Below the pieces are notes generated by a model. That model was not told the origin of the DNA and did not search any database. It worked only from the letters and a program-made list of their open reading frames with translations. Shown piece by piece: positions 1-64,000 of a stretch of DNA of 64,000 nt (the stretch's first letter is position 1; every line of letters starts with the position of its first letter). The stretch lies in NCBI GenBank assembly GCA_028285415.1, contig JANQPF010000008.1, positions 124,001 to 188,000 of the forward strand, given 5' to 3'. Origin of the DNA: Pseudomonadales bacterium. Its GTDB lineage: Bacteria; Pseudomonadota; Gammaproteobacteria; Pseudomonadales; Azotimanducaceae. Both the position numbers and the translations under genes were made by a program.

Positions 1-607
1 CAATCAAAACGCCCGTTACGACCGGTTCTCCGAACGCGTGACGCGCAACGCCGACGGCAATATCAGCCGCGTGCAGGCGACGCTGCAGAACATCGGCCAG
101 CGGGAGGTCAACGGTCTCGACTTCACTGCGCACTATAGCCGCGATCACGAACGCTTCGGCCGTCTTACCGTTGCCCTGAACGCAACCCACATTGCCGAGT
201 TCAAAGACAAGTTCGACCCCGACAGCCGGACCGAAGAAAAGGCCGGTACGTTCAGCGACGAAGCTTCCGGCGGCCTGGGTGCCCTGCCGGACTGGAAGTG
301 GAATCTAGGCGTGAGCTGGCAGGCTGAGCACTGGCAGGCGCACTACAACATCTACCACGTCAGCGATCTCGAGGAAGAGGTTCCTTTGCTCGGCACCACC
401 CGGACGATTGAATCGTGGACCACCCACAACGCCAATCTCAACTACCTCGGTCCCATGACCCGCTGGTTCCGGATCACCGCAGGTGTCAACAATCTCTTCG
501 ATGAAGACCCACCCTTCTCTGCGGCCGCGTTCAACGACAGCTACGACGGGCGCACCTACGACATCACCGGGCGCTACTACTTTCTGAAGCTCGAAAAAAC
601 GATCTAA
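1..607 (+). CDS. TonB-dependent receptor, C-terminal part (5' end outside window)
   Basis: The reading frame is open from base 2 and ends at 607, giving about 200 residues of the C-terminal beta-barrel of an outer-membrane TonB-dependent receptor. Visible features are alternating aromatic/polar strands, the segment VNNLFDEDPPF and an ending GRYYFLKLEKTI, a typical last barrel strand apart from the trailing residues. Receptors of this family import siderophores, vitamin B12, glycans or peptides using TonB-ExbBD energy; the substrate cannot be read from this fragment. It is tail to tail with a second receptor whose ending is similar (VNDVFDRDPP, GRYFFLRLSANL), so the two look like paralogues. 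The N-terminal plug and TonB box lie outside the window. Confidence 0.88.
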   Translation, partial: NQNARYDRFSERVTRNADGNISRVQATLQNIGQREVNGLDFTAHYSRDHERFGRLTVALNATHIAEFKDKFDPDSRTEEKAGTFSDEASGGLGALPDWKWNLGVSWQAEHWQAHYNIYHVSDLEEEVPLLGTTRTIESWTTHNANLNYLGPMTRWFRITAGVNNLFDEDPPFSAAAFNDSYDGRTYDITGRYYFLKLEKTI

Positions 608-624
608 GGGCGTTACTTCGGGAT

Positions 625-650
625 AAAAAAAGGGGCTGCAAAGCAGCCCC
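625..650 (-). terminator. Rho-independent terminator of the minus-strand TonB receptor
   Basis: Perfect 8-bp stem GGGGCTGC / GCAGCCCC (632-639 and 643-650) with an AAA loop. On the minus strand it is followed directly by seven T residues (A at 625-631 on the plus strand). It lies 34 bases past the stop of the minus-strand receptor and in the 3' flank of the plus-strand one, where it would also block read-through by structure alone. Confidence 0.88.
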
Positions 651-683
651 TCAAATCGCTCGTATTATTGTTGTATCGAGCTA

Positions 684-3470
684 TTACAGGTTCGCACTCA
701 GGCGAAGGAAGAAGTAACGACCAACCGGTGAGTACAGGAACAGGTCGGTGTTGTTACCCGAGCTGAACACGTACGGCGGGTCACGATCGAATACGTCGTT
801 GACGCCGAATACCGCGGTGTACTGATCCCAGTTGTAACGCACACGCATGTCCCACTCGGTGTGAGACGGTACGTCTTCGTAACCGAAGATGTTGGTGTCT
901 TCATCGAAGCTCGGATCGCTCATACCGTGGATGTAGCGACCGCGAACGATGAAGTCCCACTCGTTCCAGCTGACCTGGTTGTTCCAGATGCCTTTGATGC
1001 GCGGAATAGAGCCGCGATCGTCAGCACCGCCGGCACCCGGGAAGAACGTGTTTTCACGGACGTAGGTTGCCTGCAGCTCGGTGTTGAACAGAAGGTCGAA
1101 CGCTTCGAACTCGTACAGCAGACCCAGATCGTAACCGTCGGTCGTAACCTTGGTCAGGTTGGTCAGCTGGTTCGTGAAGTTCTGGAAGTTCAGACCTGCC
1201 GCGTTGACCACCGGCGTGAAGAGCGCACACTGCGGATCCGTGAGGCCAACCGCGCCATTGAAACAACCCTGCACAATCGAGTCAGACGTCGGACGGCTGA
1301 TCAAGCCTTCTACTTCGATATCCCAGTAGTCGACCGTCATCTGGAAACCTTCCAGGAAGCTCGGCGTGAATACGATACCGATGGTGGACGTATCCGCGGT
1401 TTCCGGTTCGAGGTTCGGGTTGCCACCGGCGAGAACCGCTGACTGCGCCGCAGCCAGAGGCGTGCCCAGCGGGATACCTGCGGCCGCACAGTTGGCGGCA
1501 GCATTGTCGACAGCGCCGGCCGCACACGGGTTGCTGAAGAAGTCGAAGCTGACCACACCGCCGCCGAAGAGGTCGGTGATCTGCGGCGCGCGGTAGGCGG
1601 TGCTCAAGGTGGCACGCACACGCACGTCGTCGATGATCTGCCAGTTGAGGCCAAAGCGCTCAACGGATTCTTCACCAAAGTTCGAGTAGTCGGAGTGACG
1701 GAACTGCAGGTTCAGGTCCAGATTCTGGAAACCCGGGGCATCTGCAAGCAGCGGAATGTCAATTTCCGCGAAGTACTCTTCCACGTCGAAGGAACCTTCG
1801 GTGGTGAATACCTGGTTGGCAACCGACTCACCCGCTTCGGTGATGGAGTCAGGCTTGGTGAAACCTTCGTCAGTGCGGGTTTCGAAACCGACAGCCATCT
1901 GTACTTCACCGGCCGGCAGCTCGAAGATCGGGCCTGACGCCACGCCGAAGAATCCAGTGGTCTGGAATTTCGCCTGTGCGGTCGCAACCTGACGCAGGTA
2001 AGCAATCTCAGCTTGCGTCCAGTTACCCGGACGAACTGCGTCGAGCGCACCGCTCGGGTTAACGGTCTGCGCACAGAGTGCGTCCTGAGCACATGCATCC
2101 GGATCGGAGATGCGCAGGAAGCGAGCCAGGTTCCACACTGCGTTGGTGGTCAGCGTCGCATCCAGACGGGTGTAGAGATACGACAGTTCCCAGGTCCAGT
2201 TGTTGAAGAAGCTTTCTTCGTTGATGATCTCACCGCGCAGCCCCGCCGTCAGACGGGTCGTGTTGACTTCGAAGTCAGACTGACGCGTGCCGATCGTGCT
2301 GGACGGACGGAAGTAGAAGAAGCCGCCTTCACCGGCTACCGGAACGTTCGGGTTGGTGCCCGGTACGTAAGAACCTGCTGGGAATGCCGGGGTACCGAAG
2401 GAACCCGGGTTACCGTCGAGGTTGCTGACGCCGGTACGCTTGGAGTACTGCGCTTCAACGAACGCTTCAATGCCGTCGAAGATCTCGTAGACGCCATAAC
2501 CGGCCGTGCTGTAGAGCTCAGACTGCGTGATCAGGTCCTGTTCCGCACCATAATCGTAACGCAGGAGCTGTACGGCGTCGGGGCTGGTCGGTGCCTGGCC
2601 CTGAGTGGACGGACAGCCTGCCGCACCCACGTTGGTGATCTCGTCACCGCCGAAGGCAACAGGAAGCGTACAGAAGAACGTACCGTTGTCGCCGAAGAAC
2701 GCACCGCCCGGGGAGAAGAAGCTGCCCTGGCTGATGCTGGTTGCACCAATACCGGAAACGGTCGGGAATGCCCAGTCGCGATCCCTCTGATTGATGTTGT
2801 TGTTGTAGCGATATTCCGCACCAACCATCACTGAACCGCGATCGCTGGTCGTACCAATAGCAAGGTCTGCGCTGTACTGCTCGCCGTCACCTTCGCTGGA
2901 AATGCCCGACTGAGCACCCGCCTGTACGCCTTCGAAACGCTCTTTCAAGATGACGTTAACCACGCCTGAAATTGCGTCTGAACCGTAAATGGCAGAAGCA
3001 CCGTCACGCAGGATGTCCACGCGGTCGATGAGAGCGGTCGGCACGAAGCTCAAGTCGACGGCCTGGTTAGACAGGGCATCGGCAAATGAAGCAACACGCT
3101 TGCCGTTGATCAGGATGAGCACGCGGCTCTGACCGAGGTTACGCAGGTCAACAGAACTTGCGCCGCCACCGGAGAGGATGCTCGACTGGTTGAAACCTGC
3201 GGTACCGGCAACAGCCTGGTTACGCAGCGCTTCACCAAGGTTGGTGAACCCTGATTCCACAATGGATTGGCCGCTGATGACGGTAATGGGGCTGGCTGAC
3301 GTAAAGTCAGAGCGCTTGATGCGCGAACCCGTTACTACCACCTCTTCTACGACTTCTCCTTCCTCTTCGTCTTCGGCAGCGAAAACGACTTGAGGTGCGG
3401 TGAGGGTAATCATAGCCAGCGCGAGTGCCTTAACTAGCGCACGCGCCCATATTGGCTGATCTACAGTCAT
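684..3470 (-). CDS. TonB-dependent outer-membrane receptor
   Basis: A 928-residue outer-membrane receptor. Residues 1-31 form a signal peptide (basic start, hydrophobic ALAMITL stretch, likely cut after VFA). A very acidic stretch (EDEEEGEVVEE) leads into a TonB box of the EEVVVTGSRIKR type. The plug domain follows (about 50-180, with the SILSGGGASSVDLRNLG and RVLILINGKRV blocks), then a long barrel ending in GRYFFLRLSANL. This box and the plug with INGKRV/DRVDILRDGASAIYGSDA are typical of the large receptor families expanded in oligotrophic Proteobacteria; the ligand is unknown. The ATG has a strong ribosome site (GGGGGA, 6 bases upstream). No ExbB/TonB or periplasmic binding genes are adjacent. 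A clear terminator follows. Confidence 0.93.
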   Translation of the reverse strand: MTVDQPIWARALVKALALAMITLTAPQVVFAAEDEEEGEVVEEVVVTGSRIKRSDFTSASPITVISGQSIVESGFTNLGEALRNQAVAGTAGFNQSSILSGGGASSVDLRNLGQSRVLILINGKRVASFADALSNQAVDLSFVPTALIDRVDILRDGASAIYGSDAISGVVNVILKERFEGVQAGAQSGISSEGDGEQYSADLAIGTTSDRGSVMVGAEYRYNNNINQRDRDWAFPTVSGIGATSISQGSFFSPGGAFFGDNGTFFCTLPVAFGGDEITNVGAAGCPSTQGQAPTSPDAVQLLRYDYGAEQDLITQSELYSTAGYGVYEIFDGIEAFVEAQYSKRTGVSNLDGNPGSFGTPAFPAGSYVPGTNPNVPVAGEGGFFYFRPSSTIGTRQSDFEVNTTRLTAGLRGEIINEESFFNNWTWELSYLYTRLDATLTTNAVWNLARFLRISDPDACAQDALCAQTVNPSGALDAVRPGNWTQAEIAYLRQVATAQAKFQTTGFFGVASGPIFELPAGEVQMAVGFETRTDEGFTKPDSITEAGESVANQVFTTEGSFDVEEYFAEIDIPLLADAPGFQNLDLNLQFRHSDYSNFGEESVERFGLNWQIIDDVRVRATLSTAYRAPQITDLFGGGVVSFDFFSNPCAAGAVDNAAANCAAAGIPLGTPLAAAQSAVLAGGNPNLEPETADTSTIGIVFTPSFLEGFQMTVDYWDIEVEGLISRPTSDSIVQGCFNGAVGLTDPQCALFTPVVNAAGLNFQNFTNQLTNLTKVTTDGYDLGLLYEFEAFDLLFNTELQATYVRENTFFPGAGGADDRGSIPRIKGIWNNQVSWNEWDFIVRGRYIHGMSDPSFDEDTNIFGYEDVPSHTEWDMRVRYNWDQYTAVFGVNDVFDRDPPYVFSSGNNTDLFLYSPVGRYFFLRLSANL

Positions 3471-3733
3471 GTTTATCCCCCAACTGTAAGGTTAAGAAAA
3501 TGCGATTGTGCTTTAACTTCAGCTTATAAATGACTGATTTTTAAGGAATCGCGTTCGATAATTCGACTTCTTATTCCCCCTTGCAAATCAGTGCCTTACA
3601 AACCGCGAAGCCACGGGCACAGTTTCGCTACGTGTTAAACGGATAAGTCGGGGGCTCCCTCAACGAAAAATTCATTTTTTTTCACTTTTTCGAGAGCTGG
3701 GGAGAAGGCCGGGGAAAAAGCGCTGCCGCAAGG

Positions 3734-4282
3734 CTATTGCAGGCGTCGCACGCCAACGCTGCGGCCACCACCGGCAAGGCGCAGGTAGTAGCCAAAACGG
3801 CCCTTCTCGACAACCACTTCGGGGTCGACGTAGGTGCGACTGCGGTACTTGCCGCCCACCCGCTGCTGCCAGACCTGGCCGTTGTCGAGGCGGAAAACGG
3901 TCTTGCCGTCCCAGCCGCGGAACTCACCCTTGAGACGGGCAACAATCTGATCCGGCACGTCGGGCTCCGGTTCACGCTGAACCTGCTCGCGGCCAAATCG
4001 TTCCTCCGGGGAGGCGTCTGGCGCGGCGGCCGCAGGTGAAGTCGAGACGGCCGGTGCTGCGGGCGTCGCGGGTGCTGCAGCCGCTGGCGCGGGGGCACGC
4101 CCTTCGAGCCAGCGTGACAGGTATTCGAGCTCTGCTGGCGTCAGCTTGTCGAGACCCGCCGCTTTGAACTCGGCCTCGCTCATCGTTGCGCGCAGATCCT
4201 GCGCCTGAGCGCCGAGGCTCAGAAGCCCAAGCAGCAGCGCTGCCAGTAAACCACGAATGCTGTTGTCTTTGTTTGCGCGCAT
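3734..4282 (-). CDS. Secreted hypothetical protein with C-terminal small beta domain
   Basis: 182 residues from the ATG at 4282, preferred over an in-frame GTG at 4291 because GGTGAG lies 5 bases upstream. A signal peptide is visible (about residues 8-27, ending LGAQAQ). A short helical motif, LTPAELEYLSRWLEG, follows, then an Ala/Pro-rich linker and a C-terminal region (about 100-180) rich in beta strands: GEFRGWDGKTVFRLDNGQVW and later RFGYYLRLAGGGRSVGVRRL. This C-terminal pattern occurs in unannotated periplasmic proteins of Gammaproteobacteria and may be an SH3- or OB-like fold; that is inference. It is divergent from pyrB. No function is assigned. Confidence 0.75.
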   Translation of the reverse strand: MRANKDNSIRGLLAALLLGLLSLGAQAQDLRATMSEAEFKAAGLDKLTPAELEYLSRWLEGRAPAPAAAAPATPAAPAVSTSPAAAAPDASPEERFGREQVQREPEPDVPDQIVARLKGEFRGWDGKTVFRLDNGQVWQQRVGGKYRSRTYVDPEVVVEKGRFGYYLRLAGGGRSVGVRRLQ

Positions 4283-4403
4283 CGTTCTCACCAGTGCTCA
4301 GCAGGATCAAGTCCGGGACGGCCGCTATGCTAATGGAGCCGTCGTCGGGATTCGAGGCTTTCATGGTGTAAGATGCACCCGCACGACAAACCGGGGAAAG
4401 TGT

Positions 4404-5444
4404 TTGGACTTTGTTGGGAACCACATTCTGAGCGTCGGCCAATTCGATCGATCCGACGTCGAGCGGATTTTTCAGGTTGCTGACGACATGCGGCCTTACG
4501 CCATGCGCAATCGCATCACCCGTGTCCTCGAGGGTGCGATCGTTTCCAATATGTTCTTCGAACCGTCGACGCGAACCCGCGTGTCGTTCGGCTCCGCCTT
4601 CAATCTGCTCGGCGGCGAAGTCCGCGAGACGACGGAGGTCAAGGCGTCGAGCCTCGCCAAAGGGGAATCGCTTTACGACACGGCGCGCGTACTGTCCGGG
4701 TACAGCGACGTCATTGTCATGCGCCACCCCGAACCGCACAGCGTTGCCGAATTTGCTCAGGCAAGCCGGGTGCCGGTCATCAACGGCGGTGACGGACCCA
4801 ACGAGCATCCCAGCCAGGCACTGCTGGACCTTTACACGATGCGCCAGGAAATCGCCGAACAGGGGCGTGGCGTGGATGGTTTGAGCGTCGCCTTGATCGG
4901 CGACTTGAAATACGGCCGTGCGGTACATTCGCTCTGCAAGCTGCTCGGCCTCTTCGACGACATCCGCCTGCACCTGATCTCGCCACCGGGTCTGGAGCTG
5001 CCGGACGACATTGTCAAAGCGGTGCAGGCCAACGGCCACGAAGTGCACGCGTTCCACGAGCTCGAGCCGGGCATCCACGGCGTGGACATTCTTTACGTAA
5101 CCCGAACCCAGGAGGAGCGCTTCCCATCACAAGCGGAAGCAGACCGCTATCGGGGGCTCTTTCGCCTCAACCAGTCGATCTACACCCAGCACTGTGAGCC
5201 CAACACGGTCATCATGCACCCTCTGCCCCGGGATTCCCGGGAGCAGGCGCAGGAGCTCGACGACGATCTCAACACAAATCCAAATCTCGCCATCTTCCGT
5301 CAGACCGATAACGGCGTGCTGGTACGGATGGCGCTCTTTGCACTCGTGCTCGACGTCGTGGGGGAAGTGGATAATCACGCCCAGCCGGTCACCTGGTACA
5401 CCGCCAAGCGCCACCTGAGCGCAAAGGACCGCGGCGTTCGTTAG
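4404..5444 (+). CDS. pyrB: Aspartate carbamoyltransferase catalytic subunit
   Basis: Catalyses carbamoyl phosphate + aspartate to N-carbamoyl-aspartate, the committed step of pyrimidine synthesis, in the cytosol. The TTG at 4404 is chosen as start: GGGGAA lies 5 bases upstream and the protein then begins MDFVGNHILSVGQFDR, where the family begins; the open frame upstream is not PyrB-like. Carbamoyl-phosphate-binding residues STRTR (55-59 of 346), the HPSQALLDLYT block and HPLPR near the C-terminus are present. At about 346 residues it is longer than the 311-residue enteric PyrB. No pyrI (regulatory) or pyrC (dihydroorotase) neighbour is seen, so allosteric control through PyrI is not supported here. 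Confidence 0.95.
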   Translation: MDFVGNHILSVGQFDRSDVERIFQVADDMRPYAMRNRITRVLEGAIVSNMFFEPSTRTRVSFGSAFNLLGGEVRETTEVKASSLAKGESLYDTARVLSGYSDVIVMRHPEPHSVAEFAQASRVPVINGGDGPNEHPSQALLDLYTMRQEIAEQGRGVDGLSVALIGDLKYGRAVHSLCKLLGLFDDIRLHLISPPGLELPDDIVKAVQANGHEVHAFHELEPGIHGVDILYVTRTQEERFPSQAEADRYRGLFRLNQSIYTQHCEPNTVIMHPLPRDSREQAQELDDDLNTNPNLAIFRQTDNGVLVRMALFALVLDVVGEVDNHAQPVTWYTAKRHLSAKDRGVR

Positions 5445-5478
5445 CGGGCGCGTCTAATCAAGAGCGAATTGAGAGATT

Positions 5479-5501
5479 CTGCCGGCTCCGGGAGCCGGCA
5501 G
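5479..5501. other. Strong GC hairpin after pyrB
   Basis: Perfect inverted repeat CTGCCGGCTC / GAGCCGGCAG with a 3-base loop, 35 bases past the pyrB stop and between two convergent genes. There is no T-run on either side, so it is not a textbook Rho-independent terminator. It may instead stabilise 3' ends or assist termination from both directions. Confidence 0.55.
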
Positions 5502-5570
5502 GGGTAGCGCGAGACGGGCATCGACTGATGCCCGAATAAAAAGAGAAGTAACCAGGCCTCGGGTGGCGAA

Positions 5571-6023
5571 TCAGCGCTTTTTGGGCGCCTTCTTCGGTAC
5601 CTTGGGCATGCGATCTTTCCAGGCCTTAGGTGCGCTTTTGTAGCCACGGCACTGAGCGAGGAACTTGGTTGCTTCGTTCCAGGCTTTGTCCGCACCAAGA
5701 CGCTTCACGGAAAACTCCCGGACGTGGGACTTACCGCTGGTCTGCACCTGCACACGAAACGCAGGGCTCGGCCGATAGACGAGGTTGATGCCTCGCACAC
5801 CGGTGGAGTGCTTTTTGTCAGTGCCAGCCTCGCGCACGCGCTTGGCCTTTGCAGCCGACTGTTTGTCCGCCCACTTCTGGTCTAACGCTTTGGCTTCTCT
5901 GCGCACTTCCTTTTGCTTGGTTTTGTTCAACCCAATCAGACTGAAGTATTCCTGCTGCAACTTGCCGTCGATGCTGCGAGCAACGCGCAGCAGCTGACCG
6001 TTGTTGAGTTCGTACACTGCCAC
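5571..6023 (-). CDS. AP2-like domain protein, basic C-terminus
   Basis: 150 residues. The middle part (about 75-130: GVRGINLVYRPSPAFRVQVQ followed by KSHVREFSVKRLGADKAWNEATKFLAQCRG) has the strand-strand-strand-helix pattern of AP2/integrase-type DNA-binding domains: an opening GVRG, then FRV, a central basic strand and an Ala-rich helix. The C-terminus is lysine-rich (PKVPKKAPKKR). The N-terminal part (about 1-70) has a basic helical stretch rich in K/R/E/Q. A DNA- or RNA-binding role is inferred from the fold pattern and charge only. It lies 36 bases downstream of etfA on the same strand and could be co-transcribed with it, though nothing functional links the two. Confidence 0.7.
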   Translation of the reverse strand: MAVYELNNGQLLRVARSIDGKLQQEYFSLIGLNKTKQKEVRREAKALDQKWADKQSAAKAKRVREAGTDKKHSTGVRGINLVYRPSPAFRVQVQTSGKSHVREFSVKRLGADKAWNEATKFLAQCRGYKSAPKAWKDRMPKVPKKAPKKR

Positions 6024-6059
6024 TGGATTGACTCCTCTTTGCTTGGCTAGTACTTAGAA

Positions 6060-6989
6060 CTATAGCAAAGCTTCTAGTTCAGGTAGAGCCTTAAACAAGT
6101 CGGCAACAAGTCCGTAGTCCGCCACCTGGAAAATCGGCGCGTCTTCGTCTTTGTTGATGGCAACAATGACTTTGCTGTCCTTCATGCCGGCCAGATGCTG
6201 GATCGCTCCGGAGATGCCAACGGCGATGTAGAGATCCGGCGCAACAATCTTGCCCGTCTGCCCCACTTGCATGTCGTTAGGTACGAAACCCGCATCCACG
6301 GCGGCGCGTGATGCACCAATGGCTGCCCCGAGCTTGTCGGCAATACCCTCGAGCAGGGCAAAGTTGTCGCCGCTCTGCATGCCGCGGCCACCGGAGATGA
6401 TGATGCCGGCGGCGGTCAGCTCGGGCCGCTCGGACTGCGCAATCTCTTCACCCACAAAGGCGGACACGCCTGCGTCGTGCACGGCGCCTACCGCTTCCGT
6501 GGCAGCACTGCCGCCTTCGGCAGGCACCGGATCGTAAGCGGTGCCGCGCACGGAAACGACCTTAACGGCATCGTTGGCCTTGACCGTCGCAATGGCGTTC
6601 CCGGCGTAGATCGGCCGTTTGAACGTGTCTTCACTTTCCACGCTGATGATGTCGGAAATCATGGCGACACCCAGGAGCGCTGCTACCCGCGGCAGGTAGT
6701 TTTTGCCGTTGGTGGTATGCGCGGTGACAATGTGGGAATAACCGGCTGCAACTTCGACCACCAGCGCAGCAATGTTCTCGGGCAGCTGGTTCTCATAGGC
6801 GGCGTTGTCCGCCACCAGCACCTTGTTCACCCCCGGCACGGCCGCTGCCTGGCCGGCAACGCCGTCAACGCCGCTACCGGCAACCAGCACGTCGACGTCA
6901 CCGCCAATGGCGGCTGCCGCCGCGAGCGCCACGCGCGTAGCCGCTTTGAGTTCCGAGTTATCGTGTTCTGCTACTACTAAAACGCTCAT
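6060..6989 (-). CDS. etfA: Electron transfer flavoprotein alpha subunit
   Basis: 309 residues, the normal EtfA length. It binds FAD and, with EtfB, shuttles electrons from acyl-CoA and other dehydrogenases to ETF-ubiquinone oxidoreductase. The N-terminal half has the [22 protein letters not shown] opening and the [23 protein letters not shown] core. The C-terminal FAD domain has the family signature [19 protein letters not shown], then [45 protein letters not shown]. Its start overlaps the stop of etfB by four bases (ATGA type), so the two subunits are probably translationally coupled, fitting a 1:1 heterodimer. Confidence 0.97.
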
Positions 6990-7738
6990 GCAATCACCTT
7001 TGCTTCATTCTTCAGCTTGTCGACGAGTTCTTCGACAGTTTCTACCTTGATACCCGCCTCTCGTTCAGCCGGCGGCTCGACGGACAGCACCTCAACGGTA
7101 GGCGCCATATCGACACCCAGCTCGTCCGGCGTGACGACATCGAGCGGCTTCTTCTTGGCTTTCATGATGTTGGGCAGCGACGCATAGCGCGGCTCGTTCA
7201 AGCGCAGGTCCGTGGTGACGACCGCAGGGATATCGACCGACACGGTCTGCAGACCGCCATCAATTTCACGTACGACTTGAGCCTTACCGTCAGCGATGCT
7301 GACCTCGGAAGCAAAGGTGGCCTGTGGCATGCCGGTCAGTGCCGCGAACATCTGCCCGGTCTGGCTGTTGTCACCGTCGATGCTCTGCTTGCCGAAGATG
7401 ACGAGCTCAGCGCTTTCACGCTCCTGCAGGGCTGCGAGCGCGCGAGCAATGGCCAACGGCTGAACGTCCACGTCGGTTTCGATCAGCACCGCACGATCCG
7501 CGCCAAGGGCAAGACAGGTGCGCAGCTGCTCCTGGCATGCGGATGCGCCTACCGCAACCGCAACCACCTCGGTGGCGGTACCGGCCTCTTTCAGGCGGAC
7601 CGCCTCTTCAATGGCAATCTCGCAGAACGGGTTTACCGACATTTTGACATTGGACAGGTCGACCCCGGTGTTGTCTGGTTTCACGCGTACTTTGACGTTG
7701 TAGTCGACCACGCGTTTCACGGGTACCAGTACTTTCAT
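6986..7738 (-). CDS. etfB: Electron transfer flavoprotein beta subunit
   Basis: 250 residues, full length for EtfB. It opens [20 protein letters not shown] and has the family block [14 protein letters not shown], the AMP-binding region and the recognition-loop sequence [23 protein letters not shown]. It forms the soluble electron carrier with EtfA, encoded immediately downstream with a 4-base overlap. GAGGAG 4 bases before the ATG is a good ribosome site. A 16-bp palindrome 21 bases upstream of the start probably binds a regulator. The partner oxidoreductase is divergently encoded, so all three genes of the electron path lie together. Confidence 0.97.
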
Positions 7739-7758
7739 AGGCTCCTCACTTCATAGCG

Positions 7759-7774
7759 CTAACGTTTACGTTAG
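7759..7774. promoter_or_regulatory. Perfect 16-bp palindrome upstream of etfB, candidate LiuR-like operator
   Basis: CTAACGT-TT-ACGTTAG: 7-bp arms with a 2-base centre, 21 bases upstream of the etfB ATG. The ACGTnnACGT core and the dyad resemble operators of the MerR-family regulator LiuR, which controls branched-chain amino-acid and acyl-CoA catabolism, including etf genes, in several Proteobacteria. The resemblance is from memory of the motif, not from a search. No regulator gene is nearby. Confidence 0.5.
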
Positions 7775-8056
7775 TCAGCTGATTGCTTTCGAGTGTTGTT
7801 TTGGCGGGCGATTGGAAGGCATCGCCGTACACGACACGCACCGACTATCAATTTCTATCCAGTCCGACCCAGTTCGACCCCGCTCTCCACCCGCCCTGCC
7901 GGGCGTCTCTTCTGGGATCAATGCACGGTGCTTTTATTAGCGATCTCTACCCGATTCCCTAAACGGATTTCGCTTGAGTCTGCCGTGACCCATTTTTTTT
8001 TGGCGGCGTATTGTCGCCATGCGTCCAATCAAGGTCAAGGCGCCGTAAAATCGCGT

Positions 8057-8062
8057 TATAAT
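8057..8062 (+). promoter_or_regulatory. Candidate -10 element for ETF-ubiquinone oxidoreductase gene
   Basis: Exact TATAAT located 45 bases before the ATG. No convincing -35 hexamer is seen at 16-18 bases upstream, so recognition may depend on an activator or on upstream AT-rich DNA. Confidence 0.45.
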
Positions 8063-8107
8063 GAGCGGCTGAATTTTTTCGAATTTTTTATAAGAAGGAC
8101 TACTTAC

Positions 8108-9772
8108 ATGGAGAATCAGGTCGAACGCGAATCCATGGAGTTTGACGTCGTCATCGTTGGCGGCGGCCCTGCCGGTCTGGCCGCGGCCATTCGCCTCATG
8201 CAGGTGGGTGAAGCTGCCGGTCAGGAGATTTCGGTATGTGTGGTCGAAAAAGGCTCCGAGATCGGCGCCCATATCCTCTCCGGGGCCGTGTTCGAACCCC
8301 GCGCGTTGAACGAGCTGTTTCCCGACTGGCGCGAGCGCGGCGCACCCCTGAACAATCCGGTGACAATCGACGAAGTGTTCTACCTGCCGAACGGTACGAA
8401 CCACATCCGCACCCCCAACATGTTCATACCAAAACCGACGCACAACCATGGCAACTACGCCACGAGCCTCGGCAACCTCTGCCGCTGGCTGGGGGAGCAG
8501 GCGGAAAACATGGGCGTCAACGTGTTCCCGGGCTTCGCAGCGGCAGAAGTGCTGTACGACGACAGCGGCGCGGTTGCAGGCGTCGCCACCGGCGACATGG
8601 GTATTGGCGCCAGCGGCGAGCAGAAAGCAACGTTTGCGCCGGGCTATGAGCTGCGTGCCAAGTACACGATGTTTGCTGAAGGCTGCCGCGGGCATCTCGG
8701 TAAGCAGCTCATCGAGAAGTTCGAGCTCGACAAAGACAGCGGCACCCAGCACTACGCCATCGGCTTCAAGGAGCTGTGGGACGTCGATCCGGAGAATCAC
8801 GTGCCGGGTAAGGTGATGCACACCATGGGCTGGCCGGGCAATCACTTTGGCGGGCTTTTCGCCGGTTCCTACATGTACCACCTCGAGAACAACCAGGTGT
8901 CCGTGGGTCTGATTGTCGACCTGTCCTATTCGAACCCGCACATCAGTCCGTTCGATGAATTCCAGCGCTTCAAGCACCACCCGCTGATTGCCAATACCCT
9001 GGAAGGCGGCACACGGGTGTCGTACGGCGCGCGCGCGATCGTCAAAGGCGGTCTCGCGGCGCTGCCGGAGCTGGCCGTACCGGGCGGGCTGCTGATCGGC
9101 GACGACGCGGGCTTTCTCAACATGACAAAAATCAAAGGCAGCCACACCGCGATGAAGTCCGGCATGCTCGCCGCGGAAGCCGTTGCCGAGGCGCTCATCG
9201 GCGGATCTGCAGGCGGGGAGAAACTCGACAGCTTCCGTGCCAAGTTCGAAAGCTCGTGGCTTCATGAGGAGCTGAACCAGGCGCGCAACTCCCAGCAGGC
9301 CATTCACAAGTTCGGCACGCTGTTCGGCGCCGGTTTCATCCTGGCGGATCAGTTCTTCAAAGGCTCGTTCCCGTTTACCTTCAAAGACAACACGCCGGAC
9401 CACGCCACCCTCAAGGAAGCGAGCTCTGCCAGGGCCATCGACTATCCGAAACCCGACGGACAGCTCTCATTCGACAAGCTGTCGTCAGTCTTTCTCTCCA
9501 ACACCTATCACGAGGAAGACCAGCCGTGTCACCTGACGCTGGCGGACGACAGCATCCCGCTCGCTGTGAATCTGCCGAAGTGGGCAGAGCCTGCGCAGCG
9601 CTACTGCCCGGCGGGCGTGTATGAGATTGTCGAGGAAAACGGCGAGCAGCGTTTCCAGATCAACGGCCAGAACTGCGTGCACTGTAAAACCTGCGACATC
9701 AAAGATCCTTCCCAGAACATCACTTGGGTGGTGCCGGAAGGCACCGGCGGGCCGAACTACCCGAACATGTAA
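8108..9772 (+). CDS. Electron transfer flavoprotein-ubiquinone oxidoreductase
   Basis: 554 residues from the ATG at 8108, which has AAGAAGGA upstream and gives the family's usual length. A membrane-surface FAD and 4Fe-4S enzyme that takes electrons from reduced ETF and passes them to ubiquinone. The FAD-binding motif GGGPAG lies near residues 18-23. The long FAD/quinone domain contains the GAHILSGAVFEPRALNELFPDW and KGSHTAMKSGMLAAEAVAE blocks. The C-terminal cluster domain carries CPAGVYE and CVHCKTCDIKDPSQNITWVVP, ending GGPNYPNM. It is transcribed away from etfBA, its electron donor. Confidence 0.97.
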   Translation: MENQVERESMEFDVVIVGGGPAGLAAAIRLMQVGEAAGQEISVCVVEKGSEIGAHILSGAVFEPRALNELFPDWRERGAPLNNPVTIDEVFYLPNGTNHIRTPNMFIPKPTHNHGNYATSLGNLCRWLGEQAENMGVNVFPGFAAAEVLYDDSGAVAGVATGDMGIGASGEQKATFAPGYELRAKYTMFAEGCRGHLGKQLIEKFELDKDSGTQHYAIGFKELWDVDPENHVPGKVMHTMGWPGNHFGGLFAGSYMYHLENNQVSVGLIVDLSYSNPHISPFDEFQRFKHHPLIANTLEGGTRVSYGARAIVKGGLAALPELAVPGGLLIGDDAGFLNMTKIKGSHTAMKSGMLAAEAVAEALIGGSAGGEKLDSFRAKFESSWLHEELNQARNSQQAIHKFGTLFGAGFILADQFFKGSFPFTFKDNTPDHATLKEASSARAIDYPKPDGQLSFDKLSSVFLSNTYHEEDQPCHLTLADDSIPLAVNLPKWAEPAQRYCPAGVYEIVEENGEQRFQINGQNCVHCKTCDIKDPSQNITWVVPEGTGGPNYPNM

Positions 9773-9793
9773 CGCGCCGCAGTCCGTTTCGAT

Positions 9794-10324
9794 TCAGACG
9801 CTGGCACCCAGGTCAAACCGGGTGCCGGCACTGTACACCGCAAGGCGTCCGCCTTCTTCGAACGCCTGCTCGACCAGCCGATAGTAGACGGGACGCGCGA
9901 GCAGCGCCTCGAGTCCATCCCGGACTTCAAGATACGGCCGCCCTGCCCGCACCGTCAGCGGATGGGACGTATCCGCGAGGATGTAGTCGCCGACGTTGGT
10001 GGTGAAGAGGAGCTCAGCCTCGCTACCGCTACCCCGCACGTCCAGGTCAACGGCCACGAACGGGGCGTCCTCGACGTCAATCTTCAGCTTTTCGACGGGT
10101 GTGACGAGGTAAAAGCCGTCGTCTTCCCGGCGCAGGATGCCGGCAAACAGATCCACCAACGGCTGGCGCCGGATGCGCCCGCCTTCGTGATACCACTGCC
10201 CACCCGCGTCGATCCGGATGTCGATACTGCCAGAGCGCTCCGGCTGCCAGAGATGAACCGGCGGCTGGCGCTTGCTCGCCTGTGCCTCGGTCAAGGTGGC
10301 AAAAAGTTGGTCGATGTCGGTCAT
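9794..10324 (-). CDS. DUF1285 family protein
   Basis: 176 residues. Conserved blocks of this Proteobacterial family are visible: VHLWQPERSGSIDIRIDAGGQWYHEGG, then IRRQPLVDLFAGILRREDDGFYLVTPVEKLKI, VEDAPFVAVDLDV, TNVGDYILADTSHPL and YLEVRDGLEALLARPVYYRLVE. No signal peptide or membrane segment, so it is probably cytosolic. The molecular role of the family is not established. It follows a lipoprotein gene after 11 bases and converges on the ETF oxidoreductase gene. Confidence 0.88.
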   Translation of the reverse strand: MTDIDQLFATLTEAQASKRQPPVHLWQPERSGSIDIRIDAGGQWYHEGGRIRRQPLVDLFAGILRREDDGFYLVTPVEKLKIDVEDAPFVAVDLDVRGSGSEAELLFTTNVGDYILADTSHPLTVRAGRPYLEVRDGLEALLARPVYYRLVEQAFEEGGRLAVYSAGTRFDLGASV

Positions 10325-10335
10325 GGGCAGGGATT

Positions 10336-10890
10336 CTAGCCCCCGCGCAGGGTTTCGGCGACTTCGCCGAACGCAGCCTCGATGTGTGCCGGATCACTCC
10401 AGCCTTTGCCCCAGAATTTTGGCCGCACCACGAGTGCAAACCGATGGACAGACGTGCCGCCCGGATCCTTCAGAGACAGCATCAGCTCACCGGAGGGTGG
10501 GAGCCTCGGCATCTCGAGGAAGCCGAAGAGACCCACCGCCGTGCTTTTCCGGGTGCCGGCAGCCGCGACGTGATCACCGCCGGCAGGCGTCGGCCAGTGA
10601 ATTTCGAGGACATAATCCGAAGCCCCTGCCCACCCCGCTGCCTCCTGTACGGCAAACACCCGGCCCACACCCTGCGCTGCCGCCGCGGTCCACGCCTGCG
10701 GCGCCGGGTGCGCCGTTCGCACGACCACACGGCTGCCTGCAGCCAGGCGCCAGCGCGGCGGATCGGCAATCTGATAGCGCGGCTCGAGCCGCAGCGCAGC
10801 GCCGGTCTGCCCGGCCTGGTGGAGCGTCTGCTGCAAGCTGCAGCCGCCTGACAGCAGCGCGCCGAGAACAATGACAGTAGCGGTCCGCAC
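10336..10890 (-). CDS. Hypothetical lipoprotein
   Basis: 184 residues with a lipoprotein signal: MRTATVIVLGALLSGGC, where LSGGC is the lipobox and Cys17 would be lipidated. The mature part has no recognised domain; it looks like a small alpha/beta protein (SRVVVRTAHPAPQAWTAAAA, later SDYVLEIHWP and GELMLSLKDP). The residue after Cys is Ser, which favours outer-membrane sorting under the usual +2 rule. It probably shares an operon with the DUF1285 gene 11 bases downstream. Confidence 0.7.
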   Translation of the reverse strand: MRTATVIVLGALLSGGCSLQQTLHQAGQTGAALRLEPRYQIADPPRWRLAAGSRVVVRTAHPAPQAWTAAAAQGVGRVFAVQEAAGWAGASDYVLEIHWPTPAGGDHVAAAGTRKSTAVGLFGFLEMPRLPPSGELMLSLKDPGGTSVHRFALVVRPKFWGKGWSDPAHIEAAFGEVAETLRGG

Positions 10891-10961
10891 GGACGTACCT
10901 CGGAATGGGTTGCTCAGAAGAAGTATAGAAAGCGCTGCCGCGCCCGCCAGGCTCTGCGAGG

Positions 10962-11927
10962 TCAGCCGCCGATGAACTTCATGACGGTCACCTCGCCGCG
11001 GAAGCTCGCGAGCTGCTTGTCCTGCAGCGCCTGTCCCAGCACGTCCTGCAGCTTCACCATCGCAAGCGTATCCGGCAGACGCAGCACGTCGCGGAAGTCG
11101 TAGGACTTGGCATTGGACAGGCAGCCGAAGAGGCGCCCGTTGGAGGCCAGCCGCAGCCGTGTGCAGGTGCGGCAGAACGGTTCGCTCTCGTTGGCAATGA
11201 TGCCGAAAGTGCCTGCGCCGGGAATTTCGAACCGCGCTGCAGTCGAGTCGAACGGCGCATCCGTGCGGGCATACTCATAGCGGGTGCCGATGAGGTCGAG
11301 AATGTCGTCCATGCCGAAAAACTGGGCATCGAAGAGTGGATTATTCTGCAGATGGCCCATGCCCATGAGCTCAATGAAGCGCAGCTCAATCCCCCGTTCG
11401 AGGCAATAATCGAGGAGCGGCAGTATCTGATCGTCGTTGACGTGGCGCATCGGCACCATGTTCACCTTGAGACGGATGCCCGCCTCCCCCGCCAGGCGAA
11501 TCCCGTCGAGGACCGTGTCCAGGTCGCCCGAACGGGCGATGTCGCGAAACTTGTCGGCATCCAGCGTGTCCAGGCTGACGTTCATGCGTTCGAGCCCGGC
11601 CGCTGCAATGAGATCCATCTTGCGCGGCAGGAGCTGTCCGTTGGTGGTCAGCGATACGTCCGCCAGGCCCAGCTGCATGACAGCTGGCAGCAGCGCATCG
11701 AACTTGGGAGACAACAGTGGCTCACCGCCGGTGATGCGCAGCTTGTCGATACCTGCGGTGTCCATGAGGAGGCGCACGGCACGCACCATCTCGTCCGCCT
11801 CGAGCTCAGACGCCGCCGCCTGCAGGCGTTTGCCATCCGGCACGCAGTAGGTGCACGCGTAGTTGCACGCTGCGGTCAAACTCAAACGCAGGTTGCGGAA
11901 CTGACGGCCCAGATGGTCAACAATCAC
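10962..11927 (-). CDS. moaA: GTP 3',8-cyclase (molybdenum cofactor step 1)
   Basis: Radical SAM enzyme that, with MoaC, converts GTP to cyclic pyranopterin monophosphate. The GTG at 11927 is preferred over one at 12017: the protein then starts MIVDHLGRQFRNLRLSLTAAC as in the family, AGAGAGG lies 10 bases upstream, and the 30 extra residues are unlike MoaA. The radical-SAM triad CNYACTYC, the GGEPLL block, the C-terminal second cluster (CRTCTRLRL with a later GCL) and the conserved terminal GG are present. The other moa genes (moaC, moaD, moaE) are about 39 kb away near 51 kb, so the pathway is split. Confidence 0.94.
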   Translation of the reverse strand: MIVDHLGRQFRNLRLSLTAACNYACTYCVPDGKRLQAAASELEADEMVRAVRLLMDTAGIDKLRITGGEPLLSPKFDALLPAVMQLGLADVSLTTNGQLLPRKMDLIAAAGLERMNVSLDTLDADKFRDIARSGDLDTVLDGIRLAGEAGIRLKVNMVPMRHVNDDQILPLLDYCLERGIELRFIELMGMGHLQNNPLFDAQFFGMDDILDLIGTRYEYARTDAPFDSTAARFEIPGAGTFGIIANESEPFCRTCTRLRLASNGRLFGCLSNAKSYDFRDVLRLPDTLAMVKLQDVLGQALQDKQLASFRGEVTVMKFIGG

Positions 11928-12061
11928 CGGTCGAATGCCTCTCTGGCAAGGATCGAGAACGCGCGAGTATGGCGCAAATGCGCGCCAGAGCAACAGATTT
12001 TCGTTGCCGGCAGACACCAGGCGTAAAAAGTGACCCAGTTCCTGGTTGATTCCGTAATCTG

Positions 12062-12070
12062 TGCTTTACT
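12062..12070 (+). promoter_or_regulatory. Candidate extended -10 promoter of a small RNA
   Basis: TG-C-TTTACT matches an extended -10 (TGn plus 4 of 6 of TATAAT). Initiation 7 bases later would fall at about 12077, exactly where the first hairpin of the small RNA begins. No good -35 is seen at normal spacing. Confidence 0.45.
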
Positions 12071-12076
12071 TGAATC

Positions 12077-12203
12077 AAGTCGCTGCTCACGTCTCCCCCC
12101 CCCAACGAAGGCAGCGACTTCTTGAGGTGGTCAAAGCTGTCACAGCTCACCTCGTATGTGTGACTCCTAATGGTACTTGCCCGGTTCGTCCGGGCTTTTT
12201 TTT
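12077..12203 (+). ncRNA. Candidate structured small RNA with C-rich loop
   Basis: About 127 nt on the plus strand, between two minus-strand genes. Stem 1: AAGTCGCTGC (12077-12086) pairs perfectly with GCAGCGACTT (12111-12120) and presents a 24-nt loop containing nine consecutive C. Stem 2: GAGGTG (12124-12129) with CACCTC (12148-12153) encloses AGCTG/CAGCT. Stem 3: GCCCGG/CCGGGC (12179-12195) followed by eight T is a classical intrinsic terminator. No plus-strand gene precedes it for it to terminate. C-rich loops on small RNAs usually pair with G-rich ribosome sites, so a post-transcriptional regulator is the likely role. The family is not recognised. Confidence 0.72.
12179..12203 (+). terminator. 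Rho-independent terminator of the small RNA
   Basis: 6-bp GC stem GCCCGG/CCGGGC with a TTCGT loop and an uninterrupted run of eight T (12196-12203). Oriented to the plus strand only. Confidence 0.85.
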
Positions 12204-12252
12204 GCCTATTTTTCAGATTGTTACACGTGAAACATCATATTTAACATCAGTA

Positions 12253-13608
12253 TCAATCCGGCTGCCCTGCCAGACGCTGATTGAGCCGCGCAAAAAACTG
12301 CCGTGACCAGAAAACCCGGTTCGATCCCTTCACCAACACCGTACATTCACCGCTGATGGCGGCGCAGATCTCATCGAGCAATGCCGTGTCCGCCTCAGCA
12401 AACCAGGCGGCATCGGGCAGCGCCGCCGCGAGCGCCCGCATCCCTTCGCCAACGCAGAAGACGGCGTCCGTGTCCGTCAGCAGCGGTGCCAGATCCGCGT
12501 GGGCCTGCGCCGCTGCATCGCCGAGCTCGAGCATCTCTCCCAGCACGGCAATGCGGCGTCCCGGCCAGCTGGCGAGGGTGGTCAACGCCGCCGCCATGCT
12601 GTCCGGATTGGCGTTGTAGCTGTCATCAATCAGCCGCGCGGCCGGCGTGTCGACAATGTTGCCCCGTCCCGCCGGCACAAGATCCACCGGCAGATCGAGG
12701 GCTGCCTCGAGATCACGCTCACACAAATGGCAGACGAGGAGCGTCGCCGCCACCGTCAATGCCCGGTGCGCGCCGCCACCCGGCACGCGGGCATCGAACG
12801 TGCGCCCCTGGAACTCGAGCGTGGCACGATCTCCCGTCAACCCGGCCACACGCACGTCGGCACCGTCACCGAGGCCAAAACTCATGCCGCCGCTCAGCCC
12901 GAGGGTATCCTCGTAAATTGCTTTAGATTTATGATTCAAACCACTGAAAATAGAAACTTTTTCTTCTTTCAAAGCATCCCATGACGAAAAGTTTTCGATG
13001 TGCGCCCGGTGCACGTTGAGGAGCACCGCCACGTCCGGCATGACCATCCTTGCCAGCGGCTCGATCTCACCCGGATGATTGGTGCCAATTTCGAACACCG
13101 CCGCAGCCGCGCCTGCCGGTGCGTTCGCGAGCGACAGCGGCACCCCGATGTGGTTGTTGAAGCTGCCCGGAGGCGCATAGGCATCGAGCGCCGCGGCGAC
13201 GAAGTGTTTTGCCGTTGTCTTGCCGCTGCTCCCGGTAATCCCGATCACGTCACCCTCGAGTCGCTGCCGCGCGGCATGACCAAGTGCCCACAGCGCATCA
13301 TAGGTGTCGTCGACTTCAATCAGCGCAACCTCCGCCGCGACCACACGGTGCACAACGGCACCAGCGGCGCCCCGGCTGGCAGCATCCGCGACGAAGTCGT
13401 GACCGTCAATGTCCGAGCGATAGCTCGGGTTGAAGCGCGGACCCGGATCACCCGGCAACGCAATGAAGAGGTCGCCGCGAACGACCTGGCGGCTGTCGAC
13501 GGTCACGCCGCTCACGGCCGGGCCTGCCTGGGACCGGCCGGTGAGCGCACGTGTCAGCTCCGGCCATGACCAGAGGTCGCCGGCATCTCTGTGGTTGGAT
13601 TCAGACAT
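12253..13608 (-). CDS. murF: UDP-N-acetylmuramoyl-tripeptide--D-alanyl-D-alanine ligase
   Basis: Adds D-Ala-D-Ala to the peptidoglycan precursor in the cytosol, using ATP. 451 residues from the ATG at 13608 (an upstream in-frame start adds 13 residues without family resemblance). Mur ligase N-terminal domain (VSGVTVDSRQVVRGDLFIAL), ATP loop GITGSSGKTTAKHFV, the central NNHIGVPLSLA and EIGTNHPGEIE blocks and the C-terminal domain starting IDDSYNANPDSMAAAL all match MurF. Normally it sits in the mra/dcw division cluster between murE and mraY. Here it stands alone beside sppA, which is unusual; a second copy elsewhere cannot be excluded. Confidence 0.95.
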   Translation of the reverse strand: MSESNHRDAGDLWSWPELTRALTGRSQAGPAVSGVTVDSRQVVRGDLFIALPGDPGPRFNPSYRSDIDGHDFVADAASRGAAGAVVHRVVAAEVALIEVDDTYDALWALGHAARQRLEGDVIGITGSSGKTTAKHFVAAALDAYAPPGSFNNHIGVPLSLANAPAGAAAAVFEIGTNHPGEIEPLARMVMPDVAVLLNVHRAHIENFSSWDALKEEKVSIFSGLNHKSKAIYEDTLGLSGGMSFGLGDGADVRVAGLTGDRATLEFQGRTFDARVPGGGAHRALTVAATLLVCHLCERDLEAALDLPVDLVPAGRGNIVDTPAARLIDDSYNANPDSMAAALTTLASWPGRRIAVLGEMLELGDAAAQAHADLAPLLTDTDAVFCVGEGMRALAAALPDAAWFAEADTALLDEICAAISGECTVLVKGSNRVFWSRQFFARLNQRLAGQPD

Positions 13609-13700
13609 GACGCGATGGTAACTTTTTTGAGCGGGTTTCACCCTCAATTCACCGCAAAACGCGCTACTATCCCTACTCTTCTTCCCGGATTGAGGCTGTC

Positions 13701-15548
13701 ATGTCCGAAGCTGGCACCGCCCGCCCTGGCGTGCTCTCACGCGTTGGCCGAGGGATCACGGCATTGCGCAACTTTGTGCTGAACGCGGTCTTTTTGCTCC
13801 TGCTCATTGTGATCTGCATCGGGCTCCTGACGACTTGTCAGGGCATCAGCGTGCCGTCTGACAGCGCGCTCATCATCAATCCACGGGGAGTGATCGTCGA
13901 AGCGCGTCACATGCCCGTTCCGTTTGCCGGTCTGGTGCCGGGCACGACGCAGGTCCGAGAAGTTGAGCTGAATGCGCTCCTGACCGCCATCGACCACGCC
14001 GCAACCGACGACGACATCCGCATGCTCATTCTGGATCTGGACGAACTCGTGTGGGCTGCACCCGCCCACGGCGAGCGCCTGGGCGCCGCGCTGACCCGGT
14101 TCCGCGAGCAGGGCAAGAAGGTCGTCTCGTATGCCAACTTCTACAGCCAGGCGCAGTATCACATCGCAAGCTTTGCCGATGCGCTCTACATGCATCCCAT
14201 GGGCCAGGTGGTGCTGGAGGGATTCGGCGGTTTCAACTTCTATCTGAAAGATCTGCTCGATCGGTTTGCGGTCAACGTGCACGTGTTTCGCGTGGGAGAT
14301 TACAAAGCGGCGATTGAACCGCTGACGCGTAACGACATGTCCGAAGCCTCACGTATGGACAACGAAGCGCTGTATCAGAACATCTGGCAACAGGTGCTCG
14401 ACGACATCGCCACCAACCGTGCCGTCGATAAAGCCGACCTGCAGGCGTACGCGGACAATCTGGGCGAGGCCCTGGCCACCACCGGCGGCGATCTCGCCCT
14501 GGCGGCAGTGGAAAATCATCTCATCGACGAGCTCATGAGCGCCGATCAGGCACAGGTTCGCCTTGCCGACGACGTCGGTTTCAGCGACCAGGCACGCGGC
14601 GACATCAACGGCATCGACTATCGCAGCTATCTCGAAGCCAGGAGTCTGCTGGCTGCACCGGTCAACCTCTCCAGCAACAAGATTGCCGTCATCGTCGCCC
14701 AGGGCATGATCGTCAATCAAAGTACGTCGGATACGAGCGTGAGCCTCGACGACATCGTGCCGCTCATCCGCCAGGCAAAGGAAGACCCCGCCGTACGGGC
14801 GGTGGTTGTCCGCGTTGATTCACCCGGCGGCAGCCAGTTTGCATCGGAGCTCATCCGGCAGGAGCTCGAGCTCGTGCAGCTGGCCGAAAAACCCGTGGTC
14901 GCCTCCTTCGGCGCCAACGCGGCGTCGGGTGGATACTGGATCGCCGCAACCGCCGACGCCATCGTGGCGGAATCCACCACCATCACCGGCTCCATCGGCA
15001 TTTTCAGTCTGATTCCGACGTTCGAAGAGGCATTGTCGAAGTACGGCGTGCACACGGACGGCGTTGGCACCACCAGCCTGACGCTCAGCGGCAACCCGTT
15101 TACCGGCATCAACGAGCCGCTGGCGGAAATCCTCCAGGCGCGGGTCGAGCATGGTTATACGCAGTTCGTGAATCTCGTCGCGCGGGGTCGTGACATGTCG
15201 CCGGACGCGGTGGACGCAATTGCCCAGGGTCGGATATGGACCGGGGATGCCGCACTCGAGCTCGGGCTCGTGGACGAGCTGGGTGGACTCCAGACTGCAC
15301 TCGAACAGGCCGCGCACCTGGCAGGACTCGAAGAGTGGGACAGCGTGACGCTGCGCCCGGGTGTGGATCCGCGCAGCATGTTGCTGGCGGAGCTGTTTGG
15401 TCCGCTGAACGGCGTGTCGTCATCCGGCGCGGGCGTCTGGCGGCACCTGCAGACGCTCATGGCAACGCTCGGCGACCTCGACGACCCCGGCCACACCTAC
15501 GCGCTGTGCGAGGCGTGCTGGCTGCCCTCACCGTTCAAGATTCGCTAG
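13701..15548 (+). CDS. sppA: Signal peptide peptidase SppA, 67-kDa type
   Basis: 615 residues, the length of the duplicated (long) SppA. A short cytoplasmic N-terminus is followed by one membrane segment (about 27-46, [15 protein letters not shown]). Two tandem S49 domains then face the periplasm. The N-terminal half supplies the general-base lysine region ([22 protein letters not shown]). The C-terminal half carries the serine region ([18 protein letters not shown]) followed by [10 protein letters not shown]. It degrades cleaved signal peptides in the inner membrane. It is divergent from murF and its 3' end overlaps the convergent symporter gene by 14 bases. Confidence 0.95.
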
Positions 15549-17202
15549 ACACCTTCTGCCAGTAGCTGGTCGTCATGTCCTTGACCTCTTTTCTCATGAG
15601 AAAGATGCCGATGAGATTGGGCAGCGTCATGAGCGCGACGGTAACGGCTGAGATGAGCCAGACGAGGCTCGTGTCGACAACGGTGGCCAGGAAAAAGCCG
15701 AGCACGTAGACCATGCGATAGGCGGTGACCCAGCGTGCGCCGACAAGATAGGTCACTGCCCGGTCGCCGTAGTAGCTCCAGGCAATGGCCGTCGAGAATG
15801 CGAACAGCACGAGGCCCACGGTCACGGCGTATTCGCCGAACACACCAAAGAAGCTCTCTTTGAACGCCTGCGCCGTGAGCGGTACGGAATGCAACAACGA
15901 GCGGCCGTGCAAGACGATCCGCTCGTCGTCGACCACACCGTCACTGATCGCCATGATGCCATCGTAGGGTGCCCCGTCCAGCGTTGCGCTCACCGCCTCG
16001 GCAATCGAGCGGTTGTGCAGAATCGTGACCGCGGTGGCCTGAACTTCACCGCCAACCACGCGCAGCTCCCCCGTGAAACGTTGCACCGGATCGTTCTCCG
16101 GTGGCACGAGATCGAGGTGTGCAAAAAGCTGCGCCACGTGCTGCGGATCGTCTTCGCGGTATTCGCCGGTGACAATCTCGGTGTCGAAACGGGCAAACTG
16201 CGTATCAAATTTCTGCTGCCACACGCCGGATGAGAGAATCACCAGACCGGTGAGCGTGCAGATGATGAGCGTGTCGATGAACGGCTCGAGAATCGCCACC
16301 ATGCCTTCGGAGACCGGCTCTTTCGTTTTTGCCGAGGCGTGCGCGATCGGCGCAGACCCCTGCCCGGCTTCGTTGGAGAAGAGTCCCCGATTGACGCCGC
16401 GGTTGAACGCGTAAGCAAACGTTGCGCCCAGAAAGCCGCCGGTAGCGGCCGAGCCCGTGAACGCATCGCCAAGCACCGCCGCAAACGAGGGCAGCACGTT
16501 GTCGTAATGCGTGAGCACCACCGCCAGCGCGCCGATGGCATAAAAAATGCCCATGAGGGGTACGAGGGTTGCCGCGACCATGGCAATACGACGGATACCG
16601 CCGACGATGACGAGACCCAGCAGCGCGGCGAGCACCGCCCCACTCAGCCAGGTGGGAATCGCGAAGCTCGTGAAGAGCCCCGACGCCATGTTGTTCGCCT
16701 GCGGCAGATTGCCGCTGCCGAACGAGCTGATGACCGTCGCTACGGCAAAGAAAACGGCGAGCCATTTGAGCTTCAGACCATGCTCCATGTAGTGCATGGG
16801 GCCGCCGACCATCTGGCCGTTGCTGTCTTCCTTGCGGTATTTGTGACTGATCGAGACTTCGACGAATTTGGTTGTCATCCCGACGAAGGCGGTGGCCCAC
16901 ATCCAGAAGAGCGCCGCCGGACCGCCGAGAAAAATGGCAAACGCCACGCCACCGATATTGCCCGTGCCCACCGTGCCGGAAAGCGCCGTCGAGAGCGCCT
17001 GAAAGTGGGTGGTGTCACCCGGGTCATCGCGCTCGCTGTAGTTGCCGCGCAGCACCGACCAGGCGTGCGTGAAGTAGCGTACCTGGGGGAATCCCAGGTA
17101 GATGGTGAAGAATATGCCGACGCCGAGCAGCAACAGCGGAAAGTAGAACGCACTGCCCAGGATGCCGTCGAGAAAATTGAGAAGGTCTTCGATCAGCTGC
17201 AT
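15535..17202 (-). CDS. Sodium:alanine symporter (AGCS family) with soluble insertion
   Basis: 555 residues; AGCS carriers are usually about 440-490. Family blocks are clear: [23 protein letters not shown], the signature region [23 protein letters not shown] and many membrane helices. It would import alanine, glycine or a related amino acid with Na+. A stretch of about 107 residues (roughly 333-440: [20 protein letters not shown] onward) between two membrane segments is hydrophilic and looks like an inserted soluble domain. It lies downstream of gor on the same strand with a 76-base gap. Confidence 0.92.
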
Positions 17203-17278
17203 ACGGAGTCTCGTTGTTGTTGTTCCGGGGCTGTGCGGTCCGGTGGCGCGTCAGCCGCCGAATGAGCTTTTGCGCGTA

Positions 17279-18640
17279 TCAAGCCTCTCGGGATACTTCC
17301 CGCAGCGTCACCAGCTCCTCCGCGGCAGTGGGATGAATGCCCACGGTGGCGTCGAACTGCGCTTTGGTGGCGCCTGCCACCATGGCCACGGCCATACCCT
17401 GAATGATCTCCCCGGCGTCCGGTCCCACCATGTGAATTCCGAGCACCACGTCATCGCTCCGGCGCACGATCATCTTCATGTAGGTCTTCTCGTCGCGGCC
17501 GGTGAGCGTGTGCTTCATCGGTTTGAAAGACGATTCGTAAATATCGAGATCACCGCCGTGCGCCTCGACTGCCTGCGCCTCCGTGAGCCCGACCGTGCCG
17601 ATGTTGGGCTGGCAGAATACGGCGGTTGCCACGTTGTGATAATCGAGATGCCGTTCGGGGCGGTCGGTGAAGAGGTTGTTCGCAATGCACATGCCTTCTT
17701 CGATCGCCACCGGCGTCAGCTGCATACGATCCGTGACGTCGCCGATCGCATAAATGTTCTCGACGTTCGTGCGATAGTGGTCATCAACGAGGATTTCGTG
17801 CTTGGCACCGAGCGCAACGCCCGCCGCTTCGAGACCAAGGTCCGCCGTGTTGGGATGCCTGCCGGTGGCATACAGGACCGTGTCCCCCTCCAGGGTCTGC
17901 CCGTCCGAGAGGGTCAGCACCCGCGTATCACCGTCGAGCTCGATACCCTCGACCGTGGTCTCGAAGCGCAGCTCAATGTGCTTTTTCAAAAGCTCCTCGC
18001 GTACCACCTCGCGGACCGAGTCGTCGAACCCACGCAGAAACAGCGGGCCGCGGTAAATGAGCGTCGTTGCGGCGCCAAGCCCGGCGAAGATCCCGGCAAA
18101 CTCCACGGCAATGTACCCGCCCCCGACAACAACCGCGCGCTCCGGGAACGCATCGAGGTAGAACGCCTCGTTGGACGTGATGACATGCTCCCGTCCCGGA
18201 AACTCAGGCACCGTAGGCCAGCTGCCCGTCGCAACGAGGATGTACTTCGCTGTGTGGGTTTCCCCGTTAATGGATACCGTGTGAGGATCGACGAGGGTCG
18301 CCCTGCCTTCGTGCAGCTCCACGCCCGCACCGCTCAGGAGATTCCCGTAGATGCCGTTCAACCGTTCGATCTCTGCCGTCTTGTTGTCGCGCAAGGTCGC
18401 CCAGTCGAAGCCGTCGGCACGCACCTGCCAGCCGTACGCGGTCGCATCGTCGAAGTCTTCATGAAAGTGCGAACCGTAGACAAAGAGCTTCTTCGGCACG
18501 CAGCCGACATTGACACAGGTGCCACCGAGGTAGGTGGACTCCGCCACCGCCACGCGCGCGCCATAGGAGGCTGCCATCCGACTGGCGCGCACGCCGCCGG
18601 AGCCTGCGCCAATGACATATAGATCGTAATCGTATTCCAT
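17279..18640 (-). CDS. gor: Glutathione-disulfide reductase
   Basis: NADPH-dependent flavoenzyme that reduces GSSG. 453 residues from the ATG at 18640, chosen over one 15 bases upstream because GGGAAA precedes it. FAD motif [20 protein letters not shown], redox disulfide [17 protein letters not shown](P) motif [20 protein letters not shown], second FAD block [18 protein letters not shown] and the C-terminal active-site [14 protein letters not shown] are all present. The [16 protein letters not shown] segment after the disulfide is typical of Gor rather than of lipoamide or mercuric reductases. It is divergent from the ThDP-enzyme gene. Confidence 0.95.
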
Positions 18641-18841
18641 GCTTTCCCAGTACACTCACCGCGTTGTTGTTGATCAATCGTCTGCCGCTGACACGGCAGC
18701 CAATCGTGCGGTCTCTCGGACAGATGCAGACTAAGTAAGTTCGACGGTCGGTGCAACGCGCGTCACTCACAAGTCCGTTATAGACGCTCAAGCGTGCGGA
18801 CCCTAAACTGCGCCTGGCTTCAACTCAGGGGGAAATCCGCG

Positions 18842-20386
18842 GTGAATGGCGCTCAAACGCTTCTTCAGACCTTGGTCAATTGCGACGTGGACGTCTGCTT
18901 TACGAATCCCGGGACCAGCGAAATGCACTTCGTTGCAGCGCTCGATCAGCAGGACGGCATGCGCGCCGTGCTGGGTCTCTTCGAGGGTGTGGTCACGGGA
19001 GCGGCAGACGGCTACGCGCGCATGGCCGGCAAGCCTGCCTGTACGCTGCTGCACCTCGGTCCGGGCCTTGCCAACGGACTGGCCAATCTGCACAACGCCC
19101 GACGCGCCAATTCGCCCATCGTCAACGTGGTTGGCGAGCATGCAACCTACCATCGGTCTCTGGATGCGCCGCTGACCTCGGACATCGAGGGGTTCGCCGC
19201 CCCGGTTTCGGGTTGGGTTCACGTCAGTGAAAGCGCCACGTCCCTGGCTGCCGACGGCGCTGCCGCAGTCCACGCGGCCATGCAGGGTCCCGGCCAGATC
19301 GCCACCTTGATTCTGCCGGCCGATACCGCGTGGAACGATGCCGAGGCACCGGCAACGGCGCTACCTGCGCCGGCGCTGAATCCGGTTCCCGCGGAGCGCA
19401 TCGAGGCCATCGCCGCGGTGCTGAAGAGCGGTGAACCGTGCGTCTTTCTCTGTAACGGTCTCGGCACGAGCGCCGCCGGTCTCGATCTCCTCGGCAGTAT
19501 CGCCACGCACTGCAAGGCGGACTTACTGGGAGACACGTTCATCGGCCGCGTCGAACGCGGCGCGGGGCGTGTCGACCTGCCGCGTCTACCCTACTTCGCC
19601 GAGCAGGCCGAGGAGACGCTCCAGCCTTATCAGCACATCATCCTGGTCGATACCAAGGCGCCGGTGAGCTTTTTTGCCTATCCCGGCAAGGCGAGCGAGC
19701 TGACGCCCGCCCACGCGACGGCACATCAGCTGAGCGCCGCGGGCGACGCTACGCTCACCGCCCTCGAGCAGCTTGCGGAAGCCGTCGGCGCAGGCTCGGT
19801 GGCACCACCCCGCGCGGGTCTCAAGCAACCGGACCTGCCTACCGGCGCGCTGAACCCCGAAGCCATCGCGCAGGCGGTCGCTGCGCTCATGCCGGAAAAC
19901 GCCATTGTCGTGAACGAAGCCGCCACCGGTGGCTTTGCGTTGCCGGGCTTTACCGCCAACGCACCGGCGCACAGCTGGCTCGATCTCACCGGCGGCGCCA
20001 TCGGCATGGGCCTGCCCGCGGCCACCGGTGCTGCGGTTGCCTGTCCGGACCGCAAGGTGCTCGGCATGCAGGCGGACGGCAGCGGAATGTATACCGTGCA
20101 GGCCCTGTGGACCCAGGCGCGGGAAAATCTCGACGTCACGACCGTGATCTTCTCGAATCGCAAATACGCAATACTGCAGGTTGAGTTCATGCGCGTCGGC
20201 GCGGTGAATCCGGGCCGCAAGGCCATGGACATGATGGAGCTGAACCGTCCCGATCTGGACTGGGTTGCGATGGCGCAGGGTATGGGGGTGGACGCAGCCC
20301 GCGCCACCACGGCCGAGGAGTTCAGCACGGCGCTGGCGGCGGCGCTCGCCAACCCGGGTCCGAATCTGATCGAAGCCGTGCTGTAA
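18842..20386 (+). CDS. ThDP-dependent enzyme, acetolactate synthase large subunit-like
   Basis: 514 residues from the GTG at 18842 (AGGGGG 9 bases upstream; the 16 extra upstream residues lack family similarity). Three-domain ThDP fold: N-terminal Pyr domain with [16 protein letters not shown] and the catalytic-Glu region [22 protein letters not shown], a central domain, and a C-terminal PP domain with [23 protein letters not shown] and SNRKY. The family is annotated as acetolactate synthase but is close to benzoylformate decarboxylases. No ilvH regulatory subunit is adjacent, so a catabolic role is at least as likely as branched-chain amino-acid synthesis. ugd follows after 19 bases. Confidence 0.88.
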
Positions 20387-20405
20387 TAATCCTGGAAACC
20401 ATACT

Positions 20406-21743
20406 ATGAAACTGTCTATTTTCGGTACCGGCTACGTCGGTCTGGTGACGGGTACCTGCTTTGCCGAGATGGGGAACGATGTGCTCTGCATCGACGTCGA
20501 CGCCGCCAAGGTGGCGCGCCTCGAAGCGGGCGAAGTACCCATCTACGAACCCGGCCTCGAGGACATGGTGCGCACCAACGCCGCGCGCAGCCAGTTGCGC
20601 TTCTCCACCGATATCGAAGCCGGCGTCGCCCACGGCGACATCATCTTCATCGCCGTGGGCACACCGGCCGACGAGGATGGATCCGCGGATCTGCAATACG
20701 TTCTGTCCGTCGCCGCGAGCATCGGCACACACATGGACACCGAGAAAATCATCATCGACAAGTCGACGGTGCCCGTCGGCACCGGCGATCAGGTGACCGC
20801 GGCCGTGGCCGGAACGCTCGCCGAGCGTGGCGCGGACATCCCTTTCCATGTCGTTTCCAACCCGGAATTTCTCAAGGAAGGTGCGGCCATTGCCGATTTC
20901 ATGAAGCCAGACCGGATTGTCATCGGTGCATCGAGCGCGTTCGCGGCCGAGGTCGTGGAGCAGCTGTATGCGCCCTTCAACCGCAACCGCGACAAGATTG
21001 TCCATATGGACGTTCGCTCGGCAGAACTGACCAAGTATGCCGCGAACGTCATGCTCGCCACGCGGATCAGCCTGATGAACGAACTCGCCAATCTGGCAGA
21101 CCGGCTCGGCGCCGACATCGAAGCCGTGCGGCGCGGTATCGGCATGGACCCGCGCATCGGCTTTCATTTCATCTACGCCGGCACCGGCTACGGTGGTTCC
21201 TGCTTCCCCAAGGACGTCAAAGCATTGATCCACACGGCCGACGAGATTGGCTACGACGCGCACATCGTGCGCGGCGTCGAGCATGTCAACGAAGCGCAGA
21301 AGCGCGTGCTGTTCGACAAGCTGAGCAACCACTTCGCCCACGCCCTCGAGGGCCGTACCTTTGCCATGTGGGGGCTCGCCTTCAAACCCAATACGGACGA
21401 CATGCGCGAAGCACCGAGCCGCACGCTTATCGAACTCCTCACCGCAGCCGGTGCCAGAGTGCGCGCCTACGACCCGGAAGCGGGCGCCGAGGCAGAGCGC
21501 CTGTATGCCGACAATCCGCTGTTCGAAGCCTGCGCCAATCGCGCGGCGGCGCTCGACGGCGCCGACGGGCTGCTGGTGGTGACCGAATGGAACGAGTTCC
21601 GCAGCCCCGACTTCGGCGCCATTAAAGCCGCGCTCAAGCAGCCGGTCATATTCGACGGGCGCAACCTGTACAACCCGGCGATGCTGCGCGAGCAGGGTTT
21701 TGCCTATTACGCGATTGGACGAGGCGGCGATCCGGCACGGTGA
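20406..21743 (+). CDS. ugd: UDP-glucose 6-dehydrogenase
   Basis: 445 residues. Oxidises UDP-glucose to UDP-glucuronate with two NAD+. It starts [32 protein letters not shown] (Rossmann motif [10 protein letters not shown]). The catalytic Cys lies in [41 protein letters not shown] and the C-terminal [16 protein letters not shown] block complete the signature. The product feeds uronic-acid polymers; a UDP-uronate epimerase and galE lie about 12 kb downstream. It ends at the border of an AT-richer island. Confidence 0.96.
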
Positions 21744-21947
21744 AAAATAGAGCTTGGGGGTATAGATACAGAAAAAACAGCACGCTCGGCTTCAAGAGCG
21801 CTTTCGATCCAAAGCAGAAATTCGCTAACTTCCCCCGCAGCTAGTTTCGGCGCTCTTCACTGCAGTCGATCAAATCAGATGAATGAAAGACTGACGAACC
21901 GGAGCCGACACTTCGACTCCGCGAAGAATGCTCTTGAGCGAACTTGT

Positions 21948-22343
21948 TTATGAAGATTGATCCTCATAGAGAGACAGGATCTTGCACACGTATTGATGTG
22001 TATCGAGCTGGACTTTGACGCGCTCCTTGCTGGCGCAGGATCCATCGCAAGTGCAAGTCACGCAAAGCATGCAGACGTAGCTGTTGCTGCCGAGATCTTG
22101 CAATTGTAACCCGCCCTCTCTGAGCGTGTGTTCGACTTCGTACTCAGCGTTCTCGCGCATCCGCTCATAGAAATCAACCATCGCAACGCTGAAGGCGTCA
22201 TCATCTTTGCGGTGTTTGATCGTCTGTTCAGCTTCTTGACTCAGCTCGAGTTTATAATTGTTTTTTTTTGGCATCGCGTTTGAAACGCGGGGGTCCCTTT
22301 CCCTGGTTGCAATAGCATAGAGGTTCGGGGTGTGACACGCCAT
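21948..22343 (-). CDS. Small protein with dense cysteine cluster, unknown function
   Basis: 131 residues. The start at 22343 is 2 bases after the stop of the upstream gene and has GGGAG about 8 bases before it, so translation is probably coupled. An internal ATG at 22274 is possible but lacks a ribosome site. The C-terminal half carries CMLCVTCTCDGSC, five cysteines in 13 residues, followed by a further Cys. This could bind zinc or an iron-sulfur cluster. The N-terminal half is charged and helical (EQTIKHRKDDDAFSVAMVDFYERMRENAEYEVEHTLRE). No family is recognised. It is the last of three minus-strand island genes. Confidence 0.65.
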   Translation of the reverse strand: MACHTPNLYAIATRERDPRVSNAMPKKNNYKLELSQEAEQTIKHRKDDDAFSVAMVDFYERMRENAEYEVEHTLREGGLQLQDLGSNSYVCMLCVTCTCDGSCASKERVKVQLDTHQYVCKILSLYEDQSS

Positions 22344-22345
22344 GC

Positions 22346-23227
22346 CTACGGTTCTCCCGATTCGGGCATATCCTCTTTAGGAATCACCGGATAATATAGA
22401 TCATCCAAAGGTGGGGGCTTGCTTCTGACGCAGGCGAACAGCGCCTTCAGCGCCTGTGCCGAGTCTTTCAAGACATAAACCTCCTTGATGGGCAATGGCT
22501 CTAGAAGCGCTTTAGGGCTGCGGTTGCCGTGGCGATTTTTAGGCAAAATGGTGACCCACATGTTGGCCTGTTTGCGGATCATGTCGCGTGCTTCACGATG
22601 TAAAACCGCCGCAGCGGAGCCCACCGATTGGTAACCCAGGAGATTGACGTCGGCGGAATCAAAATGAAGGTGCACCTTCACGAATGATGGCTCATGGGTG
22701 AATCGCTCATGGGTGATACCAAGTTCAAAGGTGGATAAGAATTTATCGACGCCGACGGGCCGATGAAGCTCTGCCCGGATCGTGAGACGACCGTGCGGGT
22801 AACCGCGGACAACTTCACAGGTGTAGGCGTTGACATCGACGACACGGGATCGAAGCTGCCACATCGCGCGCTTGGGTTTGTACTCCGCGACACCATCCTG
22901 CTTGATGAAGTAGGACAGACTTTTCTTTTTCTTGTCGCGTTGATCAGTAGCGACGATTTGGTCGATCAGGTTTTGGAGAATGATGTCTTGATCCGGATCG
23001 GAAGTCTGCGTCATGTGGTCATAGACTTCTCGGCCATCGTTGGACACAAATATGAAGTGGTAGTAGGTCAGGATAGCCAAGAGAAGCATCAACAGATAAC
23101 CCACAATATATGCGACTCGACCCAACCGCGCTGGCGTGGTTTTTAGTGACTGTTTTAGGCGTTGAAGGCCGTCTTCCTTAAGGTCCGGAGTCTCATCGCT
23201 AGCAGTATCGTGTGTATCGGTGTCCAC
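22346..23227 (-). CDS. Single-pass membrane protein, unknown function
   Basis: 293 residues from a GTG with AGGGGG 7 bases upstream. About 37 charged N-terminal residues are followed by one membrane helix (about 38-60, GRVAYIVGYLLMLLLAILTYYHFIF) and then about 230 residues. These would face the periplasm if the basic N-terminal side is cytosolic. The large part is alpha/beta with no motif I recognise (VVDVNAYTCEVVRGYPHGRLTIRAELHRPVG). It overlaps nothing and is followed after 2 bases by the Cys-cluster protein, so the two are probably made together. The HTH gene lies 144 bases upstream. Confidence 0.7.
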   Translation of the reverse strand: MDTDTHDTASDETPDLKEDGLQRLKQSLKTTPARLGRVAYIVGYLLMLLLAILTYYHFIFVSNDGREVYDHMTQTSDPDQDIILQNLIDQIVATDQRDKKKKSLSYFIKQDGVAEYKPKRAMWQLRSRVVDVNAYTCEVVRGYPHGRLTIRAELHRPVGVDKFLSTFELGITHERFTHEPSFVKVHLHFDSADVNLLGYQSVGSAAAVLHREARDMIRKQANMWVTILPKNRHGNRSPKALLEPLPIKEVYVLKDSAQALKALFACVRSKPPPLDDLYYPVIPKEDMPESGEP

Positions 23228-23371
23228 TTCCCGCCCCCTAAAGTCTAGTTAATTTACCACTCCAATTTTTATCAATTTTGTTCTGTCACCGATATTGCAC
23301 GGTCATAGCTGATATTTCAAGCACAGGCATACTGCACCGTAATAAATCAGTCCGAGTTTGGGGTGATAGGG

Positions 23372-24295
23372 TTAGCGCAAAGGGGCTACGCTATCCTCTT
23401 GACGCATCGGTAACGCTTCCTGCTCAGCAGGAGCAAACACAGCGTCATTTAGGAAAGTTGCCAGCGGACCATCCTTGATGACCTGGATCACGTGGCGGTT
23501 TTCACCGGACTCGTGGATGACGATCTGCTCACAACCCATAATCCAGAATCCAGCACCTGCAGGCGGCAACTTATCTGGATAGGTGTCCCCTTCAATCATC
23601 AACAATGACGTGGGGACATGGTGAGATGCGCTACACTGCGCCATCGCATGGGCAGAAATCTTAATCGCGGGTTGGGCGGCGAAAACGCGGCGCAACTTCA
23701 ATTCACGGGCCTCCGCGACTTTGGTGCAGCGCATAAAATAATCATCGCACGCTTCCAAATTCCAACGCTTGTCTGAACAGATCATATTTACTTTGTGCGA
23801 TTGGATGTCCAGGTCCTTAGGTTCGTACTCACCCAAGAGTTCAACCAGCTTGTCCATGACGCCCTGTTGATCCTCGACCTCGAATTGATCTCGATGCTGA
23901 AGGTGGGCGACGGATCGATCAACTAGGCGCCGCATCCACTCGACAAATGAATCACCCATTTTTTCTGCGATGGGATCGGGCAGTAAGACTTCTCGCCCTG
24001 CTCTCTTAGATAATCGGGCCAGCTTGTCGAGACTGACACGCGCATCTTTCCCGGCGCCTGCCAAAATTCTGCTCAACACTTCCCGCGACTCCCCGAGGGC
24101 GCGCGCGGCCGAAGCGATGGATTCATGTCCCTGCTCCTCCTTCCAGTCTCGAAGGTGGTTCACAATCTTGGCACGCAGGTTCGCCACCGCAATGTCACTG
24201 GCGTCGAGCCCCAGCGCTGCGTTGGCCGCCTGATCGTTAACGAGTTTCGGGGAAATCGGGGAAGGTTCGGAAGTGCTCTCAGTCTTTCTCGCCAT
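23372..24295 (-). CDS. HTH regulator with C-terminal sensor-like domain
   Basis: 307 residues from the ATG at 24295 (GGAGA 8 bases upstream; a longer frame from 24388 is less likely). Residues about 35-100 form a XRE/HigA-like helix-turn-helix: VANLRAKIVNHLRDWK, SIASAARALGESREVLSRILAG and LDKLARLSKRAG. The C-terminal half has a strand-helix-strand layout (EARELKLRRVFAAQP, then TSLLMIEGD, then AGFWIMGCEQIVIHES). This is reminiscent of degenerate phospholipase-D-like sensor modules, but that is weak inference. It probably regulates the membrane and Cys-cluster genes downstream and possibly itself. Confidence 0.68.
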   Translation of the reverse strand: MARKTESTSEPSPISPKLVNDQAANAALGLDASDIAVANLRAKIVNHLRDWKEEQGHESIASAARALGESREVLSRILAGAGKDARVSLDKLARLSKRAGREVLLPDPIAEKMGDSFVEWMRRLVDRSVAHLQHRDQFEVEDQQGVMDKLVELLGEYEPKDLDIQSHKVNMICSDKRWNLEACDDYFMRCTKVAEARELKLRRVFAAQPAIKISAHAMAQCSASHHVPTSLLMIEGDTYPDKLPPAGAGFWIMGCEQIVIHESGENRHVIQVIKDGPLATFLNDAVFAPAEQEALPMRQEDSVAPLR

Positions 24296-25122
24296 AGGTG
24301 GGTCTCCAAGATATTCCAGGATAAGCGTTACGTGATGAGTGTGCCGTAGAACAAGGTCGAACCCGCTCTTCGATGCAGCGCACCGCATACGTTCATGACC
24401 AACAAGCGGCGGTTGAGAGTGTTTGAGGACATGTTAGTAGCGGCAGAATACACACCGAGAGGCGAGTCCGCGTTTAAGTTGCTGATGCAACCTAAGTGAT
24501 CCAACCTGTGCCCCCATAATCGCCTAAACACGCTTTCATGGATCGTGTTTTCGACGGCCGTTGCATGGAAAGTCCATGTCTTTTTCGGTTGGGCAACTTG
24601 TTTTTGTTGGTCAATGCGCTAATCGCAAGGTTTCCATCAGACAATTTTATACAGACCTTTGGGGGGATGTTCCGTTCTGTTTTTGTAACCAATTTGTCAC
24701 ATCCCATAAGGTGATTTATAGCCCAACCACCTTTCAAGCGTGACTAAAATAACACTTTATTTTGATTTGAATCAACCAGTTATCACACGGATAACCCTGT
24801 GATATGAATAGATGGAAGCGACCAGGGTGCCCGTATTCAAACGACTGCGAATAGAAGTCGGCTTATGAAGAGCGTACCTACCCCGGTGATCTGTTGGAAC
24901 GCGTCCGTAAGATCTATGCAATTCGGCTCCTAGTTTGGAATTCCGACCCACACAGGCCGGCCAACAAACAACACGATCTCAATTCACTTGCCAGAAATGA
25001 TCTTCATGCCCTCGAGCTTCCCGCCCCGATGGCAGGCAGTTCTCTACCAATCTCCGAGCTTATTGGCACACCATTGATTAATTTCCGCGGGATATATTTA
25101 TCCCCGAAAAATAAAGCTTGAT
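24296..25122. other. AT-richer intergenic stretch with no convincing gene
   Basis: About 830 bases between the HTH gene and the imu operator. It is visibly richer in A/T than the flanks, for example 24560-24800. Short open frames on both strands (60-81 codons) lack ribosome sites and family resemblance. One stretch, 24862-24950, translates in one frame as AYEERTYPGDLLERVRKIYA, which looks protein-like but has a stop just upstream and no start, so it may be a gene remnant. No terminator, IS end or tRNA is seen. Confidence 0.6.
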
Positions 25123-25146
25123 ACTGGTTATTCATACAGTTAATCT
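25118..25146 (+). promoter_or_regulatory. Candidate imu operon promoter
   Basis: TTGATA (25118-25123) and TAATCT (25141-25146) with a 17-base spacer. The -35 matches 5 of 6 and the -10 is weak. The first LexA-type box (25124-25139) fills the spacer, so repressor and RNA polymerase would compete directly. Confidence 0.5.
25123..25139 (+). promoter_or_regulatory. lexA box: LexA-type SOS box 1
   Basis: ACTGGTTATTCATACAG fits the gammaproteobacterial LexA pattern CTG-N10-CAG (CTGG-N8-ACAG). It lies between the candidate -35 and -10 of the imu operon. It is the exact reverse complement of box 2. Confidence 0.72.
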
Positions 25147-25155
25147 GAACGACCC

Positions 25156-25172
25156 CTGTATGAATAACCAGT
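25156..25172 (-). promoter_or_regulatory. lexA box: LexA-type SOS box 2
   Basis: CTGTATGAATAACCAGT fits CTG-N10-CAG with one half-site CTGT. It is separated from box 1 by 16 bases, with about 32 bases (three helical turns) between centres, so two repressor dimers could sit on the same DNA face. It ends 3 bases before the imuA start codon. Confidence 0.72.
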
Positions 25173-25175
25173 GCC

Positions 25176-26261
25176 GTGAAGGAACAGCTCAGCCTTCTGC
25201 AATTCGACACGCCTGCCCCGCCACGCTGGCCTGAGCAGCACCCGGCAGCGCCGCAGCACCCCCTGATCCGACACCCGGCGTCAACCCGCAAAACGCCGGA
25301 CAGACCAGACAGAAAAGCCCCGCAGGACAAATGCACAACGGAGCCTGAAAAAGAAACGCTCCAACAAGAGGCGCTCCAACGAGAGATGCTGGAACGAGAG
25401 GTGCTGGAGCGAGAGGTGCTGGAACGAGAAACGCCAGCAAAACGAGAAGCGCCAACAAAAAGAGAAGCGCCAACAAAAAGAGAAACACCCGGGCAGACAC
25501 AACCCGCTGCCGACGACCCGCGCACCGCGCTCCTCAAACATCCAAACCTGTGGCGTGCCGGCGAGCTCAGCCGCCAGCGCGACCCGGGGCTCGCCACCGG
25601 CTATGCCACCCTCGACGATCATCTGCCCGGCGCCGGCTGGCCGGCAAACGGACTCGTCGAACTGCTGCTGCCCTGCGCCGGCATCGGCGAGCTGCGGCTG
25701 CTGCTGCCGGCGCTGGCTGAGCTCAGCCGCCGGCAGCAACGCTGGGTTGCCTGGGTCAATCCGCCGTTCATCCCGTATGCGCCAGCGCTGCAGGCGGCGG
25801 GGGTCGACATCAACAAAATTCTGCTCATCCACCCCCGTCAGCACGACGAGGCGCTATGGGCGCTGGAACGCGCCTGCAGATCCGGTACCTGCAGCGCGGC
25901 CCTCGCCTGGCTCGATGAATCGAAGCTCAAGCTCAAAGACACCCAGCGTCTGCAGGTTGCCGCCAAACAGGGCGGCACGCTGACCTGTCTGCTACGCCCA
26001 CACAGCGCCCGGCAACAGCCCAGCATGGCGGAGCTGCGGCTGGCGCTCGAGGCCACCAACAGCCTCGGCAGAGCCCGTCTCGACATCGTCAAACGGCGCG
26101 GTGGCTGGCCACTCGAGGATCTCGAGGTGAGCCTGTGCGGACGCACCCCACATCCGCCCGGGCTTGTTGCGCAACAGATGGCCGCCTGGCAGGAAGCGCG
26201 GCATGCACAACTCAGCGATAGCGCGGCTGCGGGCAACGGCCCGACGGTGCCCGTTCACTGA
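25176..26261 (+). CDS. imuA: ImuA, SOS mutasome RecA-like accessory protein with extra N-terminal arm
   Basis: Companion of ImuB and DnaE2 in SOS-induced translesion synthesis. The RecA-like part (about 118-355: LLKHPNLWRAGELSRQRD, LPGAGWPANGLVELLLP, RRQQRWVAWVNPPFIPYAPAL, GRARLDIVKRRGGWPLEDL) is typical; a canonical Walker A GKT is absent, as usual in ImuA. Unusually, the frame opens about 115 residues earlier at a GTG. MKEQLSLLQFD holds QLSLL, which resembles a sliding-clamp motif, and is followed by a Pro- and charge-rich linker with tandem repeats. The GTG lacks an obvious ribosome site, so a later start is possible. The stop overlaps the imuB ATG by one base. Confidence 0.88.
   Translation: MKEQLSLLQFDTPAPPRWPEQHPAAPQHPLIRHPASTRKTPDRPDRKAPQDKCTTEPEKETLQQEALQREMLEREVLEREVLERETPAKREAPTKREAPTKRETPGQTQPAADDPRTALLKHPNLWRAGELSRQRDPGLATGYATLDDHLPGAGWPANGLVELLLPCAGIGELRLLLPALAELSRRQQRWVAWVNPPFIPYAPALQAAGVDINKILLIHPRQHDEALWALERACRSGTCSAALAWLDESKLKLKDTQRLQVAAKQGGTLTCLLRPHSARQQPSMAELRLALEATNSLGRARLDIVKRRGGWPLEDLEVSLCGRTPHPPGLVAQQMAAWQEARHAQLSDSAAAGNGPTVPVH
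25368..25481 (+). repeat. Two in-frame coding tandem repeats inside imuA
   Basis: Four 15-bp units (25368-25427) encode EALQR, EMLER, EVLER, EVLER. Three 18-bp units (25428-25481) encode ETPAKR, EAPTKR, EAPTKR. The repeats keep frame and make a charged, probably disordered or helical linker. Near-identical DNA in adjacent units implies recent slippage expansion. Confidence 0.85.
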
Positions 26262-27739
26262 TGCTGTGGCTGGCGCTGCATTTCCCGCAACTGCCGCTGG
26301 AGCTGCTGGCTGCCGGCAACGCGGATCCGCAGCAGGCGCTGGTGATCGTGGAAGACAACCGCATCTACATGCGCAACATCGCGGCCCGCGCACGCGGCAT
26401 CGAATGCGGCAGCACGCTGGCTACGGCGCACAGCATCTGCACCGATCTCAAGTTTGCACAGCGCGACACGCATGCGGAACGCCGGCGTCTGCGCACGCTG
26501 GCAGACACGCTTTACCGCTTCAGCGCCGCCGTCAGCATCCAGGCGCCGGACACCGTGCTGCTGGAAATCGACGGCAGCCTGAAACTCTTTCACGGCGCGC
26601 AGGCTCTGAGCGATGCGGCGGTTGAGGTCTGTCAGTGTCTCGGCCACAACGCGGTGGCGCGCACGGGCAGAACCACCTGGGCGGCCATAGCGCTGGCCCG
26701 CTCCGGAGAAAAGCACCTGGCCGACGTGCCGCTGAGCGCTGCCGGCCTGGAACTCGCAGACATTCACCCCAACGTCGTCGAGCGCTTCGCCAACATGGGC
26801 ATCTACACGCTGGGGCCGCTGCTGGATCTGCCGAACAAGGCGCTGGGGAAACGTCTTGGTCGGCCGCTGCTCGAGTATCTGATGATGCTGACCGGAGAAC
26901 GCGCCGATCCGCGTGAGGCCACGACGCCGGCGCCCGCCTTCGAGCGCAGCCTGCATCTGCTGCAGCCCATCAGCGACAAACAGGATCTGCACGCCCACGC
27001 GATGAGCCCCATGGCAAAGCTTACCGGTGAGCTGCAGCAATGGCTCATCACGCATCAGCTCGGCTGTGAGCGGCTGCTGTGGCGCATGGGCAGTCACAAT
27101 CAGACACACGCCGAGGTGCCAGTCCGCTTTGCCCGGGGCAAGCAGCAGGCTGCAGACATACTCCGCGTCAGCCAGCTGAAGCTCGAGAGCGCGGCACTGC
27201 CCGAAGAAGTGCTGACGGTGACGCTGCATGCACAACGCCTGACACCCTGGACGGCCGTCAGCCAGGCACTCTTCCAACACCACGCTGCCGTGACACAGGA
27301 GACACCGGCCGCTGAAATCATCGACGAGCTGAATGCCCGCCTTGGGGAAGGCACCTGCTACGGTATCCAGAGCCGCACTCAACACACCCCGGAGAGCGCC
27401 TGGTTTGCCGTGCAGGCCCACCGGCTCGCCAACCTTCCGTCGTCACACCCGGAGCAACACTTGAGCTCCGTGCGAGAGGTTGGCGAGCCCTTCGACGAGC
27501 CGGCTGCAAGTCTGCTGACGCAGCACAGCAAACGGCCGCTGTGGCTGTTCGACCCGCCGCGGCAGATACAGCGCAACGAGCTCGAACTCATACAAGGCCC
27601 GGAGCGCATACAGTCACAGTGGTGGCAGACCCCGGCCACCTGCCGTGACTATTACATTGCGCTGCATCGCAGCGGTGCGGAGTGCTGGGCCTACGTAGAC
27701 GAACAAACCAACTGGTATCTGCATGGCTACTTCGGCTGA
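26261..27739 (+). CDS. imuB: ImuB, inactive Y-family polymerase-like protein
   Basis: 492 residues. It has the Y-family polymerase scaffold but not its catalytic acids: the opening MLWLALHFPQLPLELLAAG lacks the DxD of active polymerases, and the SxDE region reads APDTVLLEIDG. Palm, finger and thumb regions (RNIAARARGIECGSTLATAHSICTDL; NMGIYTLGPLLDLPNKALGKRLG) and a C-terminal extension (RPLWLFDPPRQI) fit ImuB. ImuB normally recruits DnaE2 and the beta clamp. I see no clean QLxLF motif; SQALF in VSQALFQHH is a degenerate candidate. It overlaps imuA by 1 base and dnaE2 by 17. Confidence 0.93.
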   Translation: MLWLALHFPQLPLELLAAGNADPQQALVIVEDNRIYMRNIAARARGIECGSTLATAHSICTDLKFAQRDTHAERRRLRTLADTLYRFSAAVSIQAPDTVLLEIDGSLKLFHGAQALSDAAVEVCQCLGHNAVARTGRTTWAAIALARSGEKHLADVPLSAAGLELADIHPNVVERFANMGIYTLGPLLDLPNKALGKRLGRPLLEYLMMLTGERADPREATTPAPAFERSLHLLQPISDKQDLHAHAMSPMAKLTGELQQWLITHQLGCERLLWRMGSHNQTHAEVPVRFARGKQQAADILRVSQLKLESAALPEEVLTVTLHAQRLTPWTAVSQALFQHHAAVTQETPAAEIIDELNARLGEGTCYGIQSRTQHTPESAWFAVQAHRLANLPSSHPEQHLSSVREVGEPFDEPAASLLTQHSKRPLWLFDPPRQIQRNELELIQGPERIQSQWWQTPATCRDYYIALHRSGAECWAYVDEQTNWYLHGYFG

Positions 27740-30700
27740 CCTGCAGTTTGCGGAGCTGCACTGCCTCAGCAACTACAGCTTCCTGCGCGGTGCCTCCCAT
27801 CCGGAAGAGTTGGTCAAACAGGCTCACGCGCTGGGTTACAACGCCATTGCGCTGACAGACGAGTGTACCTACGCGGGTCTCGTCAAAGCGCATATGACGG
27901 CCAAAGCCTGCGGCATCAAGCTCATCATCGGCGCTGAGTTCAGCGTCGAAGTGCCGCTCGAGACAGACGATGCAGCCGATCCTGACAATCCAGCCGATCC
28001 AGCAATGACCAAGCTGGTCCTGCTCGCCACGGACCGCGACACTTACGGCCAGCTCTCCGCCCTCATCACAAAGCTGCGCAGACGGTCCGAGAAAGGTACC
28101 TACCAGGCCAGCCTGGACGATTTCCGCTGGGGCTTGCAGGGCTGTCTTGCGCTGTGGGCTCCCGCTGTTCAGGACATCAGCGTACTGATGCGGACCGGCG
28201 CGGCACTGAAGGACATCTTTCCCGAGCTCTGGATTGCACTGGAGTTATTCCGCGACGGCAACGACCTCGACAAAACGGCGCACGCGTTGACCCTATCGAC
28301 CCGACTCGAGCTGCCCGTGGTTGCAGCTAACGACGTGCACACCCACGAACCCGCCAGCCAGCCGCTGCAGGACCTGGTCACCGCCATCCGGCACAAAACC
28401 ACGGTGGCTGAGCTCGGCACAACTGCTTTTCCCAACGCTGAGCGAACCCTGCGCCCGCTCAGTGAGCTTGCAACGCTGTATCCGCCCGAAATGCTGGCGG
28501 AAAGCATCGACATTGCGGCGCGCTGCCAGTTCTCGATGGACGAGCTACGCTACGAGTACCCGCAGGATCTGGTGCCACCACACCTGACGCCGGCGGACTA
28601 TCTGCGTCAGTTGACCCTGGCTGGCGCCCGGGAGCGCTGGCCCGACGGCATCCCCGCGGAAACGCAGGCGCTCATCGACAAAGAGCTCACCCTCATCGCC
28701 GAGCTCAACTACGAACACTATTTTCTCACCGTGCAGGACATCGTGCAGTTCGCACGCAGCCAGAACATCCTCTGCCAGGGCCGCGGCTCCGCCGCCAACT
28801 CGGCGGTCTGTTACTGCCTGCACGTGACTGAGGTCGATCCGGCGCGCATGCATCTCTTGTTCGAGCGGTTTGTGTCCAAGGAGCGCAACGAGCCGCCGGA
28901 CATCGACGTCGACTTCGAGCACGAGCGGCGCGAGGAAGTCATCCAGTACATCTACAAACGCTACGGACGGGAGCGCGCGGCGCTGGCCGCCACGCTCATC
29001 TGCTATCGGCCGCGCAGCGCCATCCGCGACGTCGGCAAGGCGCTGGGGCTGAACCTCGATGTCGTCGATCTCCTCGCCAAGTCCATGGCCTGGTGGGACC
29101 GCAAGGAAGCCATTGCTGAGCGCATGCGCACCGCCGGGCTCGACCCGGACAGCCTGGTTGCCGAACAGCTCCTGTTTTTCGTCAACGAAATCATTGGTTT
29201 CCCAAGACACCTCTCCCAACACGTAGGCGGTTTTGTCATATCACGCGGCCTCCTGGCGCAGCTGGTGCCGGTGGAGAATGCCGCCATGGAGGACCGCACG
29301 GTCATCCAGTGGGACAAAGACGACCTGGAAGCACTGGGCCTGCTGAAAGTCGACGTGCTGGCCCTCGGCATGCTGACCGCCATCCGCAAAGCGCTGCAGG
29401 CGCTGAACGGCTACCGCGGCACGGACCTCAAAGTGGAAGGCATTCCAGCGGAAGACCCGGAGACGTATCACATGCTGCAACAAGGCGACAGCATCGGGGT
29501 CTTTCAGGTCGAGTCACGGGCACAAATGTCGATGCTGCCGCGCCTCAAACCCCAGCACTTCTACGACCTGGTCATCGAGGTGGCCATCGTACGGCCCGGA
29601 CCGATACAGGGTGACATGGTGCACCCCTATCTGCGCCGCCGCCAGGGCACCGAACCCATTCACTATCCCAGTGAAGGCGTGCGTAAAGTGCTGGAGCGCA
29701 CGCTCGGCGTGCCCATTTTTCAGGAACAGGTGATCGAGCTTGCCATGGTTGCCGCGGGCTTCAGCGCCGGCGAGGCGGATCAGCTCAGGCGCGCCATGGC
29801 TGCCTGGAAAAAACGCGGCGGCCTCGGCATTTTCGAGAAGAAGCTGATCGACGGCATGCTGGCCCGGGGGCACGACAAAGCGTTTGCAGAGCGGGTATTT
29901 CGCCAGATTCAGGGATTCGGCGAATACGGCTTTCCCGAATCCCATGCCGCTAGCTTTGCCCTGCTGGTTTATGTATCCGCCTGGCTGAAACGCCACGAGC
30001 CGGCAGCGTTTTACTGCGGGCTCCTGAACAGCCTGCCCATGGGGTTTTATTCACCCTCTCAGCTCATCCAGGACGCGCAGCGACACGACATCGAGATCCG
30101 CGAACTCGACGTCTGTGTCAGCGACTGGAGCCATACGCTGGAGCCGCCGTCTGACGGCAACAGCCTGCAGCCGGCGCTCAGACTTGGCCTGCGCATGGTC
30201 AAGGGTCTCAATGAGGACACGGCGATGAGTATCACCCGGGCACGCCGGGACGCGGCGTTTGCCAGCGCCGAAGACCTGGCCAGGCGAGCCGGCCTCGACG
30301 ACCAGACCCTGCGCTTTCTGGCCCGGGCCGGCGCGCTTGCCCGCTTAAGCGGTCACCGCCACCAGGCACACTGGCAGGTTGCCGGCATCGATCGTCCGCT
30401 TGCCCTCGAAACGGCAGCTGACGTTGCCGGCGCGCCGACCACGTATCAGAACGGTGCAGCTGAGGATGAGGTGACGCTGACCGCGCCGACCGTCAGAGAG
30501 GATCTGCTCGACGACTACCGCTACACGGGGCTGACCCTGGGGCCTCACCCCATGGAGGTCCTGCGCGGCCAGACGACATTTGCAGGTTGCCGCAGCGCCG
30601 AGGAGCTGGAGCGGTATCGCCAGGGTCAGCTGATCCGCGTGGCTGGTCTGGTCACGGGTCGTCAGCGGCCGGGGACCGCAACCGGGGTGGTATTCCTGAC

Positions 30701-30923
30701 GCTGGAAGACGAAACCGGCAACATCAACGTCATCGTCTGGTCGACCGTGCTCGAGCGTTTTCGCGCGGCGCTGCTGCAGGGACAGCTTTTGAAAATCAAA
30801 GGTGTCGTCGAGCGGGAAGGATCCGTCATTCACGTCGTTGCGGGGCACGTGGAAGACGCCACGCAATGTCTGCGCAGCATGGCAACAGAGGCGCTGCCAT
30901 TCAAATCACGGGATTTTCACTGA
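27723..30923 (+). CDS. dnaE2: Error-prone DNA polymerase III alpha subunit DnaE2
   Basis: 1066 residues, shorter than replicative DnaE (about 1160), as expected for DnaE2 (ImuC). N-terminal PHP domain (FAELHCLSNYSFLRGASHPEELV, YNAIALTDECTYAGLVKAH). Polymerase catalytic aspartates PDIDVDFEHERREEVIQY near residue 391. The GRGSAANSAVCYCL block and the FGEYGFPESHAASFALLVY block. A C-terminal OB domain (LIRVAGLVTGRQRPGTATGVVFLTLEDETG) is present. It carries out lesion bypass in the SOS response with ImuA and ImuB, encoded directly upstream. The start overlaps imuB by 17 bases, so expression is tied to the LexA-controlled promoter at 25.1 kb. Confidence 0.95.
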   Translation: MATSADLQFAELHCLSNYSFLRGASHPEELVKQAHALGYNAIALTDECTYAGLVKAHMTAKACGIKLIIGAEFSVEVPLETDDAADPDNPADPAMTKLVLLATDRDTYGQLSALITKLRRRSEKGTYQASLDDFRWGLQGCLALWAPAVQDISVLMRTGAALKDIFPELWIALELFRDGNDLDKTAHALTLSTRLELPVVAANDVHTHEPASQPLQDLVTAIRHKTTVAELGTTAFPNAERTLRPLSELATLYPPEMLAESIDIAARCQFSMDELRYEYPQDLVPPHLTPADYLRQLTLAGARERWPDGIPAETQALIDKELTLIAELNYEHYFLTVQDIVQFARSQNILCQGRGSAANSAVCYCLHVTEVDPARMHLLFERFVSKERNEPPDIDVDFEHERREEVIQYIYKRYGRERAALAATLICYRPRSAIRDVGKALGLNLDVVDLLAKSMAWWDRKEAIAERMRTAGLDPDSLVAEQLLFFVNEIIGFPRHLSQHVGGFVISRGLLAQLVPVENAAMEDRTVIQWDKDDLEALGLLKVDVLALGMLTAIRKALQALNGYRGTDLKVEGIPAEDPETYHMLQQGDSIGVFQVESRAQMSMLPRLKPQHFYDLVIEVAIVRPGPIQGDMVHPYLRRRQGTEPIHYPSEGVRKVLERTLGVPIFQEQVIELAMVAAGFSAGEADQLRRAMAAWKKRGGLGIFEKKLIDGMLARGHDKAFAERVFRQIQGFGEYGFPESHAASFALLVYVSAWLKRHEPAAFYCGLLNSLPMGFYSPSQLIQDAQRHDIEIRELDVCVSDWSHTLEPPSDGNSLQPALRLGLRMVKGLNEDTAMSITRARRDAAFASAEDLARRAGLDDQTLRFLARAGALARLSGHRHQAHWQVAGIDRPLALETAADVAGAPTTYQNGAAEDEVTLTAPTVREDLLDDYRYTGLTLGPHPMEVLRGQTTFAGCRSAEELERYRQGQLIRVAGLVTGRQRPGTATGVVFLTLEDETGNINVIVWSTVLERFRAALLQGQLLKIKGVVEREGSVIHVVAGHVEDATQCLRSMATEALPFKSRDFH

Positions 30924-30942
30924 GCCGCAGACACGCGACCGA

Positions 30943-32052
30943 TCAGGCGCGCTTTTTCTGCGACGCGTCGTTCTTGTCCGCAAGCTCACGCACCTCGTGC
31001 AGGAGGTCGTCGAGCATCAAACGCAAAAAGGCGAGCTCTTCGCGGATGGTGGTGATCTCGGGCTTGATATTGTGTCCCAATCCGTCGACGGCGCGCTCCA
31101 GGGCAGCCAGACGATTCTGCACGTTGGCTTTGTCGAACATGCTGCGGGCCATGGTCTCGAGCGGCGCTTCAGGCGTGTCGAATACCTCTGCCGCCATGGG
31201 CTTCATCTGTTGCGGCTGCTCATCCGGGGTACCGCCAAAAAACTCCGCACCAATCTCGTTGGAGACCGCTTCGACGACGGTTTTGTCGATCGCCTCGAGC
31301 TCCTCGAGAAACGCATACAGCAGCAGGCGGTCGCAAAGGTTGTTGATGCGCCGCGGCACACCTTCGCAGAAGGCGAAAATGGCCGGAAAAGCGTCTTCGG
31401 TAAACGTCGGGTTCTCGCCATGCCAGCCGGCGACGCTCAGTCGATGCTCGATATACGTGCGCGTCTCTTCTTCACTCAGCGGGTTCAGGTGATAGGTGGC
31501 AATGATGCGCTGGCGCAGCTGCTCAAACCCTTCCGACAGCAGTGTCTGCCTGAACTCCTGCTGACCCAGCAGGAAGATCTGTACGAGCGGTTTGCCGTCC
31601 AGCTGAAAGTTGGACAACATGCGCAGCTCTTCTACCGACTTCGGTGGCAGGTTCTGCGCTTCATCGACAATCAGCAGGATGCGCCGCTGAGCGCGAGCCT
31701 GCTCCTTGAAGTTATGCTCAATCTCACGCAGTAACGTCGCCTTGTTATTGTCAGACGCGGAGATACTGAAATTGTGGGCAACCATTTGCAGGAGGTCATC
31801 TTCCTGCAGGTTAGAGCTGACAATATGGCCGACAGACAGACCCGAATCGTCGAGATCTGAAAGCAGCGCTTGCACCAGTGTGGTTTTTCCGGTTCCGATG
31901 TTGCCGGTGATGACAATGAAACCATCACCCTGATTAAGGCCGTATTGCAGAAACGATAGCGCGCGCTTGTGCTCGACGCTGGGAAAGAAAAACGCGGCAT
32001 CGGGAGAAAGCTGGAACGGCTTTCGACTTAATCCAAACTGTTCTTCGTACAT
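30943..32052 (-). CDS. AAA ATPase of the XrtA/PEP-CTERM exopolysaccharide locus type
   Basis: 369 residues. ExeA/GspA-like AAA ATPase: MYEEQFGLSRKPFQLSPDAAFFFPS opening, Walker A GNIGTGKTTLV, Walker B ILLIVDEAQNL, sensor block QIFLLGQQEFRQTL and GVPRRINNLCDRLLLYAF. This is the pattern of the ATPase found in PEP-CTERM/exosortase-linked polysaccharide loci. A C-terminal region of about 100 residues (VQNRLAALERAVDGLG, then an EELAFLRLMLDDLLHEVREL helix) looks coiled-coil. The gene follows the autokinase after 12 bases. No exosortase, polymerase or glycosyltransferase is encoded nearby. Confidence 0.85.
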   Translation of the reverse strand: MYEEQFGLSRKPFQLSPDAAFFFPSVEHKRALSFLQYGLNQGDGFIVITGNIGTGKTTLVQALLSDLDDSGLSVGHIVSSNLQEDDLLQMVAHNFSISASDNNKATLLREIEHNFKEQARAQRRILLIVDEAQNLPPKSVEELRMLSNFQLDGKPLVQIFLLGQQEFRQTLLSEGFEQLRQRIIATYHLNPLSEEETRTYIEHRLSVAGWHGENPTFTEDAFPAIFAFCEGVPRRINNLCDRLLLYAFLEELEAIDKTVVEAVSNEIGAEFFGGTPDEQPQQMKPMAAEVFDTPEAPLETMARSMFDKANVQNRLAALERAVDGLGHNIKPEITTIREELAFLRLMLDDLLHEVRELADKNDASQKKRA

Positions 32053-32064
32053 TTCTTTGCGCCG

Positions 32065-33039
32065 TTAATTCCCGGTCTCTTCTGGCGCGCTACGGGCTCC
32101 AGAAGCTGTGTTGCCATATCCGTAGCCATATCCATAAGTGCTCTTTTGCGCGTGCGAAGTTTTGTTCAAAAGCAGACTGACTTTCTGACATTCCTCGAGC
32201 AGGATGACTGCTTCCTCTATCGCCGAGAGCGGGGTTTTGTCGGCTTCGACGACCATGACTACCTGCCCCATCAGCCGTGCAAGCACGGCCGCTTCAGTTG
32301 TCGCTAGCAGTGGTGGTCCATCTACAACGATGATGCGGTCGGGATCATGGCGCGCCAGACCGTGAACCAACGCGCTCATCAGGCTGCTGGCATAAAGCTC
32401 GTCCAGATTTTCTCGAGCAACCCCGCAGGGCATAACGCGAAGACGCTCCAAATTAGTATCAATCACGGCTGATTCGCCATTGGAGCGATCGCCGGACAAG
32501 AGGTCAACGAGGCCCGTCTCCGCATGAATACCCATCCAGCGGCTAAGATCACCTTTCGCAGGATCGCCGTCGACCAGCAAAACGTGCTTATCGAGCTCCG
32601 CAGAAAGGCTCAAAGCAAGATTCATCGAGACGAACGTTTTGCCTTCGGCAGGCACCGAACTCGTCACAAATATGAGATTCGGCGGAATGGGTAGCTTTTC
32701 TGCAATACGCGGGCGCAGATTCAACAACAAGGATCGCTTGATGCGGCGGAACTCCTGCGCCTGCACCATACTGGTATGACCAGGTACCAGAAAGCCATTT
32801 TCAGCCAGCCAAGGGAAGTTGAGTTCACACGCTTTTTCTGTGTCTTGAGAAATGGGTGAGCTGCTTACTTGACTATTTCCGGCGTCGGCAATCACCGAGT
32901 CTTGTACGGCGACCTCTACGACGTCCACCGCCGTATCTTCAATTTCAGCCGCTGAATCCACAACGCCAGTCACTGAAGATTTGGGGGCAGCCTTAGCCTT
33001 CTCGACCAGCCGCGCAGCGGCCTTCTCGATAGTACTCAT
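32065..33039 (-). CDS. Capsular/exopolysaccharide tyrosine autokinase (CpsD/BY-kinase type)
   Basis: 324 residues. BY-kinase cytosolic domain: Walker A region VTSSVPAEGKTFVSMNLALSL, Walker A' LLVDGDPAKGDLSRWMG, Walker B IIVVDGPPLLATTEA. The C-terminal Tyr cluster (YGYGYGYG) is the expected autophosphorylation site. About 100 N-terminal residues are low in structure. It regulates polymer length and export together with a Wzc-like membrane partner, which is not encoded here. It forms a two-gene unit with the ATPase downstream and is divergent from the uronate epimerase gene. Confidence 0.9.
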   Translation of the reverse strand: MSTIEKAAARLVEKAKAAPKSSVTGVVDSAAEIEDTAVDVVEVAVQDSVIADAGNSQVSSSPISQDTEKACELNFPWLAENGFLVPGHTSMVQAQEFRRIKRSLLLNLRPRIAEKLPIPPNLIFVTSSVPAEGKTFVSMNLALSLSAELDKHVLLVDGDPAKGDLSRWMGIHAETGLVDLLSGDRSNGESAVIDTNLERLRVMPCGVARENLDELYASSLMSALVHGLARHDPDRIIVVDGPPLLATTEAAVLARLMGQVVMVVEADKTPLSAIEEAVILLEECQKVSLLLNKTSHAQKSTYGYGYGYGNTASGARSAPEETGN

Positions 33040-33285
33040 CCTTTCCTCTGAAAAGTGGGCGATTCCGATCCATCTTCATTTTAATGACACCGGACGGCGA
33101 TAGTGTATTTTGATGTAAAATCTGGGCGACAAATCTCACATCAGGCCCCTCTCACAACGATCCCCGTCATAGTGTCGAGCATACGGCATATTCGACTGGT
33201 CCGATAGTTTATAGTCAACGCTCGGTGACCCTGGGATAGATCCGGTCTGAAATCCGCCCGGGCAACGAAAAAGGACCATCGACTT

Positions 33286-34293
33286 TTGCGAATTCTAGTA
33301 ACAGGCTGTGCCGGTTTCATCGGCGCGCAAACCACCCACGCCCTCCTGGATCGCGGCGACACCGTCATTGGTATCGACAATCTAAGCGACTACTACGACG
33401 TGAGCCTGAAAAAGGCGCGCCTCGCTCGCCTGGAAGAGCGAGACGGTTTCAGCTTCGCCCGTCAGGACATCGTCGATACAGACGGCTTCATGCAGATCTA
33501 TGCTGATGCGGCGCCCGAACGGACTATTCACTTAGCCGCTCAGGCCGGCGTGCGCTATTCGATCGACCATCCGCTCACCTATGCGGACGTCAACGTCAAA
33601 GGTTTTCTAAACGTGCTGGAAGCTGTACGCCATCACGGTACGGAGCATCTCGTTTATGCTTCCACCTCTTCCGTGTACGGCGCAAACGCAAAGCTGCCGT
33701 TCTCGGTTCATGACGGGGTCGATCATCCAGTGTCCCTGTACGCTGCCACCAAGAAATCCAACGAGCTGATGGCTCACACCTACGCGCATCTTTTCAACAT
33801 TCCCTGCACCGGACTGCGCTTTTTCACGGTCTACGGTCCCTGGGGCCGGCCGGACATGGCGCTCTTCCTGTTTACCCGAAAAATTCTCGCCGGTGAGCCG
33901 ATCGACGTGTTCAACGATGGACAGCACACGCGCGACTTCACCTACATTGACGACATCGTGGAGGGTGTTTTGCGCGCCTGCGACCGACCAGCAACACCAA
34001 ACGAATCCTGGCAGCCCACCGCGCCAGACCCGGCAACATCGAATGCGCCGTATCGGATCTACAATATCGGCAGCAACAATCCGATCGAGCTGTTGCAGTA
34101 CATCGAAGCACTGGAACGAGCACTCGGGCGCAAGGCTGAAAAAAATTTCCTACCTCTACAGCCCGGTGACGTCGTCGACACGTTCGCCAACGTTGACGAG
34201 TTGATCGCGGACGTGGGTTACCACCCGGAGACGCCGATCGAAACCGGCGTCAGCAAATTCGTAGAGTGGTACAAGAGCTATTACGAAGTTTGA
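33286..34293 (+). CDS. NAD-dependent UDP-glucuronate 4-epimerase-like protein
   Basis: 335 residues from a TTG start with AAGGA 10 bases upstream. Extended SDR fold: [24 protein letters not shown] motif, catalytic TSSVYG with YAATK (Ser/Thr and YxxxK), and the uronate-epimerase pattern [18 protein letters not shown] and [21 protein letters not shown]. These features point to conversion of UDP-GlcA to UDP-GalA, consistent with the ugd gene at 20.4 kb. Regulation is not visible; the 246-base gap to the divergent kinase gene should hold both promoters. galE follows 77 bases downstream on the same strand. Confidence 0.9.
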
Positions 34294-34370
34294 GATTATC
34301 ACGCGTAACTTACATGCCGATGGCAATATCCGGCTGAGCATCAGCGACCGATGCATTAAGCTCTACATCC

Positions 34371-35414
34371 ATGACAACCGCTAGATCCACAGTACTCGTA
34401 ACCGGCGGCGCCGGGTACATCGGTTCACACTTGTGTGTAGAACTCTTACAAGCCGGCTTCCAGGTGATTGTCGTCGACAATCTGTGTAACGCTCGTTACA
34501 AGAGTCTGGATGCCGTAGAGCGCATCACCCAGAAACCGCTCACATTCGTCGAAGCGGACATTCGTGACGAGTCAGCGCTGACCAGGATTTTCAGAACCAA
34601 CGATATAGACGCGGTGATCCACTTCGCGGGGCTGAAGGCTGTTGGTGAATCCACCGAACAGCCCGCGCTTTACTACGACAACAACATCAACGGTACGCTG
34701 AAACTCATTGAAGCGATGCAGCAATCGGCGTGTCGCACCCTGGTGTTCTCGAGCTCTGCAACAGTCTATCGGAGCCCTCCTGAGCTGCCGCTGACCGAAG
34801 ATTCTCCGACTGGGCCAAGCAACCCCTATGGCCGCAGCAAGCTAATGATCGAGGAGATACTACGCGACCTGAGCGCAGCCGATCCCGACTGGAGGATCTC
34901 TGCACTGCGCTACTTCAATCCAGTTGGCGCCCACCCGTCAGGCGAAATCGGTGAAGATCCGGCCGGTCCGCCCAACAACCTCATGCCCTTCATCAGTCAG
35001 GTTGCCGTCGGCCGGCGAACGAAACTGCACATCTTCGGCAATGACTACGACACCCACGACGGTACGGGTGTTCGCGACTACATTCACGTTGTCGATCTCG
35101 CACGTGGACATTTGAAGGCGCTCGACTATCTGGCTGAGCATTGTGGTATGACGGTGCACAATCTCGGTACCGGGAATGGGTATTCGGTATTGGATGCGGT
35201 GAGGGCGTTTGAGGCGGCAAGCGGCGTTACCATTCCGTATGAGGTGGTTGAGCGCAGACCGGGGGATACGGCAGCGTCCTATGCGGACGTCGGACGTGCA
35301 CGGGATGAGCTGGGTTGGTGTGCGGAGTATGATCTCGAGGCGATGTGTGCGGACGCGTGGCGATGGCAGTCGAGACATCCGGAGGGGTTTGGGGTCGGTG
35401 GAGAGGATGAGTAA
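34371..35414 (+). CDS. galE: UDP-glucose 4-epimerase
   Basis: 347 residues. Interconverts UDP-glucose and UDP-galactose. NAD motif GGAGYIGSHLCVELLQAGF, AGLKAVGES, catalytic SSSATVY and NPYGRSK (YxxxK) and the GalE-specific blocks RYFNPVGAHPSG, GVRDYIHVVDLARGH and NLGTGNGYSVLDAV are present. With the upstream epimerase and ugd it would supply activated sugars for a surface polysaccharide. The last 100 bases are richer in G than the rest (GFGVGGEDE ending). A strong bidirectional terminator lies about 155 bases downstream. Confidence 0.95.
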   Translation: MTTARSTVLVTGGAGYIGSHLCVELLQAGFQVIVVDNLCNARYKSLDAVERITQKPLTFVEADIRDESALTRIFRTNDIDAVIHFAGLKAVGESTEQPALYYDNNINGTLKLIEAMQQSACRTLVFSSSATVYRSPPELPLTEDSPTGPSNPYGRSKLMIEEILRDLSAADPDWRISALRYFNPVGAHPSGEIGEDPAGPPNNLMPFISQVAVGRRTKLHIFGNDYDTHDGTGVRDYIHVVDLARGHLKALDYLAEHCGMTVHNLGTGNGYSVLDAVRAFEAASGVTIPYEVVERRPGDTAASYADVGRARDELGWCAEYDLEAMCADAWRWQSRHPEGFGVGGEDE

Positions 35415-35514
35415 GGCAGGGGGCAGTTTCCTGACAGGTTTGAGATAGCGAGAACAGAGGGGCAGGGATTATTCGTACCGCGCTTCTCACGCGGCCTCAC
35501 CCTCCGGGCTGCGC

Positions 35515-35568
35515 GCCACAGGCGCTTCGGGTCGAACCCGCAGGACCGCCTCCGGCCGCCCCTGTGGC
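35515..35568. repeat. 54-base palindromic, tRNA-arm-like structured element
   Basis: Outer stem GCCACAGG / CCTGTGGC (35515-35522, 35561-35568) encloses CGGGTCGAACCCG. On the minus strand this reads CGGGTTCGACCCG and resembles a tRNA T-arm. It abuts the terminator hairpin next to tRNA-Ser. It may be a decayed tRNA or a tRNA-derived palindromic repeat. Confidence 0.5.
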
Positions 35569-35604
35569 AAATGAAAAAGGGCCCGGATGGGCCCTTTTTC
35601 ATTT
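35569..35604. terminator. Bidirectional intrinsic terminator for galE and tRNA-Ser
   Basis: 16-bp perfect stem (35569-35584 / 35589-35604) with core GGGCCC-GGAT-GGGCCC and A5/T5 flanks that give a T-run in either direction. It lies immediately after the 3' end of the minus-strand tRNA-Ser and downstream of plus-strand galE. Confidence 0.85.
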
Positions 35605-35691
35605 GGCGGAGGGGCAGGGATTCGAACCCTGGGAAGTGTTACCTTCGCTGGTTTTCAAGACCAGTGCTTTCGACCGCTCAGCCACCCCTCC
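35604..35691 (-). tRNA. tRNA-Ser: tRNA-Ser (anticodon UGA)
   Basis: Read on the minus strand: acceptor GGAGGGG pairs with CCCCTCC, followed by G and an encoded CCA (35604-35606). Anticodon stem CTGGT / ACCAG encloses CTTGAAA, giving anticodon UGA, which reads UCA. A long variable arm and T-arm GGGTTCGAATCCC are as expected for a class II serine tRNA of about 88 bases. Confidence 0.95.
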
Positions 35692-35805
35692 GGAAGGCGC
35701 GCATTATTGTCGATTTGGGGGGTGAAGCCAAGCAAAGTGGTGACGCCCGTTGTCGAGAACGGGATCAGGCGGGAAACGGCAGACGGGGGCGCGATCCGAG
35801 TGTGG

Positions 35806-35979
35806 TCAGCACCAGGTGATCTGATATTCGGCGAGCTTGCGCCGGTCTTTCTGCATCGGCGCAGGAACCAGCTTAGCCTTGCTTGACCCGGTGCTGCCGG
35901 AGGTACCCGGCGCGCTGCCGGTAGCGGCGGTTTCAGGCGCGCGCTGGCGCTTTGACGCCCTGGTTGCACTTCTACCCAT
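35806..35979 (-). CDS. Possible small basic protein, 57 residues
   Basis: Starts at an ATG with GGGGAA 6 bases upstream, a good ribosome site. The product MGRSATRASKRQRAPETAAT... is basic at the start, has a Gly/Ser/Thr-rich middle and ends KLAEYQITWC. There is no membrane segment or known domain. It lies upstream of tRNA-Ser on the same strand and divergent from the tus operon. The evidence is the ribosome site and plausible position only. Confidence 0.4.
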   Translation of the reverse strand: MGRSATRASKRQRAPETAATGSAPGTSGSTGSSKAKLVPAPMQKDRRKLAEYQITWC

Positions 35980-36121
35980 GTGAATTCCCCGCATTGTTCT
36001 GCGAGCATGATCCCACTTTCGGCGGGCGGGGTTGTCGAGGGATTGTAAGGCGTTTGCACGGCGCCCATTGCGCTGCAGCATGACGCCATGCTGTACAATG
36101 CCCCCTTTTCCGGCTGCGGCC

Positions 36122-36514
36122 ATGAAGTACACCATTGCCATACATAGCGCACCTTACGGCGGCTCTGCGGGCCAGGCTGGACTGGCGTTTGCGCGCGCGG
36201 TGCTGGCGGCAGGCCACGAAATTTCCCGCGTGTTCTTCTACCACGAAGGCGTGTATCAGGCACTCTCGTCTGCCGTTGCACCCCAGGGTGAGGTGGATCT
36301 GCCGGCAGCATGGCGCACGTTCGGTGAAGAAACCGGCATCGAGCTTGCGGTCTGCATTGCCAACGGCATCAAGCGCGGGGTGCTCTCTGCAGATGAAAAC
36401 GACCGCTACGAGCGTAACGCCGTGACATTGGCGCCAGGCTTCGAGCTCGTTGGGCTTGGCCAGCTCATAGACGCCATCGTCTCGAGCGACCGGTACATCG
36501 AGTTTCCCCAATGA
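36122..36514 (+). CDS. tusD: Sulfurtransferase complex subunit TusD
   Basis: 130 residues from the ATG at 36122; the frame upstream is not TusD-like. DsrE-fold protein that receives persulfide sulfur from TusA and passes it to TusE for 2-thiouridine formation in tRNA. The opening MKYTIAIHSAPYGGSAGQAGLAFARAVLAAGHEISRVFFY and the active Cys in ELAVCIANGIKRGVL match TusD. The stop overlaps the tusC start by 4 bases. The order tusD-tusC-tusB-tusE mirrors the hexameric TusBCD complex plus its partner. Confidence 0.93.
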   Translation: MKYTIAIHSAPYGGSAGQAGLAFARAVLAAGHEISRVFFYHEGVYQALSSAVAPQGEVDLPAAWRTFGEETGIELAVCIANGIKRGVLSADENDRYERNAVTLAPGFELVGLGQLIDAIVSSDRYIEFPQ

Positions 36515-36873
36515 AGAAGCTCCTCTGCATGATCAGCCATGCGCCATACCGCGACGCCCACACGCTGGAGCTCCTCGACGTGGCGCTCGTCGGCGCCGTC
36601 TTCGACTGTGAGGTGAGCGTGCTGTTCCGCGACGAAGGCGTGTGGGCGCTGCTCAAAGACCAGGATGCCACGTCTCTGGGCCAGCGCACGGTGAGCAAAG
36701 TGCTCGAGGCGCTGGAGACGTACGATGTCAATGCCGTTTACGTATGTGCCGCGAGCCTTGCATCTCGTGGTCTCGATCAAGATGACCTGGCGCTATCCGT
36801 CAAAACGATAGACCACGCCGCACAGGCGCTGCTCATTGCCGAGCAGGAAGCCGTTCTGGGTGCACAGACGTGA
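36511..36873 (+). CDS. tusC: Sulfurtransferase complex subunit TusC
   Basis: 120 residues, DsrF/TusC type. MKKLLCMISHAPYRDAHTLELLDVALVGAVFDCEVSVLFRDEGVW contains the family's PYRD and FRDEGVW blocks. It forms the TusBCD heterohexamer with the overlapping neighbours (4 bases with tusD, 4 with tusB). It has a structural rather than catalytic role in sulfur relay. Confidence 0.92.
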   Translation: MKKLLCMISHAPYRDAHTLELLDVALVGAVFDCEVSVLFRDEGVWALLKDQDATSLGQRTVSKVLEALETYDVNAVYVCAASLASRGLDQDDLALSVKTIDHAAQALLIAEQEAVLGAQT

Positions 36874-37124
36874 GCGCGCTGCATCTGGCTTTCTCCACGG
36901 CAGGATTCGATGCCGCCCGCCTGCGAGCGGCCGACGGCGACGCCATCCTGCTCATCGGCGATGGTGTCTATGCGGCCCGCAGCGCTTCCCAATCCGTATT
37001 CGCGCTAAAGGAAGATATGAAGATCCGCGGTATCGAGCCCGGTCCAGCCGTCACCGTCATCGACTACGACGGCATGGTCGAACTGACGGCCAATCATCAT
37101 CCGCTGGTGAGCTGGCGTGAGTGA
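36870..37124 (+). CDS. tusB: Sulfurtransferase complex subunit TusB
   Basis: 84 residues from a GTG that overlaps the tusC stop. A DsrH-like small protein: MSALHLAFSTAGFDAARLRAADGDAILLIGDGVYAA, then IDYDGMVELTANHHPLVSW. It completes the TusBCD complex. The 3' end overlaps tusE by 8 bases. Confidence 0.88.
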   Translation: MSALHLAFSTAGFDAARLRAADGDAILLIGDGVYAARSASQSVFALKEDMKIRGIEPGPAVTVIDYDGMVELTANHHPLVSWRE

Positions 37125-37434
37125 CACCCCGCCGCTCGACAAGGACGGGTTCCTGGCTGATCTTTCGCGGTGGGACACGGATGTCGCCAAAGCGCTGGCG
37201 GCAAACGACGGTGCCTCGCTGACCGCAGCGCACTGGGAAGTGATGCACGCCCTGCGCGCATTTTACGCCCGTACCGATACCGCACCCGCCATGCGCCCGT
37301 TCGTCAAGCTGGTGAAAACGGCGCTGGGGCCGGAGAAAGGCAACAGTATTTATCTCATGGAACTATTCGGCGAGAGCCCGGCCAAGACTGCCGCCCGTTG
37401 GGCAGGCCTGCCCCGTCCGACAAATTGTCTCTGA
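37117..37434 (+). CDS. tusE: Sulfurtransferase TusE (DsrC family, single-Cys type)
   Basis: 105 residues from a GTG. LDKDGFLADLSRWDTDVAKALAA, LTAAHWEVMHALRAFYA and the flexible C-terminal arm GLPRPTNCL with the penultimate Cys are family hallmarks. The second Cys, about ten residues earlier in dissimilatory DsrC, is Ala here. This marks TusE, the tRNA-thiolation carrier that docks with MnmA, rather than a sulfur-oxidation DsrC. mnmA lies at 51.8 kb. The four tus genes overlap throughout and form one operon that converges on cysG. Confidence 0.93.
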   Translation: MSDTPPLDKDGFLADLSRWDTDVAKALAANDGASLTAAHWEVMHALRAFYARTDTAPAMRPFVKLVKTALGPEKGNSIYLMELFGESPAKTAARWAGLPRPTNCL

Positions 37435-37437
37435 CGC

Positions 37438-38835
37438 CTAACGATCAGTTGGCATCATGCCAACAACGTCGCCGACGATGGCCACGGACGGTCCGTCAAT
37501 ACCGGCAGCGCGCGCTTTCTCTGCCAGATTGCTGATGGTGCCGAGCACAATACGCTGCTCCGGCAGCGTTGCGTTTTCCACGAGCGCCGCCGGCCGCTGT
37601 GGCTCACAGCCGTGCGCCACGAGCTGCGCCAGTAGCTCGCTCAATCCAACCAGACCCATGTAAATGACGAGCGTCTGGTCCGCACGCCCGAGCTCCGGCC
37701 AGTCCTGGTTGATCGTGTTTTCCACCCGGTGACCGGTCACAAAGCGGACGGACTGGGAAAGATTCCGATACGTCAGGGGGATACCCGCGTAGCTCGCCGC
37801 ACCCAGTGCCGCCGTGATGCCCGGCACCACGGTGACATCGAGATTCGCGGCCATGGCACTTTCGAGCTCCTCCCCTCCCCGTCCGTAGATGAACGGATCG
37901 CCGCCTTTCAGACGCACCACGTGTTTACCCGCGCTTGCATGTTCGATGATCAGGTCATTGATGGCGTGCTGTTGATGAGAGCGGTTGTCCGGCCGCGGCG
38001 TCGGGGTGCCGGGTTTGGGACCCTGCTTGCCAACATAGATGGTCTCCGCATCGCGCCTCGCGTAGTCGAGCAAAGCCGGGTTGGACAGCTTGTCATAGAG
38101 AATCACGTCAGCCTGCTGTATCAGTCGCAGCGCTTTCAGCGTGATCAGCTCCGGATCGCCGGGACCTGCGCCAACCAGCGAGACGGAGCCAGTGGGTACC
38201 TGCGCGTCATCGAGCATCTGCTCCGCTGCGCGCTCGGCACCGTCCAGATCGCCGTTCAACGCCGTTTCCGCGGCGGGACTATCAAACAAGCGCTCCCAGA
38301 AGGCTTTGCGCGCTTCGACGTCATCGAACTTCGCCCGCACCCGGCTGCGCAGCCGCTGACCCAGATCGGCGAGATGCCCGAGACCCGGCGGCAACCGAGC
38401 TTCGATCCAGCCCCTGACCATGCGTGCCAGCGTCGGAGCGCTCGCCTGACTGGACACCGCAACGACAATTGGGTCGCGATCGACAATGGCGGGAAATATG
38501 AACGTACAGAGTTCCGGCTCGTCCACGCAGTTCACCGGTATGTTCTGCTTGCGGGCAACCGCATAGACTTCACGATTGATCTCGGATTGGTTGGTCGCGG
38601 ATATCACAAGCGTCAGATCCGGCGCGATCGCCGATTCGTCGAAACTGGCCTGCTGCCAGCGGATACGTCCGCTGTCGGCAAGCGCCGCAACCGCCGGTTT
38701 CACAGCCGGGCTGACAACCACAATGTCCGCCTCGGCGCGCAGAAGCCAATTGATCTTGCGCGCCGCCGTTGTGCCCCCACCCACAACCAGGCACTTCGCG
38801 TTGTGCAACCTATGATATAGCGGGAGGTAGAACAT
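37438..38835 (-). CDS. cysG: Siroheme synthase (trifunctional)
   Basis: 465 residues. The N-terminal dehydrogenase/ferrochelatase part (about 1-215: LPLYHRLHNAKCLVVGGGTTAARKINWLL, NREVYAVARKQNIPVNCVDEPELCTFIFPA) is joined to a C-terminal uroporphyrinogen-III methyltransferase (VSLVGAGPGDPELITLKALRLIQQADVILYD, VVRLKGGDPFIYGRGGEE, PGITAALGAASYAGIPLTYR). It makes siroheme for sulfite and nitrite reductases. It converges on tusE with a 3-base gap. serS follows upstream on the same strand with 12 bases between. Confidence 0.96.
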   Translation of the reverse strand: MFYLPLYHRLHNAKCLVVGGGTTAARKINWLLRAEADIVVVSPAVKPAVAALADSGRIRWQQASFDESAIAPDLTLVISATNQSEINREVYAVARKQNIPVNCVDEPELCTFIFPAIVDRDPIVVAVSSQASAPTLARMVRGWIEARLPPGLGHLADLGQRLRSRVRAKFDDVEARKAFWERLFDSPAAETALNGDLDGAERAAEQMLDDAQVPTGSVSLVGAGPGDPELITLKALRLIQQADVILYDKLSNPALLDYARRDAETIYVGKQGPKPGTPTPRPDNRSHQQHAINDLIIEHASAGKHVVRLKGGDPFIYGRGGEELESAMAANLDVTVVPGITAALGAASYAGIPLTYRNLSQSVRFVTGHRVENTINQDWPELGRADQTLVIYMGLVGLSELLAQLVAHGCEPQRPAALVENATLPEQRIVLGTISNLAEKARAAGIDGPSVAIVGDVVGMMPTDR

Positions 38836-38847
38836 GGCGTACGCTCG

Positions 38848-40119
38848 CTAGAGCTCCAGCGTCCGAACGTCGCCGAGATAAGGGCGCAGCACGTCCGGGA
38901 CCGCAATCTTGCCCTCCCCGTCCTGGTAGTTTTCCAGCACGGCAACCAGCGTGCGCCCGACCGCAAGTCCGGACCCATTCAGCGTGTGCACGAGCTGAGG
39001 CTTCTTGCTCTCGTCCCGGTAGCGCGCCTGCATACGACGCGCCTGGAAATCGAGAAAATTGCTGCAGGACGAAATCTCTCGATACTGATTCTGTCCCGGG
39101 AGCCACACTTCGAGATCAATCGTCTTGGCCGCCGAGAATCCCAGATCACCACCACACAGCACCATCGCCCGATACGGCAGCTCGAGCTTTTTGAGAATGG
39201 CTTCTGCATGCCCGGTCAGGGCATCCAGTGCCTGCCAGGACGTATCCGGATGCACCACCTGCACCAGTTCCACCTTCTCGAACTGATGCTGGCGAATCAT
39301 GCCGCGGGTATCACGGCCATGCGATCCCGCCTCGCTGCGAAAACACGGCGTATGACAGACGTGTTTGATCGGCAGCGCGTCGAGATCGACAATCTCGTCT
39401 CGATAGAGGTTGGTGACCGGAACTTCGGCTGTGGGGATGAGGTAGGTCTCCCGTTCCTGAGCGATACGGAACTGATCGTCGGCAAACTTGGGCAGCTGTC
39501 CGGTGCCGTACAGGCTTTCGGCGTTGACAATATAGGGCACGTAGATTTCGTTGTAGCCGTGCTCGTTGACATGCGTGTCCAACATGAACTGGGTCAGCGC
39601 CCGCTGCAGCCTCGCCGCCGCGCCGTGCATGACCACGTAGCGCGAGCCGGATATCTTCGCGGCGGCATCGAAGTCCAGCGCGCCACCGGCGGCAAGGTCC
39701 ACGTGGTCCTGCGGCTCGAAGTTGAACTCCGGTAGGTTGCCCCAGCGGTGGAGCTCCACGTTGTCATCTTCCGTATTACCGGCCGGAACCGATTCATCCG
39801 GAAGATTCGGTATTGCCCGGAGGAACGTCTGCAGCGCTTCCTGCAGCTCGGCGTACTCCGCTTTTGCCGCATCAAGGCGCTCACCGAGGTCACCCACTTC
39901 CGCGAGGAGCGGCTCAATGTCTTCACCCTGCGCTTTCGCCTGACCGATGGACTTGGATTTGGTGTTGCGCTCGTTCTGCAGCTGCTCGGTGCGTTGCTGC
40001 AGCTCCCGGCGCCGCGCTTCCAGGCTCGTGAACGCAGCCACGTCGAGCTCAAAGCCCTTCGTGCGCAGCAGCGCCGCACAGCCTTCGGCGTCCGCGCGTA
40101 ATTTCTTCACGTCTAACAT
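38848..40119 (-). CDS. serS: Seryl-tRNA synthetase
   Basis: 423 residues. N-terminal coiled-coil arm (about 30-100, [20 protein letters not shown] through [16 protein letters not shown]) that grips the long variable arm of tRNA-Ser. Class II core: motif 2 [31 protein letters not shown], the [22 protein letters not shown] serine-binding region and motif 3 [20 protein letters not shown]. It charges the tRNA-Ser encoded about 3 kb away in this window. Confidence 0.97.
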
Positions 40120-40152
40120 ACTGTCACCTAAGCCGCGGCTGATTGCCGGGCG

Positions 40153-40527
40153 TCAAGGCAAAAGCGCCTGCCCGGCCCTCTCGCCACAGAAAACCGCTAC
40201 CAGGCAACCCACCACGGTAGCGCTCACATAAAATACGCCGCTCAACACACGCCCCGATTGCAGAAGGTTCAACGTCTCGAGCGAGAACGCTGAATACGTC
40301 GTGAATCCGCCGAGCAGACCAACAACGAGCAGCATTCGCCCCCACTGCTGGAACCACTCCGCGTGGCCATAGCCGCCCCACAGGAGTCCGATGGCGAACG
40401 AGCCGGCGATATTAATGGTAAGCGTCGCCCAGGGGAACACGTGATGTGCACCTACCCAGGCGGAGACGCCGAACCTCAGGAGCGCACCCAGGGCGCCGCC
40501 GCAGGCAACTGCCAGCGCCGCTACCAT
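40153..40527 (-). CDS. crcB: Fluoride exporter CrcB (Fluc)
   Basis: 124 residues with four membrane segments. Signatures GGALGALLRFGVSAW, TLTINIAGSFAIGLLWGG (Asn in TM2) and GLLGGFTTYSAFSLET (Phe box in TM3) fit dual-topology fluoride channels. The ATG overlaps the rarA stop (ATGA), so no room exists for its own fluoride riboswitch directly upstream. It is probably co-transcribed with rarA and lolA. Confidence 0.94.
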   Translation of the reverse strand: MVAALAVACGGALGALLRFGVSAWVGAHHVFPWATLTINIAGSFAIGLLWGGYGHAEWFQQWGRMLLVVGLLGGFTTYSAFSLETLNLLQSGRVLSGVFYVSATVVGCLVAVFCGERAGQALLP

Positions 40528-41903
40528 CAGGTGTCGGACTCGGGCGAAGCTGACGACTTTTGGTCGAGCTCACGCAGGCGCGCCAGACGGCTGCGGATCT
40601 TCTCTTCGAGCCCGGCCGGCTGCGGATCGTAAAACACCTGCGGCGTCATCTCTTCGGGAAAGTAGCTCTCGCCGGCGGCATAAGCCCCTTCGCTGGTCTG
40701 CTCGTTGTGAGCGTGCCGGTAACCCTCTCCATAGCCCATGTCTTTCATGAGCCCGGTTGGCGCATTACGGATGTGCATCGGTACTTCGTAAGAGGGATGC
40801 GCTTCGACAAACGCCTTTGCGGCCGAAAATGCTTTGTACGCCGCATCACTTTTCGGCACGGACGCGAGATAAAGCACTGCCTGGGCGAGTGCAAGCTCAC
40901 CCTCCGGACTGCCTAGACGTTCATAGCTCTCGAGCGCCGCCAGCGTGAGCTCGAGCGCACGCGGATCAGCGTTACCCACGTCTTCGCTTGCCATGCGCAC
41001 CAGACGCCGGCCGATGTAGCGTGGGTCCGCTCCGCCATCCAGCATGCGGCAGAACCAGTACAGCGCCGCGTCCGGCGCGCTGCCGCGCAGGGACTTGTGC
41101 AGCGCCGAGATCTGCTCGTAAAACACGTCGCCGCCTTTGTCGAAACGACGCAGATTCTCACCGACCGCCGCCGCAACAATCCGCGCATCGACGTTCTCTT
41201 CGGCCAGCTGGGCAGCGACGTCGGCAACGTTGAGCATGCGCCGCGCGTCGCCATCGGCTGCCGCTACCAGGGCAGTAATGGCTGCGTCATCGAAAGAAAC
41301 GCAGAGGTGGTCCGCCGCGCGCCTGGCAAGCGCACGCAGATCGTCGTCACGCAAAGACTTGAGCACGTAGACGCGAGCGCGCGACAAGAGCGCCGGATTG
41401 ACCTCAAACGAAGGGTTTTCAGTGGTCGCGCCGATGAAGGTAACGGTGCCGCGCTCCACGTGGGGCAGAAAGGCATCCTGCTGAGCTTTGTTGAAACGGT
41501 GCACCTCATCGACGAAGAGGACCGTACGGCGCCCCTGCTGCACCCGCATCTCCGCTTGAGCCACGGCTTCGCGAACGTCCTTGACCCCAGCCAGCACTGC
41601 CGAGAGCGACACCAGATGCGCATCGGCGTTGGTCGCCAGCAGCCGCGCCAGGGTGGTCTTGCCGGTGCCGGGTGGTCCCCAGAGGATCATGCTGTGCACA
41701 ACGCGCTGCTGCGCGAGCTCAGCCAGCGGCTGCCCCGGGCCCAGCAGATGCTGCTGCCCGACAAACTCGTCGAGCGATTGCGGACGCAGCCGTTCCGCCA
41801 GCGGTCGGCTGTCGAACGTTGGGTCGCCTGTGGTCAGTCCCAGCCGTGTCTGGGTGTCGTCATCCTCGAACAAAGTCCGTGCCTGGTGGATATTCCAGCT
41901 CAA
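40527..41903 (-). CDS. rarA: Replication-associated recombination protein RarA (MgsA)
   Basis: About 458 residues. AAA+ clamp-loader-like ATPase that acts at stalled forks: [25 protein letters not shown], Walker [17 protein letters not shown], Walker [22 protein letters not shown], sensor [27 protein letters not shown] and the C-terminal tetramerisation domain ([36 protein letters not shown]). The start is uncertain: the TTG at 41903 lies inside lolA (44-base overlap) and another TTG at 41873 is possible; neither has a strong ribosome site. Confidence 0.94.
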
Positions 41904-42501
41904 ACACGCTGGATTGTATCACCTGGTGAGGTTCGTACTCGGCAAAGCGGATCTGCGTTTGCTGCCCCGCGTGATCGATGATGACCAGTGAGGACAGCTG
42001 CTCGTCGATGAAAATGAGCTCCAGGCGCTCGAACAGAGCGTCGTCAGCTTTGGGATAAAGCGCAAAGCGCTGCCTGCCTGCCAACGCGGCAGGTGCCAGC
42101 GTCACGTCGAAATGCGCGCCAAGATCAAGATCGGCGCTGGTCAGAAGTGCCAACGGCGTGCGATCCAGAGACTCGCCAATCGTGCGTTCGGTCACCTGTT
42201 CCAGATCCGGATCGTAGATCTCAACCGCGTCGCCGCGAGCGAGAATAGTCTGCGGAAACGGCGCTTCGACGTCCCAGCGGAAATTGGGCTTCTGGAGATG
42301 CAGCGTACCGACGGACTCCTCCAGCAGAAATCCCTGTGCGTCGTTGATGCGCTGGCTGAACTCGGTTCTGACACCGTCGAGCACCACAAGCTTTGCGGCG
42401 AGCGCAGCCTGCGGGTCCTCCGGGTTATCGTCCTCAGCGGTGCTCTGTGCAGCGAAGAGCGCGCACGAGAGACTAATCGCGAGAAGGAACCAGGACTTCA
42501 C
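41860..42501 (-). CDS. lolA: Outer-membrane lipoprotein carrier protein LolA
   Basis: 213 residues from a GTG, with a signal peptide ([23 protein letters not shown]). A periplasmic chaperone carrying lipoproteins from LolCDE to LolB. The pattern [67 protein letters not shown] is characteristic. It overlaps ftsK by 29 bases upstream and rarA downstream, the common gammaproteobacterial order ftsK-lolA-rarA(-crcB)-serS. Confidence 0.95.
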
Positions 42502-44746
42502 GGCTACCGTTATGGTTCATTGCGGAAACTACCCCGGCAGCTTCCATGGCTTCGATCAATCGCGCAGCGCGGTTGTAGCCGATGCGCAGTTTGCGCTGCA
42601 CCGAAGAGATCGATGCGCGACGGCTTTCCAACACAAACTGGACGGCTTCGTCGTAAAGCTCGTCGTCCTGTTCCGTATCCCCGGTGCCGCCCTCTTCAAT
42701 CTGCACAAACGGCTCGTCGATGGCGCCGCTGACAATCTCTTCGAGATACTCCGGAGCGCCACGCTGCTTCCAGTCACTGACGATTCGATGCACTTCGTCG
42801 TCCGAGACAAAGGCGCCGTGGACGCGCTGCGGCAGCGCGGTGCCGGGCGGGAGAAAGAGCATGTCGCCGTGACCGAGGAGCTGCTCTGCGCCACCCTGGT
42901 CGAGAATTGTGCGCGAATCGACCTTGGATGACACCTGAAAGCCAATACGCGTGGGAATGTTGGCTTTGATGAGGCCGGTGATGACGTCCACGGACGGACG
43001 CTGGGTGGCAAGGACTAGATGGATACCCGCGGCGCGGGCCTTCTGCGCGATGCGTGCAATCAGCTGCTCTACCTTCTTACCGACAATCATCATCATGTCG
43101 GCAAATTCGTCGATCACGACAACAATTGTGGGCAACGGCGAAAGCTCGGGCGCCTCTTCGTTCTCGTCGGTCCAGAGCGGATCTCTCAGCGGTTCACCAC
43201 GCCCGGCCGCGTCTTTGACCTGACGATTGAATCCGGCCAGGTTGCGCACCCCCAGGGCGGCCATGAGGCGATAGCGACGCTCCATCTCCGCCACGCACCA
43301 GTTGAGCGCGTGCGCCGCTTCTTTCATGTCCGTCACCACCGGTGCGAGCAGATGGGGTACGCCCTCATAAACCGAGAGCTCGAGCATTTTCGGATCGACG
43401 AGAATGAGGCGGACTTCCTGAGGCGTCGCTTTGCAGAGAATGCTGAGCAACATGGCATTCACGCCAACGGACTTACCTGAGCCGGTGGTGCCGGCAACGA
43501 GCAGGTGCGGCATCTTGGCAATGTCCGCGGTGATCGATGCACCGGCGATGTCTTTGCCCAGCGCCAGCGTCAGCGGCGAAGGCGAATCCTGGAAGGCGGA
43601 CGAGGTCAGCACCTCTTTCAAACGCACCATTTCGCGGTGTTCGTTGGGAATTTCGATACCCACGGTCGTTTTGCCGGGAATGACTTCGACGATGCGCACG
43701 CTGATGACCGCAAGCGAGCGCGCAAGGTCTTTCGCCAGCGCGCTGATCTTCTGAACTTTGACACCCGCCGCGGGCTGCAGCTCGAAGCGGGTGATGACTG
43801 GCCCGGGCAATACGGAAACCACCTCGGCATCAACCCCGAAGTCCGCAAGCTTCAGTTCCAGCTGCTTGGACATGGCCTCGAGCGATTCCGCCGAGTAGCC
43901 GAGGCCTTCGTCTTCGTCGCGTTCATCGAGGAGATCCAGATCCGGCAGCTCCGAGGTGGAATGCGTGTCGAAGAGGCGTTTCTGCTGCCCTGCGCCTTTG
44001 CCGGCTGCGGCCTCCTTGATTTTGGGCACAATCTTGAGCGCAGGCGTGGCGCGTGGCGCTGCCTCCGCCTTGGCTTTGGCTTCACGACGCTGGGCGCTGC
44101 GTTTCGCCACCGCATGCTCGGCGGCGTCTCGGGCCGCTTCTTTGGAGCGTCGACGATCCCGATAGCCATCATAGCCCGCGATCAGGCTGTGGCTGAGACG
44201 ATAGAGGTTGCGCCCCGTGGCTTCGGCGATGTCGAGCCAGGAGAACCCGGCCGCCGCCTGCACCCCGATGAGGGCACCGGCGACCGCAAGCAGCGTCAAA
44301 CCCACAAGACCGAACACGGCGACACCTTCAGTCACGAGCCATAGTCCGAAAACGCCTCCCGCGCCTGCCGGCAGCGCCGGAGACGGTGCTGAATGCAGTT
44401 GCAGCAGCACACAGCTACCGACAACCAGCGCAAACCAGCCGCTGCTGCGCACGCTCAAGACGACCCAGTTCGACTGCAGGTTCCGCGCCAGCACCAGGCG
44501 CACCCCGATGACCGCAAGCGCCACGGGGATCAGGTAGGCCACCCAGCCGAAGAGATACAACACCAGATCGGCGAAGTAAGCGCCGCTGCGCCCCACGAGA
44601 TTCTGTATTTCTCCCCCGCTGCCACTGAAGCTGAACGCCGGATCCGAAGGTGAATACGAGCCGATGGCAAGCAGCAGAAACAGCGCCGCGGCGGCCAGGC
44701 CAACCAGGCTGATTTCCCGGGTGGGAAGCGTGACGGTACTAGCCAC
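42473..44746 (-). CDS. ftsK: DNA translocase FtsK
   Basis: 757 residues from the GTG at 44746 (AAGGA 9 bases upstream; 20 upstream residues are not FtsK-like). N-terminal membrane domain with four to five helices, a short basic linker (about 200-270, [28 protein letters not shown]), then the motor with [21 protein letters not shown] and the Walker B region [16 protein letters not shown] gamma winged-helix domain ends it ([36 protein letters not shown]), which reads KOPS sites. It is much shorter than the 1329-residue enteric FtsK; the linker is SpoIIIE-like. It resolves chromosome dimers with XerCD at the septum. Confidence 0.96.
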
Positions 44747-44912
44747 AGAGATTGTCCTTGATCTGGTTTGGGCTCGCGCGAAGTGTAGCCAGAAGGCTGA
44801 CGCCATACAAACCCAAATCTCGATAAATTTTCATCAAAATCATAATGTTAATAGCACTAGCTCAGATATCGTCTGTACTTCACCTGGCGCCGTATCGGGC
44901 CGAACCGCAACT

Positions 44913-44941
44913 TTTACAGTACACTGCACCGTTTGTATTGA
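44913..44941 (+). promoter_or_regulatory. Candidate promoter for PA4642-family gene
   Basis: TTTACA (44913-44918) and TATTGA (44936-44941) with a 17-base spacer, ending 19 bases before the ATG. The -35 matches 5 of 6, the -10 only 3 of 6. Confidence 0.35.
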
Positions 44942-44960
44942 ACGGTACCTGAATACAGCC

Positions 44961-45242
44961 ATGCGACCTGATAAAGCCAAAGTCGTCGACGAAGTCTGGG
45001 ACGAACCTCGCATTGATAGTTTTCTGGACAAAGCGCCCATGGGTGACGAGCACGCGGAGTTCAGCGTGCTGTTGAACGCTTACCGGAGCATGCGCGCCAG
45101 CGACTTCGCGCGATTCATCGACAAGTTCAAGGCGCGGGGCGGCAACGTGAACGCCACGGATCGACAAGGCCGCACCCTGGCGGCACTGATTGCAGATCAC
45201 GACAAGTCAGCGCCGTTCCGGGAGATCCTCGAGCAACAGTGA
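44961..45242 (+). CDS. PA4642-family protein
   Basis: 93 residues from the ATG at 44961. The sequence follows the PA4642 family seen in pseudomonads: KAKVVDEVWDEPRIDSFLDKAP, EFSVLLNAYRSMRASDFARFIDKFKARGGNVNATDRQGRTLAALIADH. The second half resembles a single ankyrin-like helix pair (NVNATDRQGRTLAALI). A cytosolic protein of unknown role. Its TGA overlaps the GTG of aat by 4 bases, so it is the first gene of the aat-bpt-infA group. Confidence 0.85.
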   Translation: MRPDKAKVVDEVWDEPRIDSFLDKAPMGDEHAEFSVLLNAYRSMRASDFARFIDKFKARGGNVNATDRQGRTLAALIADHDKSAPFREILEQQ

Positions 45243-45934
45243 CCGCCATACCGCTGCTGCCTGCCGCCCCGGTCGGGTTTCCCGATCCAGCCTACGCGTT
45301 GACGGAGCCGGACGGCCTCGTAGCAGCTGGCGGGGCCCTGACGACCGAGTGGCTGCTGGAAGCCTACGGAACAGGCATCTTCCCGTGGTTCGATTCCGAC
45401 GACGACCACATTCTCTGGTGGTCACCGAGCCGGCGAGCCGTGCTCGAACCCGGCGCCATGCACGTCTCGAAAAGTCTGGCCAAGCGTATCCGCAACGCCG
45501 GTTTCACCGTCACCGTCGATACCGCGTTTGCGGAGGTTGTTGCCGGCTGCCAGGCACCTCGTGAACGGGGCGGCGGTACCTGGATCACGCCAAACATGCA
45601 GCAAGCGTACGCGACCCTCTTCGCGCAGGGATTTGCGCATTCCGTGGAGGTCTGGGATGAGCATGGGCTCTGCGGCGGACTGTACGGCGTCTCCCTCGGG
45701 ACAATGTTCTTCGGCGAGTCCATGTTCAGCCGCACCGCGGATGCCTCCAAGGTTGCGTTTTATCACCTGCAGCGAACGCTTGCTGAGTGGCAGTTTGCGC
45801 TCATCGACTGTCAGATCATGAATCCGCACCTCGAACGGCTTGGCGTCACCGAAATCCCGCGCGCCCAATTCCTGCGGGTCCTCGAGCGCAACGCGCGTCA
45901 GCCGACGAGACCCGGACCCTGGCGTTTCGACTGA
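45239..45934 (+). CDS. aat: Leucyl/phenylalanyl-tRNA--protein transferase
   Basis: 231 residues from a GTG overlapping the previous stop. It attaches Leu or Phe to proteins with N-terminal Lys/Arg, making them ClpS targets. Signatures: FPDPAYALTEPDGLVAAGGALTTEWLLEAYGTGIFPWFD, WWSPSRRAVL, GGTWITPNMQQAYATLFAQGFAHSVEVWD, YGVSLGTMFFGESMFSRTADASKVAF and IDCQIMNPHLERLG. All key blocks are intact. bpt follows after 20 bases. Confidence 0.96.
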   Translation: MTAIPLLPAAPVGFPDPAYALTEPDGLVAAGGALTTEWLLEAYGTGIFPWFDSDDDHILWWSPSRRAVLEPGAMHVSKSLAKRIRNAGFTVTVDTAFAEVVAGCQAPRERGGGTWITPNMQQAYATLFAQGFAHSVEVWDEHGLCGGLYGVSLGTMFFGESMFSRTADASKVAFYHLQRTLAEWQFALIDCQIMNPHLERLGVTEIPRAQFLRVLERNARQPTRPGPWRFD

Positions 45935-45954
45935 CTTATCGTTAGTCTCGGGGG

Positions 45955-46677
45955 ATGCGTGATTCGAACTCTGAGAATCAAGGTCAGGTGCAGTTTTTCC
46001 TGACACCAAAGCACCCCTGCTCCTATCTCAACCGCAACAACGCCCAGACGCTGTTTTTCGATCCACGCAGGATCATTACCACCTCAATGTACCAGGCGCT
46101 GACCGACCAGGGGTTCCGGCGCAGCGGCAGTCACCTCTACCGCCCCCACTGCGGCAGCTGCCAGGCCTGCATACCCACCCGCGTGCCGGTCTCGCGGTTC
46201 CAGCCGAACCGCAGCCAGCGGCGGGCGCTCAGCCGCAACACCGATCTCGAAGTGAGGATTGAAGAGGCCACGTTCAGCCGCAGGCACTATCACCTCTACG
46301 AGCGCTACATCAGCCTGCGCCACGCCGACGGTGACATGTACCCTGCCAGCGAGGACCAGTATCGGTCTTTCCTGCTGAGCCCCTGGTCGAACAGCGTATT
46401 CGTCTCGGTTTATGACGGTGAGCGGCTGTTGAGCGTGGCCGTCACCGACAAACAGCCGCAGGGGCTGTCCGCCATCTACACCTTCTTTGAGCCAAACGAG
46501 GCCCAGCGCAGTCTCGGAACCTTGAGCATCCTCAAGCAGATTGAGCTCTGCCGTGAGTGGGAATTGCCCTACCTGTATCTGGGTTACTGGATCAAAGACT
46601 GCGACAAGATGAGCTACAAGACCCAGTACCGGCCGACCGAGCTTTTCGTCAACAACAAATGGATCAGCCTGAGCTGA
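45955..46677 (+). CDS. bpt: Aspartate/glutamate leucyltransferase (Bpt)
   Basis: 240 residues. The bacterial homologue of eukaryotic Ate1; it adds Leu to N-terminal Asp/Glu and so feeds the N-degron pathway. The N-terminal region has HPCSYLNRNNAQTLFFDP and the Cys pair YRPHCGSCQACIPTRVPV. The C-terminal GNAT-like region has YERYISLRHADGDMYPASEDQYRSFL and LPYLYLGYWIKDCDKMSYKTQYRPTEL. With Aat and ClpS in the same cluster the pathway can process Lys, Arg, Asp and Glu N-termini. Confidence 0.95.
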   Translation: MRDSNSENQGQVQFFLTPKHPCSYLNRNNAQTLFFDPRRIITTSMYQALTDQGFRRSGSHLYRPHCGSCQACIPTRVPVSRFQPNRSQRRALSRNTDLEVRIEEATFSRRHYHLYERYISLRHADGDMYPASEDQYRSFLLSPWSNSVFVSVYDGERLLSVAVTDKQPQGLSAIYTFFEPNEAQRSLGTLSILKQIELCREWELPYLYLGYWIKDCDKMSYKTQYRPTELFVNNKWISLS

Positions 46678-46705
46678 GCGGCACGGTGCTGCGTTTTGCC
46701 TTTAG

Positions 46706-46969
<264 letters not shown>

Positions 46970-46974
46970 CCGAC

Positions 46975-49242
46975 TCAGGCCTCGACGGGGTCGAGGATGT
47001 CGACGGAAAGCTCATCGTTTTCTACCGAAATCCGCACCGTCCCACCAGACTTAGACAGCTCACCAAACAACAGGTCCTCAGCCAGCTGCCGCTTGATCTT
47101 CTCCTGGATCAGGCGTTGCATCGGACGCGCGCCCATCTTCTCGTCGTAACCCTCACGGGCCAGCCAGTCGAGCGCCTCGTCGTCCACTTCGAGGGTTACC
47201 CGCTTGTCGTCGAGCTGCGCCTGCAGCTCGGTGAGAAACTTGTCCGCAACGGTACGTACAACTTCCAGCGGCAGCTTGCCGAACTGCACGATGGCGTCGA
47301 GGCGGTTGCGGAACTCCGGCGTGAACATGCGCTTCAACACTTCCATACCGTCGGCGGCGTTGTCCTGCTCGACGAAGCCAATGGATGCGCGATCCATTTC
47401 CTGCGCGCCCGCGTTGGTGGTCATGATCAGCACGACGTTGCGGAAATCGGCCTTGCGTCCGTTGTTGTCGGTCAGCGTGCCGTGGTCCATGACCTGCAGC
47501 AGCAGGTTGAACACTTCCGGGTGTGCCTTCTCAATCTCATCGAGAAGCACCACGCTGTGCGGATGTTTCGTTACCGCTTCGGTCAGGAGCCCGCCCTGGT
47601 CGAAGCCGACGTATCCGGGCGGAGCGCCAATGAGCCGCGAGACCGTGTGGCGCTCCATGTACTCGGACATGTCATAGCGCAGGAGCTCAACGCCCATGAT
47701 GTTGGCAAGCTGACGGCAGACTTCGGTCTTACCGACGCCGGTGGGTCCGGCAAAGAGGAAGCATCCCGTCGGCTTCTCACCGGACTTGAGCCCAGCTCGC
47801 GACATTTTGATCGAGTTCGCGAGCTGCTCGATGGCCTCGTCCTGGCCGAAGACGACCATTTTCAGCTTCTCGTCCAGATCTTTGAGCGCTTCTTTGTCCG
47901 AGCTTGTGACCTGCGCAGAGGGTATGCGCGCTATTTTTGCAACAACCTGCTCGACGTCGTTTGCGCCGATGCTCTTTTTACGGCGGCTGGCCGGCAGCAG
48001 CTGCTGGGCCGCACCGGCCTCGTCGATGACGTCGATCGCCTTGTCAGGCATGAACCTGTCGTTGATGTATTTGGCGGCAAGCTCTGACGCCGTGCGCAGA
48101 GCCTTGTCCGTGTAGCGCACGCCGTAATGCTCTTCGAATCGTGTTTTCAGCCCTTTGAGAATCCGGTACGTATCTTCGGTGTCGGGCTCGATCACGTCGA
48201 CCTTCTGGAAACGACGCGACAGCGCCCGGTCTTTGTCGAAGATGCCCCGATATTCCTGATAGGTCGTTGAGCCCATGCACTTGATCTGACCGGAGGTCAG
48301 CAACGGTTTGAGGAGGTTGGAGGCGTCCATGACCCCGCCGGAAGCAGCACCCGCACCAATGATCGTGTGCACCTCGTCGATGAAGAGGATGGAGTTGTCT
48401 TTCTTCTTCAGTTCGTTCAAGACAGCTTTGAAGCGCTTCTCGAAATCACCCCGGTACTTGGTACCCGCAAGGAGCGCGCCCAGGTCGAGAGAGAAAATCT
48501 CCGCATCCTCGACCACTTCCGGAACCTGACCGTCGACGATACGTTTGGCAAGGCCTTCCGCAATGGCGGTTTTGCCTACGCCGGATTCACCAACGAGGAG
48601 CGGGTTGTTCTTGCGCCGTCGACACAGCACCTGGATGACGCGTTCGAGCTCGGCATCACGTCCGACCAGCGGATCGATACGGCCGGCTTTTGCCTCTTCG
48701 TTCAGATTCGTCGCAAACGACTCGAGCGCGCTTTGACTGCCGGCCTCGCCGCCAGCCTCGTCCTCGGCCTCACCAATGCCTTCGCCACCCTCCTCTTCTT
48801 CTCCCGGCACCTTGGTAATGCCGTGAGAGATGTAGTTGACGACATCGATGCGGGCGATGTTCTGCTGCTTGAGAAAGTAAACGGCCTGGCTTTCCTGCTC
48901 GCTGAAAATGGCCACCAGCACGTTGGCGCCGGTCACCTCTTTGCGTCCCGACGACTGCACGTGGAATACCGCCCGCTGGAGCACTCTCTGGAAGCCGAGG
49001 GTGGGCTGCGTTTCCCGTTCCGAATCACCCGCAGGGATCAGCGGCGTGGTGGAGTCGATGTACTGTTCCAGGTCCTGGCGGAGCTTGTCGACGTCCGCAC
49101 CAATTTTCTTGAGCACGTCGATCGCAATGTCGTTGTCCAGGAGTGCCAGCAACAGATGCTCAACGGTCATGAATTCATGCCGTTTGCTCTTGGCAACCCG
49201 GAAGGCTTCGTTCAGCGTCGTCTCTAAATCTTTACTCAGCAT
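46975..49242 (-). CDS. clpA: ATP-dependent Clp protease ATP-binding subunit ClpA
   Basis: 755 residues. A double-ring AAA+ unfoldase that feeds ClpP. An N-domain (residues 1-150, ClpS docking) opens [37 protein letters not shown] Gly/Glu-rich linker ([21 protein letters not shown]) follows. D1 Walker A is [16 protein letters not shown]2 Walker A is [15 protein letters not shown], with the arginine finger region [14 protein letters not shown]. It is encoded just downstream of its adaptor clpS (21 bases). The ClpP-binding loop (IGL/IGF-type) appears as IGFVEQDN. Confidence 0.96.
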
Positions 49243-49263
49243 GTACTTTGCATCACCTCGACG

Positions 49264-49629
49264 TTAGTCCGTCATTTCTACCGTAGACATCAGCGGATGG
49301 TTGTTTTCCTGAGCGTAGAGGTTGACCTGCTCGGATTTCGTTTCCGCGATGTCGCGCGGAAAAATGCCGACAGTGGCCGCACCCTCGGTGTGGACCGTAA
49401 GCATGATCTGAGTGGCCTTTTCTCTATTCATCGAAAAAAACTTCTCGAGTATGTGAACCACAAACTCCATTGGCGTGTAGTCGTCGTTCAGGAGCACGAC
49501 TTTGTACATCGGTGGACGTTTGAGTTCAGGTTTAGCGGTCGCGGTAGCCAGGCCACCTTCACGTTCCTGGTCGGTGCCACCGCCTTCGTCATCTCCCTGC
49601 CACCGGGGGCCGGGTAGTCGCTCTGTCAT
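49264..49629 (-). CDS. clpS: ATP-dependent Clp protease adaptor ClpS
   Basis: 121 residues from the ATG at 49629; a longer frame upstream adds unrelated residues. It recognises destabilising N-terminal residues and delivers substrates to ClpA. Core [75 protein letters not shown] includes the conserved DDYTPM hydrophobic-pocket segment and the HTEG turn. The ribosome site is weak. Operon clpS-clpA. Confidence 0.95.
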
Positions 49630-50057
49630 CTTAAGAGTAGTCCATACTTCAGCAATATCGTTTCCGCGGCATCGCTGGGACACGGGTGTTGGACCGATGA
49701 TACCCGCATTGGTGCCGCGATGTCTGCAAGCGGCACAATGTGCCCGATTCCTGTCTAACAGTGGGGGCTTAAAGACCGAATTCAAGTACTCAAGGAGCAT
49801 GCAGCACCTTTAGCTAGACCCTTGACTCCACAAACAATTTTGACCAAAGTCGGCACAGGGGGTGAGACTTCAGGCACAGTTCAGTCTTCCGGCAGGACGG
49901 CAATTGGGGATCGACCAGGCATAACGGACGTATCGATCCGGTGCACGTTGGTCGAAGCCAACCTGGCGATTGAGCAGGTGCCCATCACATTCCCTTACGT
50001 TACAGGCAGTAAACAGCCTACGCGATGATGACGTAACTGCTTGGGAGGGCAGTCGCA
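49630..50057. other. Divergent intergenic region between clpS and cspD
   Basis: 428 bases. It contains the clpS leader on one side and the cspD ribosome site GGGAGG (50043-50048, 9 bases before the ATG) on the other. A 68-codon plus-strand frame (49822-50028) has no ribosome site and no family resemblance. I see no clear promoter hexamers or terminator. A long cold-shock leader RNA is possible but not shown. Confidence 0.6.
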
Positions 50058-50375
50058 ATGGCTAACGGTAAGGTAAAATGGTTCAACAACGCCAAGGGGT
50101 ACGGATTTATCCTGCCCGAGGGGGGCGGTGAGGACCTGTTTGTGCATTACTCCGCCATCCAGATGGATGGCTACAAGACACTCAAAGCCGGGCAGGATGT
50201 CCAGTTCGAGATTGTCGAAGGGCCGAAAGGCCTGCACGCTGTGAACATTCAGGACATCGGGGCCGGTGAGGAGGATACCTCCGGCGCGCTCGGCGTATCC
50301 GTGGATCTCGACGGCGTCAGCGACGATGGTTCAGACTTGGACGATTCGGCAGCGCCCGACGCTTCCTCCGCCTGA
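50058..50375 (+). CDS. cspD: Cold-shock domain protein, CspD-like
   Basis: 105 residues: a cold-shock domain (1-67) with RNP1 KGYGFI and RNP2 LFVHY ([20 protein letters not shown] and [10 protein letters not shown]), followed by a 38-residue acidic tail rich in D, E, S and A. CspD proteins bind single-stranded DNA/RNA and slow replication in stationary phase. The gene is divergent from clpS, as is common in Gammaproteobacteria. The acidic tail is longer than in the enteric protein (74 residues). Confidence 0.92.
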
Positions 50376-50436
50376 TTGAGCTTGCGGCGCCTGCAAGCGT
50401 CGTGGAGTCCTTGTGCACGCTTTCGATTTTGAGCCG

Positions 50437-50931
50437 TCAATCCTGGTTGCCGGCCGTTTCGTCGCGCCACTGCTGCGCGCGCTGATGATCCGTGGCCGTC
50501 GATTGTACCCAGTGCTGACCTTCTGCTGTCCGCTCCTGCTTCCAGAAAACGGCGTCCGTTTTCAAATAGTCCATGACAAACTCTGCGGCGGCGAACGCCG
50601 CTTCGCGGTGCGCTGAAGCCACCGCAACCAGCACTATCTGCTCGGCGGGCGTCATCGTGCCGACGCGATGGATAACCTGAACTTCGAGCAGCGGCCAGCG
50701 GGCCTCCGCCTGATCGAGAATCCGTTCGATGCTGCTTTCGGTCATACCGGGATAGTGTTCGAGCGTCAGCGTGCTCACGGAGCTTGCGTCACCCGTGCCT
50801 TCATTCAGATCGCGAACGAGTCCGACAAACGTGACGACGGCACCCGCAGCAGCACCATGTCGATCGCGCAGCGCCTGGTACGTTACCGCGACATCGAAAT
50901 CCGCTTCTTCCACGAGAATATGGCGTTGCAC
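50437..50931 (-). CDS. moaE: Molybdopterin synthase catalytic subunit MoaE
   Basis: 164 residues. With thiocarboxylated MoaD it converts cyclic pyranopterin monophosphate to molybdopterin. Blocks: GAVVTFVGLVRDLNEG, LEHYPGMTESSIERILDQAEARW, VIHRVGTMTPAEQIVLVAVASAHREAAFAAAEFVMDYLKTDAVFWKQE (catalytic Lys region). The gene is 36 bases downstream of moaD. The last 25 residues beyond TAEGQHWV are polar and non-conserved. Confidence 0.95.
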   Translation of the reverse strand: MQRHILVEEADFDVAVTYQALRDRHGAAAGAVVTFVGLVRDLNEGTGDASSVSTLTLEHYPGMTESSIERILDQAEARWPLLEVQVIHRVGTMTPAEQIVLVAVASAHREAAFAAAEFVMDYLKTDAVFWKQERTAEGQHWVQSTATDHQRAQQWRDETAGNQD

Positions 50932-50967
50932 TGTTGCTTACCTGCTGATTGTTCGAGACTAACCCGT

Positions 50968-51219
50968 TCAGCCACCTGTTACGGGCGGCAGAAACGCCAC
51001 CTCGTCGCCCGCTCTGAGCGGCTGGTTTAGATCGTCGACCAAATCCTGGTTGACCGCGATGCGCACGTTTTCCTGCTCGATGGCAGACATGCCCGCGCCG
51101 AGCTCCGCACGCAGCACCTCGAGCAGATCCGCAACGCTGCCGGCGGCCAGCTCGAGTTCCTCACGACCGAGATCTTCGCGCAGCGACGCAAAAAACCTCA
51201 CGGTCACCGCCGCCGTCAC
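50968..51219 (-). CDS. moaD: Molybdopterin synthase sulfur carrier subunit MoaD
   Basis: 83 residues, ubiquitin-like beta-grasp. [20 protein letters not shown] at the start and [10 protein letters not shown] with the terminal Gly-Gly needed for adenylation and thiocarboxylation. The start overlaps the moaC stop by 4 bases, so the order moaC-moaD-moaE is tightly coupled. MoeB/MoaA are not adjacent. Confidence 0.94.
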
Positions 51220-51710
51220 GAAGACGCTCCTCGCTGCCAGTCACCGCTCTTGCCGCCGCTTTTGGTCACGAGGCCAAGACCGTCGACGGTCATGCCTTTA
51301 TCGATCGCCTTACACATGTCGTAGATCGTGAGGGCCGCAACGCTGGCAGCCGTCAACGCTTCCATCTCGACGCCCGTCTGCCCGGTGACGCGGCACTCTG
51401 CCTCGATCCGCAGGCTCTGTGCATCAACCGGTGTAAACGAAATCTCCACTTTGCTGAGCGGCAGCGGATGGCAGAGCGGAATCAGATCGGCGCAGCGCTT
51501 GGCGGCCTGAATCCCGGCAACCCGGGCAATAGCCAGCACTTCCCCTTTCGCCACGGCGTTGTCCTCGATGGCTTGGAGCGTTGCCGCCTGCATGTGCACC
51601 GTCGCTTCCGCCACGGCGCGTCGCGCGGTCACTTCTTTTGCCGACACATCTACCATGTTGGCCTCGCCGGCCGCGTTCACATGGCTGAGTCTGGAATTGC
51701 TGTCACTCAT
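51216..51710 (-). CDS. moaC: Cyclic pyranopterin monophosphate synthase MoaC
   Basis: 164 residues. Acts after MoaA to form cyclic pyranopterin monophosphate. [50 protein letters not shown] and [32 protein letters not shown] contain the conserved active-site residues. It is the first gene of moaCDE. moaA is 39 kb away at 10.9 kb on the same strand. Confidence 0.96.
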
Positions 51711-51826
51711 CGTCGATCCGATTGATTGCGATCCGTTACCCCCGGGGGTAAAGCGGCATTATGCCTGAAGCCGCTGCCGTTGAGGTGGTATCATTGCGCG
51801 CCTGACAGCGTTGACCCATTCCATCC

Positions 51827-52951
51827 ATGAGCTCAATTTCGACTAACCCGGCCGGCTCCGGCGCGCGCGTCATCGTAGGGATGTCCGGCGGCGTGGATTC
51901 GAGCGTCGCCGCGGCGCTCCTCAAGCGCGAGGGGTATGCGGTCGAGGGACTGTTCATGAAGAACTGGGAAGACGACGACGGCACGGAATACTGCACCGCA
52001 CTCGAAGACCTCGCCGACGCCCGGCGCGTCTGTGAAGCGCTGGGGATTCCGCTGCACCTGGCAAACTTCGCCGCGGAATACTGGGACAACGTCTTCGAAG
52101 ACTTCCTGACCGAATACCGCGCCTCGCGTACGCCCAATCCGGACGTCCTGTGCAACCGGGAAATCAAGTTCAAGCAGTTTGTCGCCTACGCAGAGCGCCT
52201 GGGCGCCGAGTTCATTGCGACAGGTCACTACGCCCGCAGCAGTACGGACGCAGAGGGCTACCACGTGCTGAAAGGGTTGGACGACAACAAGGACCAGACC
52301 TATTTTCTCCAGGCTGTGCCCGCAGCGCAGCTGTCGAAATGCCTGTTTCCGCTTGGCAACTGGCAGAAAGCGGACGTCCGCGCCGAGGCCGAGGCTCTGG
52401 GTTTGCACAACCACGCGCGCAAGGACAGCACCGGTATCTGCTTCATCGGTGAACGCCGCTTCCGCGACTTTCTGGCGCGCTACATCAAAGACGAGCCCGG
52501 CCCCATGGTCGATCAAGAAGGCCGCCGCCTCGGCACCCATCGCGGCCTGCATCACTACACCATCGGTCAGCGTCAGGGTCTCGAACTCGGCGGTCTGCGC
52601 GGCCGGGCGGAGCAGCCGTGGTACGTGCTGAACAAACGCCCCGCCGACAACACGCTGATCGTGACGCAGGACGAGACACAGCTCTTGAGCTGCTGGCTGC
52701 GGGCAGACGAGCCCAACTGGCTGCGGGAGGTCACCCTGCCCCTGAGCTGCCACGCCAAGATCCGCTACCGTCAGAAAGATCAGGCCTGCACGGTCAGCGC
52801 AGCGGCTGACGGTCGCCTGCTGGTCCGGTTTGACGTCCCGCAACGCGCCATCACCGAGGGTCAGTACGTTGCCTTTTATTCCGGCGACGAGATGCTGGGT
52901 GGCGGACGCATCCAACAAACAGAACTTTCCTTGCAACAGAACCCGACATGA
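51827..52951 (+). CDS. mnmA: tRNA 2-thiouridylase MnmA
   Basis: 374 residues. Thiolates U34 of Lys, Glu and Gln tRNAs using sulfur relayed by TusE. PP-loop VGMSGGVDSSVAAALLKREGY, catalytic cysteines in NPDVLCNREIKF and STGICFIGERRFRDFL, and the C-terminal beta-barrel region are intact. The stop overlaps purB by 4 bases; mnmA-purB linkage is common in Gammaproteobacteria. Its sulfur partners tusDCBE are at 36-37 kb. Confidence 0.96.
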   Translation: MSSISTNPAGSGARVIVGMSGGVDSSVAAALLKREGYAVEGLFMKNWEDDDGTEYCTALEDLADARRVCEALGIPLHLANFAAEYWDNVFEDFLTEYRASRTPNPDVLCNREIKFKQFVAYAERLGAEFIATGHYARSSTDAEGYHVLKGLDDNKDQTYFLQAVPAAQLSKCLFPLGNWQKADVRAEAEALGLHNHARKDSTGICFIGERRFRDFLARYIKDEPGPMVDQEGRRLGTHRGLHHYTIGQRQGLELGGLRGRAEQPWYVLNKRPADNTLIVTQDETQLLSCWLRADEPNWLREVTLPLSCHAKIRYRQKDQACTVSAAADGRLLVRFDVPQRAITEGQYVAFYSGDEMLGGGRIQQTELSLQQNPT

Positions 52952-54342
52952 CTACAGATACGTCCCTGAATGCGATCAGCGCAACCGACGGCCGGTACGC
53001 GGCGCGGACCGCAGACCTTGCCCCGCTCACGAGCGAGTTTGGCCTCATGCGCTTTCGCGTCCAGGTGGAGTGCGAGTGGCTGATTTTTCTCAGCGCCGCG
53101 AACGACGTTGCGGAGTTTGCGCCGCTGGACGAAGCCGCCCGCGACGGTGTACGCGACCTCTATCGAAAATTCGACAACGCCAGCGCCACTGCCATCAAGC
53201 AGTTCGAGGCAACGACCAACCATGACGTCAAGGCCGTAGAGTACTTTGTCAAAGCCGGCCTCAGAGAGCTGGGGCTTGGCGCTGCGCTCGAGTGGGTACA
53301 CTTCGCGTGCACCTCCGAGGACATCAACAACACCGCCTACGGGCTGATGGTCAAGGCGGCGCGCGACGAAGTCCTGATTCCACGGATGAACGAATTGATC
53401 GAAGCGTTGGACGCGCTTGCCCGGGAGCATGCTGAGCTTGGCATGCTCTCACGTACGCACGGGCAGACCGCCTCCCCCACCACCCTCGGCAAGGAGCTGA
53501 AGAACGTAACGGCAAGGCTCTCGCGGCAGCGCGCTCAGCTCGAACGTGCAGAGATTCTTGGTAAGTTCAACGGCGCGGTCGGCAACTTCAACGCGCACCT
53601 GAGCGCCTATCCGGACGCCGACTGGCCCGCGCTGTCAGCGGATTTTGTGACGGCACTGGGTCTCACGAACAATCCCTGGACCACCCAGATTGAGCCTCAC
53701 GACTACCTGGCAGAAATCTTCCACTGCTTGATGCGTTTCAATCAAATTCTGCTCGATTTCGATCGAGACATGTGGAGTTACATTTCGATCGACTACTTCA
53801 AGCAACGAAAGGTTGAAGGTGAAACCGGGTCTTCGACCATGCCGCACAAGATCAATCCGATCGACTTCGAAAACTCCGAGGGTAACCTCGGCATTGCGAA
53901 CGCCCTGCTCGAGCACATGGCCGCCAAGCTGCCCGTTTCGAGGTGGCAGCGGGACCTGTCCGATTCGACGGTGCTGCGCAACATTGGCACGGCGCTGGCG
54001 CACTGCGACATCGCCTATCAGGCAACGTTGAAGGGCTTGTCGAGACTCGACGTCAACGTCGAGACGATCCATGCTGACCTCGAAGCCAGTTGGGAAGTTC
54101 TTGCAGAGCCGGTGCAGACCGTGATGCGTAAGTACCAGATGGACGAACCTTATGAACGCCTGAAGGCGGCAACGCGCGGTGCGCAGCTGAACGCGGAGCT
54201 GTTTCAGACCATGCTCGCCGATCTCAACCTCCCAGCCGAAGCCGAAACCGAGCTGCGCGGCCTGACGCCAGCCGGTTACGTTGGCGCTGCTGCAGAGCTT
54301 GCACAGAGACCGCTGGACGACAAACCGCTGGACGACAAATAG
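52948..54342 (+). CDS. purB: Adenylosuccinate lyase
   Basis: 464 residues, the enteric-type (about 456) length. It cleaves SAICAR and adenylosuccinate in purine synthesis. Signatures: NAISATDGRYAARTADLAPLTSEFGLMRFRVQVECEWLIFL, HDVKAVEYFVK, FACTSEDINNTAYGLM, the catalytic-His TH-GQTASPTTLGKE and the flexible signature loop GSSTMPHKINPIDFENSEGN. The last 13 residues hold a direct repeat (PLDDKPLDDK). It overlaps mnmA upstream and the GNAT gene downstream (1 base). Confidence 0.96.
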   Translation: MTTDTSLNAISATDGRYAARTADLAPLTSEFGLMRFRVQVECEWLIFLSAANDVAEFAPLDEAARDGVRDLYRKFDNASATAIKQFEATTNHDVKAVEYFVKAGLRELGLGAALEWVHFACTSEDINNTAYGLMVKAARDEVLIPRMNELIEALDALAREHAELGMLSRTHGQTASPTTLGKELKNVTARLSRQRAQLERAEILGKFNGAVGNFNAHLSAYPDADWPALSADFVTALGLTNNPWTTQIEPHDYLAEIFHCLMRFNQILLDFDRDMWSYISIDYFKQRKVEGETGSSTMPHKINPIDFENSEGNLGIANALLEHMAAKLPVSRWQRDLSDSTVLRNIGTALAHCDIAYQATLKGLSRLDVNVETIHADLEASWEVLAEPVQTVMRKYQMDEPYERLKAATRGAQLNAELFQTMLADLNLPAEAETELRGLTPAGYVGAAAELAQRPLDDKPLDDK

Positions 54343-55334
54343 TGGCAGTTCCGGTTCACGTCATCGAAGCCAGCTGGGCAGAGCACCGTGACACGCTCCG
54401 TCAGATACGCGAAGTCGTATTCATTGAGGAACAGGAGGTCCCGCGGGATCTCGAGTGGGACGGCGCTGACGAGGACAGCATTCATTTCCTGGCGGTCAAC
54501 GAGCTCGGCCAATACATCGGCTGCGCCCGCCTTCTACCGAGCGGTCAGATCGGACGCATGGCGGTGCTCGATGCCCATCGCGGTACCGGCATCGGCGCGC
54601 TACTGCTGGAGGCTGCGGTTGAAGCTGGCAAAGCGCGTGGCTTCGACCGCCTTTATCTCCACGCCCAGCAGTATGCTGAGGCGTTCTACCGCAAAGGCGG
54701 CTTCCTGCCGTTCGGCGATCCGTTCAAGGAGGCCGGCATCGATCACATTGCCATGGAGATGAAGCTGCCGCTCGCCTTCAGCGGCAAGGCGGGGCCGGCA
54801 GACGCGAAACCCGCCGTGCGCGAACAACCCGTACGCCCTGCGCTCGAGCATGACGAATCCCGCGCTTTCCAGTTTGATGGGCTCGACGCATCCGCGGCTG
54901 CGCTCAAAGAGGTCATCGCAAGCGCCAGTCGCCGCCTGGTGATCCTGAATCCGTATCTCGACCACGAGCTCTTCGACCGCAGCGACGTTGCCGAGGCCAT
55001 ATCCGCGCTCGCCCGCAGCGCACCCCGGGTTGATATCAGCATCATCATTTTCGACAGCAAGCTCATCGTCGACCGCGGTCATAAGATCGTCGAGCTGGCA
55101 CGACGCCTGGATGAGAAGATCAAAATAAAAATTCTCGACGAGCCGGCAAACGCGGAGACGTCCACATTCGCCTGCGCCGATCTCGACGGTTACTGGCTCA
55201 TGCCGAGCTATGAAAAGTATGCCGGCGTTGCCGATCTCGCCAATCCGGTCACCAACAAGCGCCTGTCCGAAGTCTTCGCCACCGCATGGGAGAAATGCCG
55301 CGACGATATCGAGCTCAGAACGCTGCGTCTGTAG
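54342..55334 (+). CDS. GNAT acetyltransferase fused to a degenerate PLD-like domain
   Basis: 330 residues from a GTG that shares a base with the purB stop. Residues about 5-145 are a GNAT domain close to ElaA/YjcF-like enzymes: LRQIREVVFIEEQEVPRDLEWDG, YIGCARLLPSGQIGRMAVLDAHRGTGIGALLLEAAVEAGKARGFDRLYLHAQQYAEAFYRKGGFLPFGDPF. After a linker, residues about 170-325 form a second domain (LKEVIASASRRLVILNPYLDHELF, KLIVDRGHKIVELARRLDEKIKI) that looks like a PLD-type fold without HKD motifs. The acyl acceptor is unknown. Translation is probably coupled to purB. Confidence 0.82.
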   Translation: MAVPVHVIEASWAEHRDTLRQIREVVFIEEQEVPRDLEWDGADEDSIHFLAVNELGQYIGCARLLPSGQIGRMAVLDAHRGTGIGALLLEAAVEAGKARGFDRLYLHAQQYAEAFYRKGGFLPFGDPFKEAGIDHIAMEMKLPLAFSGKAGPADAKPAVREQPVRPALEHDESRAFQFDGLDASAAALKEVIASASRRLVILNPYLDHELFDRSDVAEAISALARSAPRVDISIIIFDSKLIVDRGHKIVELARRLDEKIKIKILDEPANAETSTFACADLDGYWLMPSYEKYAGVADLANPVTNKRLSEVFATAWEKCRDDIELRTLRL

Positions 55335-55336
55335 CG

Positions 55337-55930
55337 CTAGGTGCGCTCGAGCAAAGCCTGCAGCTCCGCGTAGTCGTTGGCCAGCGGATACTGCGGAAAC
55401 TCCGCGCAAACGTTCTCCGGCGCGCTGAAGAAATAACCTTTGTCCGCTTCCTCGAGCATCGTGACGTCGTTGTAAGAGTCCCCCGCCGCATAAACCTCGT
55501 AGTTGAGCGCATGAAAGGCCTGTACCGAGCGTCGTTTAGGATCGGGCTGCCGGATCGTGTAGTCGACAATGCGGTCGTTCTCCACAACCAGCTTGTGACA
55601 GAGCAGGAACGGCTGATTGAGCTTGGTCATCAATGGTCCGGCAAACTCATAGAACGTGTCCGAGATGATCGCCACCTGGAAGGATTGGCGCGCCCAGGCC
55701 AGGAATTCGAACGCGCCGGGCAGCGGGTCGAGCTTGTCGATCTCTCGCCTGATGTCAGACAGGGTGATCCCTTCGTCGGCAATGATGCCGAGCCGATACT
55801 GCATCAGCTCATCATAAACGGGGATGTCACGCGTGGTTTTCTGCAGCGCCTCGACACCCGTTGCGGCGGCTACCGCCTGCCAGACTTCGGGTACCAGAAC
55901 ACCCTCCAGATCCAGACACAGAACCTTCAA
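55337..55930 (-). CDS. thrH: Bifunctional phosphoserine phosphatase / homoserine phosphotransferase ThrH
   Basis: 197 residues. HAD enzyme that dephosphorylates phosphoserine and can transfer the phosphate to homoserine. HAD motif I is DLEGVLVPEVW near the N-terminus, with Glu where most HAD enzymes have Asp; this is the ThrH mark. IISDTFYEFAGPLM is motif II and AGDSYNDVTMLEEADKGYFFSAP gives motifs III/IV. No other threonine genes are adjacent. It converges on the GNAT gene with a 2-base gap. Confidence 0.94.
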   Translation of the reverse strand: MKVLCLDLEGVLVPEVWQAVAAATGVEALQKTTRDIPVYDELMQYRLGIIADEGITLSDIRREIDKLDPLPGAFEFLAWARQSFQVAIISDTFYEFAGPLMTKLNQPFLLCHKLVVENDRIVDYTIRQPDPKRRSVQAFHALNYEVYAAGDSYNDVTMLEEADKGYFFSAPENVCAEFPQYPLANDYAELQALLERT

Positions 55931-56053
55931 TTTCGCTCCCGGGGTGCTACGAAAATTTGGTGTTACTCAGAGTCGCACACGGACTTAGTGGCAGCTGAGC
56001 CGTAGCGTCAATGTAGGCAGAACGTTCATCGAAGTCCACTGCAGGCTACCGCT

Positions 56054-57103
<1,050 letters not shown>

Positions 57104-57131
57104 TCAAAGTCGCAGGCCCGGCCCCGCCCGT

Positions 57132-58034
57132 TCAGCGGTTGGTGACGCCGTGGGGTACGTGGCCGGTGGCAACGTGATCGGCAGCACGCTCGCAATGGCC
57201 GGTCTGATCGTCGAAAAAGATGTCCGCCTCGAAGGCACGGAGGAACTCGGTTTTGTCCATGCCGCCAAGGAACAGCGACTCATCCAGACGGATGTCCCAT
57301 TCGCGGAGCGTGCGGATGACCCGCTCGTGTGCCGGTGCGCTGCGCGCGGTGACGAGCGCCGTCCGTATGGGACTTTCGCCTTCCGGAAACTCCTGCTGCA
57401 GGCGATGCAGCGCGCTCAAAAAGGCTTTGAACGGGCCACCGCCGAGCGGCTGCTGGGCTTTGCTGTCTTCCGAGGCGGCAAACGCTTCGAGTCCCTCGCT
57501 CTGAAAGATCTGCTCCGCCTCGTCCGAAAAGAGCACCGAATCGCCATCGAACGCAAGCTTCAGCTGGTCTCCCGCCTGATGTTTGTGGCCGCGAAAGCGA
57601 CCGAACACGGTCGCCGCCGCCACGTTCTGGTCCAGCGCCTGGGCAACGTCTTCGCCGTAGGTCGACAAAAAGAGGTCACAGTGAAAGGCATTGATGTAGC
57701 GATAAGGTGACTGCCCCCCGCAGAACGCGGCCCGGGTGATGTTGAGTTCGTACTCACGAATCGAGTTGAACACGCGCAGACCGGTGTCTGCAGAGTTACG
57801 GGAGAGCAGGATGACTTCTACTTTATGTTCGTTAGTTATCTTATTGATGTTTAATAATTTTTCGACGAGATGAAAGCCATCCCCCCGTTCCAGAACGGTG
57901 TCTTCCTGGGCGATCTGATAGCGCCGGTACGCTTCCAGGCCCTGGGTCTCGTAGATTTCGTTGGAGTCGCTGAGATCAAACAGCGCCGTGGAAGAAATGG
58001 CGACGGTCAGCGGGCGTCTGGGGTCTTCACTCAT
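57132..58034 (-). CDS. Cytosolic 5'-nucleotidase (NT5C1A-like family)
   Basis: 300 residues. It matches the 5-nucleotidase family: LTVAISSTALFDLSDSNEIYETQGLEAYRRYQ, EVILLSRNSADTGLRVFNSI, FCGGQSPYRYINAFHCDLFLS, KLAFDGDSVLFSDEAEQIFQ and DIFFDDQTGHCERAADHVATGHVPHGV. The DGDSVLFSDE block carries HAD-like acidic residues. It dephosphorylates nucleoside monophosphates. The start overlaps the downstream end of the DUF465 gene by 4 bases, so they are probably co-transcribed. It lies upstream of cysB on the same strand with a 103-base gap. Confidence 0.9.
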   Translation of the reverse strand: MSEDPRRPLTVAISSTALFDLSDSNEIYETQGLEAYRRYQIAQEDTVLERGDGFHLVEKLLNINKITNEHKVEVILLSRNSADTGLRVFNSIREYELNITRAAFCGGQSPYRYINAFHCDLFLSTYGEDVAQALDQNVAAATVFGRFRGHKHQAGDQLKLAFDGDSVLFSDEAEQIFQSEGLEAFAASEDSKAQQPLGGGPFKAFLSALHRLQQEFPEGESPIRTALVTARSAPAHERVIRTLREWDIRLDESLFLGGMDKTEFLRAFEADIFFDDQTGHCERAADHVATGHVPHGVTNR

Positions 58035-58243
58035 GCATCCAGATCCGGGATGAGCTCGCTCTCGAGCTTGTTGATCATGTCTTTGAGTTTGAGTTTGCGT
58101 CGCTTGAGACGCTGAATCCGCAGGCCATCGGAGTGATGGCTCTCGATAAGGTGGTTAATCACCACATCCAGGTCGCGATGTTCAACCCGGAGCTCGTCCA
58201 GCCAAACCTGTAATTCCGTCTGATCCAACTTCGCCTGGTGCAC
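58031..58243 (-). CDS. YdcH-like DUF465 protein
   Basis: 70 residues. Helical hairpin of the DUF465/YdcH family: LRVEHRDLDVVINHLIESHHSDGLRIQRLKRRKLKLKDMINKLESELIPDL, with the HRDLD start and the RLKRRKLKLKD core. Function unknown. It overlaps the 5'-nucleotidase gene by 4 bases. Confidence 0.85.
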   Translation of the reverse strand: MHQAKLDQTELQVWLDELRVEHRDLDVVINHLIESHHSDGLRIQRLKRRKLKLKDMINKLESELIPDLDA

Positions 58244-58293
58244 CTCGAAACCGTGGCATCATACGTGCTTCTCATGGTCGTGTAATCAGTGAT

Positions 58294-58578
58294 TTGAAGA
58301 TTCTGCTCTTTGTTGCGTTCCTCACCGCCATCCTGGTAGCGCTCAGACTCATGACCCGTCCGGCACCGCCCGGACCGCGGCGGCAGCCCGCGCGCCAGGA
58401 CATGAGCAGAGATGAGGCGCGGGCCATTCTCGGGCTGGAGGACGATGAGACGGACCCGCAGCACGTCATCGAGGCGCACCGGCGCCTGATGCAGAAAGTC
58501 CACCCCGACAAAGGCGGCTCAGCGCATCTGGCCCGTCAGCTCAACGAGGCCAAGCGCGTCCTTCTACAGAAGGAATGA
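58294..58578 (+). CDS. Membrane-anchored J-domain protein (TIM14/DjlA-like)
   Basis: 94 residues. One N-terminal membrane segment (about 3-20, ILLFVAFLTAILVALRLM), a short Pro/Arg linker and a C-terminal J domain (about 37-94) with MSRDEARAILGLEDDETD and the essential HPD at about 70-72 (MQKVHPDKGGSAHLARQLNEAKRVLL). It would recruit DnaK to the inner membrane. It starts at a TTG with no clear ribosome site, so the start is uncertain. It is divergent from the DUF465 gene. Confidence 0.85.
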   Translation: MKILLFVAFLTAILVALRLMTRPAPPGPRRQPARQDMSRDEARAILGLEDDETDPQHVIEAHRRLMQKVHPDKGGSAHLARQLNEAKRVLLQKE

Positions 58579-58643
58579 ATGTCAACCGTGCACCAGTCGC
58601 GCTGTGATACGGGTCACGGTGGCTGGCTGGCGTCTCGACTAGT

Positions 58644-59024
58644 ATGACGCTCATGTCGAATATTGCCCTCGCAGAGAGACGCAGCAGTCCGCGTTTTCCC
58701 TCGGACGGCTTATTGGTATCCGTACGCCGGAAAGGCCGTCTCGGACGCATCGAAGGCATGGCTCAAGATTTCAATCGGCACGGCGTTGCCCTGGTGATGG
58801 CCCAGAGCCTGCCGAAAGACACGACCGTCTACGTGTCCCTGTACAACGGCAGCCGCCGCGTCGACAACATCGTCGGCGTGGTGCACAACTGCACCCTGCT
58901 GGGAAAAGAATATCGTTGTGGTATCCAGTTCAGAACCTGTTCTGAGCTGCAGATGGATCAGGAGGCCACCGAGACCGACCTCGCCGCCATGGAAGCGCAC
59001 TTCAATGCAAGCCGTAAGGCTTGA
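58644..59024 (+). CDS. PilZ-domain protein
   Basis: 126 residues. c-di-GMP-binding PilZ pattern: RRSSPR (RxxxR at 13-17) then DFNRHGVAL, where the usual D/N-x-S-x-x-G has Asn in place of Ser (D42, N44, G47). A beta barrel follows (TTVYVSLYNGSRRVDNIVGVVHNCTLLGKEYRCGIQFR), and a C-terminal helix. It may be a c-di-GMP effector, but the altered second motif could weaken binding. ATG at 58644 or 58653; no strong ribosome site. A 21-bp tandem array lies just downstream. Confidence 0.85.
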   Translation: MTLMSNIALAERRSSPRFPSDGLLVSVRRKGRLGRIEGMAQDFNRHGVALVMAQSLPKDTTVYVSLYNGSRRVDNIVGVVHNCTLLGKEYRCGIQFRTCSELQMDQEATETDLAAMEAHFNASRKA

Positions 59025-59046
59025 GGCAGGGACCTATCTTTTTTTT

Positions 59047-59130
59047 AGTTGACGCGTAACGCGTCCGAGTTAACGCGTAGCGCGCCCGAGTTGACGCGTA
59101 GCGCGTCTGATTTGACCGCGTAACGCGGCT
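59047..59130. repeat. 21-bp tandem repeat array (4 units)
   Basis: Four contiguous 21-base units starting 59047, 59068, 59089 and 59110, of the type AGTTGACGCGTAGCGCGTCYG, built around ACGCGT. The last unit diverges and reaches the 3' edge of the TerB-like gene on the minus strand. It lies between the convergent PilZ and TerB-like genes. The pattern has no spacers, so it is not a CRISPR. Confidence 0.85.
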
Positions 59131-59529
59131 TCAGCCATCCATGAGGCCTTGCGCCTCACTCTCGAGCGCGGTCAGGCGCCGCACCCAGTTGTCCATCAGC
59201 AGAAACTCTTCATCGCTCACGGCAAACGTATTGCTGATCTCCTTGAGCAGACATTCCTCTTCGATTTCAAAAGCGCCGTCGGCGTAGCTCAGCTTCAGGA
59301 GGTTGAGCAGTGCCACCACCCGGGCGCGGCGGGAGTCGAAAATCTCCGCAATACCGTCGAGCTCGAGGTATTCCAGCTCCTCATCGCCACCCTGCAGCTC
59401 CATCTCCCGCTGAAATTCCGCCAGCATCCCTTCTTCGTTGGGATCGAGCAGACCGTCAGACACGACCACGTTGTGCGCGAGTCGCAACAGCGCCTGGCGC
59501 TGATCGTCAGAGAGCGAGGAGAGCCACAC
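59131..59529 (-). CDS. TerB-like (tellurite-resistance/DjlA N-domain-like) helical protein
   Basis: 132 residues from the GTG at 59529, chosen because it lies 1 base after the stop of the small upstream gene; a longer frame would overlap that gene. All-helical TerB pattern: SDDQRQALLRLAHNVVVSDGLLDPNEEGMLAEFQREM, then RRARVVALLNLLKLSYADGAFEIEEECLLKEISNTFAVSDEEFLLMDNWVRRL. Acidic loops at SDGLLDPNEE and ADGAFEIEE could bind metal. The role is unknown; the context suggests it works with the small membrane protein. Confidence 0.78.
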   Translation of the reverse strand: MWLSSLSDDQRQALLRLAHNVVVSDGLLDPNEEGMLAEFQREMELQGGDEELEYLELDGIAEIFDSRRARVVALLNLLKLSYADGAFEIEEECLLKEISNTFAVSDEEFLLMDNWVRRLTALESEAQGLMDG

Positions 59530-59530
59530 G

Positions 59531-59677
59531 TCAGCCGGCCAGCATCGGCTCGATGAACTTCGTCCATGACGCTTCGCCAAAGCTGGCGAGCATGATGATT
59601 ACGCACAGCCAGCCGACGCCGAGCATGGCTTTCATCACGATGTTCTGGTCAAAGAAGTCCTCAATGAGGTGCCACAT
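59531..59677 (-). CDS. Small membrane protein, 48 residues
   Basis: An unrecognised short gene: ATG at 59677, TGA at 59533. The product begins MWHLIEDFFDQNIVMKAMLG, has one hydrophobic helix (about 17-33, AMLGVGWLCVIIMLASF) and ends WTKFIEPMLAG. The stop is 1 base before the GTG of the TerB-like gene, giving likely translational coupling. Weak ribosome site (GGAA about 9 bases upstream). It may anchor or regulate the TerB-like partner at the membrane. Confidence 0.6.
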   Translation of the reverse strand: MWHLIEDFFDQNIVMKAMLGVGWLCVIIMLASFGEASWTKFIEPMLAG

Positions 59678-59747
59678 GTGGGTATTCCGATTTTGCCTTA
59701 ACAACAGCCTATTTTAGCCTGTGAGCAGGCATTTGGCATAGGGCCCA

Positions 59748-59843
59748 GCGCCGCTAGCTCACAAAAAGCGCCGCAGGCTTATAAAAAGACCGCTAGCTCA
59801 CAAAAGCGCCGCAGGCTTACAAAAGTGCCGCGGGCTCACAAAA
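59748..59843. repeat. 19-20-bp tandem repeat array (5 units)
   Basis: Five contiguous units beginning at 59748, 59768, 59788, 59806 and 59825, of the type GCGCCGCAGGCTTACAAAA with variants (one short unit of 18). The last unit overlaps the stop codon of rimO and continues 5 bases into its coding end. On the minus strand each unit reads TTTTGTGAGC or TTTTGTAAGC, so each carries a stop codon. Array sequence is unrelated to the 21-bp array 0.6 kb away. Confidence 0.85.
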
Positions 59844-61170
59844 GATTGAGGTTATCACCCACGACGCTGCCGTAAAGGTCGTGATCGTCGTGTCGCTCTA
59901 CCCTGACCCAGGCAAACTCACCCACCGGAGCGGCGGTGTCGTCCAGGTGCACAACGCCGTCGATCTCCGGCGCGTCGAACATGGTGCGCGCAATGCCGGG
60001 CTCGTCGACGAGCACGCGCAGCGTCTGCCCGACTCGCCGGGTCAACTTTTGCGCGCTGATGCCGGCCTGCAGTTCGTAGACCGCTTCCTGCCGGTCCAAC
60101 TTGTCGCGTTCGTCCACATGCCCGGACAGCGCGTTGGCTGGTGCGCCGTCGACGCTGGAATAGGTGAAGCAGCCCACCCGTTCCAGCTGGGCAGCCTCAA
60201 GAAAATCGAGGAGCGCGCCAACGTCGTCTTCGGTTTCCCCGGGGAAGCCCACGATGAAGGTGCTGCGAATGGCAATGTCCGGGCAGAGTTCCCGCCATCT
60301 GGCAATACGCTCGAGGGTTTTCTCCGCAGCCGCCGGCCGACGCATGGCTTTCAAGATCGACGGCGAAGCGTGCTGCAGCGGGATGTCCAGATACGGCAGA
60401 ATTTTGCCGTCTGCCATCAAAGGTATCAGACCATCGACGCTCGGATAGGGGTAGACATAGTGCAGCCGCACCCAGGCATCGAGACCGCCCAGATGCTCAC
60501 ACAGGTGGTTCAGCCGCGTCGGGATGTCTGCCCCGTTCCAGCGTTTGGCGGCGTATCTGAGATCAACGCCGTACGCACTCAAATCCTGGGCAATGACCAT
60601 GATCTCCCGCGCGCCGTCCTCGACCAGCAGCTCAGCTTCCGCCAGGACGTCGTCTATGCCCCTGGAGCGCAGCGGTCCGCGCATGTGCGGAATGATGCAG
60701 AAACTGCAGTCATGGTTGCAGCCTTCCGAGATTTTCAGATAGGCATAATGCTGCGGCGTGAGACGGACGCGTGCTTCACCGCTCAACGCCGGTGACAGAG
60801 CGGGTGACGGCATCGGCTCAAAGTGGCCCACCATCGCACCGACCGCCTGCATCACCGGCGCCACCTCCGCGGGGCCGCTGACATGCTTGAGCTCAGGATA
60901 GCGACGTTTCAGATCAGCCGCATCCGCACCCATGCAGCCGGTCACGATGACTTCCTGATGCGCCTCCAGCGCGCCTTCGATGGCGTCATAACTCTCCGCC
61001 TTGGCGCTGTCGATGAAACCGCAGGTATTGATAACCACCACGTCCGCAGACACGTCACCGGCAACCACCTCGTAGCCGGAATCTACGAGTTCCGTGACGA
61101 TGTGTTCCGAATCAACGAGAGCTTTCGGGCAGCCGAGACTCACGAAGCTGACTTTCTTTTCTGTCGTCAT
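59836..61170 (-). CDS. rimO: Ribosomal protein S12 methylthiotransferase RimO
   Basis: 444 residues. Radical SAM enzyme that methylthiolates Asp88 (enteric numbering) of S12. N-terminal MTTase domain with three cysteines (SLGCPKALVDSE, INTCGFIDSAKAESYD, VTGCMGAD). Radical SAM triad in SEGCNHDCSFCIIPHMRGPLRSR. A C-terminal TRAM domain (LRVLVDEPGIARTMFDAPEIDGVVHLDDT) is present. The final codons coincide with a tandem repeat, so the C-terminus (NLNLL) may have been changed by repeat growth. Confidence 0.96.
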   Translation of the reverse strand: MTTEKKVSFVSLGCPKALVDSEHIVTELVDSGYEVVAGDVSADVVVINTCGFIDSAKAESYDAIEGALEAHQEVIVTGCMGADAADLKRRYPELKHVSGPAEVAPVMQAVGAMVGHFEPMPSPALSPALSGEARVRLTPQHYAYLKISEGCNHDCSFCIIPHMRGPLRSRGIDDVLAEAELLVEDGAREIMVIAQDLSAYGVDLRYAAKRWNGADIPTRLNHLCEHLGGLDAWVRLHYVYPYPSVDGLIPLMADGKILPYLDIPLQHASPSILKAMRRPAAAEKTLERIARWRELCPDIAIRSTFIVGFPGETEDDVGALLDFLEAAQLERVGCFTYSSVDGAPANALSGHVDERDKLDRQEAVYELQAGISAQKLTRRVGQTLRVLVDEPGIARTMFDAPEIDGVVHLDDTAAPVGEFAWVRVERHDDHDLYGSVVGDNLNLL

Positions 61171-61276
61171 CCTGATGTTTGAAGCGGTGAATGCATTGAT
61201 CGGCGGCGAGTTTAGCGTTCACCTGATGAGGACACTAGCCCGGGTTCCGTGTGTCCGCAGGATGAGTTCCGCTACA

Positions 61277-63859
61277 ATGCCCGGCGTGCCCAATGCCTTT
61301 GTCACATTCAGCGACACCCTGCTCGATCTAAGCCTCAGCCACTGCCTGCTGACGCCCAACGAACGTCTGGCCAGGGAATACCAGATTGCCCATGCCACCG
61401 CGCAGCACAACGCGGGACGAGAGGCGTGGCCAACGCTGACCTGCATGAGCCTGGGCCGATATCTGCTGTCCGAATACAGCCGTCTACAGGACCTCAACCT
61501 TCAGTGCCCTCGACTGCTGACGCGCCATGAGCTCATTGGCCTGGCGCAGGGGTCAGCGCCGGCAGAATCGAGCGCCTTGATCGACACCTTCCTGCAGGCC
61601 TGGGAAACCGTCGCGCGCTACGAAGTCGATCTGAACGACCCCGGATTTTCGCACCCGCGCGGTCATCTCTTTCGCCAGTGGCACGGCGCTGTCAGCCGCG
61701 AACTCGAGCAACGGACCGGACAGGACAGCCAGGGGATAGTGGTCGAAGAGCAGATTGGCAGTCTCCTCGCCGAAAGCGAACTGGCGCCGCGCCTGCCGCT
61801 TGTCCTCATCGATTTCGACGTCATCACGCCCGCGGAAAGTCGCTACCTCGAGCAAGTGGCGTCACGTACCGACGTGTTGCGCTACGACTCGCTGAGCGAC
61901 GCGCTTCACGGTCTGCTTGAAGCGCAGCCGTCAACGTCGGCCGCCAGCCGCCTTGCAGAGCCGAAGATCTCGAGCGCCGAAGACCTGCGCCGCGAAGTGG
62001 CAGCCGCCGCCGCCTGGGCACGCGAGCACAAGCTCACGCATCCTGAAGCTACAATCGGGATAGTCGTTCCTACTCTGGCGCAGGACTACGAGCTGGTTCT
62101 GCGGCAGGTTGGTGCCGTTCTGGATCCACACCAGGGCAGCAGAAGCCCCAGTTTCGACATCGCCGCCGGTACGCGGCTTGCGGAACAGGCAATCTGGCAG
62201 CATGCGCGATATCTGCTCGCCTGCGCTACCGCGGAATTCGACGCGGACGATCTCACCCGGATCGCCGACTCACCGTTCCTTGGTCTGTCTTATCTCAGCG
62301 ACGTGTGTGCATCCTGGCCCCGGCGCCTGCGTAAGACCGTGCGCCTCGAGCACCTGCAGGCCTGGGTTCGAAACGATCACTTCGACGCGCTGCTGGCAGA
62401 GATCGCCACGCTGCCGCGGCACGCGAGCGTCGCGACATGGAGCAGGCACGTTCTCCAGATCCTCACCGCCGCGGGCTGGCCACAGCAGCAGGCACTCGGT
62501 TCCATGCAGTTTCAGGCGCTGAAGACCATTGAAACGCTGCTCAGCCAGTTCCAGGCAGACCCCGATGAGCGGCGCATTGACGTGGCGCAGGCGCTACAGC
62601 GACTGGACCTGCGCCTCGGCGCTCAGGTATTTGCGCCCGAGCGTCCCCACGCGGACATACAGGTTCTCGGCATGCTCGAAACGACTGGCCTCTCGTTCGA
62701 TGCGTTGTGGGTGTGCGGTCTCGATGAAGGCAGCTTTCCAGCAAAAAATCTGGCAAACCCCTTTGTGCCTCGCAGCGTCGCGCAGAAATATGGCGTTCCG
62801 CGCAGCTCCCAGCAGGAGGAGCTGGTCTTCGCGAGAACGCTCCTCGAGCGCTGGCGCCGCGCCTGCCGGGACGGCGTCGTTCACTTCAGCTACAGCAGTC
62901 GCGGCGAGGACAGTGAACAGCTGGTCAGTCCACTGCTACGCGAGTGGTCCGACGGGATCGATATTGCACCGGACGCCCCTCACCCGTTTGCCAGACGCGG
63001 CGATGCCGTGCTGGACGGACTTTTCGATCACACCGGACCGCCGGCAAAAACCGAAGGCATGAGCGGCGGTACCGCCCTCCTTTCAGCTCAGGCGGCATGT
63101 CCGTTCAAAGCGTTTGCCGAGTTTCGCTTGAAGCTGCGCGATCCCGTGAAGCCCGGCAATTTTCCCGACGCCATGCTGCGCGGCACGCTGCTTCACGACG
63201 CCATGTTCCATCTGGTCCGGGAGAACGACAACCTGCCAGCGTTGCAGCAATTGACGAGGGATGACGTAGAACGCTTGGCCGCCGACGCGGTTGATCGCCT
63301 GAACCTGCCGCTTGCCGCGGATTTCATTCCCTACGAGGTCGAGCGGTTGACCAGCCTGCTGCTCGATTGGCTGCTCCTCGAGCAGGCCCGTGAACCGTTC
63401 TCCGTCATCGCTCTGGAGGAAACGTACGAGCTCGAACTCGGCGGCTTACGCCTGCGCGTACGGATCGACAGAATGGACAGCGTCGACGGTCATGATCTTG
63501 TCATCGATTACAAGACTGGCAACGTCACGCTCCGTGGCCTGACCGAACGACCGCTTCGGGATGCACAACTACCCGCGTACAGTCTGATCCACGATGCGAT
63601 CGAAGGGGTCTACTACGCGCAGGTGCGAACCGATACCGCGAGCCTTCACGGCGCAGCGCGGGCAGCGGCACGGATTGAAGGCGCAAGACTTGCTGATCTT
63701 ACCCACGACTGGGACGAACAGCGCAACGCCTGGCGGCGCGACCTGACGTCTCTCGCGCGAGACTTCGTACAGGGCAGCGCACAAGTCGCTCCACGTGACG
63801 GCGCTTGTGAATACTGTCATCTCCAAAGCCTTTGCCGGATCGGCGAACACGATGGCTGA
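61277..63859 (+). CDS. AddB-like PD-(D/E)XK nuclease / putative DNA repair protein
   Basis: About 860 residues from the ATG at 61277 (AGGATGAG about 10 bases upstream; an ATG at 61262 or GTG at 61286 are alternatives). N-terminal inactive helicase-like region (TLLDLSLSHCLLTPNERLAREYQIAH, AWPTLTCMSLGRYLLSEYSRL) and ETTGLSFDALWVCGLDEGSFPA. A C-terminal RecB-type nuclease (RVRIDRMDSVDGHDLVIDYKTGN) ends with a Cys-containing CEYCHLQSLCRIGEHDG. This is the pattern of the AddB-like protein that pairs with an AddA-like helicase-nuclease for double-strand-break resection. The next gene overlaps by 8 bases. Confidence 0.88.
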   Translation: MPGVPNAFVTFSDTLLDLSLSHCLLTPNERLAREYQIAHATAQHNAGREAWPTLTCMSLGRYLLSEYSRLQDLNLQCPRLLTRHELIGLAQGSAPAESSALIDTFLQAWETVARYEVDLNDPGFSHPRGHLFRQWHGAVSRELEQRTGQDSQGIVVEEQIGSLLAESELAPRLPLVLIDFDVITPAESRYLEQVASRTDVLRYDSLSDALHGLLEAQPSTSAASRLAEPKISSAEDLRREVAAAAAWAREHKLTHPEATIGIVVPTLAQDYELVLRQVGAVLDPHQGSRSPSFDIAAGTRLAEQAIWQHARYLLACATAEFDADDLTRIADSPFLGLSYLSDVCASWPRRLRKTVRLEHLQAWVRNDHFDALLAEIATLPRHASVATWSRHVLQILTAAGWPQQQALGSMQFQALKTIETLLSQFQADPDERRIDVAQALQRLDLRLGAQVFAPERPHADIQVLGMLETTGLSFDALWVCGLDEGSFPAKNLANPFVPRSVAQKYGVPRSSQQEELVFARTLLERWRRACRDGVVHFSYSSRGEDSEQLVSPLLREWSDGIDIAPDAPHPFARRGDAVLDGLFDHTGPPAKTEGMSGGTALLSAQAACPFKAFAEFRLKLRDPVKPGNFPDAMLRGTLLHDAMFHLVRENDNLPALQQLTRDDVERLAADAVDRLNLPLAADFIPYEVERLTSLLLDWLLLEQAREPFSVIALEETYELELGGLRLRVRIDRMDSVDGHDLVIDYKTGNVTLRGLTERPLRDAQLPAYSLIHDAIEGVYYAQVRTDTASLHGAARAAARIEGARLADLTHDWDEQRNAWRRDLTSLARDFVQGSAQVAPRDGACEYCHLQSLCRIGEHDG

Positions 63860-64000
63860 GCGGGAAATCCCGGACGCCGCGCAACGTCAGCGCGCATTGG
63901 ATACGGCAACGTCGTTTATCGTGCAAGCACCGGCAGGTTCCGGAAAGACCACGCTCCTGGCACGGCGCTTCGTCAGCCTCCTCGGCATCGTCGAGCGTCC
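63852..64000 (+). CDS. AddA/UvrD-like helicase-nuclease, N-terminal part (continues past window)
   Basis: 49 codons visible. It begins MAEREIPDAAQRQRALDTAT and has a Walker A SFIVQAPAGSGKTTLLARRFV of the superfamily-1 UvrD/AddA type. It overlaps the AddB-like gene by 8 bases, so the two proteins are translationally coupled subunits of one complex. The remainder lies beyond the window. Confidence 0.85.
   Translation, partial: MAEREIPDAAQRQRALDTATSFIVQAPAGSGKTTLLARRFVSLLGIVER

Follow-up and report, generated by a model that had tools for sequence, protein, structure and literature searches.

The plus strand of the window, i.e., the whole 64,000-nucleotide stretch of DNA that was analysed, carries an RgsA-type small RNA (sRNA) gene of approximately 127 nt (positions 12077–12203). 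The gene is intergenic between moaA (10962–12017), encoding GTP 3′,8-cyclase, and murF (12253–13647), both of which lie on the minus strand, as the sequence-only reading of this DNA had stated. The extended −10, the start at 12077, the compound second hairpin, and the T8 terminator described in that reading are likewise all present on the plus strand. In stem-loop 1 (12077–12120; folding and covariation), positions 12077–12087 pair with 12110–12120 to form 11 pairs in the minimum free energy (MFE) structure, and the 22-nt apical part holds a run of nine C (C9; 12095–12103) and an inner helix CGU/ACG (12090–12092 with 12105–12107); the nine C had been described correctly, the stem and loop had been given as 10 bp and 24 nt, and the inner helix had not been mentioned. 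Stem-loop 2 (12124–12153; folding and alignments) is compound, and its sequence and size vary among relatives. It is followed by ACTCCTAATGGT (12163–12174), a nearly invariant unpaired core that is proposed as the seed region, and by an intrinsic terminator (12179–12203; GCCCGG-UUCGU-CCGGGC and U8), which comprises a stem of six G+C pairs (GCCCGG/CCGGGC; 12179–12195) and a T8 run (12196–12203), the latter being a probable Hfq 3′ site. The MFE of the sRNA is −46.0 kcal/mol, compared with −32.3 ± 3.3 kcal/mol for shuffled sequences (z −4.1; none of 200 shuffles was as stable). Assignment of the terminator to moaA or murF was rejected, because the T-run is 3′ of the stem on the plus strand only. 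In a pattern scan of 1.3 kb, one terminator was found and 0.9 were expected; the terminator alone therefore does not exceed chance, and the argument draws its strength from conservation.

The element is present in nine of 37 genomes of the genus by blastn, i.e., the genome under study and eight other members, and the relatives named here are Pseudomonadales genomes assembled from metagenomes. A covariance model (R1), for which eight of the genus sequences and no Pseudomonas sequence were used, recovered the same nine among 40 genus genomes with strong matches (E ≤ 1e-17); weak matches in small-genome members (G019, G229, G035, and G075) were not counted because none of the neighbouring genes was found beside them. 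The parts maintained in the genus are the −10 element (TG and ACT), the GTGA..GTTCCTGG box upstream of it, the loop CGUCUCCCCC, the core CUCCUAAUGGUA, and the terminator. In stem 1, five of nine pairs show double-sided changes and 95.8% of cells are paired in a plain MAFFT alignment (A3). Over the whole structure, A3 contains 10 double-changed pairs compared with 4.2 in shuffled alignments (1 of 500 was as high), and pairing falls from 88% to 50% or less when the partners are slid. In an alignment of 42 homologs (A4), 20 of 21 pairs carry double-sided changes, 99.6% of terminator cells are paired, and pairing again collapses upon sliding, although A4 was fitted to the structure and leans towards it. 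The core positions CTCCTAATGGT are 90–100% identical across these homologs. The compensatory changes that the sequence-only reading had proposed to look for in relatives are thus found in nine genus genomes, double-sided ones in stem 1 included, and the independent plus-strand transcript that it had postulated is strongly supported, at the level of sequence, by a conserved promoter box, three covarying stems, and a terminator kept in nine genomes.

RgsA of Pseudomonas, a stress-response RNA, is approximately 120 nt in length, requires RpoS, depends indirectly on GacA, and aids survival in H2O2 (PMC2375449). The covariance search against Rfam, also proposed earlier, matched RgsA (RF00628) at 12024–12193 with 19.2 bits at a relaxed threshold, in an alignment that includes ACUCCUAAUGGU and the CCCGG terminator. 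Because this score is far below the gathering cut-off of 88.4 bits, the locus is classed as an RgsA-type homolog and not as a member of RF00628 by the Rfam rule; at gathering thresholds, the only Rfam match in the whole window is one tRNA. Of the 194 genomes of the order that were scanned with RF00628, 66 had a match at E ≤ 0.1; the scores form a continuum from 192 down to 17 bits, and only nine genomes pass the Rfam cut-off. In the opposite direction, the best genome-wide matches of R1 in Pseudomonadaceae (f21) were obtained in G097 (E 5.8e-7), G130 (6.3e-6), and G158 (1.3e-5), all of which coincide with RF00628 loci above the cut-off, so that this RNA and Pseudomonas RgsA are genome-wide best and reciprocal best matches. 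Furthermore, R1 recovered all 30 RF00628 loci examined (L011–L040; E ≤ 0.0035 in 166 kb searched). A model built from all 42 homologs (R2) matched nothing outside the order at E ≤ 1e-4 in a class-wide sample of 369 genomes under stricter filters, and a plasmid similarity search returned terminator-sized matches only. The architecture of RgsA (P16) is present here in the same element order, i.e., a 5′ hairpin with a C-rich loop, a variable hairpin, the unpaired ACUCCUAAUGGUC core, and the CCCGG/U8 terminator, with A instead of C at the last base of the core; an RpoS-like −10, a single copy, and proximity to moaA are also shared. Unlike Pseudomonas RgsA, the RNA described here has neither the single ANGGA motif nor a terminator hairpin with a second C-rich loop, and its gene has another upstream box and is followed by murF instead of tatD/pilZ. 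On these grounds of sequence, the sRNA is a distant ortholog of RgsA, a known RNA that was previously unannotated here; its earlier description as unannotated holds at the curated Rfam cut-off only and gives way to the reciprocal covariance-model matches and gene order.

The promoter region is consistent with this assignment. The TG and ACT of the extended −10 TGCTTTACT (TG-C-TTTACT; 12062–12070), from which the transcription start is predicted at approximately 12077, are invariant in nine genus sequences. A sigma70 scan found no consensus −35/−10 pair at the sRNA promoter, and promoters of the extended −10 or RpoS type would not be expected to show one. The −10 region GCTTTACT matches seven of eight positions of KCTAYRCT, the reference consensus for RpoS-type −10 elements. 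The form given in the literature is (T/G)CTATACT (PMC2375449). Further upstream, a conserved box GTGACCCAGTTCCTGG with an A-rich flank (12026–12045; core 12030–12045) is a candidate activator or −35 region element; its GTGA and GTTC are invariant in nine genus sequences and its spacing to the −10 is fixed. The box possibly serves as a site for an activator.

RgsA of P. syringae is directly controlled by RpoS and interacts with Hfq (PMC3709562), and the 3′ end of RgsA shows an Hfq peak (PMC6890931). An Hfq gene is present in the genome under study, as are two sigma factors above the RpoS cut-off (G000:C11:77169-78005 and G000:C4:7979-8815); paired sigma factors above this cut-off also occur in G018, G025, G026, and G008. 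An RpoS-family sigma factor is encoded in seven of the nine genus genomes carrying the sRNA (the exceptions being G006 and G009) compared with none of the 31 without a strong sRNA match. The carriers also have larger genomes (4.0–6.0 Mb); phylogeny and genome size therefore confound this pattern, and shared ancestry may account for it. As a separate observation, the genus (g1) splits into large genomes with the sRNA and mostly with RpoS and small genomes (1.6–3.4 Mb) with neither, and may represent two distinct clades.

The preferred reading, to which we assign a probability of roughly 0.85, is that the RgsA ortholog acts in trans as an Hfq-dependent base-pairing sRNA. Its transcription would start from an extended −10 promoter belonging to the gene itself, probably with RpoS as the sigma factor during stationary phase or stress, and the transcript would end at the U8 terminator, the probable site of Hfq binding. 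The single-stranded ACUCCUAAUGGU, which contains an anti-Shine-Dalgarno CUCCU, would then block the translation of target mRNAs by pairing with their ribosome-binding sites, with help from the C-rich loop of stem 1.

The alternative closest to this reading differs in the segment that does the pairing. The sequence-only reading had regarded the nine-C loop as typical of sRNAs that pair with ribosome sites and had pointed to GGGGGA-type sites such as the one before the TonB receptor at 3470. The loop, as CUCCCCC(C)AA, is conserved throughout the RNA family, which makes a pairing role for it plausible on sequence grounds, and GUUGGGGG upstream of the TonB receptor start forms eight contiguous pairs with CCCCCAAC. 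However, this site ranks approximately 11th among 360 start regions, which is unexceptional, and the length of the C-run varies from 5 to 9 among relatives. Furthermore, a review describes repression of fis, acpP, and rpoS by RgsA and names nt 71–77 of the P. aeruginosa RNA as a conserved region required for fis and acpP repression (PMC9308961). In the RgsA sequences compared here, nt 71–77 fall inside ACUCCUAAUGGU or just a few bases away from it under most, not all, start assignments, and since the overlap depends on the start assignment we infer that the required region corresponds to the core. Judged by these sequence comparisons, the ACUCCUAAUGGU core is the stronger seed candidate, and use of the nine-C loop as the main seed appears rather unlikely. 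Among known sRNAs, ErsA of Pseudomonas also depends on Hfq and uses a C-rich loop for pairing with ribosome sites, but it is SigmaE-dependent and has another gene context; ErsA gave no match at the locus in the Rfam scan.

For the targets themselves, no convincing candidate was obtained among the 360 start regions with simple duplex energies, first-ATG gene starts, and no accessibility term. The targets published for RgsA are not plainly recovered here. No Fis ortholog is detected in the genome at E 1e-5. Pairing of the core with the acpP start region is at background level (rank 239 of 360; rank 39 for the C-loop), and acpP pairing is better in several relatives and in Pseudomonas. The exact complement of the core, CCATTAGGAG, occurs once outside the sRNA gene (C12:146651, approximately 47 nt before a start codon); as this is a single occurrence and the sequence is rarer than its reversed control, no target is claimed from it.

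A second alternative is that the RNA is an independent, lineage-specific sRNA whose resemblance to RgsA is convergent and limited to a loop rich in C, a stretch of anti-Shine-Dalgarno sequence, and a terminator rich in G+C. The RF00628 score of only 19.2 bits would allow for this, generic similarity of the terminator also yields weak matches to PrrF, SorX, JA04, and other families, and the GTGA-GTTCCTGG box is unlike the sequence upstream of Pseudomonas RgsA, whose upstream regulating sequence (URS) TATTCCAAATnCGTTTAAAA is absent at this locus. By contrast, those other weak Rfam matches cover the terminator part only or come from other clades, whereas the locus is the sole RgsA match in its own 6-Mb genome, the matches are reciprocal, and the 12-nt core is nearly invariant. 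Gene order adds to this. The order in the genus is moaA-sRNA-murF-sppA, and that in Pseudomonadaceae genomes with clear RgsA is pilZ-tatD-RgsA-aminotransferase-TetR-moaA or a subset thereof; the immediate neighbours differ (murF here vs. tatD), and the wider context is conserved, with moaA, a positional marker common to Pseudomonas RgsA loci, within 3 kb of the sRNA here and in all those Pseudomonadaceae loci except L143. Intermediate arrangements are found in another genus of the same family (L087: moaA-YiiX-like-sRNA-murF-sppA), in which the downstream neighbour murF is kept, and in families f8, f22, f29, and f35, in which a YiiX-like gene lies beside the sRNA, followed mostly by the aminotransferase and TetR genes. 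Because this chain of shared neighbourhoods runs through the intermediate families, an independent origin is unlikely, and convergence is regarded as improbable.

A 5′ leader, cis element, or short coding gene in place of a trans-acting sRNA is scarcely credible: ORF 12061–12306 (81 aa) is open in its own genome and a weak match to 6C RNA (RF01066), listed as cis-regulatory by Rfam, is found at 24.5 bits (cut-off 47 bits), but no plus-strand gene lies downstream, the terminator closes the unit, and the protein-coding reading of the ORF is rejected since shifts in C-run length (6, 7, and 9) and stop codons break the frames in relatives while the stems covary. The hairpin with a C-run in its loop is shared with 6C RNA, whereas the two-hairpin 6C layout is absent here. 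The 6C RNA is found in Actinobacteria, a phylum other than that of this genome.

The assignment as an RgsA ortholog extends this RNA family beyond the pseudomonads, to which RgsA is confined in the cited literature: much of the order Pseudomonadales has RNAs of the RgsA type, and a broader model would annotate the sRNA across it. The deep alignment indicates the parts that are kept by selection, i.e., the ACUCCUAAUGGU core, the C-rich loop, and the terminator. With this, it can be tested which segment serves for targeting in general and whether control of Fis and AcpP is ancestral or a feature of Pseudomonas. More speculatively, RgsA-type RNAs might be an ancient arm of the RpoS response throughout the order, with the RNA rewired in this lineage: its promoter box would be new, the Fis target and the second C-rich loop would have been lost, and the C9 loop would have lengthened so as to target GGGGG ribosome sites, that of a TonB receptor being an example; we consider this scenario doubtful.

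Two further features were observed close to the gene. A parS-like (ParB-binding) site TGTTACACGTGAAACA (12219–12234) is located 16 bp past the sRNA terminator and thus outside the RNA. Each of the nine genus genomes has it in this position, eight with the exact sequence and one with a single mismatch, and the RgsA loci of other families lack it; the genome under study has one further parS-like site, which lies near the origin in the interval from recF to gyrB (C24:217323). In addition, the otherwise GC-rich murF contains an A/T-rich patch with unusual codon use at 12900–13010 (AAATTGCTTTAGATTTATGATTCAAACC...).
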